NCBI GenBank assembly: GCA_944990035.1
Contig: CALYLX010000026.1
Coordinates: forward strand, 124,001 to 188,000
Length of the DNA: 64,000 nt
Source of the DNA: Clitopilus passeckerianus
Taxonomy: Eukaryota; Basidiomycota; Agaricomycetes; Agaricales; Entolomataceae
Direction of reading: 5' to 3'
The position numbers and the translations under genes were made by a program. A model generated the notes under the pieces. That model did no database searches. It saw only the letters and a list, made by a program, of their open reading frames with translations, and was not told where the DNA came from. This document shows positions 1 to 64,000 of the stretch, piece after piece. The number at the start of each line of letters is the position of its first letter. Within the stretch, counting starts at the first letter, position 1.

Positions 1-237
1 TTTAGCGGCACGAGGAGCTTGAGATGCCGATGTACTACCGGTAGCATCGCCTGTAGAGCTGGACATGGAAGCTTCAGCCCTTTCTGGCTTTCGCTTTTTA
101 GCTTGCCAGGCGGCTCTCGCTTTCTGGAGGGCGGTTGCGACATGGTTCTTTGAGGATGCACAGGCTCGACGATGGTTCGATAGGCCGCCAGGTTGAGTAA
201 AACTTTTGCCGCAGACGCAAACGAGGTCCTCATCCAT
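1..237 (-). CDS. N-terminal part of a zinc-finger-like protein, cut by the window edge
   Basis: The first 79 codons of a minus-strand frame start at the ATG at 237-235 and run off the left edge. Residues about 6-26 carry a compact Cys/His motif with the core CGKSFTQPGGLSNHRRAC: CxCGKSF, then HRRAC. This resembles the C2HC-like finger at the N-terminus of some basidiomycete transposon-associated and hypothetical proteins. A basic region (KKRKPERAEA) and a Ser/Thr-rich stretch follow. No intron is seen in the visible part. The function cannot be assigned because the body of the protein lies outside the window; a transposon protein or a chromatin factor are both possible. Confidence 0.55.
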   Translation of the reverse strand, partial: MDEDLVCVCGKSFTQPGGLSNHRRACASSKNHVATALQKARAAWQAKKRKPERAEASMSSSTGDATGSTSASQAPRAAK

Positions 238-631
238 CTGTGAATAGTATTGAGTAGGGTATAGGCTCGTAGGAAAGAATGTACCTACATGAACTGCCAG
301 TCAGAAACCCCATTAGCGGCGGGTAGGATGTCAAGCTTTTCTGGTCACGTGCGTCGAGAGCTCGGGGGTCTAAGCGCCCAAAACGGCTCGGGAATGCACA
401 AGCCGATCGGATTCTCACGGCACACCACTCTTCTCCGGATGGATTGCTCTTCCAAAGATGGAGTGCTTTTCCAAAGATGGATCTCCACCACCAAACCTGT
501 CTAGCTCGATGTCGCCAAAGAATTTGTTTTGACCTACGTTCCTTCAACCCTGACTGGTTCATTCCAGTAGGCCAATACATAAACCACAACGATGCGCTCT
601 TGTTCCCCTTGGCTTCCTTTCGACCTCCCCC
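238..631. other. intergenic, no gene seen
   Basis: Short region between the divergent partial gene on the left and the gene starting at 632. Probably it holds both promoters. I see no clear element in it. Confidence 0.4.
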
Positions 632-1795
632 ATGGCAAAAAGGAACACTACTTCTCAAGGGCAGCGTTTCGCAGATGAACTGTTTGATGCCTCGGCGGAG
701 AATGAGAGCAAGGTGAGTCTTGCTTCGAATCAATAGCTGCTCGACAGAAACGGACTCTACACCAGGACTCGGCTGGGCGTCCTCCTGCCTCCGTCACCCC
801 CCTTTCATCCGAAGCAGTGTCTTCCCTTGTCAATGGGAGCCGCCCGAAACATGCAGATGCTCCACAGCGTCAAGTAGGCATGGACTTGGGCAACATCACA
901 GCCGAGGAATTCATCGACCGCATCGACGGCCTTCAAGCACAGCTAGATAGCCTCAAACTCAGTGTTGCCAAAGCAAATCCTGGCGTGAGCGACCAAGCTC
1001 AAATCCGTGATCCAGGATCCAGTTTGGTGGATCCGTCTCCTGCTGATATTCAGTCAGAGGGAGCGGCAAACGTCAACGGACCAAGGAAGATTGTGTTCAG
1101 TTTAGGTCCGTCGTCACCCCAATCTTATAACTTTGTCGGCTGAAGTGGACCGCCATAGGCATCACGGCTGGTGGTTGTCAAACATCCGTGTCAGCTGGTC
1201 TCCCCCTAGCAGCGTCTGGTGCAAGTAGTCACCCCGCACTTGACGTTATCTCAGGAGATGTTACCGTCAAATCCACCGCCCGTCGACGTCGCCGAAACGA
1301 CTCTGTTATGACTGTACGTCTCTCCCGTTCAACCAAGGATGTCCTTCTTATAAGGAAATTCAGGATCTTCTGAGAGACTTCTTGCAGTCCAAGCGAATCA
1401 TGGCTGTACAATACAAGGGCGAAGCAGCTGAAGGCACCCTCCCCGATTGTGCTTCACCCTCGGACGTTTCGAATTTTCTTGCGAATTATCCCAAGCGTCA
1501 CCCCAAGCACCATCCCGGACCGGATCCTACCAACGTTTTATATGACTGGCGAGATAGCTTAACTCGAAGGACCTCTAAGTGGAATCTCCAAGCTACCGAC
1601 CTCCTTGCCAACGAGTTCTATAACAAGCTGAAGGCGGGAAAACTTTTCTTTTCCGACGGCGAGCCAGCTTTATTCGATCCAGCCCTCCATACCGTCGAGG
1701 ATCTCCGCGTCCTCATTCCATCTCGTCTAAGGCAGACACAGAACTGGTGGAAAAAGGCTGACTCCATCCGTCAAGCCGAGGCGCTGCGTGGCTAG
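632..1795 (+). CDS. hypothetical basidiomycete protein, four exons
   Basis: Exons at 632-712, 766-1105, 1159-1313 and 1355-1795 join in frame to give about 338 residues; the three introns are 53, 53 and 41 bases with GT-AG ends. The start is the ATG at 632, the only one that links the first exon in frame. The N-terminal half is polar and low in hydrophobic residues, with a short helix (IDRIDGLQAQLDSLKLSV) that could be a coiled coil. A basic stretch RRRRRND lies near the middle. The C-terminal 150 residues look folded, rich in Trp and aromatic residues (NVLYDWRDSLTRR, QNWWKKADS). I do not recognise the family. No signal peptide or membrane segment is visible. Confidence 0.7.
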
Positions 1796-2203
1796 TTGAG
1801 GAATGCTAAGCCAACCACAACCCCTCTCCAACTCTCAGTGAGGTCGCAAAGTAGTTCCTGTCTCCTACCTAGATAGCTACCAGTACACGTTTGTCAGTTC
1901 AGATATATATGCAATTGATACATTTTTATTGGAATACTGCTGAAACTGTCGACGACATGCTACAGTGCGGGAAACTTTGTTTCTTTGGGGTTTCTTGAAC
2001 TTCGAAAGTGGAAAGCTTGGGAAGTGCATTTTTGAGGGTGCCGAAAGCGTCACGATCCAATGTCACACGACTGTGACGCGTGGATGCGACTGAGCTTATG
2101 CGGTGGTGTCGGTACACAGCCTGCGCTCCTTTATCTACCTGCGCTACTCTTGCTGCAGTGTCCCTGTGCTCTACTCTCTTCGATTCGGTCTGAACTCATA
2201 ATT
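1796..2203. other. intergenic, no gene seen
   Basis: About 400 bases between two genes in the same orientation. No supported gene or element. Confidence 0.4.
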
Positions 2204-3040
2204 ATGCCGTCTACTTGCCACACTCACAGAAACCGCCACGCCCATCAAGTGGCCTCCCCACGTCCTTCGAAGATTGACCGCTCCGTTTCTCCATGCACTC
2301 AAGTGGCCCCCTCACCACCCAAACGAGTTCGCCCCTTCCTGCGACGCCGCACCCAGTCAAGTTTGATTCGATATGACCCAATGGAGAGGTATGGAGTCGA
2401 TCGACGACGGACTTGGACCTGTACACTAATCACTTGGCCCATAGAACAACTAGCAAGTTGACCCATCCAATTCCCAATGCCCATTTGGAGCAGCCAAAAA
2501 ATCACACCGACAACAACCTCATCTGCGGTTTTCCATATCTATGGAATCTCATAAATCCTCATCTTCCCCCACTCAAATCAGTTATACCCAGGCATGTAAG
2601 TCAAACGATTGCCATTTCTCTTTGCCGCCTTATATAACTTCGCGCAGGAACACATATACCCATGTAATTGGAGCGAAGAAACTGTAATACAAACTTATAA
2701 AGCATTCCTCCATCTCAGAGACTGCTTTTGGGCGGAGAGTCGTTACATTGCCCGTATATGTCCTTCGGCGCCTCTTCACCAGAACCGTCTGCTGAACCAG
2801 AACCGACACTTCGAGCGCCGAGTAACGCATTGCCTGCATAAAATCCAGAGGGAATCTGGCTTCAATATTGACTTTCATCAGCTCGTTCGCGATCGGGTGG
2901 CCAAGTATCCTGAGGAACACCCCTTAAAAGCGGTTCAGCGTCTCTTGGGCGTCAAAGAGTACGAGACTCCTGCCTTTCCAGAGGTCACAACCGACGACAA
3001 CGACAACGATGACAACGATGACAACGATGACACCTGGTAA
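2204..3040 (+). CDS. hypothetical protein with acidic tail, three exons
   Basis: Exons at 2204-2388, 2445-2595 and 2648-3040 join in phase (introns 56 and 52 bases) to give about 242 residues. The first exon is basic and Pro/Ser-rich (RPFLRRRTQSS). The last exon holds the only part that looks folded, with helices around TYKAFLHLRDCFWAESRYI and FHQLVRDRVAKYPEEHP, then an acidic Asp/Asn repeat tail encoded by a GACAAC-type simple repeat at about 2994-3032. The family is not recognised. An alternative ATG in another frame (at 2540) does not join the downstream exon and was set aside. The first exon is the least certain part of the model. Confidence 0.55.
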
Positions 3041-3333
3041 ACAACATCTGGACGCCCCAAGTCATGTGTATCGATTTATTTATTGGTGCGCCCAATCCTG
3101 TCTTTATCTCTGCACAAATCTAATCGCAAGCTGCAGTTGCTTGTACGGCGATTGGGCTTATTAGGCGGGCCAAGCCATTGACGTGAACAACATTGTAATA
3201 ACCCGAACCGCTGTATCAAATTCGATGGCTAAACATATCCATAACATTGACAAACCTACCAAAAAGGATGACATGAGGTGAATCTATTCTAAGGTGTTGC
3301 AACTGCTACTACTGGTGGGTCATATTATCTAGG

Positions 3334-5166
3334 TTAATCAGATCCAGCCCTACGAGCACGCCTTGCATGATATTTACGGCGCTCCTCTCTATCGTACCGC
3401 TCCAACGTTGCCTTGCGAGTGTGGGAGTGGAACCACGCGGCAGTGCGAGTTAGGAAGTTCTTGCACGAAATGCAACGGACAAAGATGTGGTCGAATTCCT
3501 CCTTTGTGACCCCGGTTTTATCCGTCTCGGCACGAAGGTTGAATTGACGAATGAGATCACTCAGGTTCTGTGAAGAGATGTCAGCATTGCCGAGCAGGCG
3601 GTTACGGCCACCGAAAGGGCATTTGTGGCGCTGCACCGGCAGCTCCAAACTCATGAACCTGTGGCAGCGGAAGCACCGTCCACAAAGAGCAGCCAGCTCT
3701 TGTTCGTCGATACCGGCATCGGGATCCCAACTGTCAACCCGATGCCAAAGCTCAGCAAGGTCCGGAACGTGGTCAGGGTGAAAGGTGGGTACATGGACGT
3801 CTACATTCACAAAGTTAGTCAAGGTTTCATCATGTACCAGTATTGAATGATAACTCACCGTTGCCGACAGAAATTTCCTTGAAGTAACGCGCCCCAGTTT
3901 CAACAACATCGACTTGACGCTCGACTGCATCCATCCAATCAGTCCATACAGTTTTTGAAAGGGGAACAGCGAACTTACTAAAGTATCTGTGGTCGCGATG
4001 AGGCGCAAGGTCAAGTTCACGCCGAGTGGGTGCATCCATCCTGACCAGGACCTTCTTGTTATTGATGGTGGTATAAATAAACGCGTTTCTCCCTTTCTTC
4101 TTGCGGTAACCGGAGTCAGACACTAATGCCGTTGTTGTGAGTGCTCATTGCGCCAAAAAAAAAACAGAGCGTGTTGTCTTACAATCATCAGAGCTCGAGT
4201 CGTCACGGCGAGGCGCACGTTCGTCGAGCTCAGATTCCCGGTCGTGCGTACCATCGTCCTCAACAACCTGGTAGACTGCAAGGAAATTGGTCAGTACATT
4301 GTTCCTCCAAGTTCAAGAGATGATGTAAATCACGTACCAGTTTCAGTGCCACTGTCTCCGCCAGCATCGTCGTCATCCTCTTCGCCTCCTTCCACGTCGT
4401 CTTCATCGTCTTCGCCATTGGCTTCAGCCCCTTGGATGGGGTTGGTGGTACTGGGAGGCGCCGACGAATACAACGTGATGGGTTGAACCTGTTACAGTTA
4501 CCTTGGATACGCACCCGGACTCTTTTTCCTTTTACTCATCTACCATTACTATCCCCCGCCCCGCTTACGTTTATACGATTACTCAGTATTGCTGCGCATT
4601 ACTCATCCCTTTAGCTATGATTACTCAGTATTCTCACGATCGTGGGATACTTGTACTATATTTACTTACCATGACTCGTCGTGACTCTTACTCTGACTCA
4701 CTCCGAGTCATACTTACTTTTGCTTACTTAGCATTGCTGCGCAATGCCCAACCCTTAGCCCTACTCTTCATGTATAAATACTTTCACGCTTTCGGTCTTG
4801 CTTCCCCAGCTTGACCTAAAAGCCTATACATCGCTATTTGCTTTAACTTCGACTCGCTCGATTACTCTCGCTCGTCTCTACAAAGGCTGGTAGAGGACTA
4901 AGCAGCTGAACTCTTGATACTTGGTTGAGCACGTAGCGATACTAGCTTAACAGAACCCTCACCCCGCCACTGGGAGTAAAGGTTGCAAAGCGAGCCTGGC
5001 GCAGGTCGTCGACAGTGAGGTGGGGGATACGGGCTGACGACGGGTGGGATCTTGCGGCGGGATAGGGTGAAGATCTACCCACAAGTATGGGTGTTCCCCG
5101 ATGACGCACGGGGGTGGAACGATGATGAGCTGGGCTCGAGGAATCACGGACAGCGTAAGGTGGCAT
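3334..5166 (-). pseudogene. Cys/His-rich hypothetical protein gene split by a solo LTR
   Basis: Removing the LTR at 4490-4952 and one copy of its 5-bp duplication rejoins two open frames. Codon 71 from the upstream part leads directly into the downstream part, in frame. The pieces on the minus strand are 5166-4953 (upstream exon half), 4484-4338, 4275-4183, 4122-3979, 3924-3859 and 3800-3334, about 376 residues before insertion. An acidic middle (GEDDEDDVEGGEEDDDD) is followed by a C-terminal region with CGRCFRCH, then CPFG, then CISCKNF with two later His, which looks like paired zinc sites. The family is unknown. With the LTR in place the frame stops inside the insertion, so the allele is probably null unless a downstream start is used. 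Confidence 0.7.
4490..4952. mobile_element. solo LTR (463 bp) with 5-bp target-site duplication
   Basis: The element begins TGTTACAG and ends CTTAACA, so its termini form the short inverted repeat TGTTA/TAACA typical of retrotransposon LTRs. It is flanked by perfect direct copies of GAACC at 4485-4489 and 4953-4957, the 5-bp target duplication expected of Ty3/gypsy or Ty1/copia integrases. Inside are a TATA-like stretch (ATGTATAAATA near 4770) and a CT-rich 3' part. No internal retrotransposon genes are present, so this is a solo LTR left by recombination. The intact duplication suggests it is fairly recent. Confidence 0.85.
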
Positions 5167-6271
5167 ATTAAGGATCGAGAAACTGAGCAAAGCAGAGGAA
5201 ACAGACAGCAGGTAGCTGATATCGAATCCTGGCAGACATGCTGAGTCTTTTATAGGTTCTCGCATACCACATATTTCCCAAACGAGTTAGGCGGCACTCT
5301 CGGCTCTGGGGCCAGACGCGAAAGGGTCATTGTCGCAGAGTTTGACATCCCAGGTGATAGGCCTGAGAAGGATACGGCGCGTTGGGCAAGTGTCTTCGTG
5401 CAACTATTCCCCGAGTGATGGGCTTACTGGCGAGTCCTAGAGCATGAGCAACGCCACTTCTCAGACGACTTGCCCATGAAGAGGCTTTTCCCAACGATAA
5501 TGCCGTTTTTCCACCAAGTCCTGACCAACTCAAAGTCAAACGCGGTTGGTGAGGCTCCTCCGATCACCATTTGGCGAAGTGGTTATTAACAACCGTACCT
5601 TACCGGAAAAGGTAACGAAAAGCCCAAAATGGTCCAATTTTGCAAGGTCGCCGTCGGGGAAGCACTGCCGTCTGGCCTACCATGACATCAAGGTAATTTT
5701 GGGGTTCTGCGCAAAGGGTCGCCATTCAATGTTTTGGCTGGTAAGGGTTCCTCGGTTACTCAAGTGCGTCAGTCACCAAATGAGGCATGAGTCGACTAAA
5801 AAGGCAATGCAAAGCCTATTCTGAGCAGGTTTTTTCGTGCTTGAACATCTGCACAGTGCATGGCGCACGCTACTGACTCTAAGTATTTCCCGCAAATTGA
5901 CCATCCTAATCATTGACATTTCGAATCTGTTTAGTCGTCACCTCGTTGCTCTTCGTTCCAATAAACGTATTATCAGCAGCGGCCTCCTTCCGGCTACAAG
6001 AAGTAGGTTCCCAAAGGCCAGCATGCGGCGCCGTAAATTTCGCTTGCTATGGTACGACCAAAATTTCTTTTTCTCCGGTATTCTCTAATCGGAGATCTCC
6101 ACTGCAGGCTCAATGAACTTGACCAGCCGGCGCCAGACCATTTCTGGTTTGGGATCACCTTTTCTGAGCACGCACTACTCCGATCACATGTCGGGAGACA
6201 AGATATAAAAACCATTGGGCCTAGGGAACCAAGGCTCGTCGAACTCCTTCCCTCTTTGCTTTCAACCCGTC
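5167..6271. other. intergenic, about 1.1 kb, no gene seen
   Basis: It lies between the divergently oriented LTR-split gene and the DUF6698 gene. Open frames here are short, lack plausible splice partners and have no recognisable domain. It probably contains both promoters. Confidence 0.4.
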
Positions 6272-7697
6272 ATGCCAGATAGCGACCAAGAGAATCAAAC
6301 TCCAGAGCCACGACGTCAGGCGCCATACGCATTAGAATTGACTGGCCGTAAGAAAGCGTGAGTCTCCCCATGGATGGTCTTGAACCTCCTCTGAGTTCTC
6401 AACCCCAGGTGCCAGACCGATCCTCTAGTTCATCATGGCCGTCACTTTGGTCGGACTATCCGCGCCATGACCAACATCTATGTTCTCCTCACAAATGGTA
6501 TGCTTAGATATGGCGACAATCAATATGCCTTGGATGACCCCGACCTACCACTTGAGTGAGTCCTTCAGAGCATGTGCCTGAATACCCCAACTAACTTTTC
6601 TCACTCAGGGAAATTCGCGAGAACAAGGTATTCAAAGAACTCTTGACACTGGTACCTGGCTTGGAGGAACGCCTGCTTGGTGGAGATTGCTCAGAGGAAC
6701 ATTTAAGAATGATCGCGGATGCTGTAAGTATCTTCGGTTGGCTATCATTTGCTCGACTAACCCTTCTTAGCTCCAGAAAGGTGCATCAGGAGCCCGTGCA
6801 GATGATACGAAGACCCTAAAAGGCGCCGTGATCGACTTCATCTCCACACCCGGTATCCCTCTGAACCCACCTCTTTCGCGTAGCGTCAAGGTTGATCGAG
6901 GTTTCCACCACGAAGTGACGGGTGCCCTTCTCTGCCCAGCTAATCTAGATTGGAACAATCCCGAGTATGTCCCCTCGTTCTAGCTTATTCAAGTTATTCA
7001 CGCGCTGCTCTTAGAATAAAGGAGAAGCTGAGAGGCGGTGACTACATTGTCACCGGTGACCAGTGGCCGATCTTCCTATACAAGGACTATCGATATGATT
7101 CTGAAGATCCTTGGAATGGCCTCCTTCGCAGCAAGATTCTAATATCCGTAAGTTAGTTCTTATTCTTTAAATCTCTGATTCGTAGCTAAATGGGGCTACC
7201 CTCTACGCAGGCCTACAAGCATGTATTTACCTCCCCAAGCTCGGTTGAAAGGGAACCAAAGTCTACCCGCTCCGGAAATGCAAGAATTCACGGCATGCGT
7301 CAAGTGACTCCCGCTTCCCTCGCGTATGTAGCAACTCAGGTATGGTTTCTTATGGTAGCCAAATGATGTTTCTCATCCATCTGCAGCTTCGATTCGCATT
7401 GTCGTCATCGTCTGTCTTCTCAAGAACCGACAAAGCCACGGATTCCCAGAGATTTTACACCAGCATCGTTGACTTCTTGGAGGATCCGGACGAGAAAGCG
7501 GAGGTTTCTAATCTGATATTATTCTGGAACCGGTAAAGCACTGGCTTCCATCTAATTTTATCGTATGCTTACACATTTCTAGACAAATATTTCCCGAACA
7601 CGCCTGTACCAAACGTATGTTGACGAGGGATAGTGTTCTGTCAAAATTGAAGGCAAAGCGGGCAGCATTGAGGGCGTCGAATTCCCCCGTTGCGTAA
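6272..7697 (+). CDS. DUF6698 domain protein, eight exons
   Basis: Exons at 6272-6357, 6409-6555, 6609-6723, 6771-6964, 7015-7147, 7211-7339, 7387-7532 and 7583-7697 join in frame to about 354 residues. The translation carries the run of motifs I associate with DUF6698, a family expanded in mushroom genomes: GRHFGRTIRAM near the start, VPGLEERLL, KGASGARADDTKTLKGAV, FHHEVTGALLCP, GDQWPIFLYKDYRYD, TSPSSVEREPKSTRSGNA, IHGMRQVTPASLAYVATQ and a final FWNRQIFPEHACTKR. Length and motif order look complete, with no stop or frameshift. The biochemical function of the family is unknown. No signal peptide or membrane segment is visible. The family name comes from memory of its motifs, not a search. Confidence 0.85.
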
Positions 7698-9483
7698 GGA
7701 TAGAGTATGCTTAATCTGGCGCGGGTCGCGCATTTCTTTTAGATCCAACATAGGGTAGCTTTGAACCTGTAATTTGTGCTGATAGCGTATACTCTTACTA
7801 TTTCCTAAACATCCGCTGATATCGAATGATGGTGTGAGCATGAGTATAGCATTATTGCTGGTTGCGATCTCCCTTACCGTACCTGGAAAGCTGCTACATA
7901 TGTTCGACTATGACTTTGGTCGAACCCTGATATTGGCTGATTCGTTCTGGACATACAGAAAGCATGTCATCGAATGCGAGTCGTGGCATATGCAGAAGAC
8001 ATCCGCATTTGCTCGCCGTGATCCAGAGCCGTCTAGCTGACGTTGACGTAGCCAGGAAGCATGCACCCCTGCCTGGCAAAAGAGCCTTGTGTGGCAATAC
8101 GCTCCAGAAGTTTGGCAACTGTAAGACAGGTCAGGCCTGGAAAGACGGCAGATCTGCTGAGTTTGCCTGAACCTGGAATGCTGACGTCTCAGCTACGTCT
8201 GACATCACTATCATATTGGCTGTTTAGGTGGCTGCCTCAACGGATACCTACATGACGTACCCGTAAATGCCTTTCTAAACTTGCAAGGATCACAAAAGTG
8301 ACGAACTGTCCCTAGACTGCCGCTATGACATTCTTTACACAGAATTAAATGGCTGCGACTCCTGAAAATAGTTCTCATTCAGTAGATGTAGTCGCTGTGT
8401 CCCATACGTATCTGACGGCCACTGTTGGTGGAAATTATCGGCTCTATCTACATGAGGAAGCTATCTCGTCCTTCGCAACCATGACATTAATGGCGAACGC
8501 ATATCAACAATGGCATCAATGGCGAGCTCACATCAACATGGCATCAATGGCGAGCATCGGGCTCACCTTCAACATGATTCCCTTTCCAATATCCTGCAGG
8601 ACTATCAACTTCGGCGTAATGGACATTTCCCCCAGTCAGCATCAATTTGACGCGACTGCTGTTACCCAGTGCCACTGCCTACCATTATCTAACTATCTCT
8701 AGAGCTCGGCACTCACCAATATTTCCAGCACTGATCGGTCACATCAGCTTTGCCACGCTGCCTCACTCCGCTCAACCAGAGCTTGACAGTCTGTATGGCC
8801 TTGGAGGTTTGTGAGCCATGATGTAGATAGATGCTATACCTGAGCAATTGGTTCATTGACGAAATCTTGCGTTCAATAGCCGGGACTGCAAATCCTACCC
8901 AGCTAGATCTACCTTTATCTTGGTAGTTACAATCTTGATACATATTTCAGGCCATGATACATATGATCAAGCATTATAATGTTATCCAAATCTTGATCAT
9001 ACTTTCCTGAATTTCGCGATGTGGTAGGTCCATGTGAAAGGATAAAAGGCACAGCCACTGCAGGGATTCGTCGTTCCGATGGGCCGGGACTTCAAAGCCG
9101 CAAATTATCATCATCAGCTGGAAGAAAAAATAACATAGGGACTAGTACAAAGCACTCAATGCGGATTACAGAAGCGCGAGAACATATAGTTTATAAGGTA
9201 GAAACTACGCACTGAAAGCACCAATACGCGTACAACATGATAAATTTGTGAAAAAGAAAAGGAAACGAGGTTCTCGGTAGGTGAAGGCGAAAGCCGGATG
9301 GTAGTGAGTACAGGAAAAGAGAGGGAAACAGGAGTACAAATAATATAAGGTAGCGAGAGCAACGAGACTGAAGACGTAAAAAACAGCCTCCCATCCCAAC
9401 ATCCCTCTCAGACTAATCTTACACACCCCCAACCAAACCAGCCCTCACCTCAAGACCCCCGTTTCTTCTTCTCTTCTTCGAAT
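7698..9483. other. intergenic, about 1.8 kb, with a short direct repeat
   Basis: No supported gene. A 25-base unit containing ATGGCATCAATGGCGAGC occurs twice in tandem at 8503-8527 and 8532-8555. The open frame that spans it (8349-8702) has no start context, splice partner or domain. Confidence 0.4.
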
Positions 9484-10969
9484 TCATCCGAAATCAGGAT
9501 CGTCACCCCCAAAAGGATCAGTCAAGGGTGACTCACTCTTATTCGAGGTCCCCGTTCCTCCAGTGGTCGTCGAGCTGCTCGGTGCATGTGTATCCCCAGG
9601 ACTTAGGCCGTCTCCATTCTGGTCCTGATGCCCGTTGACCTGATTCTGGACTTGCTGCTGCTGTGCAGAGCTAGGTCCACCGACACCAGTGAGGTTGGGA
9701 TCAATCGCGTCCCCGCTTGATCCAGACGTGCTTTCTGGTGTTGATCCTCCATCGACGCTGTTTCCCCCATTCCCATTCGCTCCTGCCCCGGAGGTAGAGG
9801 CTCCAGTCTGGCTGGCAAACGCTGATCGGAAAGGTGAGGGAACAGCTAGGGAGCGATGAAACCGTGCCCGAAAGTCGTTCGCAGTAGCACTCTGGGGTGA
9901 ATCTGTCGTAGGGGTTGAGCTGCCGTTCGTTGTTGACGCCTGGGCTTGAGCTTGAGCAGCTTGGGCTCCCGCTGCATTTGCAGCTGCAGCTGCTTGAAGA
10001 TTGGAGAATACGGCGGCAGCTGCTGCTGCTTGTTGATCGTGTGTAAGCTCGAAGCCCGGGTAGGGTGGGCCACCGAGTTGGGGTGGTGCAAGGCCGGCTT
10101 TGGCGGCTTGTTCTGCGTAGTGGGCGCGTCGCTGGAGGGTGTATGTTTAGTTGGGAATCTGGATGAGGATAAGAGAAAGGACTTACTGCGTGATCCCATC
10201 GTTCCCAAGCTTCTGCAAGTATTGGCTCGAGTGAAGCAAGCTCTTCATTTGTCATGTGCAGGGTCCGTAATAGATGTTGTTTGAGCAGCGGCGCGCAAGA
10301 AAACGAGAGTAACAGGGTAGAAGCAAAGGTTTGGCCACCTAATGGCTGGCCCTGAGGGAATGGCGGTTCGTGAGGGTTGCCAGAGCCCATAGGGGGTGGA
10401 TGTGGCGGAAGCTGGTGGAGCTCATGAGGCGCTACTTGTTGATACTGCCCATCTGGCCCAACGCGATAGTGCATTTCTTCCACTGGAGGCTGATGGATTG
10501 AGACTTCATTGCCCATGTCGATCCCGAGTTCCCGCATTTTCCTTTGCTTCACTAAGGCTCGATGCTTCCTCTGCCGCTCACGCGCAGCAGCACGAACCCT
10601 CTCCCTCCTCGCGAGTTCATCCGGGTTGAGGTTATCCGGATTGTTCTGATAGTCTATCGTCTGCGGCTGCTGGTGCACTGGGGCCGATAAAGTCTGGGCT
10701 GGGTGTGTTGGTGCGAGGTGATGTTGTGGTTGCATGTGAGCAGAGTGCGGATGTTGATGATGGGGGTCAACAGCCTGGGCAAAACCCATGCTCATGGCCA
10801 TGGTGGCCGCATTGGCGTTGCGGTCTCGTTCACGCTTCCGACGTTGGCGTTCAGCTGCCTTTTCACGTTTGATTCTCTGGCTCTCGGTCTCATTCTCCCT
10901 GGGTCGTTTTCTTGAGGAGCCTGCTGGTGAAGCTGCGTGCATTGACACCGACTGATCCATGGATTGCAA
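9484..10969 (-). CDS. basic-region, bZIP-like nuclear protein
   Basis: Two exons (10969-10187 and 10131-9484, 55-base intron) encode about 476 residues. There are two strongly basic segments: residues about 19-50 (RKRPRENETESQRIKREKAA then ERQRRKRERDRN) and about 115-150 (ELARRERVRAAARERQRKHR). Between them is a His/Gln-rich stretch. The C-terminal half is low complexity, with Ala/Gln runs (QQAAAAAAVFSNLQAAAAA), then Ser/Gly/Asn-rich sequence ending PFGGDDPDFG. The paired Arg/Lys-rich helices resemble bZIP basic regions without an obvious leucine zipper, so DNA or RNA binding in the nucleus is likely but unproven. It is divergent from SCD6 across a 488-base gap. A conserved basidiomycete regulator is the best guess. 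Confidence 0.7.
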
Positions 10970-11457
10970 TATTTATATTTCTCTTTGAATCCCTCTGCGT
11001 TTCCCTCTGGACAATGTTATAGTCCGCTGTGATCCTTGGCGTGACCTAGCGCGACGAACAAGGAGTCGTTCCAGTGACAATTTCGTGACGAACAGTGACG
11101 GGAGGTGGTAAACGAAAGTGTCACAGTCCGATTGGCCCCAAGTTATGGCGGGGTGGCGTACAAAGTCGTTTTATCTGGCGTCCTTTCGACAAAATCCTAT
11201 ATCGTATAGGACTTTTCAGTGCCGAATCGTGAGCAAAAGAATAGGGGCCTTGGTCGATGTGCAGTGCGCTGCCCAGCCGCCTTTGAGTCAGGAGACACTG
11301 TGCAGCCCGAAACACGTTGCACTTGTGTGGTCATATTTGGATCAGAAGCCATTGGCAGGCAAGGCAATTGCTGCCAGTTCTGAACCGACACGCATCCAGC
11401 ATTCACTCGTTTTCAATTTTAAATTGTCCTTTGTTCCCCCAGTTCTTTTCTTTTACC
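10970..11457. promoter_or_regulatory. shared promoter region of divergent genes
   Basis: 488 bases between the start codons of the basic-region gene (minus) and SCD6 (plus). Several TGACG-type motifs cluster near 11040-11110 (CGTGACC, CGTGACG, AGTGACG), which look like bZIP/CRE-type sites. The assignment is by position and motif only. Confidence 0.4.
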
Positions 11458-12938
11458 ATGGCTCAAAGCTATATAGGGTGCGTATTGAAGCTTGAAGCTG
11501 TCGAAAACCGCGCTGATTGCTTTGCAGAAAGCCGATTTCTCTCATTTCTCATTCTGATGTAAGGTATCGTGGTATACTTGCGGGTATCGACCCAGCAGCA
11601 TCCACAATCCAATTGTCAAATGGTTAGCAAAACGAGCAAATGAGTGACCAACATGACACTCATCTTTCTTCTAGTGTACTCTATGGGAACCGAATCGCGT
11701 CGGTGAGTGGCGTTTTCGAACAGCAATCAAGAAAGAAACGTGCCTCGAGGCGCGTTCTTGTCTTCACATTGCTCGTCTTCTCCGATCCTTTAAACCTTTT
11801 ACTGACTCTTACTTGCTTATAGACCACCCGAACAGTATATCCCTCCTGTTCAAGAACCCTACCAGTACATCATCTTCCGTGCCTCGGAGGTCAAAGACCT
11901 CTCGGTCGATGAACAGGTGGCTGCTCCTCCACAACGCAGAAGCGTTCATGACGATCCTGCCGTTCTCGGAGTATGTTTTCCCTTCCCACTCTGTGTCACA
12001 TGCACACTAATGATACCCCTTTGTCATTGTAGGCCTCAGCTCCAGTCCCGCAGGCAGCAGCAGCTCCGTTCCCTGCCCAAGGCCAAGTCCCTCCCCAGCA
12101 GGTTCCCCCGCAACAGCAACCACCCGCAGGACCCCAAGGCTACGCAGCCGCTGCAGGTGCCAATGCTCAGCCCCAGCAGCAACAAGGCACCCAGCCCCCG
12201 CGTCACCAAAACCGGCGCAACAACCAGCAGCCAGGCAACTCCGTCCACAACGCAGCTGCGTCAATGGAGACTGTCGAACGCGCCATGAGCGACTTGCGCG
12301 TGGCCAACAACGGTCAAGCCAACGGCGGTGCTCCTCACCGAGGTGGTAGGCGCGGAGGTGCACCTGGAGGCGGACGTGGTGGTGCCGCAGCTCAAGGTCC
12401 TATCAAAGTCCCCACCACGGATTTCGACTTCGAGAGTAGCAACGCAAAATTCGACAAGGCTTCTTTGAACCCTGCCCGGTCCTCCAGCGCTGCGGGACAA
12501 AAGGATGGTGCTGATTCGGCTTCGGAGACTGCTGGTGAAAATGTTGGAGAGCAGAATGGTGTTGTTAATGGAGAGAAGAAGGAGGGGGCTGAGGATGTTA
12601 AGGCTGCGTATAACCCGACCACGTCGTTCTTTGACTCCCTGTCTTCGTCCACGGGACCTGCAAGTGGAGGTATCGGGAACCATGTTGGTGGTGGAATCGG
12701 TGCAGGAAGAGGACGAAGGGGTGGACGTGGGGGTGGAAGGAACAGGAGGGAGGAGGAAAGGGAGAAGAATGTTGCTACATTTGGAGAGCCGGGTGGTGTT
12801 GGGCTCATGGGTCCTAATGCGTATGTTGGCGGGTGGGGCAGGCGAGGTGGTGGACGAAGGGGCGGTGGAAGGGGTGGACACGGAGGTGGACATGGCCAGG
12901 CTCAGGCTCAGGTGCCTGCTGGTGTGGCGAGGGGATGA
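11458..12938 (+). CDS. SCD6: Scd6/LSM14 family mRNA decapping and translation regulator
   Basis: Exons at 11458-11477, 11528-11622, 11675-11702, 11823-11970 and 12033-12938 give about 398 residues. Residues 1-80 form the divergent LSm14 domain (MAQSYIG, ISLISHSDVRYRGILAGID, VYSMGTE, YIIFRASEVKDL). The FDF motif DFDFESSNAKFDK lies at about 227-239, the FFD box YNPTTSFFDS at 290-299, and a TFG box (VATFGEPGG) follows. RGG repeats occupy two regions. This is the full architecture of Scd6/LSM14 proteins, which bind eIF4G and Dhh1 and act in P bodies in translational repression and decapping. The first coding exon is only 20 bases. The start is fixed by the conserved MAQ-x-x-IG beginning. Confidence 0.93.
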
Positions 12939-13327
12939 GAGAAGGGCCTCCACCCATTTTGTGCACAGTTCAGGTTCCCATACGATTAGTTCTGCAGGGA
13001 GAGTAGTAGTTCCGTGATTTGTCCGTCCCGTGTACCCAGTTATTAAACTTTGAATCCTAAACATCCACCATGCTCCAGCAATTTCAGTATTCAGACAAGT
13101 TGAGCGGGTCGACGTTATTACATTAAACGTAAGGTTACAGCTATTAGAACATTAGCCGAATTAGTAGGTATCCAGACACGGTATATGGTCGTGAAAGGTC
13201 ATGAAGCCGTCTAGCAGAAATCCAAGGAATAGTGCGAGGATATATACAGATGTGTAGTGAGAGAGAAAGCAAGAGAACAAGAAAGCACGAGAATTATATG
13301 AATATAGGTCTACAGAAAGCAGTGCAA
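12939..13327. other. convergent intergenic region
   Basis: It holds the 3' ends of SCD6 and of the minus-strand gene ending at 13328. Nothing else is supported. Confidence 0.4.
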
Positions 13328-14572
13328 TTAAAATTCGATGTAGCGTGGTACAGATGGATCACAGGGTACACAAGGGAGATCGCATTTATGGACTCTGCAT
13401 GATGTCGTTAGACTCGTGTACTCCATGAACATCAAGAGAGATGGGCTTACTGACAGAGCCCAGCTCCATCTTCTCTCATTCCAATAATTTTGGCCCTCCT
13501 TTGAGGACACCGAGGGGCGGGTGCGAGGGCGGTAACCCATATCTCACGGCCCTCGTCATCGACGGCGACCAATTTTTGCTCGTTCACCGTGTGTGCAGCT
13601 GCAAGTACATGTGTAGGTGCGGCTGCAGCGACCGGTTCTGAGTCGGAGTGAGCTTCGACCAGGCGTTGAAGCAGAACGTGGGCGGGGATGCAGCATGAGG
13701 AGGGGTAAGATATCTCCAGAGGCGTTTGAGGGCCTGAAGCATCCGAATCCGAGGCCGAGTAGTACGTTGACGAGTCCGGGTCCATTTCGTTGTCAGAGTC
13801 ATAGGTTAGATGGGAGAAGGCCCAGTCATAGTTAGTGAGGTCTTGTGACTTTTCCTCTTCTTCTTCAAGGAGATCGTCCTGGTTTTGTACAATTTTTCGG
13901 CTGATTTGCTATGAGAGGATTGGATGAGGAAGGCGTAAAGATCAAGGAGGGGAAGAAACATACCTGCACGATGTCCTCCGGGGACGGTGTCACCAATCGC
14001 TTTTCTGCAATGAGCTCATCCGTCGGGGAATACTCTCCCAGCAGAGTGGCAGCGTCGTGGTCGTTGTAGTGATCATGGTCGTCCTCCTCTACATCGTCCA
14101 AGACGAGGAATGATTTTCTTGAGAAGAGACGTCTCGGTGTCCAGCGAGAGTGTGTCTTGTCTCCTGTATGAAGGTGCAGGAAGGAGTCCAGGCCGTGGGT
14201 TCTAGGCATGTGCATCGCACCGGGGCGGCGAAGGCCAAGGCTGGGGACGACGGTGCCAGAACAGCTAGAAGTAGTAGGCGATCTCAGCTGCGGAGGAGCT
14301 GTTATAAGGCCAGCAGCGTCTGCGACCGCAGTGGTATGTTGGTTGGCGAGACGTGGCCGGATGGGGTCCTTCGAGGTTGGGACGAGACCTTGATGGACTT
14401 GGGTCGAATATAGACACATGGTACCCCGTCGGGAGTTGATGTGGGTATCCGGGAATTCACCATCTGTCGGATTTGACGGGGACTTGCTGGTGGACTGTTG
14501 GTCACTTCCACTAGACGGAACACGGGTTGCTAGTCTAATAGCGGACAGAAGTGTGGCGAACATGGGTGCCAA
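13328..14572 (-). CDS. hypothetical acidic protein, three exons
   Basis: Exons 14572-13964, 13908-13451 and 13394-13328 join in frame to about 377 residues. The last intron has a clear CTAAC branch site (AGTCTAACGACATC) and an ATGCAG acceptor. Reading through instead ends at a TAA immediately after the donor, so splicing is preferred. The N-terminus is hydrophobic for about 17 residues (MAPMFATLLSAIRLATR) and might be a targeting signal. The middle is polar with an acidic His/Asp stretch (DDVEEDDHDHYNDHD). The spliced C-terminus ends in a small Cys-rich tail (HKCDLPCVPCDPS). The family is not recognised. Confidence 0.6.
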
Positions 14573-15747
14573 TGCTTGTTTGACCCGTTGCAGCGCCTGG
14601 ACTTAAAGCACAGAGCATAAGGTCAAAGCGTATGCTTCATGACGACGGTCCATTGTTCGCCAAAGCGTTCTCGGGCCACGTAGGCCAAGTAATGCTGAGC
14701 CACAATACGACGATTATCAAGAGCAGAGCTATTAATCAAGGTCAAAGCATAGGTCAAGTTTGAATGGCCGGCGGCTCTGACTGTGTTCTCATTTCTGAAG
14801 ACAGAGTTCGGACCGATATCCTACCTCCATCTGGACCGAGGCAAATCGCTGTTAGAGTACTTAGTACCCCGGAGGTTGAGCCTTCTGCGTATCGGATTGT
14901 TTCAGGGTCACAGGAGACTATGCTGCATATGCGTAGCCTCATGATTGACGTAGAAAGTTTGTGCGTCATTGGTCCGGCAGCCGGACAATACATATGAGCT
15001 TCGTGGCTCTAAAGATGGCCGTTCGCATGCAATAGCAAAGATGATAACTCTAATGCACACGAGGCTGGTGTGCCCGACAATGGCGAGCAGAATAGGCCCG
15101 AGAAGGAAGAAGCTCGGAGGCCGATGCAGAAGAATGGTGGTGGTTGGGTCCCAAAAAGTTCGCTTGCCGATGTTTGTTCGTCAACTGGCCACCTTGAACC
15201 TTCCGCTTGTTTGCTCTTACCATCATCACTCTGAAGCTCATGCGGGTTCAAACAGCGGCCACGATTGCTACATTCTCTGCAGTATGATATTTTGTGTCGA
15301 TCGATATGTCATTTTGCATGTCGCCTGTACCCGAAGGGCTCTCTCTAACTGCGATCAAACCTTGAAAATCATCACCACACAATCTCCGAGCTTTCAGATG
15401 TTCAGATGAGCATAAGCAAACGTCCTGGGGTGGTGAACAGCTTAACAGCCTCTCGTCCAACAGTCTTGGACTCTTGGACTTTGATAGAGAGGTCGTCTGA
15501 CCTCGTAGCATGATAGGGCCTAAGGGCACCGGCGTCTAACACAGCATTAGCCTGATCACGAACGTGCACACACGCCGATTTGGCAATCTCACGCACGTTC
15601 TTCGTGAACAACGATCTCTGTTATCTCTTGGGGGTTCTTTCTGACTCTACTGTATTGAGCCCACATACTCGCAGCTTCGACGTATCTTTGACGACCGATC
15701 CTTGCAACTTGGTTCTCTAAGTCAGTTAATTTTGGATCTAATTCCCA
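14573..15747. other. divergent intergenic region, about 1.2 kb
   Basis: It lies between the minus-strand gene and the G-domain gene at 15748 and presumably contains both promoters. No gene or element is recognised. Confidence 0.4.
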
Positions 15748-18700
15748 ATGGAGCCTGCACGCCGCCAGCCCACGAGAATGTCCACGAGCACCAGCAGCAG
15801 TGGCAATTCGTCGTATAATCCGGTTCATAGCCCTCGTGATATTCGAGACAAGGTTCATCGCTTCCGCGTTCTGATCATAGGTCGCGCCAACGCCGGGAAG
15901 ACGACTATCTTGAAGAAACTCTGTAACGAAACTGAGGACCCTGCTATCTATGACGCTACAGGGTACCCTGTATGACTCTGCATTTCGTTTCCCTACACGG
16001 TTTGCTAAGATATTTCAAGGTTAACCTCGCTGCTCTTGACCCTTCCGACGAGGTCAGCTCCTCATAACCCTATATTTTGCTGGGGCCATCTCATAACCCA
16101 CCTTGTGTACAGCGCGGTCTTCACGATATCAACTATGCAATGATATTCCGAAGCAACCCAGGATTTGTGTTTCATGACTCCCGTGGCTTTGAGGCAGGCG
16201 CCAACGACGAGCTTAAGAAGGTTCAAGCGTTCCTCGACAGACGCAACCGTACTACCAATCTCCAAGATCGTGTTCACGCCATCTGGTACGGTCGTTCTTT
16301 GACTCAAGTGAAAAGTGCAGTCGACCTCATTTACCTGCTTGTAGGTATTGTATCCCTCTCGACGACGCTCGTCCCATCCAGAAGCCCGAAATCGAGTTCT
16401 TTGAGAAATGTGGAACTGGCGATAGTAGGTATTCCCTGCGCCCTCTTTATATCCGCTCATTGGGTCCCCAAAGTTCCTGTCATCGCCGTTTTCACCAAAC
16501 TTGACTCCTTGGACGACAAGGCATTCGGTCGCATTCTAGATGATAATGACGACGTTGACCAGAATACGGCACTCAAGATGGTACCCGAATACTCGCAGCG
16601 TCTCTTTGACGAACTTCGTCCGAAGCTTCGAATCTTCAGGGCTACGTATCCGCCACGTTCTCATATTGGTCTCCGTGGTAAAGACTCATTTTTCGGATAC
16701 ATTAAGGCTCTCTGACTCAAGCTTTCCTGTAGCCATGCATTTGCCGGAGGCAAACTGCCTTGCTCTCTTGGAACATACGGGAATAGCTCTTGATGACGAA
16801 ACCTTACATCTGATGTTTGTTTCTGTGCAGAGATCTATCTTGAGCCAATGCACCCGATTTGCATTTGAGTAAGTTGGGCAGTATATACATGATGACCCGA
16901 TCTAATGCATGCTTGCAGGAGATTACTGACACATACGCGTAATTTTGACAAGAATAGACATTTGACAGTGAAAGAGGCACAGACCATGATTTTTTGGTAT
17001 TACCCACAGCTTATTGTGAGTATTTCTGCCCTCCTGTTGAAGCGTTTGCGTTAACGAGGGTCCATGCAGGAGGTATCTGTTTAGCCGAACTAGCTATGAC
17101 TGACTGGCCCTAATTCCACATGACAGGATGTGAGTATGTTTCGCCTGTCAGAATTGGGTGTGTCTGACACAGAGTTTTCTAGCTGGTGAGAATGCTCTTC
17201 GACATATAGGTTAATGCTAATCTATCTCAGATTGTGAGCACTTTTCTCCTTTCCAGAGCGACCATCCGTCAAATTTTAATGCATTTTCCAGGAGGTTACC
17301 CAGGTAGGTTATTGACTTCATACAACTCCAACAGGCTGCTAAATTACAGTCTCTAGATGGTAGAGTATTGGGTTTTCTTATTGCAACATAGACTCATTGC
17401 GAGGCGAAAGGACGAAAGTATAGAGCTCGAGGTGAGGTGATTAGCTTATGTGTTACCATGTGCTAACAATGGCTAGATGGTACCGTATTTTGCAATCGTG
17501 TTCGGAAGCAAGCACTGATGCTTGAATGTTCAACGACTTAATAGGAGGTAACGCTTCACATTTCTTCGTGATTAATCGACATACTAACCGCCAGGCCTAG
17601 GCAAAAGAACGGGTAAGTTTGCCTAATCACTCTCCGTCCACGGTCGTACTCTGAGCGCATACATCTTAGAAAGTGGGTAGTCCTTCAAATACGAGGAGGC
17701 GGTGATGTCTGACGTCTATTAGCTGGTATGGCTTATTTGATTGTGTCTCGAGACTCCCTCTCATTCATAGGCTTCAGCAAGTAAGGATTTCCCCTCGTAA
17801 AATCCACCGAATTGAACTAAATAGTTGTGGGTTCTACAGAGGGTTAGTCCGAATCGTGAAATTTTCATCTAAATAGGCTGAAGAGAATTGTTCGTAGCTG
17901 GTATGTGTTTTTCCCTACACCTAGCACGCTTCAGTCAGAACTAAACTACCTCTAGCGTGTAAGCGATCTCTGGGTGGAATAACGCACTAGCTGAGGCATA
18001 TTTTTAGAGGGTAAAGTAGTTATCTGTTACGCTTATACAGCTTACTCACCTGCCGTAGTTGGTGCGTAACACCTTTACGCTGGACAAAACGACCGTCTGA
18101 AGTCACCTATGATTGCTATAGATTGTACGAACAGTTTTACCTTCTCCGTCCATCCTGGTTTAACTCCTCGCATAATAGATGGTATGAGCTGTCCTTGCTT
18201 CATGGATCGACGTTCTTCTTATTGGTGTAGGATGTGAGTGTCGTCATACACCGTCTGGTGGTAGCAAATGAACTGACGACTCTCTGTGTGGCTTAGCATG
18301 TAAGTCACCACTGGTAGTGTTGTTCTCAATGGCATAACTTTGACTTTATATCAAGACAGCAAGTTCTATTCCTGCCAACTACATACTTATGCACCGGCTT
18401 ACATGCTTTTAGAGCGTAAGACCCCCGAACGCTTCGAAGCTTAGGCTCCTATATTGACCAGCAGCCCACTTAGGAGGTACGCGTGATAGTAACTTCACAG
18501 CACGAGAGTTACTTCTAGCTGTTCAGGGAGTAAGTCTTTTATCTAGTGAATACCTTGTTCGAAACTCATTATTTAAATATCGTGCTAGTGGGTAAGGTTA
18601 TTGTCCACTCAGATTTGACTGAAGCACTCAAGTAGAATACACAGAAGGTGAGTCAAAGCACCATAGGGCCTCAACTACGGGGATAACTCACCCACCCAGG

Positions 18701-19601
18701 ATGTGAGCCCCCCCTGATCTATCTTTGACCATATCTCACACATAAACTATCAAGCTTGTGAGCCCCTCCATCTCGGTCCCGCTGATTCGTTTTTTGCTGA
18801 TAACCATACCCAGAAAGTGAGTGGTTACCCGCGATACCATGGGCAAGTCTAATATGAACAGCCTGTAAGTCGCTGGAACGTGTTTAGTTATTACCGCTTA
18901 CGCCTTATTTTTAGTGGGTGAATAAACACGATATTCTTTCATTTTTATGGCTCAACTCTTCCAATAGCGGGTAAGTCGTTTACTCAGAGACCGTATAGAC
19001 ATTGAAGTTTGATGGTTTACTTGAAGGATCTAAGAATCGAGCGCCTACGTGAAGCGGAATCCGTTCAAGCCAGACTCGTTGTACTAGTAAGTTTCAGTCA
19101 AACATCGCATTTTGATGAAGCTGACTGACTATTTAAGGCGCATGGTGTATTCCGCTTGTCAGGAATCCAACTCGCAGAATTTGCAACAGGTGGGGCAACT
19201 TTACAGTTGTCCTCTCACACTCCAACTATTTGATTGTTCTAGCTCTTGGAATTATTGCAGACCATTCGTTCTTCATCAAGCAACGAGATCGATCGCTCGA
19301 TTTCAAGGACTCCATTGAGATTGCGATTCAAGATTTCTTGGATTCACCTCAATTCCGCGACTCCTCCCGGGCAATACATACCGTCTTTGACGAGCTTCAG
19401 TCTCAACGCCAGCCTTCGTCAAGCCTGTTCAAGATAGGACAAAAGTCGAAGGATGAGGCTGCCAAGGTGACAAGAGACCTCATACTTGCAATGGGGCAGA
19501 TCGTTCTTGACCATCGGATCGATACGACAGATGGGTACGCCATAGGGTCCTTGACCAAATCACGACTTACAACCCCACCTCATAGATGGCTACCAACGTG
19601 A
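15748..19601 (+). CDS. septin/AIG-like G-domain protein with an extreme micro-exon tract
   Basis: Seven normal exons (15748-15969, 16020-16052, 16113-16285, 16345-16424, 16474-16677, 16733-16868, 16919-17015) encode a G domain. They show a P-loop GRANAGKT at residues 45-52, a switch-II-like HDSRGFE at 106-112, HAIWYCIP near 140-147 and the base-specificity motif FTKLD at 176-180. A 63-residue segment follows from 33 tiny exons (17070-18970, separate entry), then exons 19027-19086, 19138-19189, 19243-19534 and 19586-19601. The total is 44 exons and about 517 residues. The family is common in mushroom genomes and usually annotated only as a G-domain P-loop NTPase. If read without the tract, translation stops at TAG 17082-17084. 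The C-terminal part is helical and has no clear membrane anchor. The gene is tail to tail with a paralogue. Confidence 0.8.
17016..19026 (+). other. micro-exon tract: 34 introns and 33 exons, 30 of them one codon long
   Basis: From the donor at 17016 to the acceptor ending at 19026 the sequence reads as introns of 45-65 bases with consensus donors (GTGAGT, GTAAGT, GTATGT and similar) and AG acceptors. Most have a CTAAC, CTGAC, CTAAA or TTAAC-like branch site. Between them lie single codons, two 12-base exons (17292-17303, 17601-17612) and one 75-base exon (17357-17431). All junctions are phase 0. The peptide is charged and helix-like (for example KLQRLRRLIMDHQSEG) and runs on into DLRIERLREAE of the next exon at 19027. 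A few boundaries have alternatives, such as GAG alone instead of the first 12-base exon, without changing the overall pattern. Seen in sequence; splicing itself is inferred. Confidence 0.75.
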
Positions 19602-19775
19602 AACCCGACACGGTGCTCTTGCGAAGCTATCACTTCACCATAGCGTGTCATACTGGAATTATAGAACAATAAATAACTCGATAAGCTCTAGAAAGTAATG
19701 GTGGCCTTATATTAAGTGTGTATACAGTTCGCCAATAAAATACAGAACGTCCACAATGATTTCTCAATCTATAAA

Positions 19776-22627
19776 CTACCGTGCCATAGAAGCTGCCTCA
19801 AATATGGCGTGTGTATTGACCCCAGACTCTTCGCCTCGGCGGAGCCGTCGCCAGTCGTTGGTGGAATTCCTCGAGTCCCAATCTTCGTCTGCGTCCCACT
19901 CGTTGACACTTGAGCCATTGAGACTGCTTCGGTACGGAAGTACTTCCGCGGAATCGATGATATGCGCGTGAAGCAGTTCCTCGATTCGGCTTAGTGTTGT
20001 ATCTGGCCCCATATCGAGACGTAGTCCATCCCGAACGTGCTGCTCAATCTTGAAGAGCAGAGCCTGCTTTGCGTTTGATTCGGCATATGCCTGCACCGCT
20101 ATCTTGATAAGCCGACGGGTAACTGGCTTCCCGGGGCTACGGAGAGTTTGGAGCCAGAAGAGGTTCTGCAACACGAGACTGAGGTCGATGATATAAGTCA
20201 TCAGACGTTCCAGTACGAATGACCTGAATATTGCGAGTTAGCCTTCAATGTAAAAAATAGCAACGGGAACTTACGTATGCTGATACACGTCATTCACCCA
20301 CTTAGCAAATACGAGTGCGGCTGCGATTGGTACCACAATCGGCGCCGCTACGGTGGCAGCTGCAACACCCGAGAGAATGCCTGCTAGTCCAGCAACCATG
20401 GACACGCCTGCTGGTCTGTAATGCCATCAGTATGGCAGAAACTGCGCCAGGCAAAAAAATTGCAACTTACATGACTCGGTGGGCAGTTCGGACGATGACG
20501 GGGTTTTCCTCCTTATCGACCAGTTTTGAAATCAAACCCTTGAATTCACGACTAGACAGGAACTTCGAAAGGTCAGTGGCAATGTATGTCTAACGGAGCC
20601 TCCCCTGCGCACGTTATTTGGGTCATTGAGTCGCCAGACACCGATGATATCTGCATGAATCACGTCCACGCATTGAAGAAGTGGTCTTCCGTGGAAAGCA
20701 AGGCTACGTGCAAGGCGGGCCCAATATTCTAGAATAGCGAGAGGATTCATCACAAGTTGGGGAGAACCAGCGGAGTTAGCTTACTTCGTCTCCCAACGCT
20801 GCTCTCGGAGTCAAATGATGACCATCACAAGGTGAAGAGAGCAATGCTCACGCAATCGATGCCTTGATATTCAGTACTGGACTGACACGCTGTGCCATGG
20901 CGGACACGATTGAGGCGTCAGCGAAATAATCATTAACACAATCGTAAGTCATTTGGACAAGGTTTGCCAGATTCCTCTCGTGGTTGTCCTTCGCTGCGAA
21001 AAAAATCAGAATAAGACCTCATGAGGTCAAGAAATTAGCTCACAGGATACATAAATGTGGGATATCTTGTTCTGAGTCCTTTCCTCGAATGATTTGATCC
21101 ATCGCATGTGCAGTTGCCCTTGTGCATGGTCATCCACAAGAATGTCAATGTCTGCTTTGGCCATTCCCTCGAACACATTTGCGCCCATGTTTCGCCGTAT
21201 ATTGGTCAACAACTGGTCATACTTGGTGAATACAACGATGATGGGCACTAAGAGCTGCGTCAACGGTACGCATCAGTAGGATCTTGGAAGAACGGTACCT
21301 TTCCCAAGCTCCCCTCTCAGCTTGCGATCGAGGAACTCTTCCACCCCTTTCTCCAATAAGCGACCGCCGGTGACAGGTATAGCGATGCAGAGCCTGAAGT
21401 AAAGTATGATTAGGCTACTGAAAGGCTTGGTATACGGTCGGACGCTCTGGCTTACCAGATGGCGTGAAGGTTATCTCCTATCTGCTCCCTATTGCTTCGA
21501 CCAAGAATAAATTTCCGCACAATATCGACGTTCTCCACGTCGCCTTGCTCGAAGCCCATGCTATCGTGTAGGACAAAATGAGGGTTATCTTCAGAGAAAA
21601 TCTCATGATTGATGTCGGCATAGCCTGGCTCGTCCTCGGCTACAATCTGAGGGATTCAGTCAGCATAGGCAAGCAAAAACGCCCTTGGTGACATACAGCA
21701 TCATCCACCCCAAAAGTTTTATTGATCAGTAGGGATTTCCCGGCTCCTGTCTGCCTAGGTTTGCACAGTGGTTCCAGTCGAAAGCTTGCAGTATCCATAC
21801 CTTTCCCATAACTAGAATCCGGAATCTGGCGTAGATCCTTGAGTAACGAACAAAGGAGCTTATTGCTCAAACCAACTCACCGTGGGCAATGCTCTAGAAT
21901 TTCCTCCGTCGTGGGTTTCATTATAGACGGTGGGGACCCCTGCAATGTATCCTGGCGGTGCAGACTGTCAGGCACAGAGCGAACACTTGCTCTGGAGTCA
22001 AGGGGCTAGTGTTTCCCATGAGTTATACCCAGTTGCAAAATCTCCAGAGATACTCACAGGTGCAATGAGTGCTGGTTGCGAACCCTTGATATGAACGGTG
22101 AGGTCATGGAATGACCTCTTCCAAGCTGATAAGCCAGAGTCAACGACGAACTACAGGGATACGCCAATGTAAATCCCACCTAATTCATGTTTGCGTATGG
22201 CAGCCACCAGTTCATCAACAGAAACCTGTATCGGTTCTGTTATCCGTTTGGTCCCCATAAACTTGGACTGGGTCAGGTGGACATGGAGTGCGATATGTGA
22301 TCCAGGAGATAGGGGCCTAGCCATGTGGTTAGTTTATCGACCTCCTCCAGAGGTTACATTAACTTACCGAGGAGGATCTAGCTTAAGGCGAGCATTGAAG
22401 CACAAATTCCCGCTTCCTTCCTTGTCCCATTTTGCAGGAATAATATCGCCATCGACGAATAGTTCCGCAGCCTTGATACTTTTATTAGAGATGGAAGGTA
22501 GCTCAATTCGAATAGCTAATGTCGGGGTCAATTAAGGCGTAATTGGATTAATTGACGACATACAATTAATTTGTAGAGCATCTGCAGGCAGCGACAGAGG
22601 AGGTTGCAGAGGCGAGTCAGACGACAT
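19776..22627 (-). CDS. G-domain protein, paralogue of the neighbour, 16 exons
   Basis: Sixteen exons join in frame: 22627-22564, 22515-22368, 22316-22208, 22150-22058, 22005-21881, 21837-21801, 21750-21697, 21646-21456, 21393-21299, 21247-21044, 20993-20852, 20798-20785, 20728-20613, 20562-20471, 20415-20275 and 20223-19776. They give about 690 residues. An N-terminal domain of about 180 residues looks beta-rich (IRIELPSISNK, LHVHLTQSKF) and could be C2-like. The G domain follows: P-loop GKTGAGKS at 191-198, split by an intron, then HDSMGFE at 237-243, HAIW and FTKYD at 312-316. A long hydrophobic Ala/Val-rich stretch at about 496-531 may enter a membrane. A 14-base exon at 20798-20785 is the smallest here; the gene has no tract of single-codon exons. 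Confidence 0.82.
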
Positions 22628-23551
22628 GAATACAAGGAAATGGATGGCGCGTCCATGGCCAGCGAGAACACTTTAAGGACTCGAAGTAGCCAGTAATCCG
22701 ACGCACGTTGCTAACTCTGATCGTACCGCCGGAATAGATTCCACGTATCGAATAGCTGTGCCTTGATAAGTTCCCAATAATGAAATGTCGAAATCTAGTT
22801 CCGTCATATCTCCTTGAGCGAGCGCATGGTCATGACCCCGCTTTCACAGCAACTGCCAAGGCTGTGTGCCATCCATAAGCACTTTACACAACCCAAGCCA
22901 GCCCTTCATCCGCAGAGGCGGAGTAACAGACCACGCGCAAATACTCCAAATCCTGCTGTCTCAACACAAACCCAACCTGACAGAGATCGTTGATCCTGAG
23001 ATGATCACACGACCGTCTGATTCCGGGGACACTCGGTGTGACCCCAACGCTACGAGAGGCTGCGAGTCGGTCCCTTTGGCAAATGCAAATGCTCATAACA
23101 AGAACAATACCTGCGATTTTTCAAGGATGATGAATAGCTATGGGTAGCGCAAAGCCTTACCATGCACTGCCTTGTCAACTGCGTTCAGCAGGTGGGTTCA
23201 ACTTGAAGACCGCCAAGAGTCTATCTGTAGGAAAACTCGTGGTTTGATTGTTGCATAGAGCTGTATTTGTTTTCGTTCCGGCGCTGCCATATGAGTAAAC
23301 TGCGCTGTGTCAAGCGCAGACCGCTCAACTGAATCGAAGGTGGATGTGGCGTAAAGAAAACTTCGAACTGAGCCTGTCACCCTCTCGTCACCATCCCGTG
23401 ACACGAAGACCTCCAATTTTAGCCTAGCTCAAAAAACCATTGCACACGACCAGAATTTAGCTGAGAGGCACCGGAATTATCAGAAGCAGAAGCATGGGGC
23501 TCGTACGAGCCATATAATAGCAGATGGTAAAATATACAACAAACGGTCAAG
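22628..23551. other. intergenic, about 0.9 kb, no gene seen
   Basis: It lies between the start of the 16-exon G-domain gene and the 3' end of SF3B2. Short open frames only, none with recognisable content. Confidence 0.4.
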
Positions 23552-25681
23552 TTAGAACTTGTATCCCTTCTCTCCCTTCTTATCCCTATCCTTCTTGTCC
23601 CTCTCCATCCTCTGCTTCTTCCTCGTAGCAGTCTCCTTCGCAATCAGATCCGAGAAGTCCTCATTCGTACTTCCCGGTACACCAGCATTGCCCCTCGAGA
23701 ACTGCTCGTATCTCCTCTTAAGCTCCTCCTCCGACATGCCCTCCAGCTCAGATGCGTCAATCGATACATCAACGCCATTTGCTTTGCGCTGCAAGGAAGA
23801 ATCACAATCAGTCTTCCCATCTCGGTACCGAAGGAACCCGCAAAAATGGCTCACCTTGTTACTCCTTTCATCACCCAACACAGGAATAGCTGCAGATGCA
23901 TTCGCAACAGCACTAACATCGTATCCACGTTCGCTGCCCATGAGTCCACGAACTGAGGTCTGTTTCTCGGGAACGACTTGGTAGAGTGAACGTGGCCCAG
24001 TAGAGCTAGCCTCCATGGCATCGGACACGGAGCGGCCTTTCCGTAGTTCGAGGAAGTCGGGTGTCTCGAGACCACCTGCGACTGTTGACACGACACTGGC
24101 CATGCCGGAAGGTGTCTCGAGGCCTGAGGGTGTTTGCATGCCGTCGGTTGGGGCAGCTTGCTCTTCTTCCTCCTCTTCTTCCTCCTCGCTCTCGCTTTCT
24201 TCCTCCTCTTCCTCTTCTGCAAATAAGTGAGGATTAGACGTCAAGTTGCAATGCATGAACGTGAATATCGCACCTTCTTCGGGCTCCAACTCTCCCCACG
24301 GAGTGTTATCGATGGGCTCTCCAACACCCGTCTGTCCAACCTTCGGCAGGACACCAAAGACATCACCGTACAATGGCCGGTTATACTCGTCAAGGGGAGG
24401 TTTACCCCAGCCACCTGGATGGAAACCCCACTGTGCACTACGCAAGAAACATGTCAGAACCACGGGTGGCTATATGCGTATATGCGCAGAAACATACCCT
24501 TCCGGAATAGGTGCATTTAATCCTGGTATCCTTAATGTAGGATAGCTCGGAGGAGGTCCAAACCTCTGCATGCTGATCAACCACGGAGGTGGTGCGAGCG
24601 GTGGAATTGACAACGCCTCCACCAGCTCAGGCGACAAATCACCAGGTCGCTTCTCTTTCAAGGAGGTTTCGAACTCTTTGCCTTCATAGTACCTATTAGC
24701 CATGTATTCGTCAGCGCCAGAAGGAAACAGTAGTTACCAATATGACGACTCACATCTCTCCAAATCCAGTCACGGGCGGCTTTGTCTGGAACTTGAAGAA
24801 CGCATCATGCAGCTTCTGGTAGTCGATATCGATCTTCCCCATTTTCGGTTGCACACGTTCTCGTGTTTTCGCCTTGAGCGACATATTCGCCTCCTTCTCC
24901 TTGACAGCATCCCTCATCGTTGCAATCCCAGTATCCGCGATATATGCTGGAAGCTGGAATGGTGGTTTCTCGATACCACGTTTTCCTTGGAGGTAGTCCC
25001 GTTTTGCACTCCAATGACTTGGGATCGGTACAGAGTTGCGGTAGCTTTTGAGGTGCAGCAAAAGCCGTGGGTCGGAGGCTGTGACGTCTGTCCATTCGAC
25101 CACCTCTGGCTTCTTCACGAGCTGTTTGAGTTCAGCAACAGTCAGCCTGTTGATTTTGCGCTGTTTCTTCTTAGACAGAGGTTTTTTCTCTTCCGAGTCT
25201 GAGTCGCCTTCGGATTCCATGTCGTCGTCGGAGTAGATTATTTCGCCTTTAGCGGGCAATCCATCTTTCTGATCCTATTCTCCTGGTTAGAAAGCAAGCT
25301 CGAGAGGTATATGCGGAGACGCACTGAAGTTTCTTCCGGAGGAGCCTGAAAACGAGCAAACACGTCGGAGAATGCTTCAAAGGCAGCACCTTTGATATCC
25401 AGCGCTTCAGACACGTACTCGACGTCAACATTCATAGCCTGGTCATCATTATCTTCCTTCTTCGTCTCCACTTTCTCCTCTTCTACGCCGTTCTAGATAC
25501 CTCTGTCAGTATTCAGCAAGCTGGATCGATATTGAACATTGCGCACCGTAACCGCCTCAGCTTTCTTCTGCTTTGCCTTCAGCCTTCGGAGCTGATTTTT
25601 GGATTTCGCAGCCTTGCCACCAGCCTTCTCCAGCCCATTCTGAGCGACTCCGTTGACACCTTGAAGGACTTGAGCGACCAT
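23552..25681 (-). CDS. CUS1: SF3b subunit 2 (Cus1/SAP145), U2 snRNP
   Basis: Seven exons (25681-25547, 25492-25325, 25274-24754, 24692-24498, 24437-24274, 24216-23855, 23788-23552) encode about 593 residues. Characteristic SF3B2 blocks are present: KKKQRKINRLTVAELKQ and PEVVEWTDVTASDPRLLLHL of the central domain, HWSAKRDYLQGKRGIEKPPF, then the Pro-rich PSP domain (APPPWLISMQRFGPPPSYP, IPGLNAPIPEGAQWGFHPGG). A Glu-rich stretch and a basic Lys-rich C-terminus follow. In yeast and humans the protein binds SF3B4 and helps tether U2 snRNP to the branch site. The N-terminus is short compared with animal SF3B2, as usual for fungi. The gene is divergent from the GNAT gene. Confidence 0.95.
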
Positions 25682-26078
25682 TGCTGCCGGTATTGCGTCT
25701 CACCGTCAATGAAGAGGGAGGATGGTCAGTTGTTTGTTGTTTGTCATAAGCTTCGACAGCAGAAACCAAATAGGGAATATATTCCCACGAATGGTGAACT
25801 GAAGTCCCTCGCTCGGATAAATTTCCAACGGATTGGTTCCTACTGCCCAGTTTGAACCTGGGACGATCCGAAATATAACAACGCGGATGGAGCTTGCGCT
25901 GATCCATATTGAAGATACGTTTTCGACGGAGCATTGCATTGACCGGGCGTTTGCATGGATCTGATCTATATCAGGGGCAACTTTACCCGCTCAGCATGGA
26001 TACAATGACTCGTCGGCATAAGGTTTCCGACTCATTATAAAGGACAGGTCTTTCAACGAACATGAATCAGGACACGAA
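25682..26078. promoter_or_regulatory. shared promoter region of SF3B2 and GNAT genes
   Basis: 397 bases between divergent start codons. The assignment is positional; no specific site is called. Confidence 0.35.
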
Positions 26079-26959
26079 ATGAGTAACCCTCAACTCACCC
26101 CACTCGAAGTGAACCCCCACACCGGAGAACCCTTCCTCCGCCTCCGAAAGCACAAGAACATCATCATCACACCACCAAGGCATGAAGATGTTCAGGGGTA
26201 TCTCACTTATCTAAACGACCAGAAAGTTTGGGAGGGGTTGATGAGCACGCCTTTGCCGTATCTCCCAGGTATGCAATAACCAGAGGCATTTCTTGGAATA
26301 AGGTTGATTATCGCGTTACTAACTCCAAACAAACAGAACATGCCGAACAATGGTTCCAAATAGTCAAGAAGTCCTCCGACGAAGCCCTCGAAGTCTTGGA
26401 GGCGGCACGAGGACAACCGGAACCTATTCTCGTGAACCTCTGCCCCGTCCGCGCCATTCGAGAAGTCAAGGAGGACGGTTCTGATCTCTACATCGGCGAC
26501 GTTGGGATCGGAAGAGTAACTCTCGCGAGGTTACTCGTTCTTCCCAAACGAGATGATGCAACAGACGAGGAGAGGGCGGCAGCACTGAAAGCCAACAATG
26601 ACCTTCCTCTCGGAGACCCAAATATCCTATTTTCAATTGGAGGTGAGTCTTGACCAGTGCCAGGATGAACCATACGACAGTGTTACTCACGCATCCGCCT
26701 AGACTATCTTGCGCCCTCCCACCACGGCCAAGGGATCATGACCGACGTCATAGAAACCTTGCTATGGGACTGGGGTGTCCCGAGAATGGGCATTCACAAA
26801 ATCCGAGCGTCTGCCTTTGAGGGCAACCCTGGAAGTGTCAGGGTTTTCGAGAAGAATGGCTTTACTCTCACGCAGACTTTGGACAACTTCATGGAGACTA
26901 GAGGGAAGATGCGCAGTCTGCATGTTGTAGAATGGGAGAAAGGCGGATTGAAGAATTAG
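26079..26959 (+). CDS. GNAT-family N-acetyltransferase
   Basis: Exons at 26079-26268, 26337-26642 and 26703-26959 give about 250 residues. The fold of a RimJ/RimL-type GNAT is readable: an N-terminal strand and helix (IIITPPRHEDVQGYLTYLND), AEQWFQIVKKS, an acceptor-side strand (YIGDVGIGRVTL), the acetyl-CoA binding turn with HHGQGIMTDVIETLLWD (consensus Q/R-x-x-G-x-G/A), then the C-terminal block KIRASAFEGNPGSVRVFEKN followed by GF, the usual N-x-x-S-x-x-x-x-E-K-x-GF signature. It probably acetylates an amine on a small molecule or a protein N-terminus; the substrate cannot be read from sequence. No targeting signal is evident. Confidence 0.9.
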
Positions 26960-27208
26960 TAGACGGCCTTAACGAACACCCTCTGTCGTACGGACGCATT
27001 TACTTTTTCAGTAAGGCGGCCATATAGACAGCTTTGTGCGTATTGGATCATCGCACGCAGCTCACTTTCGTGGGTCAACGTTTGTAAAGGTCAAATGTCA
27101 CATGGTAATGGCACAATGGTTTGTAGTACAAAGTTCGAGGCAAAATCAGTACAAAACTACTCAGGGACGGCACGACGGCTTGGTAAGACTCCCCAAAACC
27201 ACGATCAT

Positions 27209-27888
27209 CTACTTGGGAATGCTCCAGACGGCGTCCTTGTACTCCAGGACAATCTCACTGGAATTGGTGAGGTTGAACTGGAACGGGTCGGTGGTGGTAT
27301 GATCGATCATCGTGTCGGTCTCCAACCTCATGTCCCAGAAGACCGAGAACTTCTTGATAGGGAGGAGATCGCTGGTGGAGTTCATGGGGAGCTTGGGGGA
27401 GATGAAGATGGAGGCGAAAGAGCCAGTCGAGGCATCGTAGTTGTTGACACCGATGCAGGCAGGGTTCTGCCATTCGTTCCTGACGTGGAAAGAAGTACCA
27501 GGCTTGCTGGTTCCAGAGATGGAGAAGTCGCCATTCTCGTTGAAGTCGGCTTGCTGGCCGCCTTCAATGTCGGTGACTTTGGTGCCGACGTCGACCTTCG
27601 CGCCACCCTACATAGTTACAACGTTAGTCGGGGATATCAATACTGAATGCCTTGAGGTTTCCTCACCTCGAAGCTGAACGTTTCGTAGACCTGATACTTC
27701 TCCTGCCACTTGAGCGTCATGTTGGGGCCAAGCTTCTTGTTCGGGACCATAGAGAAGACGACGTTTCCTTTCTTCTCCGTTCCACCGTACTCTACATCCC
27801 TGGTGATGCAAAGATTGAAGCCGCTCTCGCGAACGACCTCTAAGTCTTCACCACCAACGATGATTTTGACGGTAAGATTGTCGGGCAT
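27209..27888 (-). CDS. small protein of an unrecognised local family, member A
   Basis: Two exons (27888-27667, 222 bases; 27607-27209, 399 bases) encode about 206 residues. Family landmarks are FNLCITRDV, KGNVVFSMVP, WQEKYQVYETF, a Gly-rich ISG segment, RNEWQNPACIGVNNYD, SPKLP, FSVFWDMRLETDT and a C-terminal LEYKDAVWSIPK. The pattern of alternating hydrophobic residues suggests an all-beta fold. There is no signal peptide, so it is probably cytosolic. Member D at 62274-62953 has the same exon sizes and nearly the same protein; B, C and E are more distant. I do not recognise the family and assign no function. Confidence 0.8.
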
Positions 27889-29703
27889 GTTGTTGATCTA
27901 AAAAAAGCAAAATGCCTGAGAGTGAGTAAGAAGCCGGCAGGCGAGGACAGGAAGCGAACGTACGATGTTGTGAAGTAAAGATGAAGGCAAACTGTAGGGT
28001 TTGTTCTGTCTATAGCCCTCAGGGCATGGCGGGTTTTATATAGCTTTCCGCTTGTGCCCTCCTGCTGTTGTGTTCGCGTGGTCCGTTGATTTCGTCGATG
28101 AGATATCGTAGAAGCTCAAGCCTTAGGGGACTTGACGAGCATCCTGGGAGGAAGTTGTCCCCGGTTTCGTAAACCACTTTCAAAATCGTATACCCGAGAT
28201 GAACCTGGGGTTCCGCTCAAACGGAATCAAGCTTTCTACGTGTCGAGAAGGAGTTCCATGCAAGGTGTCAAAGTGCCTTCTTCTCCACAGAACCTGTACT
28301 CCAAGTAAACGCCAAATAACATCCACGTTCGATTGCTTAATCCTTCCCAATTCAGAGTATCAACCCAAGGCTTTTGGCGAGGAATTCTACGCCCAAAGCG
28401 AGAAATGCATAGAGCGCTGAGCGGAAACAAATACTGGCCGATGAATTTGAGGTACTTATCTTTGTCGCAGAGGTTCCAGCTGCAACGACAAGAAGTGCCA
28501 CGGCAATGTACTATCCGCGTGTGTCCAAGTTGATGCTGCCGGGTTCGCATAACCACCAATCCCCAGAGATCCGCGGCCTTGGACAGTCGCCGTAACGATA
28601 ACCAGCTTCCAGAATCAAAAGCACCCCTCTAGAACCTAATCTCGTATAGTTCTTTCAAGTTCTAATCCACCGGGTACTTCATGTGAGGTATTCCTGAGCA
28701 TAGACATGGACCATGAACGTAAGGTGATATCGGAGAAGCCACCAATGGTGACCCTCAGAAGCAAATATTCTCTGGCATTGAGAATGGAAAAGATGGTTGG
28801 TGGTGGAGACCGCAAGGTGCGGACGACCCATCATCCTGGGGGCTGACTAATCTCGTTCTTGACCTACTTCTGGCAGCGAACCCTCATAGGAATTGACGAG
28901 CAATCTAAGAAGGCGTTACAGAAGGCACTGACTTCGGTTGAAAGTTCTGCCTCTTGCAGTCAAGAAAGGGTTATATTCTCTTTTGAGCCCAGTTATCACT
29001 GGCAATACTTACTCCTCCTAGCTCCCATAGAGAATCAAAGCCGAACCATAAGTAGTCTGGCACCAAAATTCGAGAAACGGCCGTTGTGGTATACACATTC
29101 GTCACTATACTGGGGAAAGTGTAGATGACAGCCGTTTCCATCAGAGTTACCGGTTTTCAAATTAAAATACTATCCGGTCAGATTAAAGTCCCGGTGCGTT
29201 TTGATTTAATTTTACGTGAACAGCGTGTTCGAGAACCTCTCGAGACTCTCGAAGACCGAAGCAAATTCGAATTCCCGTCACGAACACCTTGTGAAACTAC
29301 TTGAACCGTTCAAGCCAAAACTCTCGAAGCGGGTTGAATGGAAGTCGAACACGAGCCTGACAGGCCAACTGAGAGCGAATCGTACTACGAAGGTGGATTT
29401 TAAGTTGCTGACAGGGAAAAGGAGGGGCTTGGAAGAGATATTGGGGAGAAGGACTCATTTGTTACTGGCACATGGTAGTCACGAATAGACTCTTGTTCCT
29501 CTACTAGCGTGGGTTGTCTTCCGCCTTTGTGCTCCAGTAGCGTGGGTCATCAACGTACAAGCAAAAAGGCGATAGAGATGGTCATATTCTAAATGGAATT
29601 TCATAGTGAAGAAACAAGGTTCTCCAGCTATATAGTGGCGTAAATGAATTAAATCTACATAGCGTGGCTGAATGTCTGGAAAGCTTCTCTCTGGAAGGAT
29701 GGA
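27889..29703. other. intergenic between family members A and B, about 1.8 kb
   Basis: No gene is supported. Both flanking genes are on the minus strand, so this includes the promoter of A. The open frames here lack splice partners and family motifs. Confidence 0.4.
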
Positions 29704-30394
29704 TTACTCGGGGGGTGCCATCGACCATTCCTTGTCTTTGTAGGTGAGTGTGACCTCCGCTGTGCCCGGCGTGAGGGCGAACAAGTAACGGTCGACGGAG
29801 GAGGGGTGAAATACAGTATCTGCAGCCAGCTTTTTGTCCCAGAAGACGGCGTATAACTGCATTGGCAGGATGCTGATCGTCGAAGGTTTCTCTACTTTGG
29901 GAGAAACAAAGAAAGAGGAGTATGTGTCGCTGCGTACGTTGTAATTGCTGACCCCGACACGAGCTTGATCCTTCCATTGGTTGTCAACGCGGAATGGCGC
30001 ACCGGGTCCATAGCCGCCAGAGATTGTGACGACGCCATCTTCGTGAACGGTGGCTTCCTGGTCTCCTACAATGTTACAGACGTCAGTGCAGATTTTGACT
30101 GCTGCGCCAGCCTATAAAATTGAATCTTCGGGTCAGGCAATAATAGCTGACGGACCAGGGCTGGACTTTTACCTCGAATTGCGACGTCTCGTAGACTTGG
30201 TAGTCATCCTTCCACTGGACCCCAATACGGGGCGAGAGAAACTTAGAGGGAACGGCTGCGAAGACGACATTTCCTTTTTTACTTTGCCCTTCGAACAGCA
30301 CGTCCCTGCTGAGGCAGAAGTTGAAGCCGTTTTGTCTAAGATACACCAAGTCTTCGTCGGCGATATTGACTTTGACAGAAAGGGACGCGGACAT
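29704..30394 (-). CDS. small protein of the unrecognised local family, member B
   Basis: Exon 1 (30394-30173, 222 bases) and exon 2 (30111-29704, 408 bases) give about 209 residues. It shares the landmarks of member A: FNFCLSRDVLFEG, KKGNVVFAAVP, WKDDYQVYETSQFE, ISGGYGPGAPFRVDNQWKD, ARVGVSNYN, FFVSPKVEKPS, AVFWDKKLAADTV and TLTYKDKEWSM. Its closest relative in the window is C, which has the same 408-base second exon. It is probably a beta-rich intracellular protein; no signal peptide is seen. Function unknown. Confidence 0.8.
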
Positions 30395-32540
30395 ATCAAC
30401 AACCTAAAAAGCGCGAGGGTGAGTGAGATAACGGCATGATAGATGAAAGTAACAGACGATATTCAAAGATGAGCAAAAAACAGACAAAAGTGAGGGGGCG
30501 AGTTATGCGGGCAGCCTGGCGGTTTTATGGCTCTTCGTCGAATCAGTGACTAAGCCTTTCTATTTCTGTCGGCATACGTAGTTAGCAGTATCTTCTCGTT
30601 CTAGCTTGGCAGCATGGTAGGTTCCCTTTCCCCAGTGAAGGGGTTGACGCGAGGATCAGACTCGGAGCACCCTATTTTCCGTACGGTGTCAAAGCCGAAA
30701 TGAGTATTGATGAGTATCGTGCTTGTGACTGCGAGACTATGGCATGGAAGCCTGGTTATTCGCGCCGTGATATGTTGTCATCCCTTTTGAATGTCTCCAA
30801 GTGTGGAGAATACGAGGACGAGGAGAGTACTATTAGCCGAGATGATGGCAACCGTCTATGGACAGTTGCTTTCCCCCAGAATGTGTTCAAGGCGGTTGGC
30901 CCCTTGACAGAATCATATTAAAGCCTTGGTATTCCTTAGAGGGTCGGAGCAGCCGCGATTGCCGCTACCCCGTTATTCTTCGCCCTTCTTGAAGAAAGGG
31001 GACATCGAAGGACAACAATGATCGTGACTCGGACTTGTTTGCCAGGAACTTTAGGGCCGGCTCTAACGCGCGAACAAACTCCCACGGTCAACAGTTGTGG
31101 ACTCGTTGTAAATCCGCCTGGACTGTCCTCTGCAGGTTGGGGCATAGACCTCTTCTGGAGACCGTAGGTACTCGCCGATTGGGTGAGGGTATTATACCGT
31201 TTCTGTCCCGGTAACTCCGGTAACCCGGCTGCTGGATACTGGACCAACTGGAGCCATCCCATCTTTGACTTCGTTGCCTTCAAGGAGATAGTCAACCTCA
31301 TGGCATAAACTTTCAGCTAAGTAGCCCCTGCACGTCCTGGGCATACAGTGTTTTGCATACAGTCGAATTCCTCTCTATAGCCGTCTAAGTACATAATTCC
31401 TATTATTCTATAGCTTTTCGGGTCCACGCAATCGGTAGGCGGGGAGTTATGTAGTACTTCGCTCCCTTATTCAGTATTCTATACTTTTTTGGGCGATTTG
31501 GAGCCCCATCAACCCATAACTTGACCTAATTTCAGCCTCATTTGGCAAGAACTTGGCATGACCCTGCACTATTTTTGGATATTATCAACATTCGTCGGAC
31601 ATGACAGCGTATTTCTGAGCATATCTAACCTAAATCCGGCTCATTCACCCGTATAGGGTGGCATATACCGACAAATCAAGAGATTACATAGTATTTAAAT
31701 TCCATTTGTGGACTAAAGGGACCGTGGAAAATATTGTGCAAGTACATACTTCCTGATGATACATACTTTTTGGGTCCACGGAACGTTATAGAATAAGAGG
31801 AATTCGACTGTATTGTTCTGCAGTCATTTTTCTACAGTTGACTGCCAAGCCTTTTCTAAGCTGCTACTGCGATGATTGTTCACCGGACCTCGCCCTCGTA
31901 GAGCGGACGACGATGGCGTCACGTTCGGCGGACATTCGGCTCGAAAAAAGACCTTTTTTCTATAATCTGGGGGCCACGAGTTCTAAAAACCTTGAAATCA
32001 GATGTCAATTCAGCCAAAGAACACGAAAAATAATATCGATCGAATAACATGGTGAGATTGCTCAAGATCCGTTTCCGAAGCCTAGGCCGCTCTTAGCGTT
32101 ACATCATTCATCTCGCTTAGGTCGCCAGCACAAAATTGACTGCAGAACAAAATGCAAAACACTGTAAGTCTCGAAATGAGCAATTCCCGAGCTGACCTCA
32201 ATTATGTGCTCTTCTATGTTCTTGGCAGGCATGTCGCCGGATTCATTGGTTTCCTCCGAGTCATGAAGGGAGGGTCCTTCCTTGCCTCCTTACTTCTGCT
32301 GTCTTGGTATACATATTTCACACATAAATCTGTCTAGCGAAAGATGAAATAGTCTGCATTTTACCCATCGCCATTCAACGCTAATTAGCGCCCTGGATCG
32401 ACGAGCATGCCGTCCATCGGAAGCGAGACTATAGCGTCGGCGGTAAAACGCTGCAAACACGAAGAAAAAAGCGATATAAGAGGCCCCAGCATTTCCCGTT
32501 CACCTTGAGAATCCGATTCTCTCAAACCTACATTGGCGAC
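30395..32540. other. intergenic, about 2.1 kb, containing a MITE
   Basis: Apart from the inverted-repeat element at 31360-31810 I see no gene. Open frames near 30700 and 31838 are short and featureless. Confidence 0.4.
31360..31810. mobile_element. MITE with pogo/Fot1-like ends, 451 bp
   Basis: The left end CAGTCGAATTCCTCT is repeated in inverted orientation at the right end (AGAGGAATTCGACTG), a perfect 15-bp terminal repeat, and each end is flanked by TA. TA duplication and CAGT ends are typical of Tc1/mariner, pogo and Fot1 elements. The subterminal regions repeat a CTATA and GGGTCCACG motif in both orientations. No transposase frame is present, so this is a non-autonomous element. Confidence 0.8.
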
Positions 32541-34027
32541 ATGCCTTTCGCTCCGCGTGCCCAATCTGTTCTCCTCTTTTCTTTCATTCTCCATACCGCT
32601 CTAGCTTCGCAATGTCCAATAAAAGAGGTTGTCATCCCCAAACCAGGTGGATGTTGGAAATGTGACGACAATCCCGGCTTCCATACAAGCTATGCCGCAG
32701 ACGGTAAGCCATTTCAAGTGGTTGAAAGCTGGACAGACTTCTATTGCAAGTAAGTAGCCCGTAGTCGTCATCTTCATAGGCATCTTGTCAATGACTGATG
32801 AACCATACAGGTATACGAAGGCCGACTACTTATCGGATGGCACACGGGCCAATGATATCGCGGTCCACTGTTACTATGATGTAAATGAATTCCGCCCCTT
32901 CTCGGACTCTGTCTGACTTCTTGATAATTGATAGGGAAACGGCTCCTTAACCAAACGTGTGCCTTCGAGTCAACCCTGCCCAACCAAGGCAATTCGTATC
33001 GACGGGTGTCAGGACGTTAAGAAGCCGGATGGCCACAAGGGGGACTACGAGGTTTGCTGTGGACAAGGCTGTAAGACCGAAACAGCAAGATGCTTTCATT
33101 GCCCCAAAGTAGGTGGTACAACGTGGGTTGAGATAGACGCCAGTGGGAAGGATCTTGAGTGCTCGTGAGTTCGTTCTTCTAGCGCCTCGCCGCGGTCCCG
33201 GTTTCCTTATATAAACGTCTAACTGTACATACTTGCAGATATCACACCGAATTCGAGACCAGGGAGCAACTCAATACTTGCTACTTCAACGTGAGTATCT
33301 TCCAACAAAGCGAGCTTTTTTACTAGTACATTGACGCTGACGACAAACATCCGTACATCTAGGCTGACACCGGCGTGATAATTCCGATCTCGCATGAACA
33401 AATATGCAAAGACGCCAATAGGATTGCGCCTCAGAATGCTGAGTGCCTTAAGGCCCATCCAGAAGCAAAGGATCCACCAAAAGTCGTTCCCAAAACATGC
33501 CCAGAAGGAGTGACACCAGAGCAATGCGCAGCTGAGCAAAAGCAATCCGATTTCCTGCATTGCACTGACGGTTCAACGGATTCCTGCCCAGCTGGCAGCA
33601 CCTGGTGCTCTGATGGATGCTCGACGGACGCCTGCTGGACCTGCCCCGTCATCCCGAACGAGACGACGAAGTCAGATTTCGTCCAGGTACTGAAATCGCC
33701 TCAGTCCTCGGGTCAAATTCAATGCAGGTGATATTCATACCTTCGTCCGTCGTTACAAGCTCTTATGCTAACTCAAATACACGAGGTATGAGCATTATGA
33801 GGGCGATACGCTGGGCCGCGGTGGAGATTTCTGCACTTACGACGTATGTGATCCATTTTTCCGGGAGGCCCGCCTGTGGGTATATAATGATCCATTCTTG
33901 TCAGGGTACTACTGGAACCTTAAGCCATGGTTATGCCAAGTACAGCACTGGAGGTTGTCTTCCTCAGGCAGTCAAGAACCTCAAATGCGAGCGGCTGAAA
34001 AAGGCAGCCAACAAGCGCAGTCTTTGA
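32541..34027 (+). CDS. secreted cysteine-rich protein, seven exons
   Basis: Exons 32541-32749, 32811-32880, 32935-33164, 33239-33290, 33363-33727, 33786-33843 and 33905-34027 join in frame to about 368 residues. The N-terminus is a typical signal peptide (basic start, VLLFSFILHTALAS core, cleavage near residue 23). The mature chain holds many Cys in short-spaced groups: GGCWKCDDN, DYEVCCGQGCKTE, ARCFHCPK, STWCSDGCSTDACWTCP and GGCLPQ. No transmembrane or GPI signal is clear. It is likely an extracellular disulphide-bonded protein, perhaps wall-associated or an effector-like protein, but I do not recognise the family. Confidence 0.78.
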
Positions 34028-34989
34028 GCCTTCGGCCACACTGTCCTATTTACGTACCAGTCTCGGTTCAATTTTGTAGTTCATTTGTGTTTGACTCTTC
34101 GATATATCTCCGCGATACTTCCTCGACACTGGCATAGGGTTGGCATAATAACTTTGAACTTAAGATAGAGATGTGTTTGCTTTTCGAGTCAGGCTCACTG
34201 CATTGAGAGCATGAATCGGTCCCATCACTGAATGGCGACCTTCGTTCTGTGGCCACAAATCCTGGCCAGGTAATGCGGTTGAAATTCGGACGATGAGACG
34301 GGCCCAGCCTGGAGTGATGTGTGTTGAGCGGGGTGTTGAATGCTGGACATTTTGCCTTTGCTTCCTTTGGACGCCTTTTTTCTCAAAGGGCTCACCGATA
34401 ACTCTGAGCCGGACTCATTCTGGTTTCCGAAAGTACGGCTGTAGGATAGGGTCCTTGATAAACCGGCATGTGGTGGACGTCCAAGGAATAGTCCTTGATA
34501 GGCGTTGCGACGCGTCTGTTTTGGTCTGTTTGCAGTAACCTTTTTCGCTGAGTCAGCAAAGGTCATTGAAGCTACCACCACTGCGGTTCAGTCTGCCGCC
34601 TGCTGCCTGGTCACGTTTCAACATGCCGTCCGACCGTTTGAGTCCATCTGCCAGCGCTGGCGACGATAATAGACGACATATCAGTATAGCTACCCTTGCC
34701 GCTATCAATGAACCTAGAGAGCTATGGATCGCAAATCAATCGACAGCTTCTAACGTCTTGATAAGGTTTGGGTCACCTGGCCTTTGCCTGGCCTATCCCA
34801 ACCTGCGAATGCACAAATACGTACGAGAACACCCTTACAAAAGCGTCATTATGATTGTGTCAAGTGCGAAGCTGTTGCTTCCCTTAAGCCACGTTCAATG
34901 TCATAGACCCTGATCTAAGAAGCTCCAACTGTCGACCTTACAAAAAAAAAAGAGCCTTTGGGGTCCATCCTCCTCTGCAGACCGCAAAT
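34028..34989. other. intergenic, about 1 kb, no gene seen
   Basis: Open frames near 34225-34581 (minus) and 34566-34913 (plus) have no domain, splice partner or supportable context. Confidence 0.4.
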
Positions 34990-36967
34990 ATGGACGCCAG
35001 CACTGCACTGTTGGCATGCGTTGCCCTTGCTTTGGGCTTTGGAGCCTTCTGTGTTGGCACGCAAGCCTATCAAGCTTGGGAGGCTAGGTGGAAGGTCTGT
35101 CTTCACAACGTTTGCTCGATGGCACAATAAGCTCACATTCTAGGCAGCTTAGGAACATACGCGCTGTTGGTCAATCTGGTGTTTTGGTCTCGTACTTTGG
35201 AGCATCCAGGTACTTCAAAGATGCTCGCGGCATGATTCAGGAAGGTTATGAGAAGGTGCAACATAATTATCACACATGTCCTCTGTTCCCTTCTCAATAA
35301 CGATTCCAGTATAAAGGTAACGCATTCAAGATACCAACCATGGCCCGCTGGATTGTCGTCGTGAGTGGCCGGGACCGAGTAGAGGAACTACGAAGGGCCA
35401 CGATCGATCAGGTTTCTTTTCGGGCCGCTGTAAATGAGGTAGGATTTCCTGCCTTTGCCTCAAAAAATGGTTGTTTAACCTGCTCTTTGCTATAGTCAAT
35501 ACAGTTCAAATACACCCTCGGTCCAGAGATCGCTTTCGACCCGTATCATCGACGTCGTCCGAACGCCTCTCACTCGGAAAATTGGCATTCTCTTCCAAGA
35601 TATTCAAGATGAGATTGCTGTAGGATTGTCGGAGCATATGCCCGCTACTGAGAGTAAGACCCTCTTGCAAACACAGGTATTTCTCTGACAAGCTAAATTC
35701 CATTTCCTTAGACCGGTCGAAAATTTGCGTTCTTCCTGCACTCATGCAAATTACCTGCAGGACCAGTAATCGACTCTTTGTTGGACTGTCTCTATGTTCG
35801 TATCATCTGCCCTCTCCTATGACGCATCAATTGACTGTTTTAGGCCGGAACGAGGAATACCGAAAACTCAACATCAACTTGACTGTTCACGCAGTGAAGA
35901 CGGGCAGCATCATTGGTCTTTTCCCGGATCTACTACGACCGTGAGTTTCCACATCACCACCTATCTTAGCTAGTGTGAAAACTCTCCCTTATAGGCTCGT
36001 TGCTCGATGCTTGACAGACATCTCAAAAAGCATTGACGAAGGACTTAAGCACCTCGGGCCCATGATCCAAGAGCGGTTGGAAAAGGACGCAAAATACGGC
36101 ACGAAGTGGGAAGGCAGACCTGTAAGTCCTTTGAACATTCATGAAGAACTCAAAGCATTGGACTGATCTTGTTTGGATATTTCCAGAACGACCTGATTAG
36201 CTGGCTCTTAGAATCGGCTCAAGGTCCTCAAAGAGACATTCGGAATCTTGCACTTAGGGTGCTTACGGTCAATTTTGGTGCGATCCATACTACCTCGATG
36301 GTATAGTCCCTGTTCTGATCCTATCTGCGCCAATTACTCACGGAGAACGCTGTTCCATCTTACCACAGACGTTTACACAAGTCCTCTTCGACCTTGCCAT
36401 GCATCCCGAATACATTCCGGACCTCCGGGGGGAGATCGAGGCTGTCATCCAAAGTGAAGGGCTGACGAAGACTTCGTTACTGAAGCTGGTCAAGGTCGAT
36501 AGCTTCATCAAGGAATCCCGGCGGTTTGGAGGAATTGGAGCGCGTAAGGACCTCCGTCGAGGTGCGCCATCTTGATATTGCTGCTTATTCTCGGGTGTAC
36601 TAAGCACTTTTCTCGTAGAGCTACTATAGTGACCCTAACACCTTCGATGGTATCGGTTCCTCAAGATGGGCAGTTTAACAAGCATTCCATGGTTACCCTC
36701 GAACAGATTACATCGTTTTCGGACATGGCCGTCATGCTTGGTGAGGCTTTCCATCTCTTGCCACTTTGTGCCAAATTACTGAGATTGTCCCATAGCCCGG
36801 GGCGTTTCTTCGCTGTCAACGAGATGAAGGCCCTCATTGCACATATGTTGCTGAATTACGATATTATGTTGGACCCAGAAGCTCGCCCGTTCAAGAATCT
36901 TTGGATGAACCATAACGCTGTGCCAGATCCTATGGCCAGCCTTCTCATTCGTAAACGAGCGTTGTAG
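34990..36967 (+). pseudogene. cytochrome P450 (CYP5144-like), frame broken in several places
   Basis: The N-terminal anchor (STALLACVALALGFGAFCVG) and exons 34990-35094, 35148-35255 and 35310-35438 are intact. Exon 4 begins at 35496, but between FKYTLGPEIAFDPYH and VVRTPLTRKIGILF (about 35547-35551) the frame shifts. Downstream blocks are well conserved: ITCRTSNRLFVGL, NDLISWLLESAQG, AIHTTSM, the ExxR helix in DSFIKESRRFGG, and the heme-binding loop FGHGRHACPG split by the intron 36741-36795. Between about 36540 and 36625 a block equivalent to roughly 20-30 residues is missing, and further frame changes occur at 36650-36710. The gene appears inactivated but not long dead. Sequencing errors could explain single shifts, not the deletion. 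Confidence 0.8.
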
Positions 36968-37197
36968 TCCAAGAAAGTGTATTTGTATAATAGTTGGGAA
37001 AGCCATTTTACCAATGAAACACCTTGATTTGAGTCTATGAGTTGATCCCAGGAACGACCAAGTGTATTTTTTCGACAAGTTCCTGAGCGGGGGGGCTTCG
37101 GGGATTTCTCGGACTACACCCCATATTTGTTTGCAGGCTCGGTTATAAACACCTCCAGGCTGTCCTCAACTGTCACGACTCCCGACCACGAAGGCCA

Positions 37198-38021
37198 ATG
37201 CTTGGTATGTATAGCCGTATTCTGAAGCATTCACTGTCTTATTGATGTGCCAATAGTTATTGGGCTCACAGGCGGTATTGCCACCGGGAAATCCTCAGTT
37301 TCCAAGCTCCTCAAGGAGAAAAAGATTCAGGTTGTCGACGCGGATGTGCTAGCTCGTGAAGTTGTGCTGCCTGGCACGCCCGCTCTGCAGAAGATTATCA
37401 AGGAGTTTGGAGAGGATGTTTTACTAGAGAATGGGACCTTGGACCGGAAGAAGTTGGGGAATATCATCTTCAATGATGAAGCTAAGCGGAAGAAGCTGAA
37501 CTCCATCGTCCATCCTGCTGTTCGGTGGGCCATGCTCAACAAAGTCATGGAGCTCTGGGTGAACAGCGAGAAATATGTCGTCCTTGACATTCCTCTGCTC
37601 GTTGAGAGCAAGCTGTGGCGATGGATGGGTTTGGTGGCCGTGGTCTACTGGTACGCTTCACCCTTTCAAACTCTTGACATCCGTCGCTGACTTCTTTCGC
37701 AGTTCCCCTGAACTACAACTCCAACGGCTAATAGCTCGGGATAACTCAACAGAGGAGGAAGCTCGTTCACGACTCAACTCTCAGCTTCCCATTGCTGACA
37801 AAATACCCTACGCCGACATCGTCATTGACAACTCTGGTTCCCCACAAGACCTGAGCACTCAGGTTGACGCATTTGTTGCAAAAGTGGAGAAGGGTCTTGG
37901 GCCCATGTGGTGGATTGGCTACATGCTACCTCCGCTAGCCTTCCTATCTGCCTTATGGACTATTCTTATTCGGAACATTTGGACTTCTCGCGAGAAGACC
38001 GCCTCGAAGAAAAGGGACTGA
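37198..38021 (+). CDS. CAB5: dephospho-CoA kinase, membrane-anchored
   Basis: Exons 37198-37204 (7 bases), 37257-37650 and 37703-38021 give about 239 residues. The enzyme phosphorylates dephospho-CoA with ATP in the last step of coenzyme A synthesis. The P-loop GGIATGKS is at residues 8-15, followed by VVDADVLAREVV, FNDEAKRKKLNSIVHPAV, YVVLDIPLLVES, QLQRLIARDNSTEEEARSRL and IVIDNSGS, the usual motif order. A C-terminal hydrophobic helix (PPLAFLSALWTILI) then a basic tail suggests anchoring to a membrane, as in yeast Cab5 and eukaryotic homologues. The ATG lies in a 7-base exon; without it the open frame would need a GTG start at 37247. Confidence 0.93.
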
Positions 38022-38395
38022 GTGCCGTGTAATTTATTGCTGTATGGACCTCTTGCTTCTCATACCTAGTTAGTTTTGCTCATCTCTTCCTAATTGTGAA
38101 CGCAGATTGTACTCTACTATATTATCGTCAAATGTCACTCGGTTTCGTTGCCTGCCCAGTTCGCCGTTGGATCCTGACTCAGAGACCAAATCAAAGCATA
38201 ATCGACAGCGACATGAGGTTTAAACTCTCTCTCATTTGAGGGAACCACTGATAAATAACTTTTGGCCACCTTCCCTGAAGCTCTCCAGCTTCTCAGAGAT
38301 CTCAAGATCTGTCTAAAATAACATTAAAGCCAGGACTTCTTCTCGCGCCCCAGCTACGATTGTTGTGGGCCCACCTTTCATCGACTTGTTCAAAC
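38022..38395. other. intergenic, no gene seen
   Basis: It holds the end of the kinase gene and the promoter of the next gene. Nothing else is recognised. Confidence 0.35.
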
Positions 38396-39852
38396 ATGTC
38401 GGCAAGAACGAAACCTTCTTCTGCTGCAGGCCAGGAGGCGGACGAGTTGCTGATTGTTGACGAAAAGGACCTTGTTCAACCCTTCAAGCTCCACCTCAAC
38501 GCCGCGAAATCCGACTTCGAAGCTCAGCAAACGTGGGCTTCAGAACAGCGTGTTCTTGTAAGTCAAGTCGCATCAACTTATATGGCTTCGCTAAAGAATT
38601 TCATTTAGCCCTGCGACGCTTGCAAAACTCAAAGCAGCAGCAGATCCTGCGTCCCCGAAGGCAACGGTATTCGCTGTGAACGGTGCATGAATCAACATCA
38701 GCGATGCTCCTGGACTAGGCAATACCAGACTGAGTATGCAGCTGCAAAGATGGGGTTGGCCATGGAAAAGGCTTTCTTGCTCTTTGACAAGTATGGTACG
38801 TATAAGAAGAAACCGAAAGGTAGGATTGACCCCTTTGCTGCGCCGATACAATATCTGATGAAATTCACAGGTAATACAATGGGCAAGCGCACTCCGCCAT
38901 CCGAGCAAGAAACGCCTATGCCTGACAACATCAGCGCCATCGACTCGGTGAAGCAAGAGCACTTTGAGCGGGACCTAGGGTCCGAAGGATTGCAATATCC
39001 AAATCTTATTCGCCAGCCACCACAGTCCACCCCTCCGCCAACCACCTTCTCGAATCTTAAGGCATCCAGACCTTTGACCAAGCGTTCTTCGCTCTCCGTG
39101 GTGTCCTCTTCAACCATCAGCGAAGATGTAGCGGGAACAAACATTGAAGCTGACTTAGTTCAGCATGTCAGCCCCTTCCAAATGTTACCAGTAACGGACG
39201 AAGGAGAGAAGGCTAATGCCGAAAACAAGACCGTTCCTGCTACCACGGCAGGAGGAGAGCCTGCCTCCGCTGCTTCTGAACACCACACCACATCTGCAAA
39301 GCGAGCCCATATCTCGAGCGTCGGAGAATATCGAGAAGAGATCAGGACCCTCAAGTTTGAAAACCAGGGATTGAGGATGCAGAGCGTTGGCTACCAGAAG
39401 GATATTCAGGACCTAAAGGACGAGAGGGATAGACTCCTTACCGAAAATGATCGCATCCTTCATCGCCTCGAGCAAAATAGCGGTCAGTCATTTGGTCCTC
39501 TGACCTGAGCCCTCGCGTGTCTTACCTTCTCGATTCAGCTGTTCTTAGATTTCTTCGGGCTCGTGAGCGAAGCCACATGCGCTTGACTGCTCGTATCAGT
39601 CAAGTCGAACTGCTTCTCCGCACAACAGGTAGAAATCGTGGTCGTGAGGCCCGCGCGGAGTACCATGGACGCCAAACCCGGATTTCGAGGAGGAGGCTGT
39701 TACGGCTAGCCAAAACGGAGCTTTCTGCTTGCCTTGCAGAGGACATGTCTTCAAGGCTGGCTTTTCCCAACCTTTGGAACCCGTTCCAGGGAGCTGCGAT
39801 GGCTATTGAAGCAGGAGATGTATTGATGGGAGATGATAGCCTCAGCGCTTGA
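38396..39852 (+). CDS. Cys-cluster and coiled-coil protein, possible transcription factor
   Basis: Exons 38396-38557, 38609-38819, 38871-39482 and 39539-39852 give about 432 residues. A Cys cluster spans an intron junction: CDACKTQSSSRSC, then RCERCMNQHQRCSW. It resembles the fungal Zn2Cys6 pattern but with non-standard spacing. The middle is polar and Ser/Pro-rich. Near the C-terminus a helix of about 50 residues (EYREEIRTLKFENQGLRM, LKDERDRLLTENDRILHRLE) has a clear heptad pattern and may dimerise. The 51-base intron at 38820-38870 has no stop and keeps the frame, so retention would insert 17 residues. DNA binding is plausible but unproven. Confidence 0.7.
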
Positions 39853-40240
39853 TTTGGCATTGTCGATGCTCTTCCCACAATTTTCAAAGTTCTGAAGCTC
39901 GTAATTTACTCGTAGGGATGTAGCGTCCTTTTGTAACGCTGTAAAGCTGTAGCAATCGTTTCGTCGGAGGAACTCTTAAGCATCAAATACCTCTCGGGGT
40001 CGTAAGGTCTTAAGGTGTATAGTCACGCTGCTGTCACCAATGTCGCCATGGAACGCCTGCAACAAGCCATGGAGTGTTCCAGCAGGTTTGCGCGCCCATC
40101 AGCCGTCCGTCATGGATGGATCGTGGGAGTGTCTGTCACCCCAGGACGACAGTGCCATTGACCTATTAGGCACCCGCACCGATGTTCTCGGAAACGCCTT
40201 TCAACAACGTCCTCACCACTGACTCAATAGCTTCTTCTGC

Positions 40241-42533
40241 ATGGCGGCTGACGTATTTCCCTTTCACCCCATTACCGATAACTTCGAACTCAAGAAGGAA
40301 CTGAAGCCTGTTCGTACGATCACCCTCCTGCGAAGCCAGATTAAACCAAGCGAAGTGAAAATCTTCTGTTCGTTCATCACACATTCAGCGGCTTCCAGCT
40401 TCCTTGACACTGATTCTCGCTCCCATGGGTATAGATAACCCATCTTATGTCTTGATTCAACGTGCACGACGGAAGAAGTGGCGTTTACAACGCCCATTAC
40501 TCTGCGATCTCAGTAGATTCTTTGAGGTCCTTCCCTTGGAGCTCTTCTATGAGGCAACTAAACCCAAGGTCTGACGTGGGACAATTGACTGACCAATCCG
40601 AGAGCAGATATGCAAGCACCTGCACCCCGTGGACCTATATCATCTGACTAAAACCTCAAAATATCTGCGATATATTTTAGCACCTGAACAATGTCACCAG
40701 TTGTGGGTCTACATTTACGACCAGGCCCCATCTATTCCTTCTTGGCCAGCTGGTATATGTCCACTGAGATGGACAAACCTTCTTTTTTCCCCTCCGACTT
40801 GCCAGGTCAGTTAGGTAGGATTCAAGTCAAGTGTCGTTCAGCGTTGAGTTAGAGCGTAGGATACTTCTGCTTGCGGAGGGCTAGCCCTATCATCCATTCG
40901 TTTCACGGTTCCCATTCGGGTGTGTTACCAGTGCTATCAAAGGTCAGTTCCAGTTGGGTCTGGGCTTCCAAACAGTTAATACTTTCACTTTTCAGGAGAT
41001 GGGCTCCCTCTAAACTCGAACCACCTCAACTTATTAAAGTTATGGAACCTGTTAAACGAGTCGGTACGAATAAATCAAAGGTCTTTTATCACAGGCTGAG
41101 ATGCTTGTACACTTTGCAGCTGGCAAGAAACAGCAAATATTGGAAATGCAGCTTATACACGACATGAATGAGCACTGGGAGAACCCACCGTCCCGTACAC
41201 GGGACTTCGAAGGTTTTCCAAAGGATCTGTTCGGGTCAGTCATTAGGGTAAGCTTGACCAGAATTCCGCCGTATTTCATTCGGGTAAAAGGTGTCTCCAC
41301 TCAATAAAGCCGATGAACGATGCAAGGTGCTGGCAGCAAGAAGATCATAGAACAGCTCTTCAACAAGAGTATATGTACCTCCACTGCAATATTGAAGCCT
41401 AGTACGTCCCTAAGAAAATGTTCTGCTCCCAAGGAGCCTTTCTGAATCGCTTTCTCGGAAGTTTCAAACGTCGGTTGAAAAATCGCGGCTTTGATAAACT
41501 AGGTCTTCATAAACTTCATTTTTCCTCCCTTACCCTTAGAATCCAATACGGGCTTGATGTGAGGCCACCTATCAAGCATCCAAGACGAAGTGAGCTTCAG
41601 GCTAGAAGTATATATCGCTATCCTACTCCTAGGCTGACCAAAATTTCATAGCCTGGCCATCTGTGTTGGCGACTTTGCGGCCTATGCTCGCCACCATCTC
41701 TGCCGAGAAAGCGGAGACTGCGGAAGCGTCTCGACGATCTCTAATCAAGAGAATATATGCAAACATGTGCGACAAGCGTTTCTACAGCCACGAAGACAAG
41801 ATGGACTACACTGGACATCTGTCCGACTTCTTCCCATTTGCTCACCGACGCGCTGTCGTGAACCAGCGAATTGCGGAGGAAATTGAAGGGTACGAGAAGC
41901 AACAGGACCATTATGGACTACCCAGAACCAAAGCGTCAGAAGAGCAGTTTTTTGCGTTTGTATCAGCAACAGCGCAAAAATACAAGATCAGCTTGGAGTT
42001 CAATAAATGTCCGACCTCTCTTACCTGCGCATTCCAGTGTATACCATGCTCTGAACGAAGTGATGCACCACAATTTCTGTTCGGAGCAGAAGAGACCGCC
42101 AATCATGCAGATTGTCCCGACTCAACTTTGGGGCCTTTCATCCTTAACTTAAGAGCGCAGGATGCGATCCTTGCTGTTCTGGAAGAAGCACCAGATAACC
42201 ACTCGGATCATGGTCTGATCACTGAAAGTACCATGGATAAAATGGGCAAGTCGTTGGTGTGTACCAACTGTCACCCTGGGCAAGGCGAAGCCGATGGAGA
42301 CTACGAAAACATATCCAAGAAGGGCTTGAGGTGGAGAGATTGTGTGAGCAACTTTTTCAGTCACTCCAGGTTCAAGGTTACTAAGGCTAACTGGGCATCA
42401 CTATTCTTGTCACTATTACTTATAGATAGGCCATCACGTTGCAATGGAAAGGGATCCAAGCCACCACAAGGCTCGATTTAAATATGATGGTTGGATAGCG
42501 TTTCTAAACGAGCACTACGTACGCTCTAGATAA
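40241..42533 (+). CDS. F-box protein, tandem copy 1
   Basis: Ten exons join in frame: 40241-40367, 40435-40553, 40608-40805, 40860-40942, 40996-41063, 41120-41247, 41310-41401, 41462-41589, 41652-42343 and 42426-42533. They give about 580 residues. The F-box spans the exon 2/3 junction: FFEVLPLELFYE then ICKHLHPVDLYHLTKTSKYL. A Cys-containing segment (FTVPIRVCYQCYQR) follows, then charged helices and a large C-terminal exon with TCAFQCIPCSERSD and VCTNC. This matches mushroom F-box proteins, which would bind Skp1 and deliver unknown targets to an SCF ubiquitin ligase. The intron after exon 2 starts with GC (GCAACT), where copy 2 has GTAACT. The gene is open throughout. Confidence 0.82.
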
Positions 42534-42688
42534 AATGTAGAGAGTTATGGATTTGAAAGGAGCGTTACGCATTATGTCTGATTGAAGCTGCTGTGCCATG
42601 CCGGTAGACCTGTATCAGCAACTCAGACGCATCCCAGGGCTCACTGACATCCCCAAAAATGTGCAATAGATGGCATATTTCCCTTCTG

Positions 42689-43085
42689 ACACCTGAGGCA
42701 GGGGTTTGTATTTCAGCGCGAAATACAATTTACGTACAGAAATTACGTACATTGAGTACCCAAATCAGTATATTGCACCGAAATAGACAATTGTGTACTT
42801 TGAGTACGTACCAGTGTATATCCGGCAGATATAGATAATAGCATAGTCAGTGTATCTGAGCGTGAAATACACAAATGCTAAGGGAAGTTGCCATGCCAAC
42901 AAAATGTATTTCGAGAGGATATACACTGAGTATGCTATTGTCTATATCTGCTGTAAATACGATGGGATGTACTCAAAGTACGCAATTGTCTATTTCGGCA
43001 CAATATACCAATTCGGGTACTTAATGTATGTAATTTCGTACGTAAAATGTATTTCGCGCTGAAATACAATCCCTGCCTCAGGTGT
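42689..43085. mobile_element. 397-bp foldback MITE
   Basis: Almost the whole element is an inverted repeat. The left arm, beginning ACACCTGAGGCAGGG at 42689, pairs with the right arm ending CCCTGCCTCAGGTGT at 43085. Both arms share long blocks such as GTATTTCAGCGCGAAATACA, GCCGAAATAGACAATTG in near-identical form, and AGATATAGANAATAGCATA. Arms are about 180 bases with a loop of roughly 30 bases near 42870-42905. No coding capacity and no obvious target duplication. It sits exactly between the two F-box copies. Confidence 0.8.
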
Positions 43086-43160
43086 GATGTATCCATTCTA
43101 TAAGAACGCCATCAAGAATGATTAATGATCTCCCTGCTTGTCTTCGGCCCATGATGCATG

Positions 43161-45404
43161 ATGGCTGACCTACTTCCCTTCTACCCAATCTCTGACGAAA
43201 TTGAACTCGAGAAACAGCTGAAGCCCGTTCGTACAATAACCCTCCTACGGAGTCAGATTCCACCAAGCGAAGTGAAAATTCTCTGTTCGTTCAATGCCCT
43301 TTATGTGCACTCCAACAATCTATGGCGCTGAGCGCTGAACTCTGTTTCCGCTGGTACAGATAATCCATCTTACGTCACAATTCAACGAGAGTGAAGGAAG
43401 AACTGGCGTTCAAAAAGCCCTCTATTCTACGATCTCAGTGGATTCTTCGACATCCTCCCCTTGGATCTGTTCTATGAGGTAACTAAATCCGAGATCTACC
43501 TCAGGCCGGGAGAGCTGCCTGACTGGTTCGAGAACAGATTTGTAAACACTTTCACCCGGTGGACCTATACCACCTAACAAACACCTCGAAATATCTGCAG
43601 TATATCTTATCTCCCGGGGGATGTCGGGCGTTATGGGGTCACGTATACCACCAAGTTCCTTCTTTTCCTCGTTGGCCTCCCGATATGTGTCCGATGAAGT
43701 GGACGAACCTTCTATTTTGTCCTCTATTTTGCCAGGTCAGCTAGCATCCGCGCCTTGTGCCCTTCGGTATTGACGCTCAAGTGCAGGATGGATCTGCTTG
43801 CGAAGGGCTAGGCATATCATCGATCCGATTCACGGTTCCTATCAGAGTTTGTTACGAGTGCTATCAAAGGTCCGTTTCACTTGGATTTGGAGTTTCTACA
43901 GGCGGTCAACGCTCTGAATTCTCAGTAAATGGGCACCCTCAAACCCTGATACGTCTGAGAATAACGAAAACCAGGGAGGCGACCAGAATACCATGACCGG
44001 TAAGCATGGTACCAAGCGCTTCCGTCCGAGGCTAAAATTATCGCAATTCTGGCAGCCGACGTGGAACAGCAAATATTGGAGATTAAACTGATTCACGACA
44101 CGGGAAAGGACTGGGAGGAGGTGCCGTCGGTACTATGGGATTTTGAAGGGTACCCGTATGATCTGGCTACGTCCATTATTGAGGTGAGCCTGGTCCGATT
44201 CCAATTGCATGACTGGTACTGATATCGATTGAAGCCAATGAAGGCGCAAAAATGGTGGCATAAACAAAATTATCGAAAGGCTCTTGAACAAGAGTACAGA
44301 TACCTCGACAAAACGGTCGGGCGCTAGTATGTCATCGGGAACGTTCTATTAAGCACCTTTCTGACTTGCCCTTCGGAAGCTTCGAACGTCAGTTGATAAA
44401 ACGTGGGTTTGATAGACTAGATCTCCAAAAACTCCGCCTTGTAACCTCTGCGCCTTGGAGAAAGTACGGACTTGATGCGAGGCCACCTATCAAGCATCCG
44501 AGACGAAGTGAGCCCCAGGCTGGAAACTCATCCGGTTAGGTTGCTCCTGGACTGATCGAGATTTAATAGCTTGGCCTTCTATCTCAGAATCTTTGCAACA
44601 TAGACTAGCCTTGGTCTCTGCGGAGAAAGCAAAGACTGAGGAATCGTGGCGACGATGGCTGATTACGAGAATATACGAAAACATCTGCCGGAAGCGCTTC
44701 AGCACTGATAGAGACAAGAAGGGATACAACGGGCCTCTTTCTGATTTCTTCCCATTTGTTCATCGACGTCCTGTGATCAACCGGCGCATTGATGTGGAAG
44801 TGGAAGCATACGAGGGGAGACAAGGCTATCCTGTATTACCCAGAGGCGTAGTGTCAGAATGGCGGTTTTTTGCATTTATATCTGCTACCGTGCAGAGATA
44901 CAAGATAAGCACGGAGCTTAACAGGTGGCCGACATCTCTCACTTGCGTATTTCAGTGCATATCATGCTCTGAACGAAGCAGTTCTGCGCCACAGTTCCTG
45001 TTCGGAGCGAAGGAGATCGCGAACCACACAGATTGTCCTGGGTCGTCTGTTGGACCTTTCGTCGTCAACTGGAGAGCGCAGGACGCAATGGTCTCTCTTA
45101 TGGAAGAAGGGTGGGATGACTACCGGGGGCAAGGGCTTGTCCCGAGGAGTACCATGGATAAAGTGGGGAAGTCGTTGGTGTGCAAGAACTGCCAGTCCAG
45201 GAACAGCGAAGATTATGACAATTATAATGAATACGACAAGAGGGGGATGAGTTGGGAAGATTGTGTGAGTGTCTCTCCGAATTACTTCAAGCTCTAAGAC
45301 CGCCAAATATTAACTGAATTTCACGATCATAGGTCATGCATCACGTCTCCATGGAAAGGGATCCAGGCCACGAGAAGGCCCGATTTTGTTTAATATCTGT
45401 ATAG
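43161..45404 (+). pseudogene. F-box protein, tandem copy 2, with an early stop
   Basis: It has the same ten-exon plan as copy 1, with most exon lengths identical: 43161-43284, 43360-43478, 43538-43735, 43787-43869, 43926-43999, 44056-44183, 44235-44326, 44380-44507, 44570-45264 and 45333-45404. F-box, middle and Cys-rich C-terminal region are all conserved (FDILPLDLFYE, FTVPIRVCYECYQ, FQCISCSERSSS). Exon 2 carries an in-frame TGA at 43392-43394 where copy 1 reads CGA, ahead of the F-box, so only about 50 residues can be made from the first ATG. Everything after it stays open, so the loss is recent, or translation starts downstream, or the base is an error. Confidence 0.75.
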
Positions 45405-45819
45405 GACTATGGAATTAAAGACAAACAGAGAAATGCCTATTTTCCGTTGAATTTAAAGAGCATTATGTCCGATTTGAGGTGCTGTGCCATGGCTTGCGTG
45501 TCTTGATCAAAGTCGAGTCAGTCGCGACGTGGCCTTGCCATGGACACGTAGCCCAACGCAATAGTCGCTCTCTCTTCCGGCACATGTACATGCTGCGCCG
45601 TAGGATTCCTTCAGTTCCTTATAAGATTGCAGCCTCAACATGATAATTCAGGTTCAAGAGAGCCGGGCTTCCTCGCAGGGTCGACGTGGCCATATGCATG
45701 CCGTACCTGATATGACGTTAAAATATTTGTGCTTGTTTTGTTTTTGATGAGATAACCGTAAATGGAATCCCACCGCTTTTAAATATTGCAACGTCCAAAC
45801 TCTGCTTCAATCCACGACG
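45405..45819. promoter_or_regulatory. upstream region of the HSF gene
   Basis: 415 bases before the HSF start codon. A TATA-like AT-rich stretch (TTAAATATTG) lies about 40 bases upstream. Positional inference only. Confidence 0.35.
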
Positions 45820-48216
45820 ATGGCCACAGGTCAAGTAGCATTAGCACGCCATAGAACACCGACAATAACGATGCAGAAGGCGAGATCTCAAGTTCCAGCT
45901 TTCTTGCAGAAACTTCACGAGTTGAGTCGTCTGTGTTGATAGCAGTACGAGCAAATGAACTGACAGGGTTTAATGTTACAGGATGGTCAATGATCCCAAT
46001 AATCATGAACTTATACGGTGGTCGGATGCTGGAGACTCGTTTTTTGGTGAGTTGTGTCTGTTTCAGCCATTAAAATGGTGCTAATACTGTTCAAAGTCCT
46101 TGACCATGAACGATTTGCAAGGGAAGTGCTTGGGAGGTGGTTCAAGCACCAAAACTTCGCCTCCTTTGTTCGCCAACTCAACATGTACGGGTTTCACAAA
46201 ATACCCCACCTACAGCAAGGTGTCCTTAAATCCGACACAGACACTGAATTCTGGAACTTTGCACACCCCAACTTCGTTCGAGGCCAGCCAGATCTGCTTT
46301 GCCTAATCCAGCGCAAGAAACAAGTAGCACAAGGGACAGCAGGTGCAGACGGTCTTGGGGACGGGGTACTTGACCTCCAGCGAACCGAGTCATCGTCAAA
46401 TGGAAGCACTGCGAATGCCGCTACATCTAGCGCTAATGGCACCACCAGCTCGCCCAATGCCAACAACCAAGTAATGGACGTCTCAACGATAGTCAATGGC
46501 ATCACAGCTATCAAACGGCACCAAGCTGCCATCTCACAAGAGCTCAACGAGCTCAAGCGGTCGAATCAGCTTCTGTGGCAGGACGCTATGGATGCCAGGC
46601 AGAAACACCAGAAACAGCAGGATACCATCAATCGGATCCTCAAGTTCTTGGCGGGCGTCTTTGGCAGCAGGGCTGGCAATGGAATGGGACATCATAAGGA
46701 TGTAGATGGGAATGTCGACAGTGGTGCAATGGTGCCAAGAAGGGTGTCGAGGTTTTTGATCGAGGATGGCCGAAGTGGGCAAAACAGTGGGAAAGTGAGA
46801 GTTGAAGACGACGATGAGGATATGGACGATGACCAAATGCATTTCAGCATTCCTGGTACGTATACTTCTGTTTTTGGCGCATATATGCGGTGTTTGACCT
46901 TGATACCCATAGAATACCCGATTGTGGAAACACCATACTCTGTACCCTCACCAGCGCACTCTGATGCGAGTTTACAATCCTCCAATGCCCAACCTACGCC
47001 CACTACGGAAAATGGCACCCACCGCGAGCCGTTGCCTCTGAACACGCCCGGAAACCCTTTCCTGCCAACCACCCCGGCACAATCCTTCACCCCATCTTCT
47101 GGTTCTTCCTCATCCAACCCCACATCTAAGCCCAAAGAGGCGAATACGACGGCTCCCAGACCATCTCAGCCACAACCTACGACTGCCCAGCACCAATCAC
47201 AATCTGAAGCCACCGACCGCTCTATCACCCCCTCTCGTTCCCCACCCAATAACCTCGACTTTGATCCTCGAGTTCAAACCTTCCTAAATCAACTTACCCC
47301 TTCTCAAATTCAACAACTCTTGTCGAACCTCAATGCAGCAGACGCCCTCTCCACCGATCATTCCCAGACAGGTTCTGGGCCCGGAACGTCTCAACAAGTC
47401 ATGCCGTACACTCAGCCGTTGGACTGGAGCCAATTCATATCCAGCACACCTGCCATCCAGAACGTCCCTGGAGGCGTAGACTCTCTCCTCTCATTTGACG
47501 ATCATCCACCTACCAGCGAAGACCTGTCGCATTACACCAACGACGCCCAAGCCCAGCATATTGCTCGAGACTGGAAAGCTGCAGAGGATATTGACAGGGA
47601 CGTGAACGCGATGAGCACCGACATCGAGAGTTTCATTCGCGATCTGGGCTTGGATCCCAGCACGATTGAGCACTCTGGCAGTGGGCTGGGGGAGATAGGG
47701 GCCGAGGATGGGATGAGTGATGATGGGCATGGGGATATGATGGATACTGCCCACCAGCAGGCGCAGACACAGCATAAATCCACTGCATCTGGGTCCTCGA
47801 CTGGAACTGGCGCGCATATACCCACTTCCTCCGCAACTGGTGCTGGTGTTGGCAACGCCCAGGATCCGAACAATATCTTCGACATTGGGTCGTTGCTTTG
47901 GGACCAACTGGATCCGTCGAACCCTGCCTCGGGCGGCTTGGCTGGATACGCTCCTACAGCTGCTAACGCTGAGGCGTTTGCGAATTCTGGCTTGGATCCC
48001 GTCCAACGTCAGGCTCCGGCAGCAGCAGCTGGGACTCATTCACGGAATAGTTCGAATGCCTCTGGAGGGTTGCAGCCACCGGTTGCGGGGTACGAAGGGA
48101 ACAAGAGGAAGTCGCTTGATTTGAGCGATAGGGAGTCGGTTTCGGGGATGTCGACGTTGAACGTGCAAGACTCGCCGACAACTAAAGGCACCAAGAGGAG
48201 GAGGAAGGCGAATTGA
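45820..48216 (+). CDS. HSF1: heat-shock factor type transcription factor
   Basis: Exons 45820-45920, 45982-46046, 46097-46855 and 46913-48216 give about 742 residues. The HSF DNA-binding domain occupies about residues 24-130: VPAFLQKLHEMV, HELIRWSDAGDSFFV, RWFKHQNFASFVRQLNMYGF and the C-terminal FAHPNFVRGQPDLL. An oligomerisation coiled coil follows at about 190-245 (AISQELNELKRSNQLLWQD). The remainder is Ser/Pro/Asn-rich with short acidic stretches, typical of activation regions, and ends in a basic nuclear-signal-like KRRRK. It binds heat-shock elements as a trimer in the nucleus. The 57-base intron at 46856-46912 keeps the frame if retained. It could be an Sfl1-type repressor rather than Hsf1, so the symbol is tentative. 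Confidence 0.9.
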
Positions 48217-48849
48217 GTTGGAAAGCAGAAATAAAGTTCGTGTTTTGAAATTTATCTAAATCTTGTGGGGCTAAGGGTTATAGACTAATGATATTCTGGA
48301 TGGTTTCGTTCTAATCACGGACTGCTCTTATTTCCTTTCGATATTCTCCTTTCGTTCTGTTCTATCCCGTCGTTGTAATTGTACCTCCCTTCGCTTGATG
48401 CCCACCACCTTGCTACAGTCTGCAAAAACAGATAAATGATATATTCAAAATATGTACGATTATAATATGTTAACCGACATACATACTGCTGATCCGGAGC
48501 TTTTGCTATCTGAAAACGTAGTTTGCACTCGAGATGTAAACTACAGCAAAAGATGTAGAACGACAATAATATATTCATCTGATACACACAACAAGTAGGA
48601 CGATGGATCAGGATAGATATACGGGTAACCAAGCAAGAGGTATGCGCATAGATGGTGAAACAAAAACAGTGGGTAGATAGCAAGAAAAGAAACTGGAAAC
48701 TGGTATTGAACAGGGAATATAATGATAAAAATCAAGAAGCGTGGAGGGTGATGTACGAGTACAACAATGTACTTGGTCAGGACGGGGCAGGGTGGGTGTC
48801 AGGATATATACAAGCAAAAGGTATAGAATCAATTCAGGCCTCACGGCAT
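48217..48849. other. convergent intergenic region
   Basis: 3' flanks of the HSF and arrestin-like genes, AT-rich near 48420-48560. No gene seen. Confidence 0.4.
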
Positions 48850-51800
48850 TTACTGGCCATTTTGACGAGGCGTGCCGTCGAACCCAAGGGTAGCCGAAAA
48901 CGGCGAGAAAGGTCGGACATCCAGTGGCTGAGGCGATAACGAGTTACCGCTAGCAGCGGTGCCCTTCCTGGAGAGGCTAGGTGCGTACTCCAGGTCGTCG
49001 CTGAATGAGCCCGTCGCCATCGCACGAGAAACACGGGCATCTTCCTCCAGAGTCTCGCGAAGATAGTCTGCAGGAGGACGAGGCGCTAATGGTGGAGGTG
49101 CAGGTGGAGTGATTTGAGTAGGAGAGGTGGTTATATGCACCTGCATGCTAGATCCTGGGCGGGGAGATGATGGGTCTCCTCCGCTTCCACCACCGTTCAC
49201 GTAGGAAGGAGACGGGGGCTGGGGCTGCCACAATTGCTGTGGTGCCCTATCTGCTGCCCTGTCCTGCGCAGCATACTGAGCCTTCAACAAAGCCTTCTCC
49301 TCTGCAGCGGTGAGGATCTTGCCGGGTGATGTAGGCGGAGCGGGTGTGGGCCGTGGTGAACGGCTGCCACCAGCTGTAGGCAAGCTACGGGGTTGGTGAG
49401 TTGAAGCTTGAGGTGTGGGTGCCGGGGTTGGGCTTTGAGTAGCTTGAGCAGCAGCCCTACGAGCTGCGTCTTCAGCTTCGTATTTGCGGCGGAGGATCTC
49501 CTTTTCTGAGAGTGCTTGTTTGATCTGGGCGGCTCCGATGGGTGCAATTGGAGGAGGGGGAGAAGGTTCTCTCGTTTGCATGGTTCCTTGGCGGGCGGCA
49601 GCTGCAGCTGCAGCGTCTTGTGCCTCATACGCCCTTCTTAGGCGCTCTTTCTCGGAAAGGGCACTGTTGGCTGGTTGCTGGCTCGTGGAAGACTCGAATG
49701 AAGGTGGAAGATCACTTTCAGCTGCAGGAGGTGCCACAGTAGCCACGGGGGCAGGAGCAGCAGGAGCAGGCTGGGCATTGCTTGGATAGAGATGCTCATA
49801 CGCAATGGGCGCACTACCCGAGCTCTGGAAAGCGCCGGCATCCGATTCCGAACCCTCGTTTCCTTGTACACGGTCCACTGCCTGTTTAGCCTGCTCGTAT
49901 CTCTGCAAAGCAGCCTTTTCTTGTTCAGCGGTGAGGTAGTGTGGGACGTTGGGTATTTCTTGGGGCAAATTTCCGATGGATCGTTGACGTGAAAGAGCTT
50001 GGTCGCGTTGGGCGATAGCTTGGTGGTACAATGCCTGCCCGGAGACTGGAGCTGCACTACTGCCACCTGCGGCTGAGCTGCCTCCAGCGGTAGGACCTTT
50101 GTTGGCAGACGACACGCGCGAGAGTTCGCCTCCTTCAGCAACCCCATCGCTATCGGGAGAATTGGGGCTAAGGCCTTGTTGAGTCCTTTGAACCGCTGCT
50201 TGAGCTTCGTGGAACCGCTTGAGCTGCTGTTTCTCCACTTCAGCGCTGGTCCACTGCGGGTTTCTTTGAGCTTGAGGCGGAGGGGTCGTAGTTTGTGCAG
50301 GAGGAGGTGTAGGAGGCTAGAACGAGGACCATTATCAGTACAACACGATCTACAGCATAAGAATGACGCGTACCGGTGTGATTACCTTGCCGATTCCTTG
50401 AGTCCTCTCCACCCTCGACCTTGCAAGTTCATACAACTTCTTCTCCTGTTCAGCAGTCATGTACGCTTGAGAATGCTGCCCGGGTGCCGTAGCTGCAGCT
50501 GCACCAGCCGGTGGGCCGGCGTTGTTGCTCGAATTATTGAGGCTGCCGTATGGCTGGCGGGGAGGATCAGGAGAAGGAAGCTCATTAGGCTGAGCATTCG
50601 TAATCGTGAATCTGTTCGTTCCGCCAGCTGAAGATCCGGGTCTTCTGGCACCCGTGCCAACGCCGGTGCCAGCTCCCTGTCCGGTTCCAGGACGTGGACC
50701 AAAGTCGTCGTTGTTGCCGTAACTTCCAGTGGAGGGGTTGTGACTATGCTTGGGTTTCGTGAAACCACCGCCGTATCCTCCGAATTCGTCGGCTTTGACG
50801 TCGCTGTAGCCTACTCCACCAAGAGCGGGTGCAGTGTTGAATTGAGAGTTGGCTCCGGAGCCACCAGCTTGTGAACCACCGTAGCCAACGGTAGATGCTA
50901 TGGCTAAGGGCGGTGGTGCAGCCGATTCGCTTCGAATGACGGTTTGTGGGACGACGTTAACAGGTGTCAACGAAAGTCCTGGTGTAGGTCCGATCCGCCT
51001 AACAAGATACTTCCGTCAGAAAACACTTTAACACGTGAAATGTAGAGAAAAAAACCCACTTGACAGCAATCTGCGAAACACTCCTCTGCCAGTTCGAAAT
51101 GATGACAGGGAGATCCATCGCAATAGGAGGGACGCCATCCACAATCGCCTTCACACTCAACGCGTAAGTGACATCAATATGCCTCGCGGTGTTCAAGGTC
51201 GCAGTGGTATGGTTCGCGCTCAGACTGACCGCCAGTTCCGCCCGATGTTGTGCACCAGGGTACAGCGGGCCATTAATCGCCAACTTGTTATCCGCAATCT
51301 GGATAACCCGGACCTGGGGCGCACTCTTCTTCCCCTGCTGACCCGTGGTGAATATCGTCGTTTCCCTCAACGTGAGTTCAAAACCTCGCAGAACGGGACC
51401 AGTGATGGTATCCGAACGGAAGTTGGCGACGACGTTGATTCTGTCAGAGGGGCCAAAGCAGGTTTGGGAGCGGTCAACGGTGAGGGTGCCGCCCTCTGAT
51501 GAGATTTGGCGCGTTTCGGGTTGGCCGTAGACGGGCCAGGTGGAATGGAGGTCGTGTTTGTCGATGATAATGGCTGCTTGGGTGGAGACGACGTTGGATT
51601 TTCGTTTGCGGAGGAAGTTCCTGGAGTTGGAGGATTAGGAAGCCTGCGGATGGCTAAAATGGAGGTTTTGGCATACCTTTTGCCTTTAGTGCATAAACTT
51701 GCGACGAGCTCGTATTGGATGCCCGCTGGAGAGGTATTTTTAGCATGGGAATGTTAAATTTAAAATTGAGACGTACCTCGATTCTCCAATGCGATGCTTG

Positions 51801-52376
51801 GAGGAATTGACTCGGGAATCCGAATAGAGAATGGGAAATCTTGCTGTTATCAAGGCAGTGACAGTTAGCATGCTGATCGGTTCGAGAATGAAATGGCAGA
51901 CTTACAGTCCTCAAGACGCCATATTCGTCTGGGGACGTCCAGAGGTTGACCGGACTAGGTCCGACGTAGTCGTAGAACGTGCTCAATGGACCAGCCTCGC
52001 TGGGCAGTGTCTCCACCTTCCGCAGCTCGATCCTCAGCCACTTCGCCTTGACTCCCTGAGGTCCAACTCTGACTTCGATAGCCTGTTGAGAGAAATGTTG
52101 AGGATTGGGCCCGATAGTTGGTTGAGTCAACGTACGCCTTTCACAGCCGCTTGAGGCCGTTCTGGTCCACCAGGGGGAATACCGGGATATCCTGCAAGCC
52201 ATTCAGCTCAAATGCTCAATTCTCGAGTTCGTCAAAGTCACAAACCATGCACAAAGTCAACATTCGGTGGTGGCCTCAAAGTTCTGAAAAGATCCAAGCA
52301 AAAAAAGTTGAGCGTCGATTCCTAGCAACAAGCGCCGTTCACCGGCATGATCTGCTTACAGCTTGACCTGGGACAT
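48850..52376 (-). CDS. arrestin-like protein with long low-complexity tail
   Basis: Nine exons join in frame to about 1,014 residues: 52376-52360, 52283-52246, 52191-52136, 52082-51906, 51843-51777, 51725-51677, 51620-51060, 50998-50386 and 50316-48850. The first 350 residues are arrestin-like: MSQVKL-TLRPPPNVDFVHG, GIPPGGPERPQAAVKGAIEV, VKAKWLRIELRKVETLP, NLWTSPDEYGVL, FSIRIPESIPPSIAL, IQYELVASLCTKGKR and an arrestin-C part with LYPGAQHRAELAVSLS. Fungal alpha-arrestins recruit Rsp5-type ubiquitin ligases to membrane transporters; I saw no clear PPxY motif, so that link is open. The rest is Pro/Gln/Ala-rich with repeated helical units of the type TAEQEKKLYELARS and SEKERLRRAYEAQDAAA. The first three exons are only 17, 38 and 56 bases. 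Confidence 0.85.
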
Positions 52377-53014
52377 TTTTCGTGCACACTCTTCAAGCAA
52401 ACTGGCGGTGAATGCTCGAGACTGGCTGGTGACAGAGGACGAAGTGGGGAAGATGAAAGATGAAACTGGGAGTGAGCGCTACTCAGTCCAGGATGAGCGC
52501 GACCGGAACGTTTGGCCACCGCCCCTGGCACCTTTCAACACTTTTTGATGTCAGGGACCCGCAAAACACTCGCTCTCATCATCACTTGATGGGCTCAAAT
52601 CAGCGCCGTTTCCAACGGCTGATAGGATAATATTCTGCTGTAAACGGTTCGAGGTAATAGATCGAGGCGCGTATGAGGAAGTCATGAGGAGCGCTTGTAG
52701 TTCTGGACCGAGCGTGGCATTCTCACAGATTCTCCACCGAAATCCTATTACCGACATCTTCTCTCGAAACAATCATTCACCGGACTGACAAACATCAGAC
52801 AGCACATTGCACGATTAAGATGAGATTAAGTACAGTAGAGAGATCTAAATTAAGAGTGGGTACGTCGAGTAGGTGAACCGCTTGGACGCTGGTATGGCCA
52901 AGGTGTGGCGTAAATTGACCAGGATTGCATCTTCAAGTAATCTACAGAGTTGCATTGCCACTGACGGGCTGCTCTCTCTGAGCCTCTCATATCCTTTTGG
53001 CTATGGAATTTCAA

Positions 53015-53085
53015 GGGCCTGTAGCTTACTGGAAAGCATCTATCTTCACACTGATTGGTTCCCAGTTCGAACCTGGGCAGGTCCA
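53015..53085 (+). tRNA. tRNA-like sequence, probably degenerate
   Basis: The acceptor stem GGGCCTG pairs with CAGGTCC at the 3' end with one G-U pair. A D-arm-like hairpin (GCTT/AAGC) and a perfect T arm (CCCAG, loop TTCGAAC, CTGGG) are present. The anticodon stem does not form well, so this is more likely a tRNA pseudogene or SINE head than a working tRNA. Identity cannot be given. Confidence 0.4.
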
Positions 53086-53272
53086 TGATTGGAGTTTTTC
53101 GCAGTTTTTTCTGGAGCTTTGGCGTGCTGTAGGCTCGCCGACGAATCGCTGAAGATATCCATACCAATTTTAGACAGCTGGATCGGCACAAATTCGGGCA
53201 GAAGGCCCAGAGAAGACCTTCACTTCCCGGAACGCGAAAGCATATAAAGGTGGCTAACACTGAAGCTTTCAC

Positions 53273-53354
53273 GGGCCGATGGCGTAGCGGCATGTCCCCT
53301 ATATAAATCTTTAACTTGATTATATGGTTCTCAGTTCGATCCTGGGTCGGTCCT
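53273..53354 (+). tRNA. tRNA-like sequence, possibly intron-bearing
   Basis: Acceptor GGGCCGA pairs with TCGGTCC, and the T arm (CTCAG, TTCGATC, CTGGG) is complete. A weak D arm is present. An anticodon-arm stem CTATAT/ATATGG encloses an oversized AT-rich loop that could hold an intron. The anticodon is not clear. It lies 258 bases downstream of a similar sequence in the same orientation, so both may be parts of one tRNA-derived repeat. Confidence 0.4.
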
Positions 53355-53683
53355 TTTACCGGGTTCATTGCTTTTCCCCTACACTGCGTATCAAGAAACG
53401 GGTCATAGACGGTGCGAGGGATGGTACAGATCAGTCATGCCTTCGTATAGAGTACTCCCATTCGCATCCCTCGGGAAGAGACACAAGCGACTAAGTGTCG
53501 GCATTTCTGCTGCACGATCCTTTCGGGTGAGAACACTTAAACGCAGGCGTATTCAATCCTCCTTTTCTCACTTCTGTCTCCTTTTGAGGTGCGATCAACT
53601 CGTGGAATGGCTCAAATACATAGGAATACGCGATTTGAAGATTTTATAGAATTAAAATTTATGTCTTGGACTCTGCCTTGAGG

Positions 53684-56600
53684 CTAGATATTAATCGATC
53701 CCGTCAGGCGAATGTCCCTGCTGCTAGCTCCAATGGACACTCCTGTTGTACCCCCGGGGACTGTGAAACGTTGACTGCCAACATTCCACTGAGAAAGATC
53801 GTAGCGGGATAGCTGCATGGTCACAGTCTTGCTTTGACCAGGTGCGAGGTAGACACTATCAAAGCCTTTGAGGTTCTTCGGCGCGGAGTTCGTCGACGCA
53901 GGAGCTGAAGTGTACAGTTGAGGAATCTGGCAAGAAAGTGAGTGCGGGGCCGGCAAACACGCGAAGGAAACCCACTTCATGCCCTGCTACCGATCCCGTG
54001 TTTGTGACAGTGAAGGAAACGGTGATAACCTTCTGGTGCAGCCTGGTTCGTGTCAGAGTCAATCGGGTCTTTCGTCTAAACCGATTAATTCAGCTCACCA
54101 AGAGTCCAGAGCGGAGCCAGTGGGAGCGGTACCCGACGGGGTCGAGCCAGTGATGGTCAATTTGGAGTAGTTGAAAGTGGTGTATGACAGTCCAAAGCCG
54201 AACTCGAACCTCGGTGCAATGTTACTCTTGTCGAAATGGCGGTAATCCACGAAGATTCCCTCATTGTAATTGACTTGTAGATTTCCGGTGCCGTAGTTAA
54301 CTTGGGCGGAGTAATCATTGGCGCTCTTGCCAATGGTATAAGGAAGGCGGCCACTATCAATCGATCAGAAATGACAACTTATAAGTTTCAGGCAGTAAAT
54401 TACCTTGGATTGTAGGCGCCCCAAAGAACGTCGACGAGTGAGTTCCCGGCTTCTTGTCCACCAAGCCCGCTCCAGACAATGGCGGTAACTGCGGCTACAC
54501 TTAGGTGACGGGAGAAGAAAATCGAACGACATGTACGGACCATTGGGATGGTTGACCCACGCTTCCGTGATGACTGGCCCAACACTCTGTACGACCACGA
54601 TGGTGTTCGCGTTGACACTCGCAACCTTAGCAATTAGAGCATCCTGTGAAGGAATGAGTCGAGATTCTGTCTAGGTAACATCAGATGCTTACTCCTCCGT
54701 GCCATAAAGATAGGTTATTTCTGTCGCCAAGATTGCCGTCAACTGTGATGTACTCCTCGCCGGAATCCGCTAAAAAGACGATTTAAACATCTGGAAGAAG
54801 CGTGGCAATGAGTAGGAGTAGCGACCTGTCACGAAAACAAAGGCGACGTCCTTTCCGGAAGCAGCGCTGGCGGCGGCGTTGAGGTCTGAGTCACTCAAGG
54901 ACGAAGTAACAGTGGCCCCAGTTGCCTTAGCCTTGATGGCAGCAAGGGGCTATCAGGTGGCGTATGTAAGAACAACTATAATGAAGCGGGTCCCATTGTA
55001 CGCACATCAATCAGGTATGGGAACTCTGCGGTCCCGCTGCCCCATCCTAAGCCACGAAATCAGTCTTGAAAGAAAGGTAGAGTAGCAAGATGGCTTACCC
55101 ATAGCAAGAACGCCATCATTTCCACTGCGATCATAATATCTAGAGAAACCTTAGGAGGAGACAAGGCCGTTGTAGAATACACGCATACCCATTAGGACCC
55201 TTCGAGCTCGGACCACCTGCGTTGCCAACGACCGCGATCGTCTTCGGAGATTTCAGCGGCAGGGCGTTCTTAACGTTCTTTAATAGTACTGTCGAGGATG
55301 CTCCGATGGACCGAATCAAGCTAGAATATCAAGTCAGTCAAGTCGCGCAGGGAATTAAGAAATTAGGCTTTGAATGGACTCACTTCTTGTGATTGCCTTG
55401 AACGTTAACATGCATGTTACCAGGGCCATTGAGATCCCTTGAGTCGAAGTTGACGGCAGGATATCCGGAGTCTTGCTTAACCAGATACCAAGCGGCAAGA
55501 ATGCGGGTGGCCAGATCCTGCGAAACTTATATAAGAGCAAGGATAAAGGGACGAAAATGCGTACGGTAATTCGTGTTTGGGAAACCTGGCCTTGATTGAC
55601 AGCGTTGGTCAGGTTCTGACCGAAGTACGTTGTACCCGAGCTGAATGAGATGTCGCCTACAGAACTTTAGCAACTGAAAAATTACTATTAAACCGAGCCT
55701 ACCAGGCATGGTCATCTATGGGATGAGAGCATCAGAACAAATTGCATGTGGTGCGGACGTCCACGTACATCAAGGCCCTTGTTTACAGATAGGGTGGAAT
55801 GCTATGATGACTTGCGATCAGACTTGCGGGTCATTATGCAATCTATATAAACTTACAGTGGCGGCCCAGTCTTGCTCCAGGTTTAGCGAACCAAGATGCA
55901 CATAAATCGAAGGATACTCACCAGACATGACGTCTGGGAGCAAAGACGTTAGTTTCGGAAGACAACAAAACGCGATGACCACGTACAGCCCGGGAAACCG
56001 AATTCTCCTTTCAAGACCCCGTTAAGCATCTTGTCGTTCTCGCAAGCGAAGCTGCCGTTGACTGATGACGGTTAGAGAGTCAGTTGGAATTGACTCTTTA
56101 CTGGTAGCGGCCTCACTCTGATCTAGTGCCGACTTCCAGACGCTGTAAGGTGGATCTAAGCACTGAACTCACTGTAGCTGCACATCACTGAGGCGACGTT
56201 AGCTTGCACGCTTCGAAGGAACTAGATCACGTGTATTAGATCAGAAGTCTGGGTTCAAGCTTGGAAGAGGCATACGGGTGCTAAATAGATTTCGTGGTTC
56301 TGCAAACTCGGTCAGTGATGAGGCAGCGTCAAGTCGTTGTCTGTCTCCACTAACGGTTCTGTCATCCACATTCGACGAACCCGAGCTGCGAGCGTGTTCT
56401 TGTTCGTTGTTGATATAGTGCTTTGCACATGCTACACCGTACACCTGAGCGGTTTTGTCGACTAAGTCAATGGCAGAACGACTGACCTTGAACACCCTGA
56501 GATTGAATACCCGTGATAATACTGAACGCTGCTTCGCCTGATAGATAGGGGTCGCCTCCGAAACTAGTTCGGATACTGTAAGCCCGCGACGGTTATATGC

Positions 56601-57343
56601 TTAGATGTTTCTTACCCTTCCCAGTTACGGCCAGCAGCGGGTGCTCGCATGATATTCCTAACTTATTTCAGCCTGAGTTCTCAAGGCCGATGATTTGCCC
56701 CTTACATCATGGGTCCAAGCTGAACGTTGATTCCTTTTCCGCGGTGCTCTGCTCCCATTGCAGCGCCGTTCTGTTGCATGAGCGTACGATTGAAGGTAGC
56801 GGCGACATTGATTGGACTGCAATAATAGTTAAGCGGAGTTAGGAACGGAAGAGAAAATAGGACTGACGCTGTGAAGGCAGAGTTATTGTCGACAAGCCTA
56901 ATACCTAGGGGACTATCTAAAAGGGATATTCAAAATCTTTTGATGCCACTTCTAGCCTTCGAAGCTCACCTTGCAAGCAGAGACCGGGGAAATTGATGGA
57001 AGGGATGGCAGGAGTATTTCCAACGCAAGGTCCTGAAGACCCCCGTTGAGCCAAAAGTGGGTTCGGGCATTTCAGGGAGGCTTACCCTTCGACCAGCCAA
57101 GACCGGTGGCAAGATTGACCTTATCGTTCAATGATAACTTTGCAACTGCTGCTTGGGCCTGCTAAGATGTTATTCGTAGGCCAGTTGCTAGAAAATATTA
57201 GAGGTCACCTTAGTGTAGGCGGCAGCCCATTCTGGGGAGAGGCTCGTTGCCGAAGTGGTAGCTGAGTCACGCTGATAAACCGGTTGCTGAGCAGCAACCG
57301 CACAAACAAGACTGACAAGAACTGCTAGCTGCTTTGAGGGCAT
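53684..57343 (-). CDS. GH3 beta-glucosidase, secreted, about 27 exons
   Basis: Splicing about 27 exons gives roughly 747 residues. A signal peptide (LAVLVSLVCAVAA) leads to the GH3 N-terminal barrel: KVNLATGLGWSKGPCVGN, INVQLGPMMNIMRAP, GRNWEGFGGDPYLSGEAA, ACAKHYINNEQEHAR, then FGFPGYVMSDWAAT. The Asp of SDW (residue about 263) is the catalytic nucleophile position. The alpha/beta sandwich (VAVVGNAGG-like block, ADSGEEYITVDGN, TEAWVNHPN, IVWSGLGGQEAGNSLVDVLW) and a C-terminal fibronectin-III-like domain (FEFGFGLSYTTFNYS onward) follow. It would release glucose from cellobiose or other beta-glucosides outside the cell. Exons are very small in places: 12 bases for YVMS (55933-55922) and 13-14 for its neighbours. 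No stop or frameshift was found. Confidence 0.9.
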
Positions 57344-58973
57344 CTCTGAGTTGTTGGTAGACGACGGCTGCCTTGCATGCAGATATATAACCACATCCTC
57401 TGAACCCACTTCATCTCGGTCGTGTAGGTTTACTGAGCAGATGCCCAATGCACCATGAGGAAGAGACGGAGAAATGCCGGTCTTAAATGAGTCGATATCT
57501 TGCGTGTAGAGCCCATGTGTGCGTCTGTAAAGAAGACTCTTGAAGTGCAAAGGGATCTTAGGCTGGTCTGAAAAGCGTCCATGCTAGTTTCATCCAGTAG
57601 CACACATGTGATCGGGCTTCGGAAAAATAGAATTCCAAGCCCCACTTCAGAGTGAGAGTGCTGAAAGTTCGATAGTTGCTGGAACCGCATCCGAGTCCTT
57701 GGTGCATGGGTTGCCCCAACTGTGATGATCAGCATACCGTTGGACTTGGTTCGGGGAAAGTGCAAACCTTGATGCACAAGTCATCATATGAGGCGAAGGT
57801 CATCTCTTTTGCAACCGCGTACTGGGGCTGTCAAACAGCCGCCAGAATAAACCCACTTTTCGCCTACCACCGAGTTTGCTCATCATGCCCCGACCTTCTT
57901 CGTTTCTTCGAACGCCTTCGAGAGGGACTTTCCGTTCTTCTACCGGATCTATTTCTCCGTTCTAATTCTTGACCAATTTTGTACAGATGAAAGTTCGTTT
58001 CCATCGCTGAATGTAGCCCACCGTTCTTTACTCTCTTTCCATATCTTTCGAGGCGCACATAAGTTGTAGAGTGATTTAAAAGCGACATGAGTTACATTTG
58101 GGCTCTGCCTGAGGCCTGAACATGCCAGGTTACCGATCAGTTGCCAGTGTGGGAAGGTTAGGTGCAATCCGAGGCGGGAAGATACCGACACCAAGCAGGA
58201 ACAAATACAAACCTTATCATGCGTCACCGTGACACTACTATCAACGTTTTGATTCTGCAACTCTATTTCGAACTGTAAAGAGGATGTTTTCGACTCGAAT
58301 ATGTAACGGCTTGGGAACTCACTTGGGCCCGTTAGGCAGGGGCTTGTCATCTTCGATTGAAAACAGCTGGAATGGAAATGGAGTTATGGCACTGACAACA
58401 TTTTTGCTCGCTCGTTGGTGCCAGTGGTCAGCTGGATTAACTCAGAGAATATTCGAGAATAATCACGAACGGGGATTCTAGCGGCTTCTGAATATAGCCT
58501 GTGCACTTCTGACGGCGTTCACTCCATATACAGGTGGCTACAGGTGTTACGTTGTGAACATGCCGGCAATGAGATGCAAGATGAGGCTCATATTGCCGTC
58601 TAGACGCAACATTTAACTTCCGGGGTGAATCTGGGCTGTCCTCCTACACATCACCCTATTAACAACATGGTACTATCTTCTTGGACATTTGACGAATATA
58701 GGATACTGTCACGGTGACACTGGGAAAAACGGAAACGTACGAATTTCAAGGCCAAAATTATCCCACTGGCGGTCATTCAGGCCACCGAATGGAACGGGAG
58801 AATCGATTACAGATCAGCAACGTGCCAGACATTTTACTCCTGACTGTGGGCTGATACGCAGAAGACCATCTCGCTCTTCGTGCTTGCCCTTAGTACACTC
58901 ACCTTGTACACGTACGTTCGTTCAACATGTCTCCTCGCCATGTTACTTACCCTTACTCTCGCTAGTTTTCAAC
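57344..58973. other. intergenic, about 1.6 kb, no gene seen
   Basis: Divergent region between the GH3 gene and family member C. Open frames here are short and unsupported. Probably it carries both promoters. Confidence 0.4.
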
Positions 58974-59668
58974 ATGTCTACTGCTCTCAAACTCAAAGTT
59001 GACATCGCCGACGACGATCTGGTGAATCTCCGAGAGCAGGGCTTTCACTTTTGCATCAGCAGGGACGTGCAGCTCGACGGAAAGCTGCAGCTGGGGAATG
59101 TCGTCTTCGCTACAGTTCCATCTCAGCACCTCGCCCCCCATATTGGGGTGCAGTGGATGGATGAATATCAAGTCTACGAGACGGCGCAAGTATTCTTGGT
59201 CAGAATTTCTCCTTTTCAGTGCCATTGCATATTCACTCAACAAGTTGTATCACTATCTAGCCTGGCCATACCGTCTCGGTCTGCACCGAAATCCAAGACA
59301 TTGTAGGAGACCAGGAAGCTACCGTTGACGAAAGCGGACATATCAAAATATCTGGTGGTTATCAACCCGGCGCGCCATTTCGGGTTGACAACGAGTGGAG
59401 GGATCAAGCTCGTATCGGAGTCAGCAACTACAACCTTGCCAGCCAGACGTACTCCTCGTTCTTCGTCTCATCCGAGGTAGAGAAACCGTCGACAACAAGC
59501 CTTCTGCCAATGCAGATATACGCCGCCTTCTGGGACAAGAATCTGGGCCTCAACTCAATGTTCGACCCAGCTTCGGTTGATGGTCGTTTTGTATTTGCCC
59601 TTTTGCCAGGCATGGCGGAGGCCACACTCACATACAAGAATAAATTCTGGGCGATTTCATACGATTAG
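58974..59668 (+). CDS. small protein of the unrecognised local family, member C
   Basis: Exon 1 starts at 58974; exon 2 is 59261-59668 (408 bases, same length as in B). The product is about 207 residues with landmarks FHFCISRDVQLDG, GNVVFATVP, WMDEYQVYETAQ, ISGGYQPGAPFRVDNEWRD, ARIGVSNYN, AAFWDKNLGLNS and LTYKNKFW. It is closest to member B. The end of exon 1 differs from its relatives: where A, B and D read a Phe-Glu codon pair then GT, C has changed, and the donor is either GTATTC at 59190 or GTCAGA at 59199. Both keep the frame. Function unknown, no signal peptide. Confidence 0.78.
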
Positions 59669-60518
59669 GGACACAGTATGCTATGCATGTACAACTTTGG
59701 TTACCTTGATTCGATGTACTAGTACTTTCGCCACCATACCTTTCTCAGCCTTAGACGGCCGGTAGTCGATGGGCCACTGCTGCCTAATGCGAGTTTCCTT
59801 CTCTTCTCCACCCGACTGGGCAGTGCTAATTCAACGGGTCTTTTGGTACCAAATGACCGTCTCCTGACCGTCTCTGGGATTCTCGTCAATAAACTCTATG
59901 AACTCTTCCCACACGCCTGGTTCCACGTACGCGCCACTATAGTGATTGGACCATCGAGGTTCCTCGGCCTAATCTTCTACGTATGCTCTACTCTCGGTTA
60001 GTCGGAAGGTTTCTTGGTGCCATAACTCGACTTCCATTCCATTCGAGCTGTTTACCATAACAAAATATGCTCACGCCTGATGGGCTCGTGTGGATTCAAA
60101 AGGAATTCTCTATATGAATTGGCTTCCGTTGAGGAAGAAGAATACTTCCGACCGCGGAGAGATGTCAAGGAAGTCTCGCGTGATGAGTGGCTGTGAGGGT
60201 GAATGAAGATTCGCCGAATAATTACGGCTCCTTCTTGTGGTCGTAGAGCCTTAAGCTCGTAGGTACAACTCCTCGAAGAGGAGTAGAATACGAATCAAAA
60301 GTTTCTACTTATCTGTGTAGTTCCCTGTGGAACTAGAATCGTGTTTTTGAGTTCCTGTGAACCCTGAGACTGATGAGAAGAGAAGAAAGCGAACACTGGT
60401 GTTCGCGAACGTAGTACGTCGTGGTTTGAGCTCAAGATGTGCTATTTATTTCGAATCATGCAATACAAACATATACTGGAGGCGCACGTGCTCGTGTACC
60501 CTCCAGACTGTATAAGGT
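59669..60518. other. intergenic, about 0.85 kb, possible retroelement border
   Basis: No gene. It contains an 18-base perfect palindrome GCGAACACTGGTGTTCGC at 60389-60406 and a shorter one (ACTCCTCGAAGAGGAGT) near 60264-60281. Because a retroelement fragment follows, part of this may be LTR or leader sequence, but I found no paired LTR. Confidence 0.35.
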
Positions 60519-60752
60519 ATGAATGGTGCTAAGCACGATATCATCCTCGGGCAGCCTTGGCTTCAGTGGTTCGAAGCAAGCATTTCCTACACTCGCACTG
60601 GCTACGTCAAAATGCGCCTTTGGCAGAATGGTCAAGCTGAGGAGGGCGGAAAGCCCACTGTCCTCGTTCCTTTGTGTTCGCCTTCTGGTCAGAACGTTGA
60701 TAACCTTACTCCTCATGATGCCCGGGCTACAGGCCAGGGAAACTCTCAATGA
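60519..60752 (+). pseudogene. retrotransposon protease-region fragment
   Basis: A 77-codon frame contains HDIILGQPWLQWFEASISYT, the D-x-I-L-G-x-P-W-L signature seen at the end of the aspartic protease in LTR retrotransposon polyproteins, then TGYVKMRLWQNG and SPSGQNV. Upstream catalytic DTG/DSG and downstream reverse transcriptase are absent, so this is a small remnant. Frames after 60752 are open but I cannot tie them to the polyprotein with confidence. Confidence 0.6.
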
Positions 60753-62273
60753 GTGCGTTCGCCCAAGCTGGCATTAGCCAGAACGCTCTCGTTCCTTCGC
60801 TTGGACGGGGACTCTTCGAACTTTTTGGTCATTTCTCTTGTTCTTCTACTTCTTCATCTCTTCTCGACGTTATTCCACCAGATACTTTTGATCCTCTGTT
60901 ACAGACTATCGCTCTTGTTTCTCCCTCGTCAGAGGTCCATCGAACTCCTTGGACTTCCCGTGCCTTCGATTTATCTCGGGATTCTCCTCAATCGCTGGAG
61001 CGTCTCACTACTCGCCATGTTGGCTTACAGCGTTCTCGACCCTACTTCCACTTCCCCACTTCGCTTTTGCCTCATCTTCCTCCCAACATCAACCTATAGT
61101 ACAGTTATCATAGAATAGAGAAAGAAAAGTAAGTAATCATCGTTCGAGAAAAGAAACATAACCATTGTCCTTCAATTCAACTTCTGCGGCTTATACGGGT
61201 GAACTTCGATCTTGACAGTTCTGAAGCGCAGGGTAAGGAATCTTGAGGAAACGAGGCGTGATGGTGGAGTTGCCAGATCTTGATTGGAAGACCAAACGCA
61301 GGCCAGCCGATCCAACGATATTTTCTCACATTGTTCGTCAACGAGACCTTCAAAATCTGAGGAGTTGGCCGCTGAGATCTGAGAAGTTATCGGCATTAGT
61401 CCACTGCCGTCGGTGACCCCGCTCCGCTCCCATTCGGAAAACGCCGACCATGTTTTCCATTCTCGCTGCCAAAGAAGGTTCGGTCCCCTAATTTGTTCTT
61501 CTGATACCACTTGATGCCTTCGCTCATGGATCCACCTCAAACCACGCCTAACTCATGGTGAAGCTCGGGTTGAAGTTCCAAAGAACTGCGCTAGCAAGAC
61601 TCTCGACACCAAGCTCGATTCTGGAAGCCGGAAGTTGTTCCGGTTACATTCTAGGGCCGTCGAATCTGATCCTCAAGCGTTAAGGATACGCCACTGATAG
61701 ACTCTTGTTATGGCTCTTCCTTCAAAACATCTGGAGTAAAGATGCCTTCGATTACGAGCTCGATGATACACCTGCCAATGAGGCCACGGCGTGCCGCGTG
61801 TAGATAAGATGGATTAACTGCATGAACGTGCTAACTCTATTTGAGCTTCATTTGAAATGAAGGCTCGCTGAAGGACAAGGTACCTCGGCAGGGCCGGGTG
61901 AAGCTCCTCTCGCCAAGCAGAAGAACGGAATGCAGCACAAAGTCAATCTCCACTACGGTATGCGCACAGTGGTTTACGAAGCAGGAATCTTCTTCTAGGA
62001 GGCATGCATTATCGCACTGGGGCCCTGATGGTGTGTAATGATGTATTGCCTTACCATGATCTCGCCATGGTTGAGCAGACAGTTAGGGCGACGAATTTGG
62101 GAAGCATCAATCACCCGAACGCTATAAGATCTGTCATCCTCTGAAGGCTGTCGGCAGAACAAAACTCAACGGTTCGCCCTAGCCTCTATCCCAAGAGATT
62201 TAACATCGTACGTTAGCTGCTTATCTTTCGCTGCCGACTTTCCCCTCATTCGCACTCTTTCCAGATCGCAAAT
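60753..62273. other. intergenic, about 1.5 kb, no gene seen
   Basis: It may include more decayed retroelement sequence up to about 61100. The rest is upstream of family member D. Nothing supported. Confidence 0.35.
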
Positions 62274-62953
62274 ATGCCCGACAACCTTACCGTCAAAATC
62301 ATCGTTGGTGGTGAAGACCTAAAGGTCGTTCGAGAGAGCGGCTTCAACCTTTGCCTCACTAGGGACGTCAAGTACGGCGGATCGGAGGAGAAAGGAAATG
62401 TCGTCTTCTCTATGGTCCCGAACGAGAAACTTGGCCCCAACATGACGCTCAAATGGCAGGAGAAATACCAAGTCTACGAAACGATCAGCTTCGAGGTAAG
62501 TAAAAACCTATGCCCTCCGCGTTGACACCACCTCACAAAGAGTGCAACATGTAGGGTGGTGCAAAGGTCGACGTCGGCACCAAAGTCAGCGACATTGAAG
62601 GTGGCCAATCTGCAGACTTCGACGAGAACGGCGATTACTACATTTCTGGCACCAGTAAGCCCGGCGCTCCATTCAGCGTTAGAAATGGATGGCAGAATCC
62701 CGCACGCATCGGAGTCAACAATTATGACGCCACGACCGGCTCCTACGCCTCCATCTTTATCTCTCCCAAGCTCCCCAAGAACTCGACCAGCGATCTCCTC
62801 CCTATCAAGAAGTTCTCTGTCTTCTGGGACCTGAGGTTGGAAACCGATACGATGATTGATCATACTACCACCGATCCGTTCCAGTTCGACCTCACGAGCA
62901 CGAGTGAGATTGTCCTCGAGTATAAGGACGCCGCCTGGAGCATTCCGAAGTAG
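62274..62953 (+). CDS. small protein of the unrecognised local family, member D
   Basis: Exon 1 62274-62495 (222 bases) and exon 2 62555-62953 (399 bases) have exactly the lengths found in member A, and the 206-residue products are nearly the same: FNLCLTRDVKYGG, KGNVVFSMVPNEKLGPNMTL, WQEKYQVYETISFE, ISGTSKPGAPFSVRNGWQNP, GVNNYDATTGSYASIFISP, FSVFWDLRLETDTMID and LEYKDAAWSIPK. It is probably an all-beta cytosolic protein. Function unknown. With C it mirrors the A-B pair in inverted orientation. Confidence 0.82.
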
Positions 62954-63528
62954 AGGACCGTGTCAGGGAGCCTGACCAAATCATCATGGACGAGTGGATA
63001 GTAGTTTCGGACTGATTAGCTTTGAACGTTGTGCTTTGACTTTGTGCCTCTTAGATCAGTGTAATCACTATGTGGTCTTGATCTTATGAGTTTTCACCTT
63101 TGACATTCGATATTGAGTTGAGATGCCTACCGTATCTGACGCAAACCACCATCTCTTGTATTATGGATAACGAAGACCATGATCATGACCTTACTTCTGC
63201 CAGGCAGGGCAACCTCGAGCTCAGCGATTCCGCGAACTGGACTTGTATATCATGAACAAATCACATTCCTATGTGAACTAGTCTACGCCATCTGCACGAA
63301 CCTGGATTTAACCGCTGCTCTTACGCGATGGATGGCCTGTGAGCGCGTGGATACTCAAAGAAGTCCCCTTTTATGAGCCTGCGAACGATCCTGCTGTTTT
63401 AAGAAGGTAAGCGACTCGTGTAAATAATGAAGGATGTACAAGAAGGCTTTCCCATTTAATTTAACGGATTCGCTTTCATCCCTACTATTAACTCTAATCC
63501 GCCTAGTATCTGATTGTAAAGCGACAAT
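62954..63528. other. intergenic between members D and E
   Basis: No gene seen. It holds the promoter of E. Confidence 0.35.
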
Positions 63529-64000
63529 ATGGATAGCACTACCCTCAAGGTTGATGTCAGCACAAACGATGTGGAGTCTCTCATGGAAGGAAAACTCAAT
63601 CTCTGCCTCACGAGGGATGTGTTACTTGAGGGAGAGCCAAAAGCGGGGAATGTCGTCTTCTCTTCTGTTCTTTCTAAGGACCTTGGGCCCCATATTACGT
63701 TCCGGTGGAAGGACATCTACCAAGTGTACGGAACGATAGGGTTCAAGGTAAGGATGCAACACTTTCTCACTCGTCACCATGAGATTGAAGACCGTATAGC
63801 ATGGCAAAGCCGCTGAGACGAATTCATTACCAGGCACTAGTACAGGTGGAAATGAAGTAAGGCCACACCTCATTCACCTTCATCTCCCAACTGATTGGCC
63901 TCAAAAGGATGGCGCGATCGTTGAGACGGACGTTGCCGACATCGAGACAGGTCAGGAAGCCACGATGAACGCGAAGGGCGATATCACCATCAGCGGTTCT
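63529..64000 (+). CDS. small protein of the unrecognised local family, member E, cut by window edge
   Basis: Exon 1 (63529-63747, 219 bases) encodes LNLCLTRDVLLEGEPKAGNV then WKDIYQVYGTIGFK, the family N-terminal half. Exon 2 probably begins at 63908 (DGAIVETDVADIETGQEAT) and runs out of the window. The intervening intron would be 160 bases, longer than in the other members. E is the most divergent of the five. Function unknown. Confidence 0.7.

What the first reader, a model, noticed from the sequence alone, without database searches (positions are those of the whole stretch)
17016..19026. A run of 30 single-codon exons in one gene
After the G domain ends at 17015, the sequence reads as 34 introns with 33 exons between them, 30 exactly 3 bases long. 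Single-codon exons start at 17070, 17127, 17183, 17231, 17477, 17545, 17670, 17723, 17778, 17840, 17898, 17956, 18008, 18059, 18122, 18179, 18231, 18297, 18360, 18413, 18474, 18527, 18589, 18645, 18700, 18755, 18814, 18862, 18915 and 18968. The other three are 17292-17303, 17357-17431 and 17601-17612. AG-NNN-GT alone would occur by chance about once per 256 bases, so roughly 8 times here. The case rests on regular 45-65 base spacing, good extended donors, branch-like motifs, phase 0 throughout, and an unbroken charged helical peptide that enters an open downstream exon in frame. Exons this small are far below what most splicing models handle, and adjacent spliceosomes could not assemble 3 bases apart at once, implying ordered removal. 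I know of no described gene with such a tract.
Basis: partly seen in the sequence, partly recalled or inferred. Interest (0 to 1): 0.96.

Follow-up and report, generated by a model that had tools for sequence, protein, structure and literature searches.

The report
Gene with thirty-one one-codon exons
A gene for a GTP-binding protein, likely from a mushroom-forming fungus, contains 31 three-base units that are predicted to be separate one-codon exons; nearly all their codons and splice signals are kept in a second copy of the gene while the DNA between them has drifted, and a related gene holds a tandem array whose repeat unit reads as one intron plus one codon, which suggests how such stretches likely arise.

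Summary
At 17016-19026, AG-NNN-GT units are strongly enriched at a spacing of exactly 3. A syntenic second copy in the same assembly (C123) keeps the codons (6 of 93 sites differ; 5 of 6 changed codons synonymous) and the splice-dinucleotide sites (139 of 140), while intron bodies differ at 24%. Sixteen of 35 introns have non-3n length differences; no exon has an indel. Corrected model: 35 introns, 34 exons, 31 of them single codons (18360 becomes ACA 18356-18358 with a GC donor; 17357-17431 is likely ATG + intron + 21 nt). All splices into one ORF: G domain, 46 tract residues, C-terminal helical part. A paralogue carries, at the homologous place, 38 tandem 69-bp units, each a near-identical 66-bp GTGAGT...CTGCAG intron plus one highly variable codon, so the tract likely arises by tandem duplication of an intron+codon unit. 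Splicing is inferred; no RNA was available. Not unprecedented: truffle NACHT-ankyrin genes are reported with dozens of 3-bp exons (Iotti 2012, seen only as cited). The GTPase host in a likely basidiomycete and the intron+codon satellite appear new.

The parts
15748..17015 (+). G-domain part of the gene: exons 15748-15969, 16020-16052, 16113-16285, 16345-16424, 16474-16677, 16733-16868, 16919-17015 (945 nt, phase 0 at 17015)
   Evidence: (Pfam MMR_HSR1 23.8 bits, cut-off 21.9)
17016..19026 (+). Microexon tract: 35 introns of 45-65 nt, 34 exons, all multiples of 3 and in phase 0 in the curated model
17070..17233 (+). Single-codon exons 17070 GAG, 17127 GAT, 17183 CTG, 17231 ATT
   Evidence: identical in the second copy
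17292..17303 (+). 12-nt exon (EVTQ); one synonymous difference in the second copy
17357..17359 (+).
   Evidence: the decode prefers 17357-17364
17411..17431 (+). 21-nt exon (DESIELE; DESIGLE in the second copy)
   Evidence: the decode prefers 17424-17431
17477..17547 (+). Single-codon exons 17477 ATG, 17545 GAG
17601..17612 (+). 12-nt exon (AKER), identical in the second copy
   Evidence: the decode starts it at 17595
17670..18299 (+). Single-codon exons 17670 AAA, 17723 CTG, 17778 CAA, 17840 AGG, 17898 CTG, 17956 CGT, 18008 AGG, 18059 TTG, 18122 ATT, 18179 ATG, 18231 GAT, 18297 CAT
   Evidence: 17840 not in the decode
18356..18358 (+).
18413..18970 (+). Single-codon exons 18413 AGC, 18474 GAG, 18527 GGA, 18589 TGG, 18645 AAG, 18700 GAT, 18755 CTT, 18814 AAA, 18862 CCT, 18915 TGG, 18968 CGG
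19027..19534 (+). Downstream C-terminal helical part: exons 19027-19086, 19138-19189, 19243 to about 19534 (3' end not settled)

Best explanation
The tract at 17016-19026 is predicted to be spliced as 35 short introns separated by 34 in-phase exons, 31 of them one codon long, which would add a 46-residue segment between the G domain and the C-terminal helical part of a fungal GTPase. The conserved codons, conserved splice dinucleotides and drifting intron bodies are shown; the splicing is inferred. The likely origin is repeated tandem duplication of a unit made of one intron plus one codon: a paralogue in the same genome carries such an array in near-identical form (38 units of 66+3 bp), and in the window the same architecture has likely aged until its introns no longer resemble each other. 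Because every unit would be phase 0 and add exactly 3 nt, gain, loss or skipping of a unit would change the protein by one residue without a frameshift. The segment likely forms an exposed, fast-changing part of the protein. A recognition role, as proposed for the codon-sized exons of truffle NACHT-ankyrin genes, is an inference by analogy.
For: Spacing spectrum and chain tests. Second copy: single-codon sites 6 of 93 differ (third positions 5 of 31, second 0 of 31, first 1 of 31), 5 of the 6 changed codons synonymous, against 364 of 1495 intron-body sites (Fisher p 2e-5). Donor dinucleotides 1 of 70 sites changed (the GC/GT), acceptor AG 0 of 70. 16 of 35 introns have length differences not divisible by 3 while 0 of 34 exons has an indel. 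At donor +3, 6 of 7 substitutions stay A/G. Five of six codon changes hit the last exon base, the one that donor recognition would most protect (recalled), so the constraint looks coding rather than splicing. Decode without a length prior. Branch-site scores 5.1 against 5.2 in the gene's seven other introns and 3.6 in shuffles. 27 of 35 introns would bring an in-frame stop if retained, and only 17360-17410 is both 3n and stop-free. Everything splices to one stop-free ORF of 496 codons in both copies. Paralogue array at the homologous position: mean diversity 0.56 at the three codon sites against 0.024 over 66 intron sites; GTGAGT and CTGCAG invariant in 38 of 38 units. Transcript-like homologues P0011, P0041 and P0083 carry an insert of unalignable sequence at this position; in a homologue's model that segment is the longest low-confidence stretch (298-317 under pLDDT 50).
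Against: No RNA evidence. Other-species homologues show no alignable tract sequence, and a search with residues 280-496 found 0 of 1030 candidates at E <= 1. Donor positions +3 to +6 together differ at 28 of 136 sites, nearly as much as intron bodies. The triplets just outside the codons are also conserved (4 and 8 differences, against 12-31 further out), so closeness to splice sites explains part of the codon conservation. Tract introns show no clear similarity to each other (mean -4.5 against -5.0 shuffled) or to the array intron, so the tandem origin of the window tract itself rests on the paralogue only. In the array, intron site 31 is as variable as the codon (0.62). The array's path to the paralogue's C-terminal part could not be decoded in frame without changing the second of three flanking codon exons. 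The decode prefers four non-codon exon choices (8, 8, 18 and 2 nt) at the less certain places. Two exon choices used the second copy and were then scored against it; without 18356 the count is 5 differences in 90 sites, 4 synonymous.
Confidence: 0.85

Rival explanations
1. The tract is one long intron or a decaying region: the transcript joins 17015 to 19027 (or stops early) and the codons are not used; the units are relics of formerly spliced exons or cryptic sites.
For: Annotated models of several Suillus homologues lack any insert at this place (P0068, P0059, P0106); no homologue with matching tract codons was found.
Against: Third-position, synonymous change pattern and 0 of 34 exons with indels between copies require coding use until recently; tract donors score as high as those of the gene's seven other introns (6.3 and 5.9); transcript-like homologues P0011, P0041 and P0083 do carry an insert here.
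Confidence: 0.08
2. The codons are real exons but inclusion is deliberately variable: skip splicing yields many isoforms and the diversity of the peptide is the function.
For: In the curated model all 34 exons are 3n and phase 0, so any subset keeps frame; truffle NACHT-ANK codon exons are described as alternatively spliced in papers that cite Iotti 2012.
Against: Codons are under purifying selection between the two copies, which fits regular inclusion; no isoform data.
Confidence: 0.25
3. For the paralogue only: the 69-bp array is not introns but an in-frame 23-residue protein repeat with one hypervariable residue.
For: 69 = 3 x 23 and the 38 units translate without a stop (874 aa); by eye, from memory, the unit resembles a leucine-rich repeat; a second site (31) is also variable.
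Against: Pfam at E <= 10 gives no repeat family; the only hit is bMG1 (31.3 bits for the whole protein, over its cut-off 26.4, but no single stretch passing). Of 10 variable sites in the 66 bases, codon positions 1/2/3 of that frame hold 2/5/3, no sign of protein constraint (my count). Perfect GTGAGT, CTGAC and CTGCAG surround the codon in all 38 units; a microexon tract sits at the same place in the window gene.
Confidence: 0.12

Closest known systems
Codon-sized mini-exons of NACHT-ankyrin (nank) genes in the truffle Tuber melanosporum (Iotti et al. 2012; not read, seen only as cited in passages of PMC9815663 and PMC4986451)
   Same: Dozens of 3-bp exons in one gene of a filamentous fungus, in a nucleotide-binding protein; described as affecting the C-terminal recognition part
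   Different: Here a GTPase (Pfam MMR_HSR1) without NACHT or ankyrin hits, related to Agaricomycete proteins; an intron+codon tandem array in a paralogue; alternative splicing not tested here
Introner-like elements of fungi (PMC4457414, passages read)
   Same: Multiplication of near-identical introns
   Different: Copies are head-to-tail inside one gene; the unit's DNA was found only there in this assembly
[quoted passage not shown]
   Same: New intron copies arise by local tandem duplication across an intron/exon boundary
   Different: Here the duplicated unit is a complete intron plus exactly one codon, repeated 38 times
Isolated ultra-small exons: 3-bp exon of Drosophila homothorax (PMC7392893, passages), 1-nt exon of Fusarium CYP621A (PMC12940212, passages), 1-nt exon of Arabidopsis APC11 (PMC4674806, search listing only)
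   Same: Exons of 1-3 nt can be spliced
   Different: Single exons, not a run of 31
Immunity-related GTPases (Irga6/IIGP1) and bacterial dynamin-like proteins
   Same: Among the top fold matches of a full-length homologue model (E from 3e-5)
   Different: TM-score by query length 0.18-0.30 in the first 13 rows, 11-13% identity; relation unproven

Membership tests
Fungal genes with runs of codon-sized exons (truffle nank type) | Many consecutive 3-bp exons bounded by splice signals | tested here: met
   (DNA evidence only)
Fungal genes with runs of codon-sized exons (truffle nank type) | NACHT domain and ankyrin repeats | tested here: not met
   Searches (E <= 1, first 315 aa of the predicted protein only; 18 homologues, E <= 0.01): GTPase and other P-loop families, no NACHT or ankyrin
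Fungal genes with runs of codon-sized exons (truffle nank type) | Alternative splicing of the codon exons | not testable with these tools
   no RNA data
MMR_HSR1-type GTPase | G domain with P-loop above the curated cut-off | tested here: met
   23.8 bits against 21.9; 18 of 18 homologues match at E <= 0.01
Immunity-related / dynamin-like GTPase | G domain packed on a helical domain of that fold | tested here: inconclusive
   GM4951, Irga6/IIGP1, IniA and a bacterial dynamin fill ranks 1-13 at TM-score (query) 0.18-0.30; model of a homologue (P0011), not of the window protein
Introner-like element | Near-identical introns in unrelated genes | tested here: not met
   11 of 11 matches of a 401-base array piece lie within C152:459500-462173 (the tool skips very common words); window tract introns not clearly alike
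Spliceosomal U2-type introns | GT(GC)-AG ends, branch site, fungal length, removal from RNA | tested here: inconclusive
   ends, branch and length met; removal from RNA not testable

The most novel reading that the evidence does not exclude
A gene-internal satellite whose repeat unit is one complete intron plus one codon acts as a residue-by-residue diversity generator: unequal exchange adds or removes single codon exons without frameshift, the isolated codon is free to change, and the spliceosome stitches 30-40 one-codon exons into a variable recognition segment on an immune-like fungal GTPase. The window shows the aged form and the paralogue on C152 the young form.
Probability: 0.35. Interest if true: 0.95.

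Novelty: new variant of a known kind. Interest (0 to 1): 0.86.

Why it matters
If the tract is spliced as predicted, 35 introns must be removed at mostly 3-nt spacing, which tests how neighbouring spliceosomes avoid each other and how exon marks are placed on exons far below any footprint. The paired young and old tracts make the origin of codon exons testable by sequencing related strains. It would also show that codon-sized exons, reported in truffle NLRs, occur in a different protein class and likely in another phylum. Some gene predictions seem to read into the first tract intron or to omit the segment, so more such genes may be hidden.

Tried and rejected
Chance matches: rejected. A window tract of recognisably similar introns: no similarity clearly above shuffles. 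A 23-residue coding repeat in the paralogue: no repeat family hit, variable sites not third-position biased. Long-term balancing selection as the cause of the 18-22% divergence over the tract: windows outside it are mostly 2-10% (four reach 11-19%), and 4-fold sites differ at 21 of 138 in the G domain, 4 of 9 in the single codons and 7 of 58 downstream, so unconstrained introns explain it more simply; not excluded. First decode gave no path because the acceptor threshold was too strict. The column-shuffle control (0 of 30 shuffles had any valid path) is too easy to be informative. A search with the window's residues 280-496 found nothing; one with residues 255-420 of P0011 found 8 proteins, itself included. 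Paper searches: (9 of 10 allowed; up to 20 rows listed each, of 3,697); a mushroom long-read annotation paper that I recall as treating microexons was not found by them. Splice weights in the decoder were set from memory, not taken from a call.
Full report
WHAT IS THERE. The window lies in a 64.8-Mb, 160-contig assembly. At 15748-19534 (+) there is a GTPase gene. Seven exons (945 nt) encode a P-loop G domain (Pfam MMR_HSR1, 23.8 bits, cut-off 21.9) and end in phase 0 at 17015. The next 2.0 kb read as 35 introns of 45-65 nt (the six introns upstream are 49-60 nt) with 34 exons between them. The ORF then continues at 19027 into a helical C-terminal part that homologues share. The tract adds 46 residues: E D L I EVTQ M DESIELE M E AKER K L Q R L R R L I M D H T S E G W K D L K P W R.

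MORE THAN CHANCE. AG-N(k)-GT in the tract peaks at k=3 only: 38 against 5-19 at other k. The longest chain of such sites with a good donor at 42-85 bp spacing is 15; shuffles of the tract reach 3 (500), shuffles of the rest of the window reach 4 (100), and the window outside the tract reaches 2. Of the 55 loci held (259,594 bases, many overlapping) and the window, chains of 4 or more occur only in pieces of this tract, its second copy and the C152 array; loci fetched later were not scanned.

THE SECOND COPY. Contig C123 aligns with window 9022-30825 at 90% over 21.8 kb in conserved order, so I take it as the other haplotype of a two-nucleus genome (inference). Over 5.5 kb around the gene it is 87% identical. 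One search compares the tract. Single codons: 6 of 93 sites differ (CTG/CTT, AGG/AGA, ACA/ACG, CTT/CTC, CGG/CGA synonymous; AAA/GAA Lys to Glu), third positions 5 of 31, first 1 of 31, second 0 of 31. Intron bodies: 364 of 1495. G-domain exons: 52 of 945. Downstream exons: 7 of 112. Upstream intron bodies: 36 of 262. Donor dinucleotides: 1 of 70 sites; acceptor AG: 0 of 70; donor +3 to +6: 28 of 136. Eighteen of 35 introns differ in length, 16 of them by a number not divisible by 3, and none of the 34 exons has an indel. Triplets directly before and after the codons show 4 and 8 differences of up to 93; triplets 6 to 30 bases away show 12-31. Donor +3 substitutions are A/G exchanges in 6 of 7 cases. 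Five of six codon changes fall on the last exon base, the position that donor recognition would favour most (recalled), so this looks like protein-coding constraint. Two of the 31 exons (17357, 18356) were chosen with the second copy in view; without 18356 the count is 5 of 90.

UNSUPERVISED DECODING. It disagrees with my curated model at 17357-17431 (8+8 instead of 3+21), 17595 instead of 17601, and 17825-17826 instead of 17840. On the window alone the same weights give 25 three-base exons at penalty 12 and fewer at penalty 15.

THE PARALOGUE. A search with the first exon found a third place, C152:463188-463286. There, directly after the homologous last G-domain exon (...FPMLV| against ...YPQLI|), lies a 69-bp tandem array (38.8 copies, 95% matches). 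In the right orientation each of 38 units is NNN + GTGAGTGCTTC...CCACTGACC...CTGCAG; 39 AG-NNN-GT sites follow at exactly 69, about C152:459547-462169. The codons are TTG 16, GAA 9, TCG 5, TTC 3, TTT 2, GAC 2, GAT 1. Diversity is 0.44, 0.59 and 0.63 at the three codon sites against a mean of 0.024 in the intron, and the most variable adjacent triplet is the codon. One intron site (31) is just as variable and another (23) moderately so; I cannot explain site 31. Identical units recur most at lags 12 (9 of 26) and 13 (6 of 25), so blocks of about a dozen units were likely also duplicated. After the array, sites reading TAG|CAT|GTCAGT, CAG|AAT|GTGTGC and TAG|CTT|GTGAGG look like three more codon exons with unrelated introns. 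The decoder returns all three only at the lowest of four penalties, and the frame into the C-terminal part stayed unsettled, so this gene could be damaged there.

A RIVAL READING OF THE ARRAY. The 69-bp unit has no stop in the frame of the codon and would encode a 23-residue repeat. Pfam finds no repeat family, only bMG1 over its whole-protein cut-off with no stretch passing; the ten variable sites of the 66 bases show no third-position bias (2/5/3, counted), and the splice signals are invariant. I give this 0.12.

POLYMORPHISM. The 11-kb stretch C152:454661-465554 with the array gene and a second family member has no counterpart in the 30 kb of the allelic contig C146 that I compared, and the array gene's DNA is found once in the assembly. 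It lies beside an element with inverted repeats of about 720 bp that recur on several contigs.

RELATIVES. The predicted protein finds 793 proteins at E <= 1e-3 among the 7998 candidates scored (120 listed); the named ones listed are from genera that I know as Agaricomycetes (recalled). G domain and C-terminal part align; the segment between does not. Annotated models P0001, P0003 and P0005 continue after WYPH(I/V)L with N/L then Val-Ser, as a retained GTGAGY donor would read; this is a guess about DNA I could not see. P0011 (543 aa on 1848 bases), P0041 (462 aa on 1592) and P0083 (426 aa on 1438) look transcript-derived (inference from contig length) and carry unalignable inserts here. P0121 (325 aa on 2295 bases, origin less clear) is 78% identical to P0011 but differs in length and sequence just after WFPHI, while annotated Suillus models P0068, P0059 and P0106 lack the insert. 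A structure model of P0011 (pLDDT 84.1) has its longest low-confidence stretch there (298-317 under 50). Fold search puts GM4951, Irga6/IIGP1, IniA and a bacterial dynamin in ranks 1-13, at TM-scores of 0.30 or less: a hint only.

HOW IT LIKELY WORKS. Shown: the unit architecture, its conservation, and the array. Inferred: that the introns are removed; that removal of neighbouring introns is sequential or alternating, since two spliceosomes cannot sit 3 nt apart; that tandem duplication of intron+codon units built the window tract; that the peptide is an exposed variable segment; that its role is recognition. Retention would be costly: 27 of 35 introns carry an in-frame stop, and only 12 are 3n long.

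KNOWN OR NEW. Dozens of 3-bp exons are on record for truffle NACHT-ankyrin genes (PMC9815663 and PMC4986451, passages read; the primary paper, Iotti et al. 2012, not read). Isolated 1-3-nt exons are known (PMC7392893, PMC12940212, passages read). Our gene lacks NACHT and ankyrin hits, so I file it as working like those genes but not as a member. In nine paper searches, of which I saw at most 20 rows each, I saw no report of a tandem intron+codon array or of such a tract in a basidiomycete; the library holds only open-licence papers.

Noticed in passing
window 19800-22550 (-): A second member of the same GTPase family, without a chain of codon exons, lies next to the gene (match at 21437-21625), with a long alanine/valine-rich hydrophobic segment (around 20274-20426) that looks membrane-inserting.
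   Followed up: partly
G000:C152:454661-465554: An 11-kb stretch with the array gene and another family member is absent from the compared 30 kb of allelic contig C146, beside an element with inverted repeats of about 720 bp found on several contigs.
   Followed up: partly
L005 (reverse strand) 4332-6953, unit position 31: One intron site (G/T/C) in the 69-bp array is as variable as the codon exon; no explanation.
   Followed up: no
L005 (reverse strand) 4332-6953: The array is stop-free for 874 codons and reads as a 23-residue repeat that resembles a leucine-rich repeat by eye; Pfam finds no such family.
   Followed up: partly
whole genome G000: 87 NACHT matches of 87 scored (257 candidates), all over the curated cut-off: a large NLR-like repertoire; whether any has codon exons was not checked.
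   Followed up: no
window 21022-21521, 28522-29521 and 30522-30825: Further peaks of divergence between the two copies (11-19%) against mostly 2-10% elsewhere outside the tract.
   Followed up: no
P0001, P0003, P0005 (Tephrocybe, Tricholoma models): Annotated proteins continue with Val-Ser right where the tract starts, as if a GTGAGY donor had been translated; possible hidden tracts.
   Followed up: no
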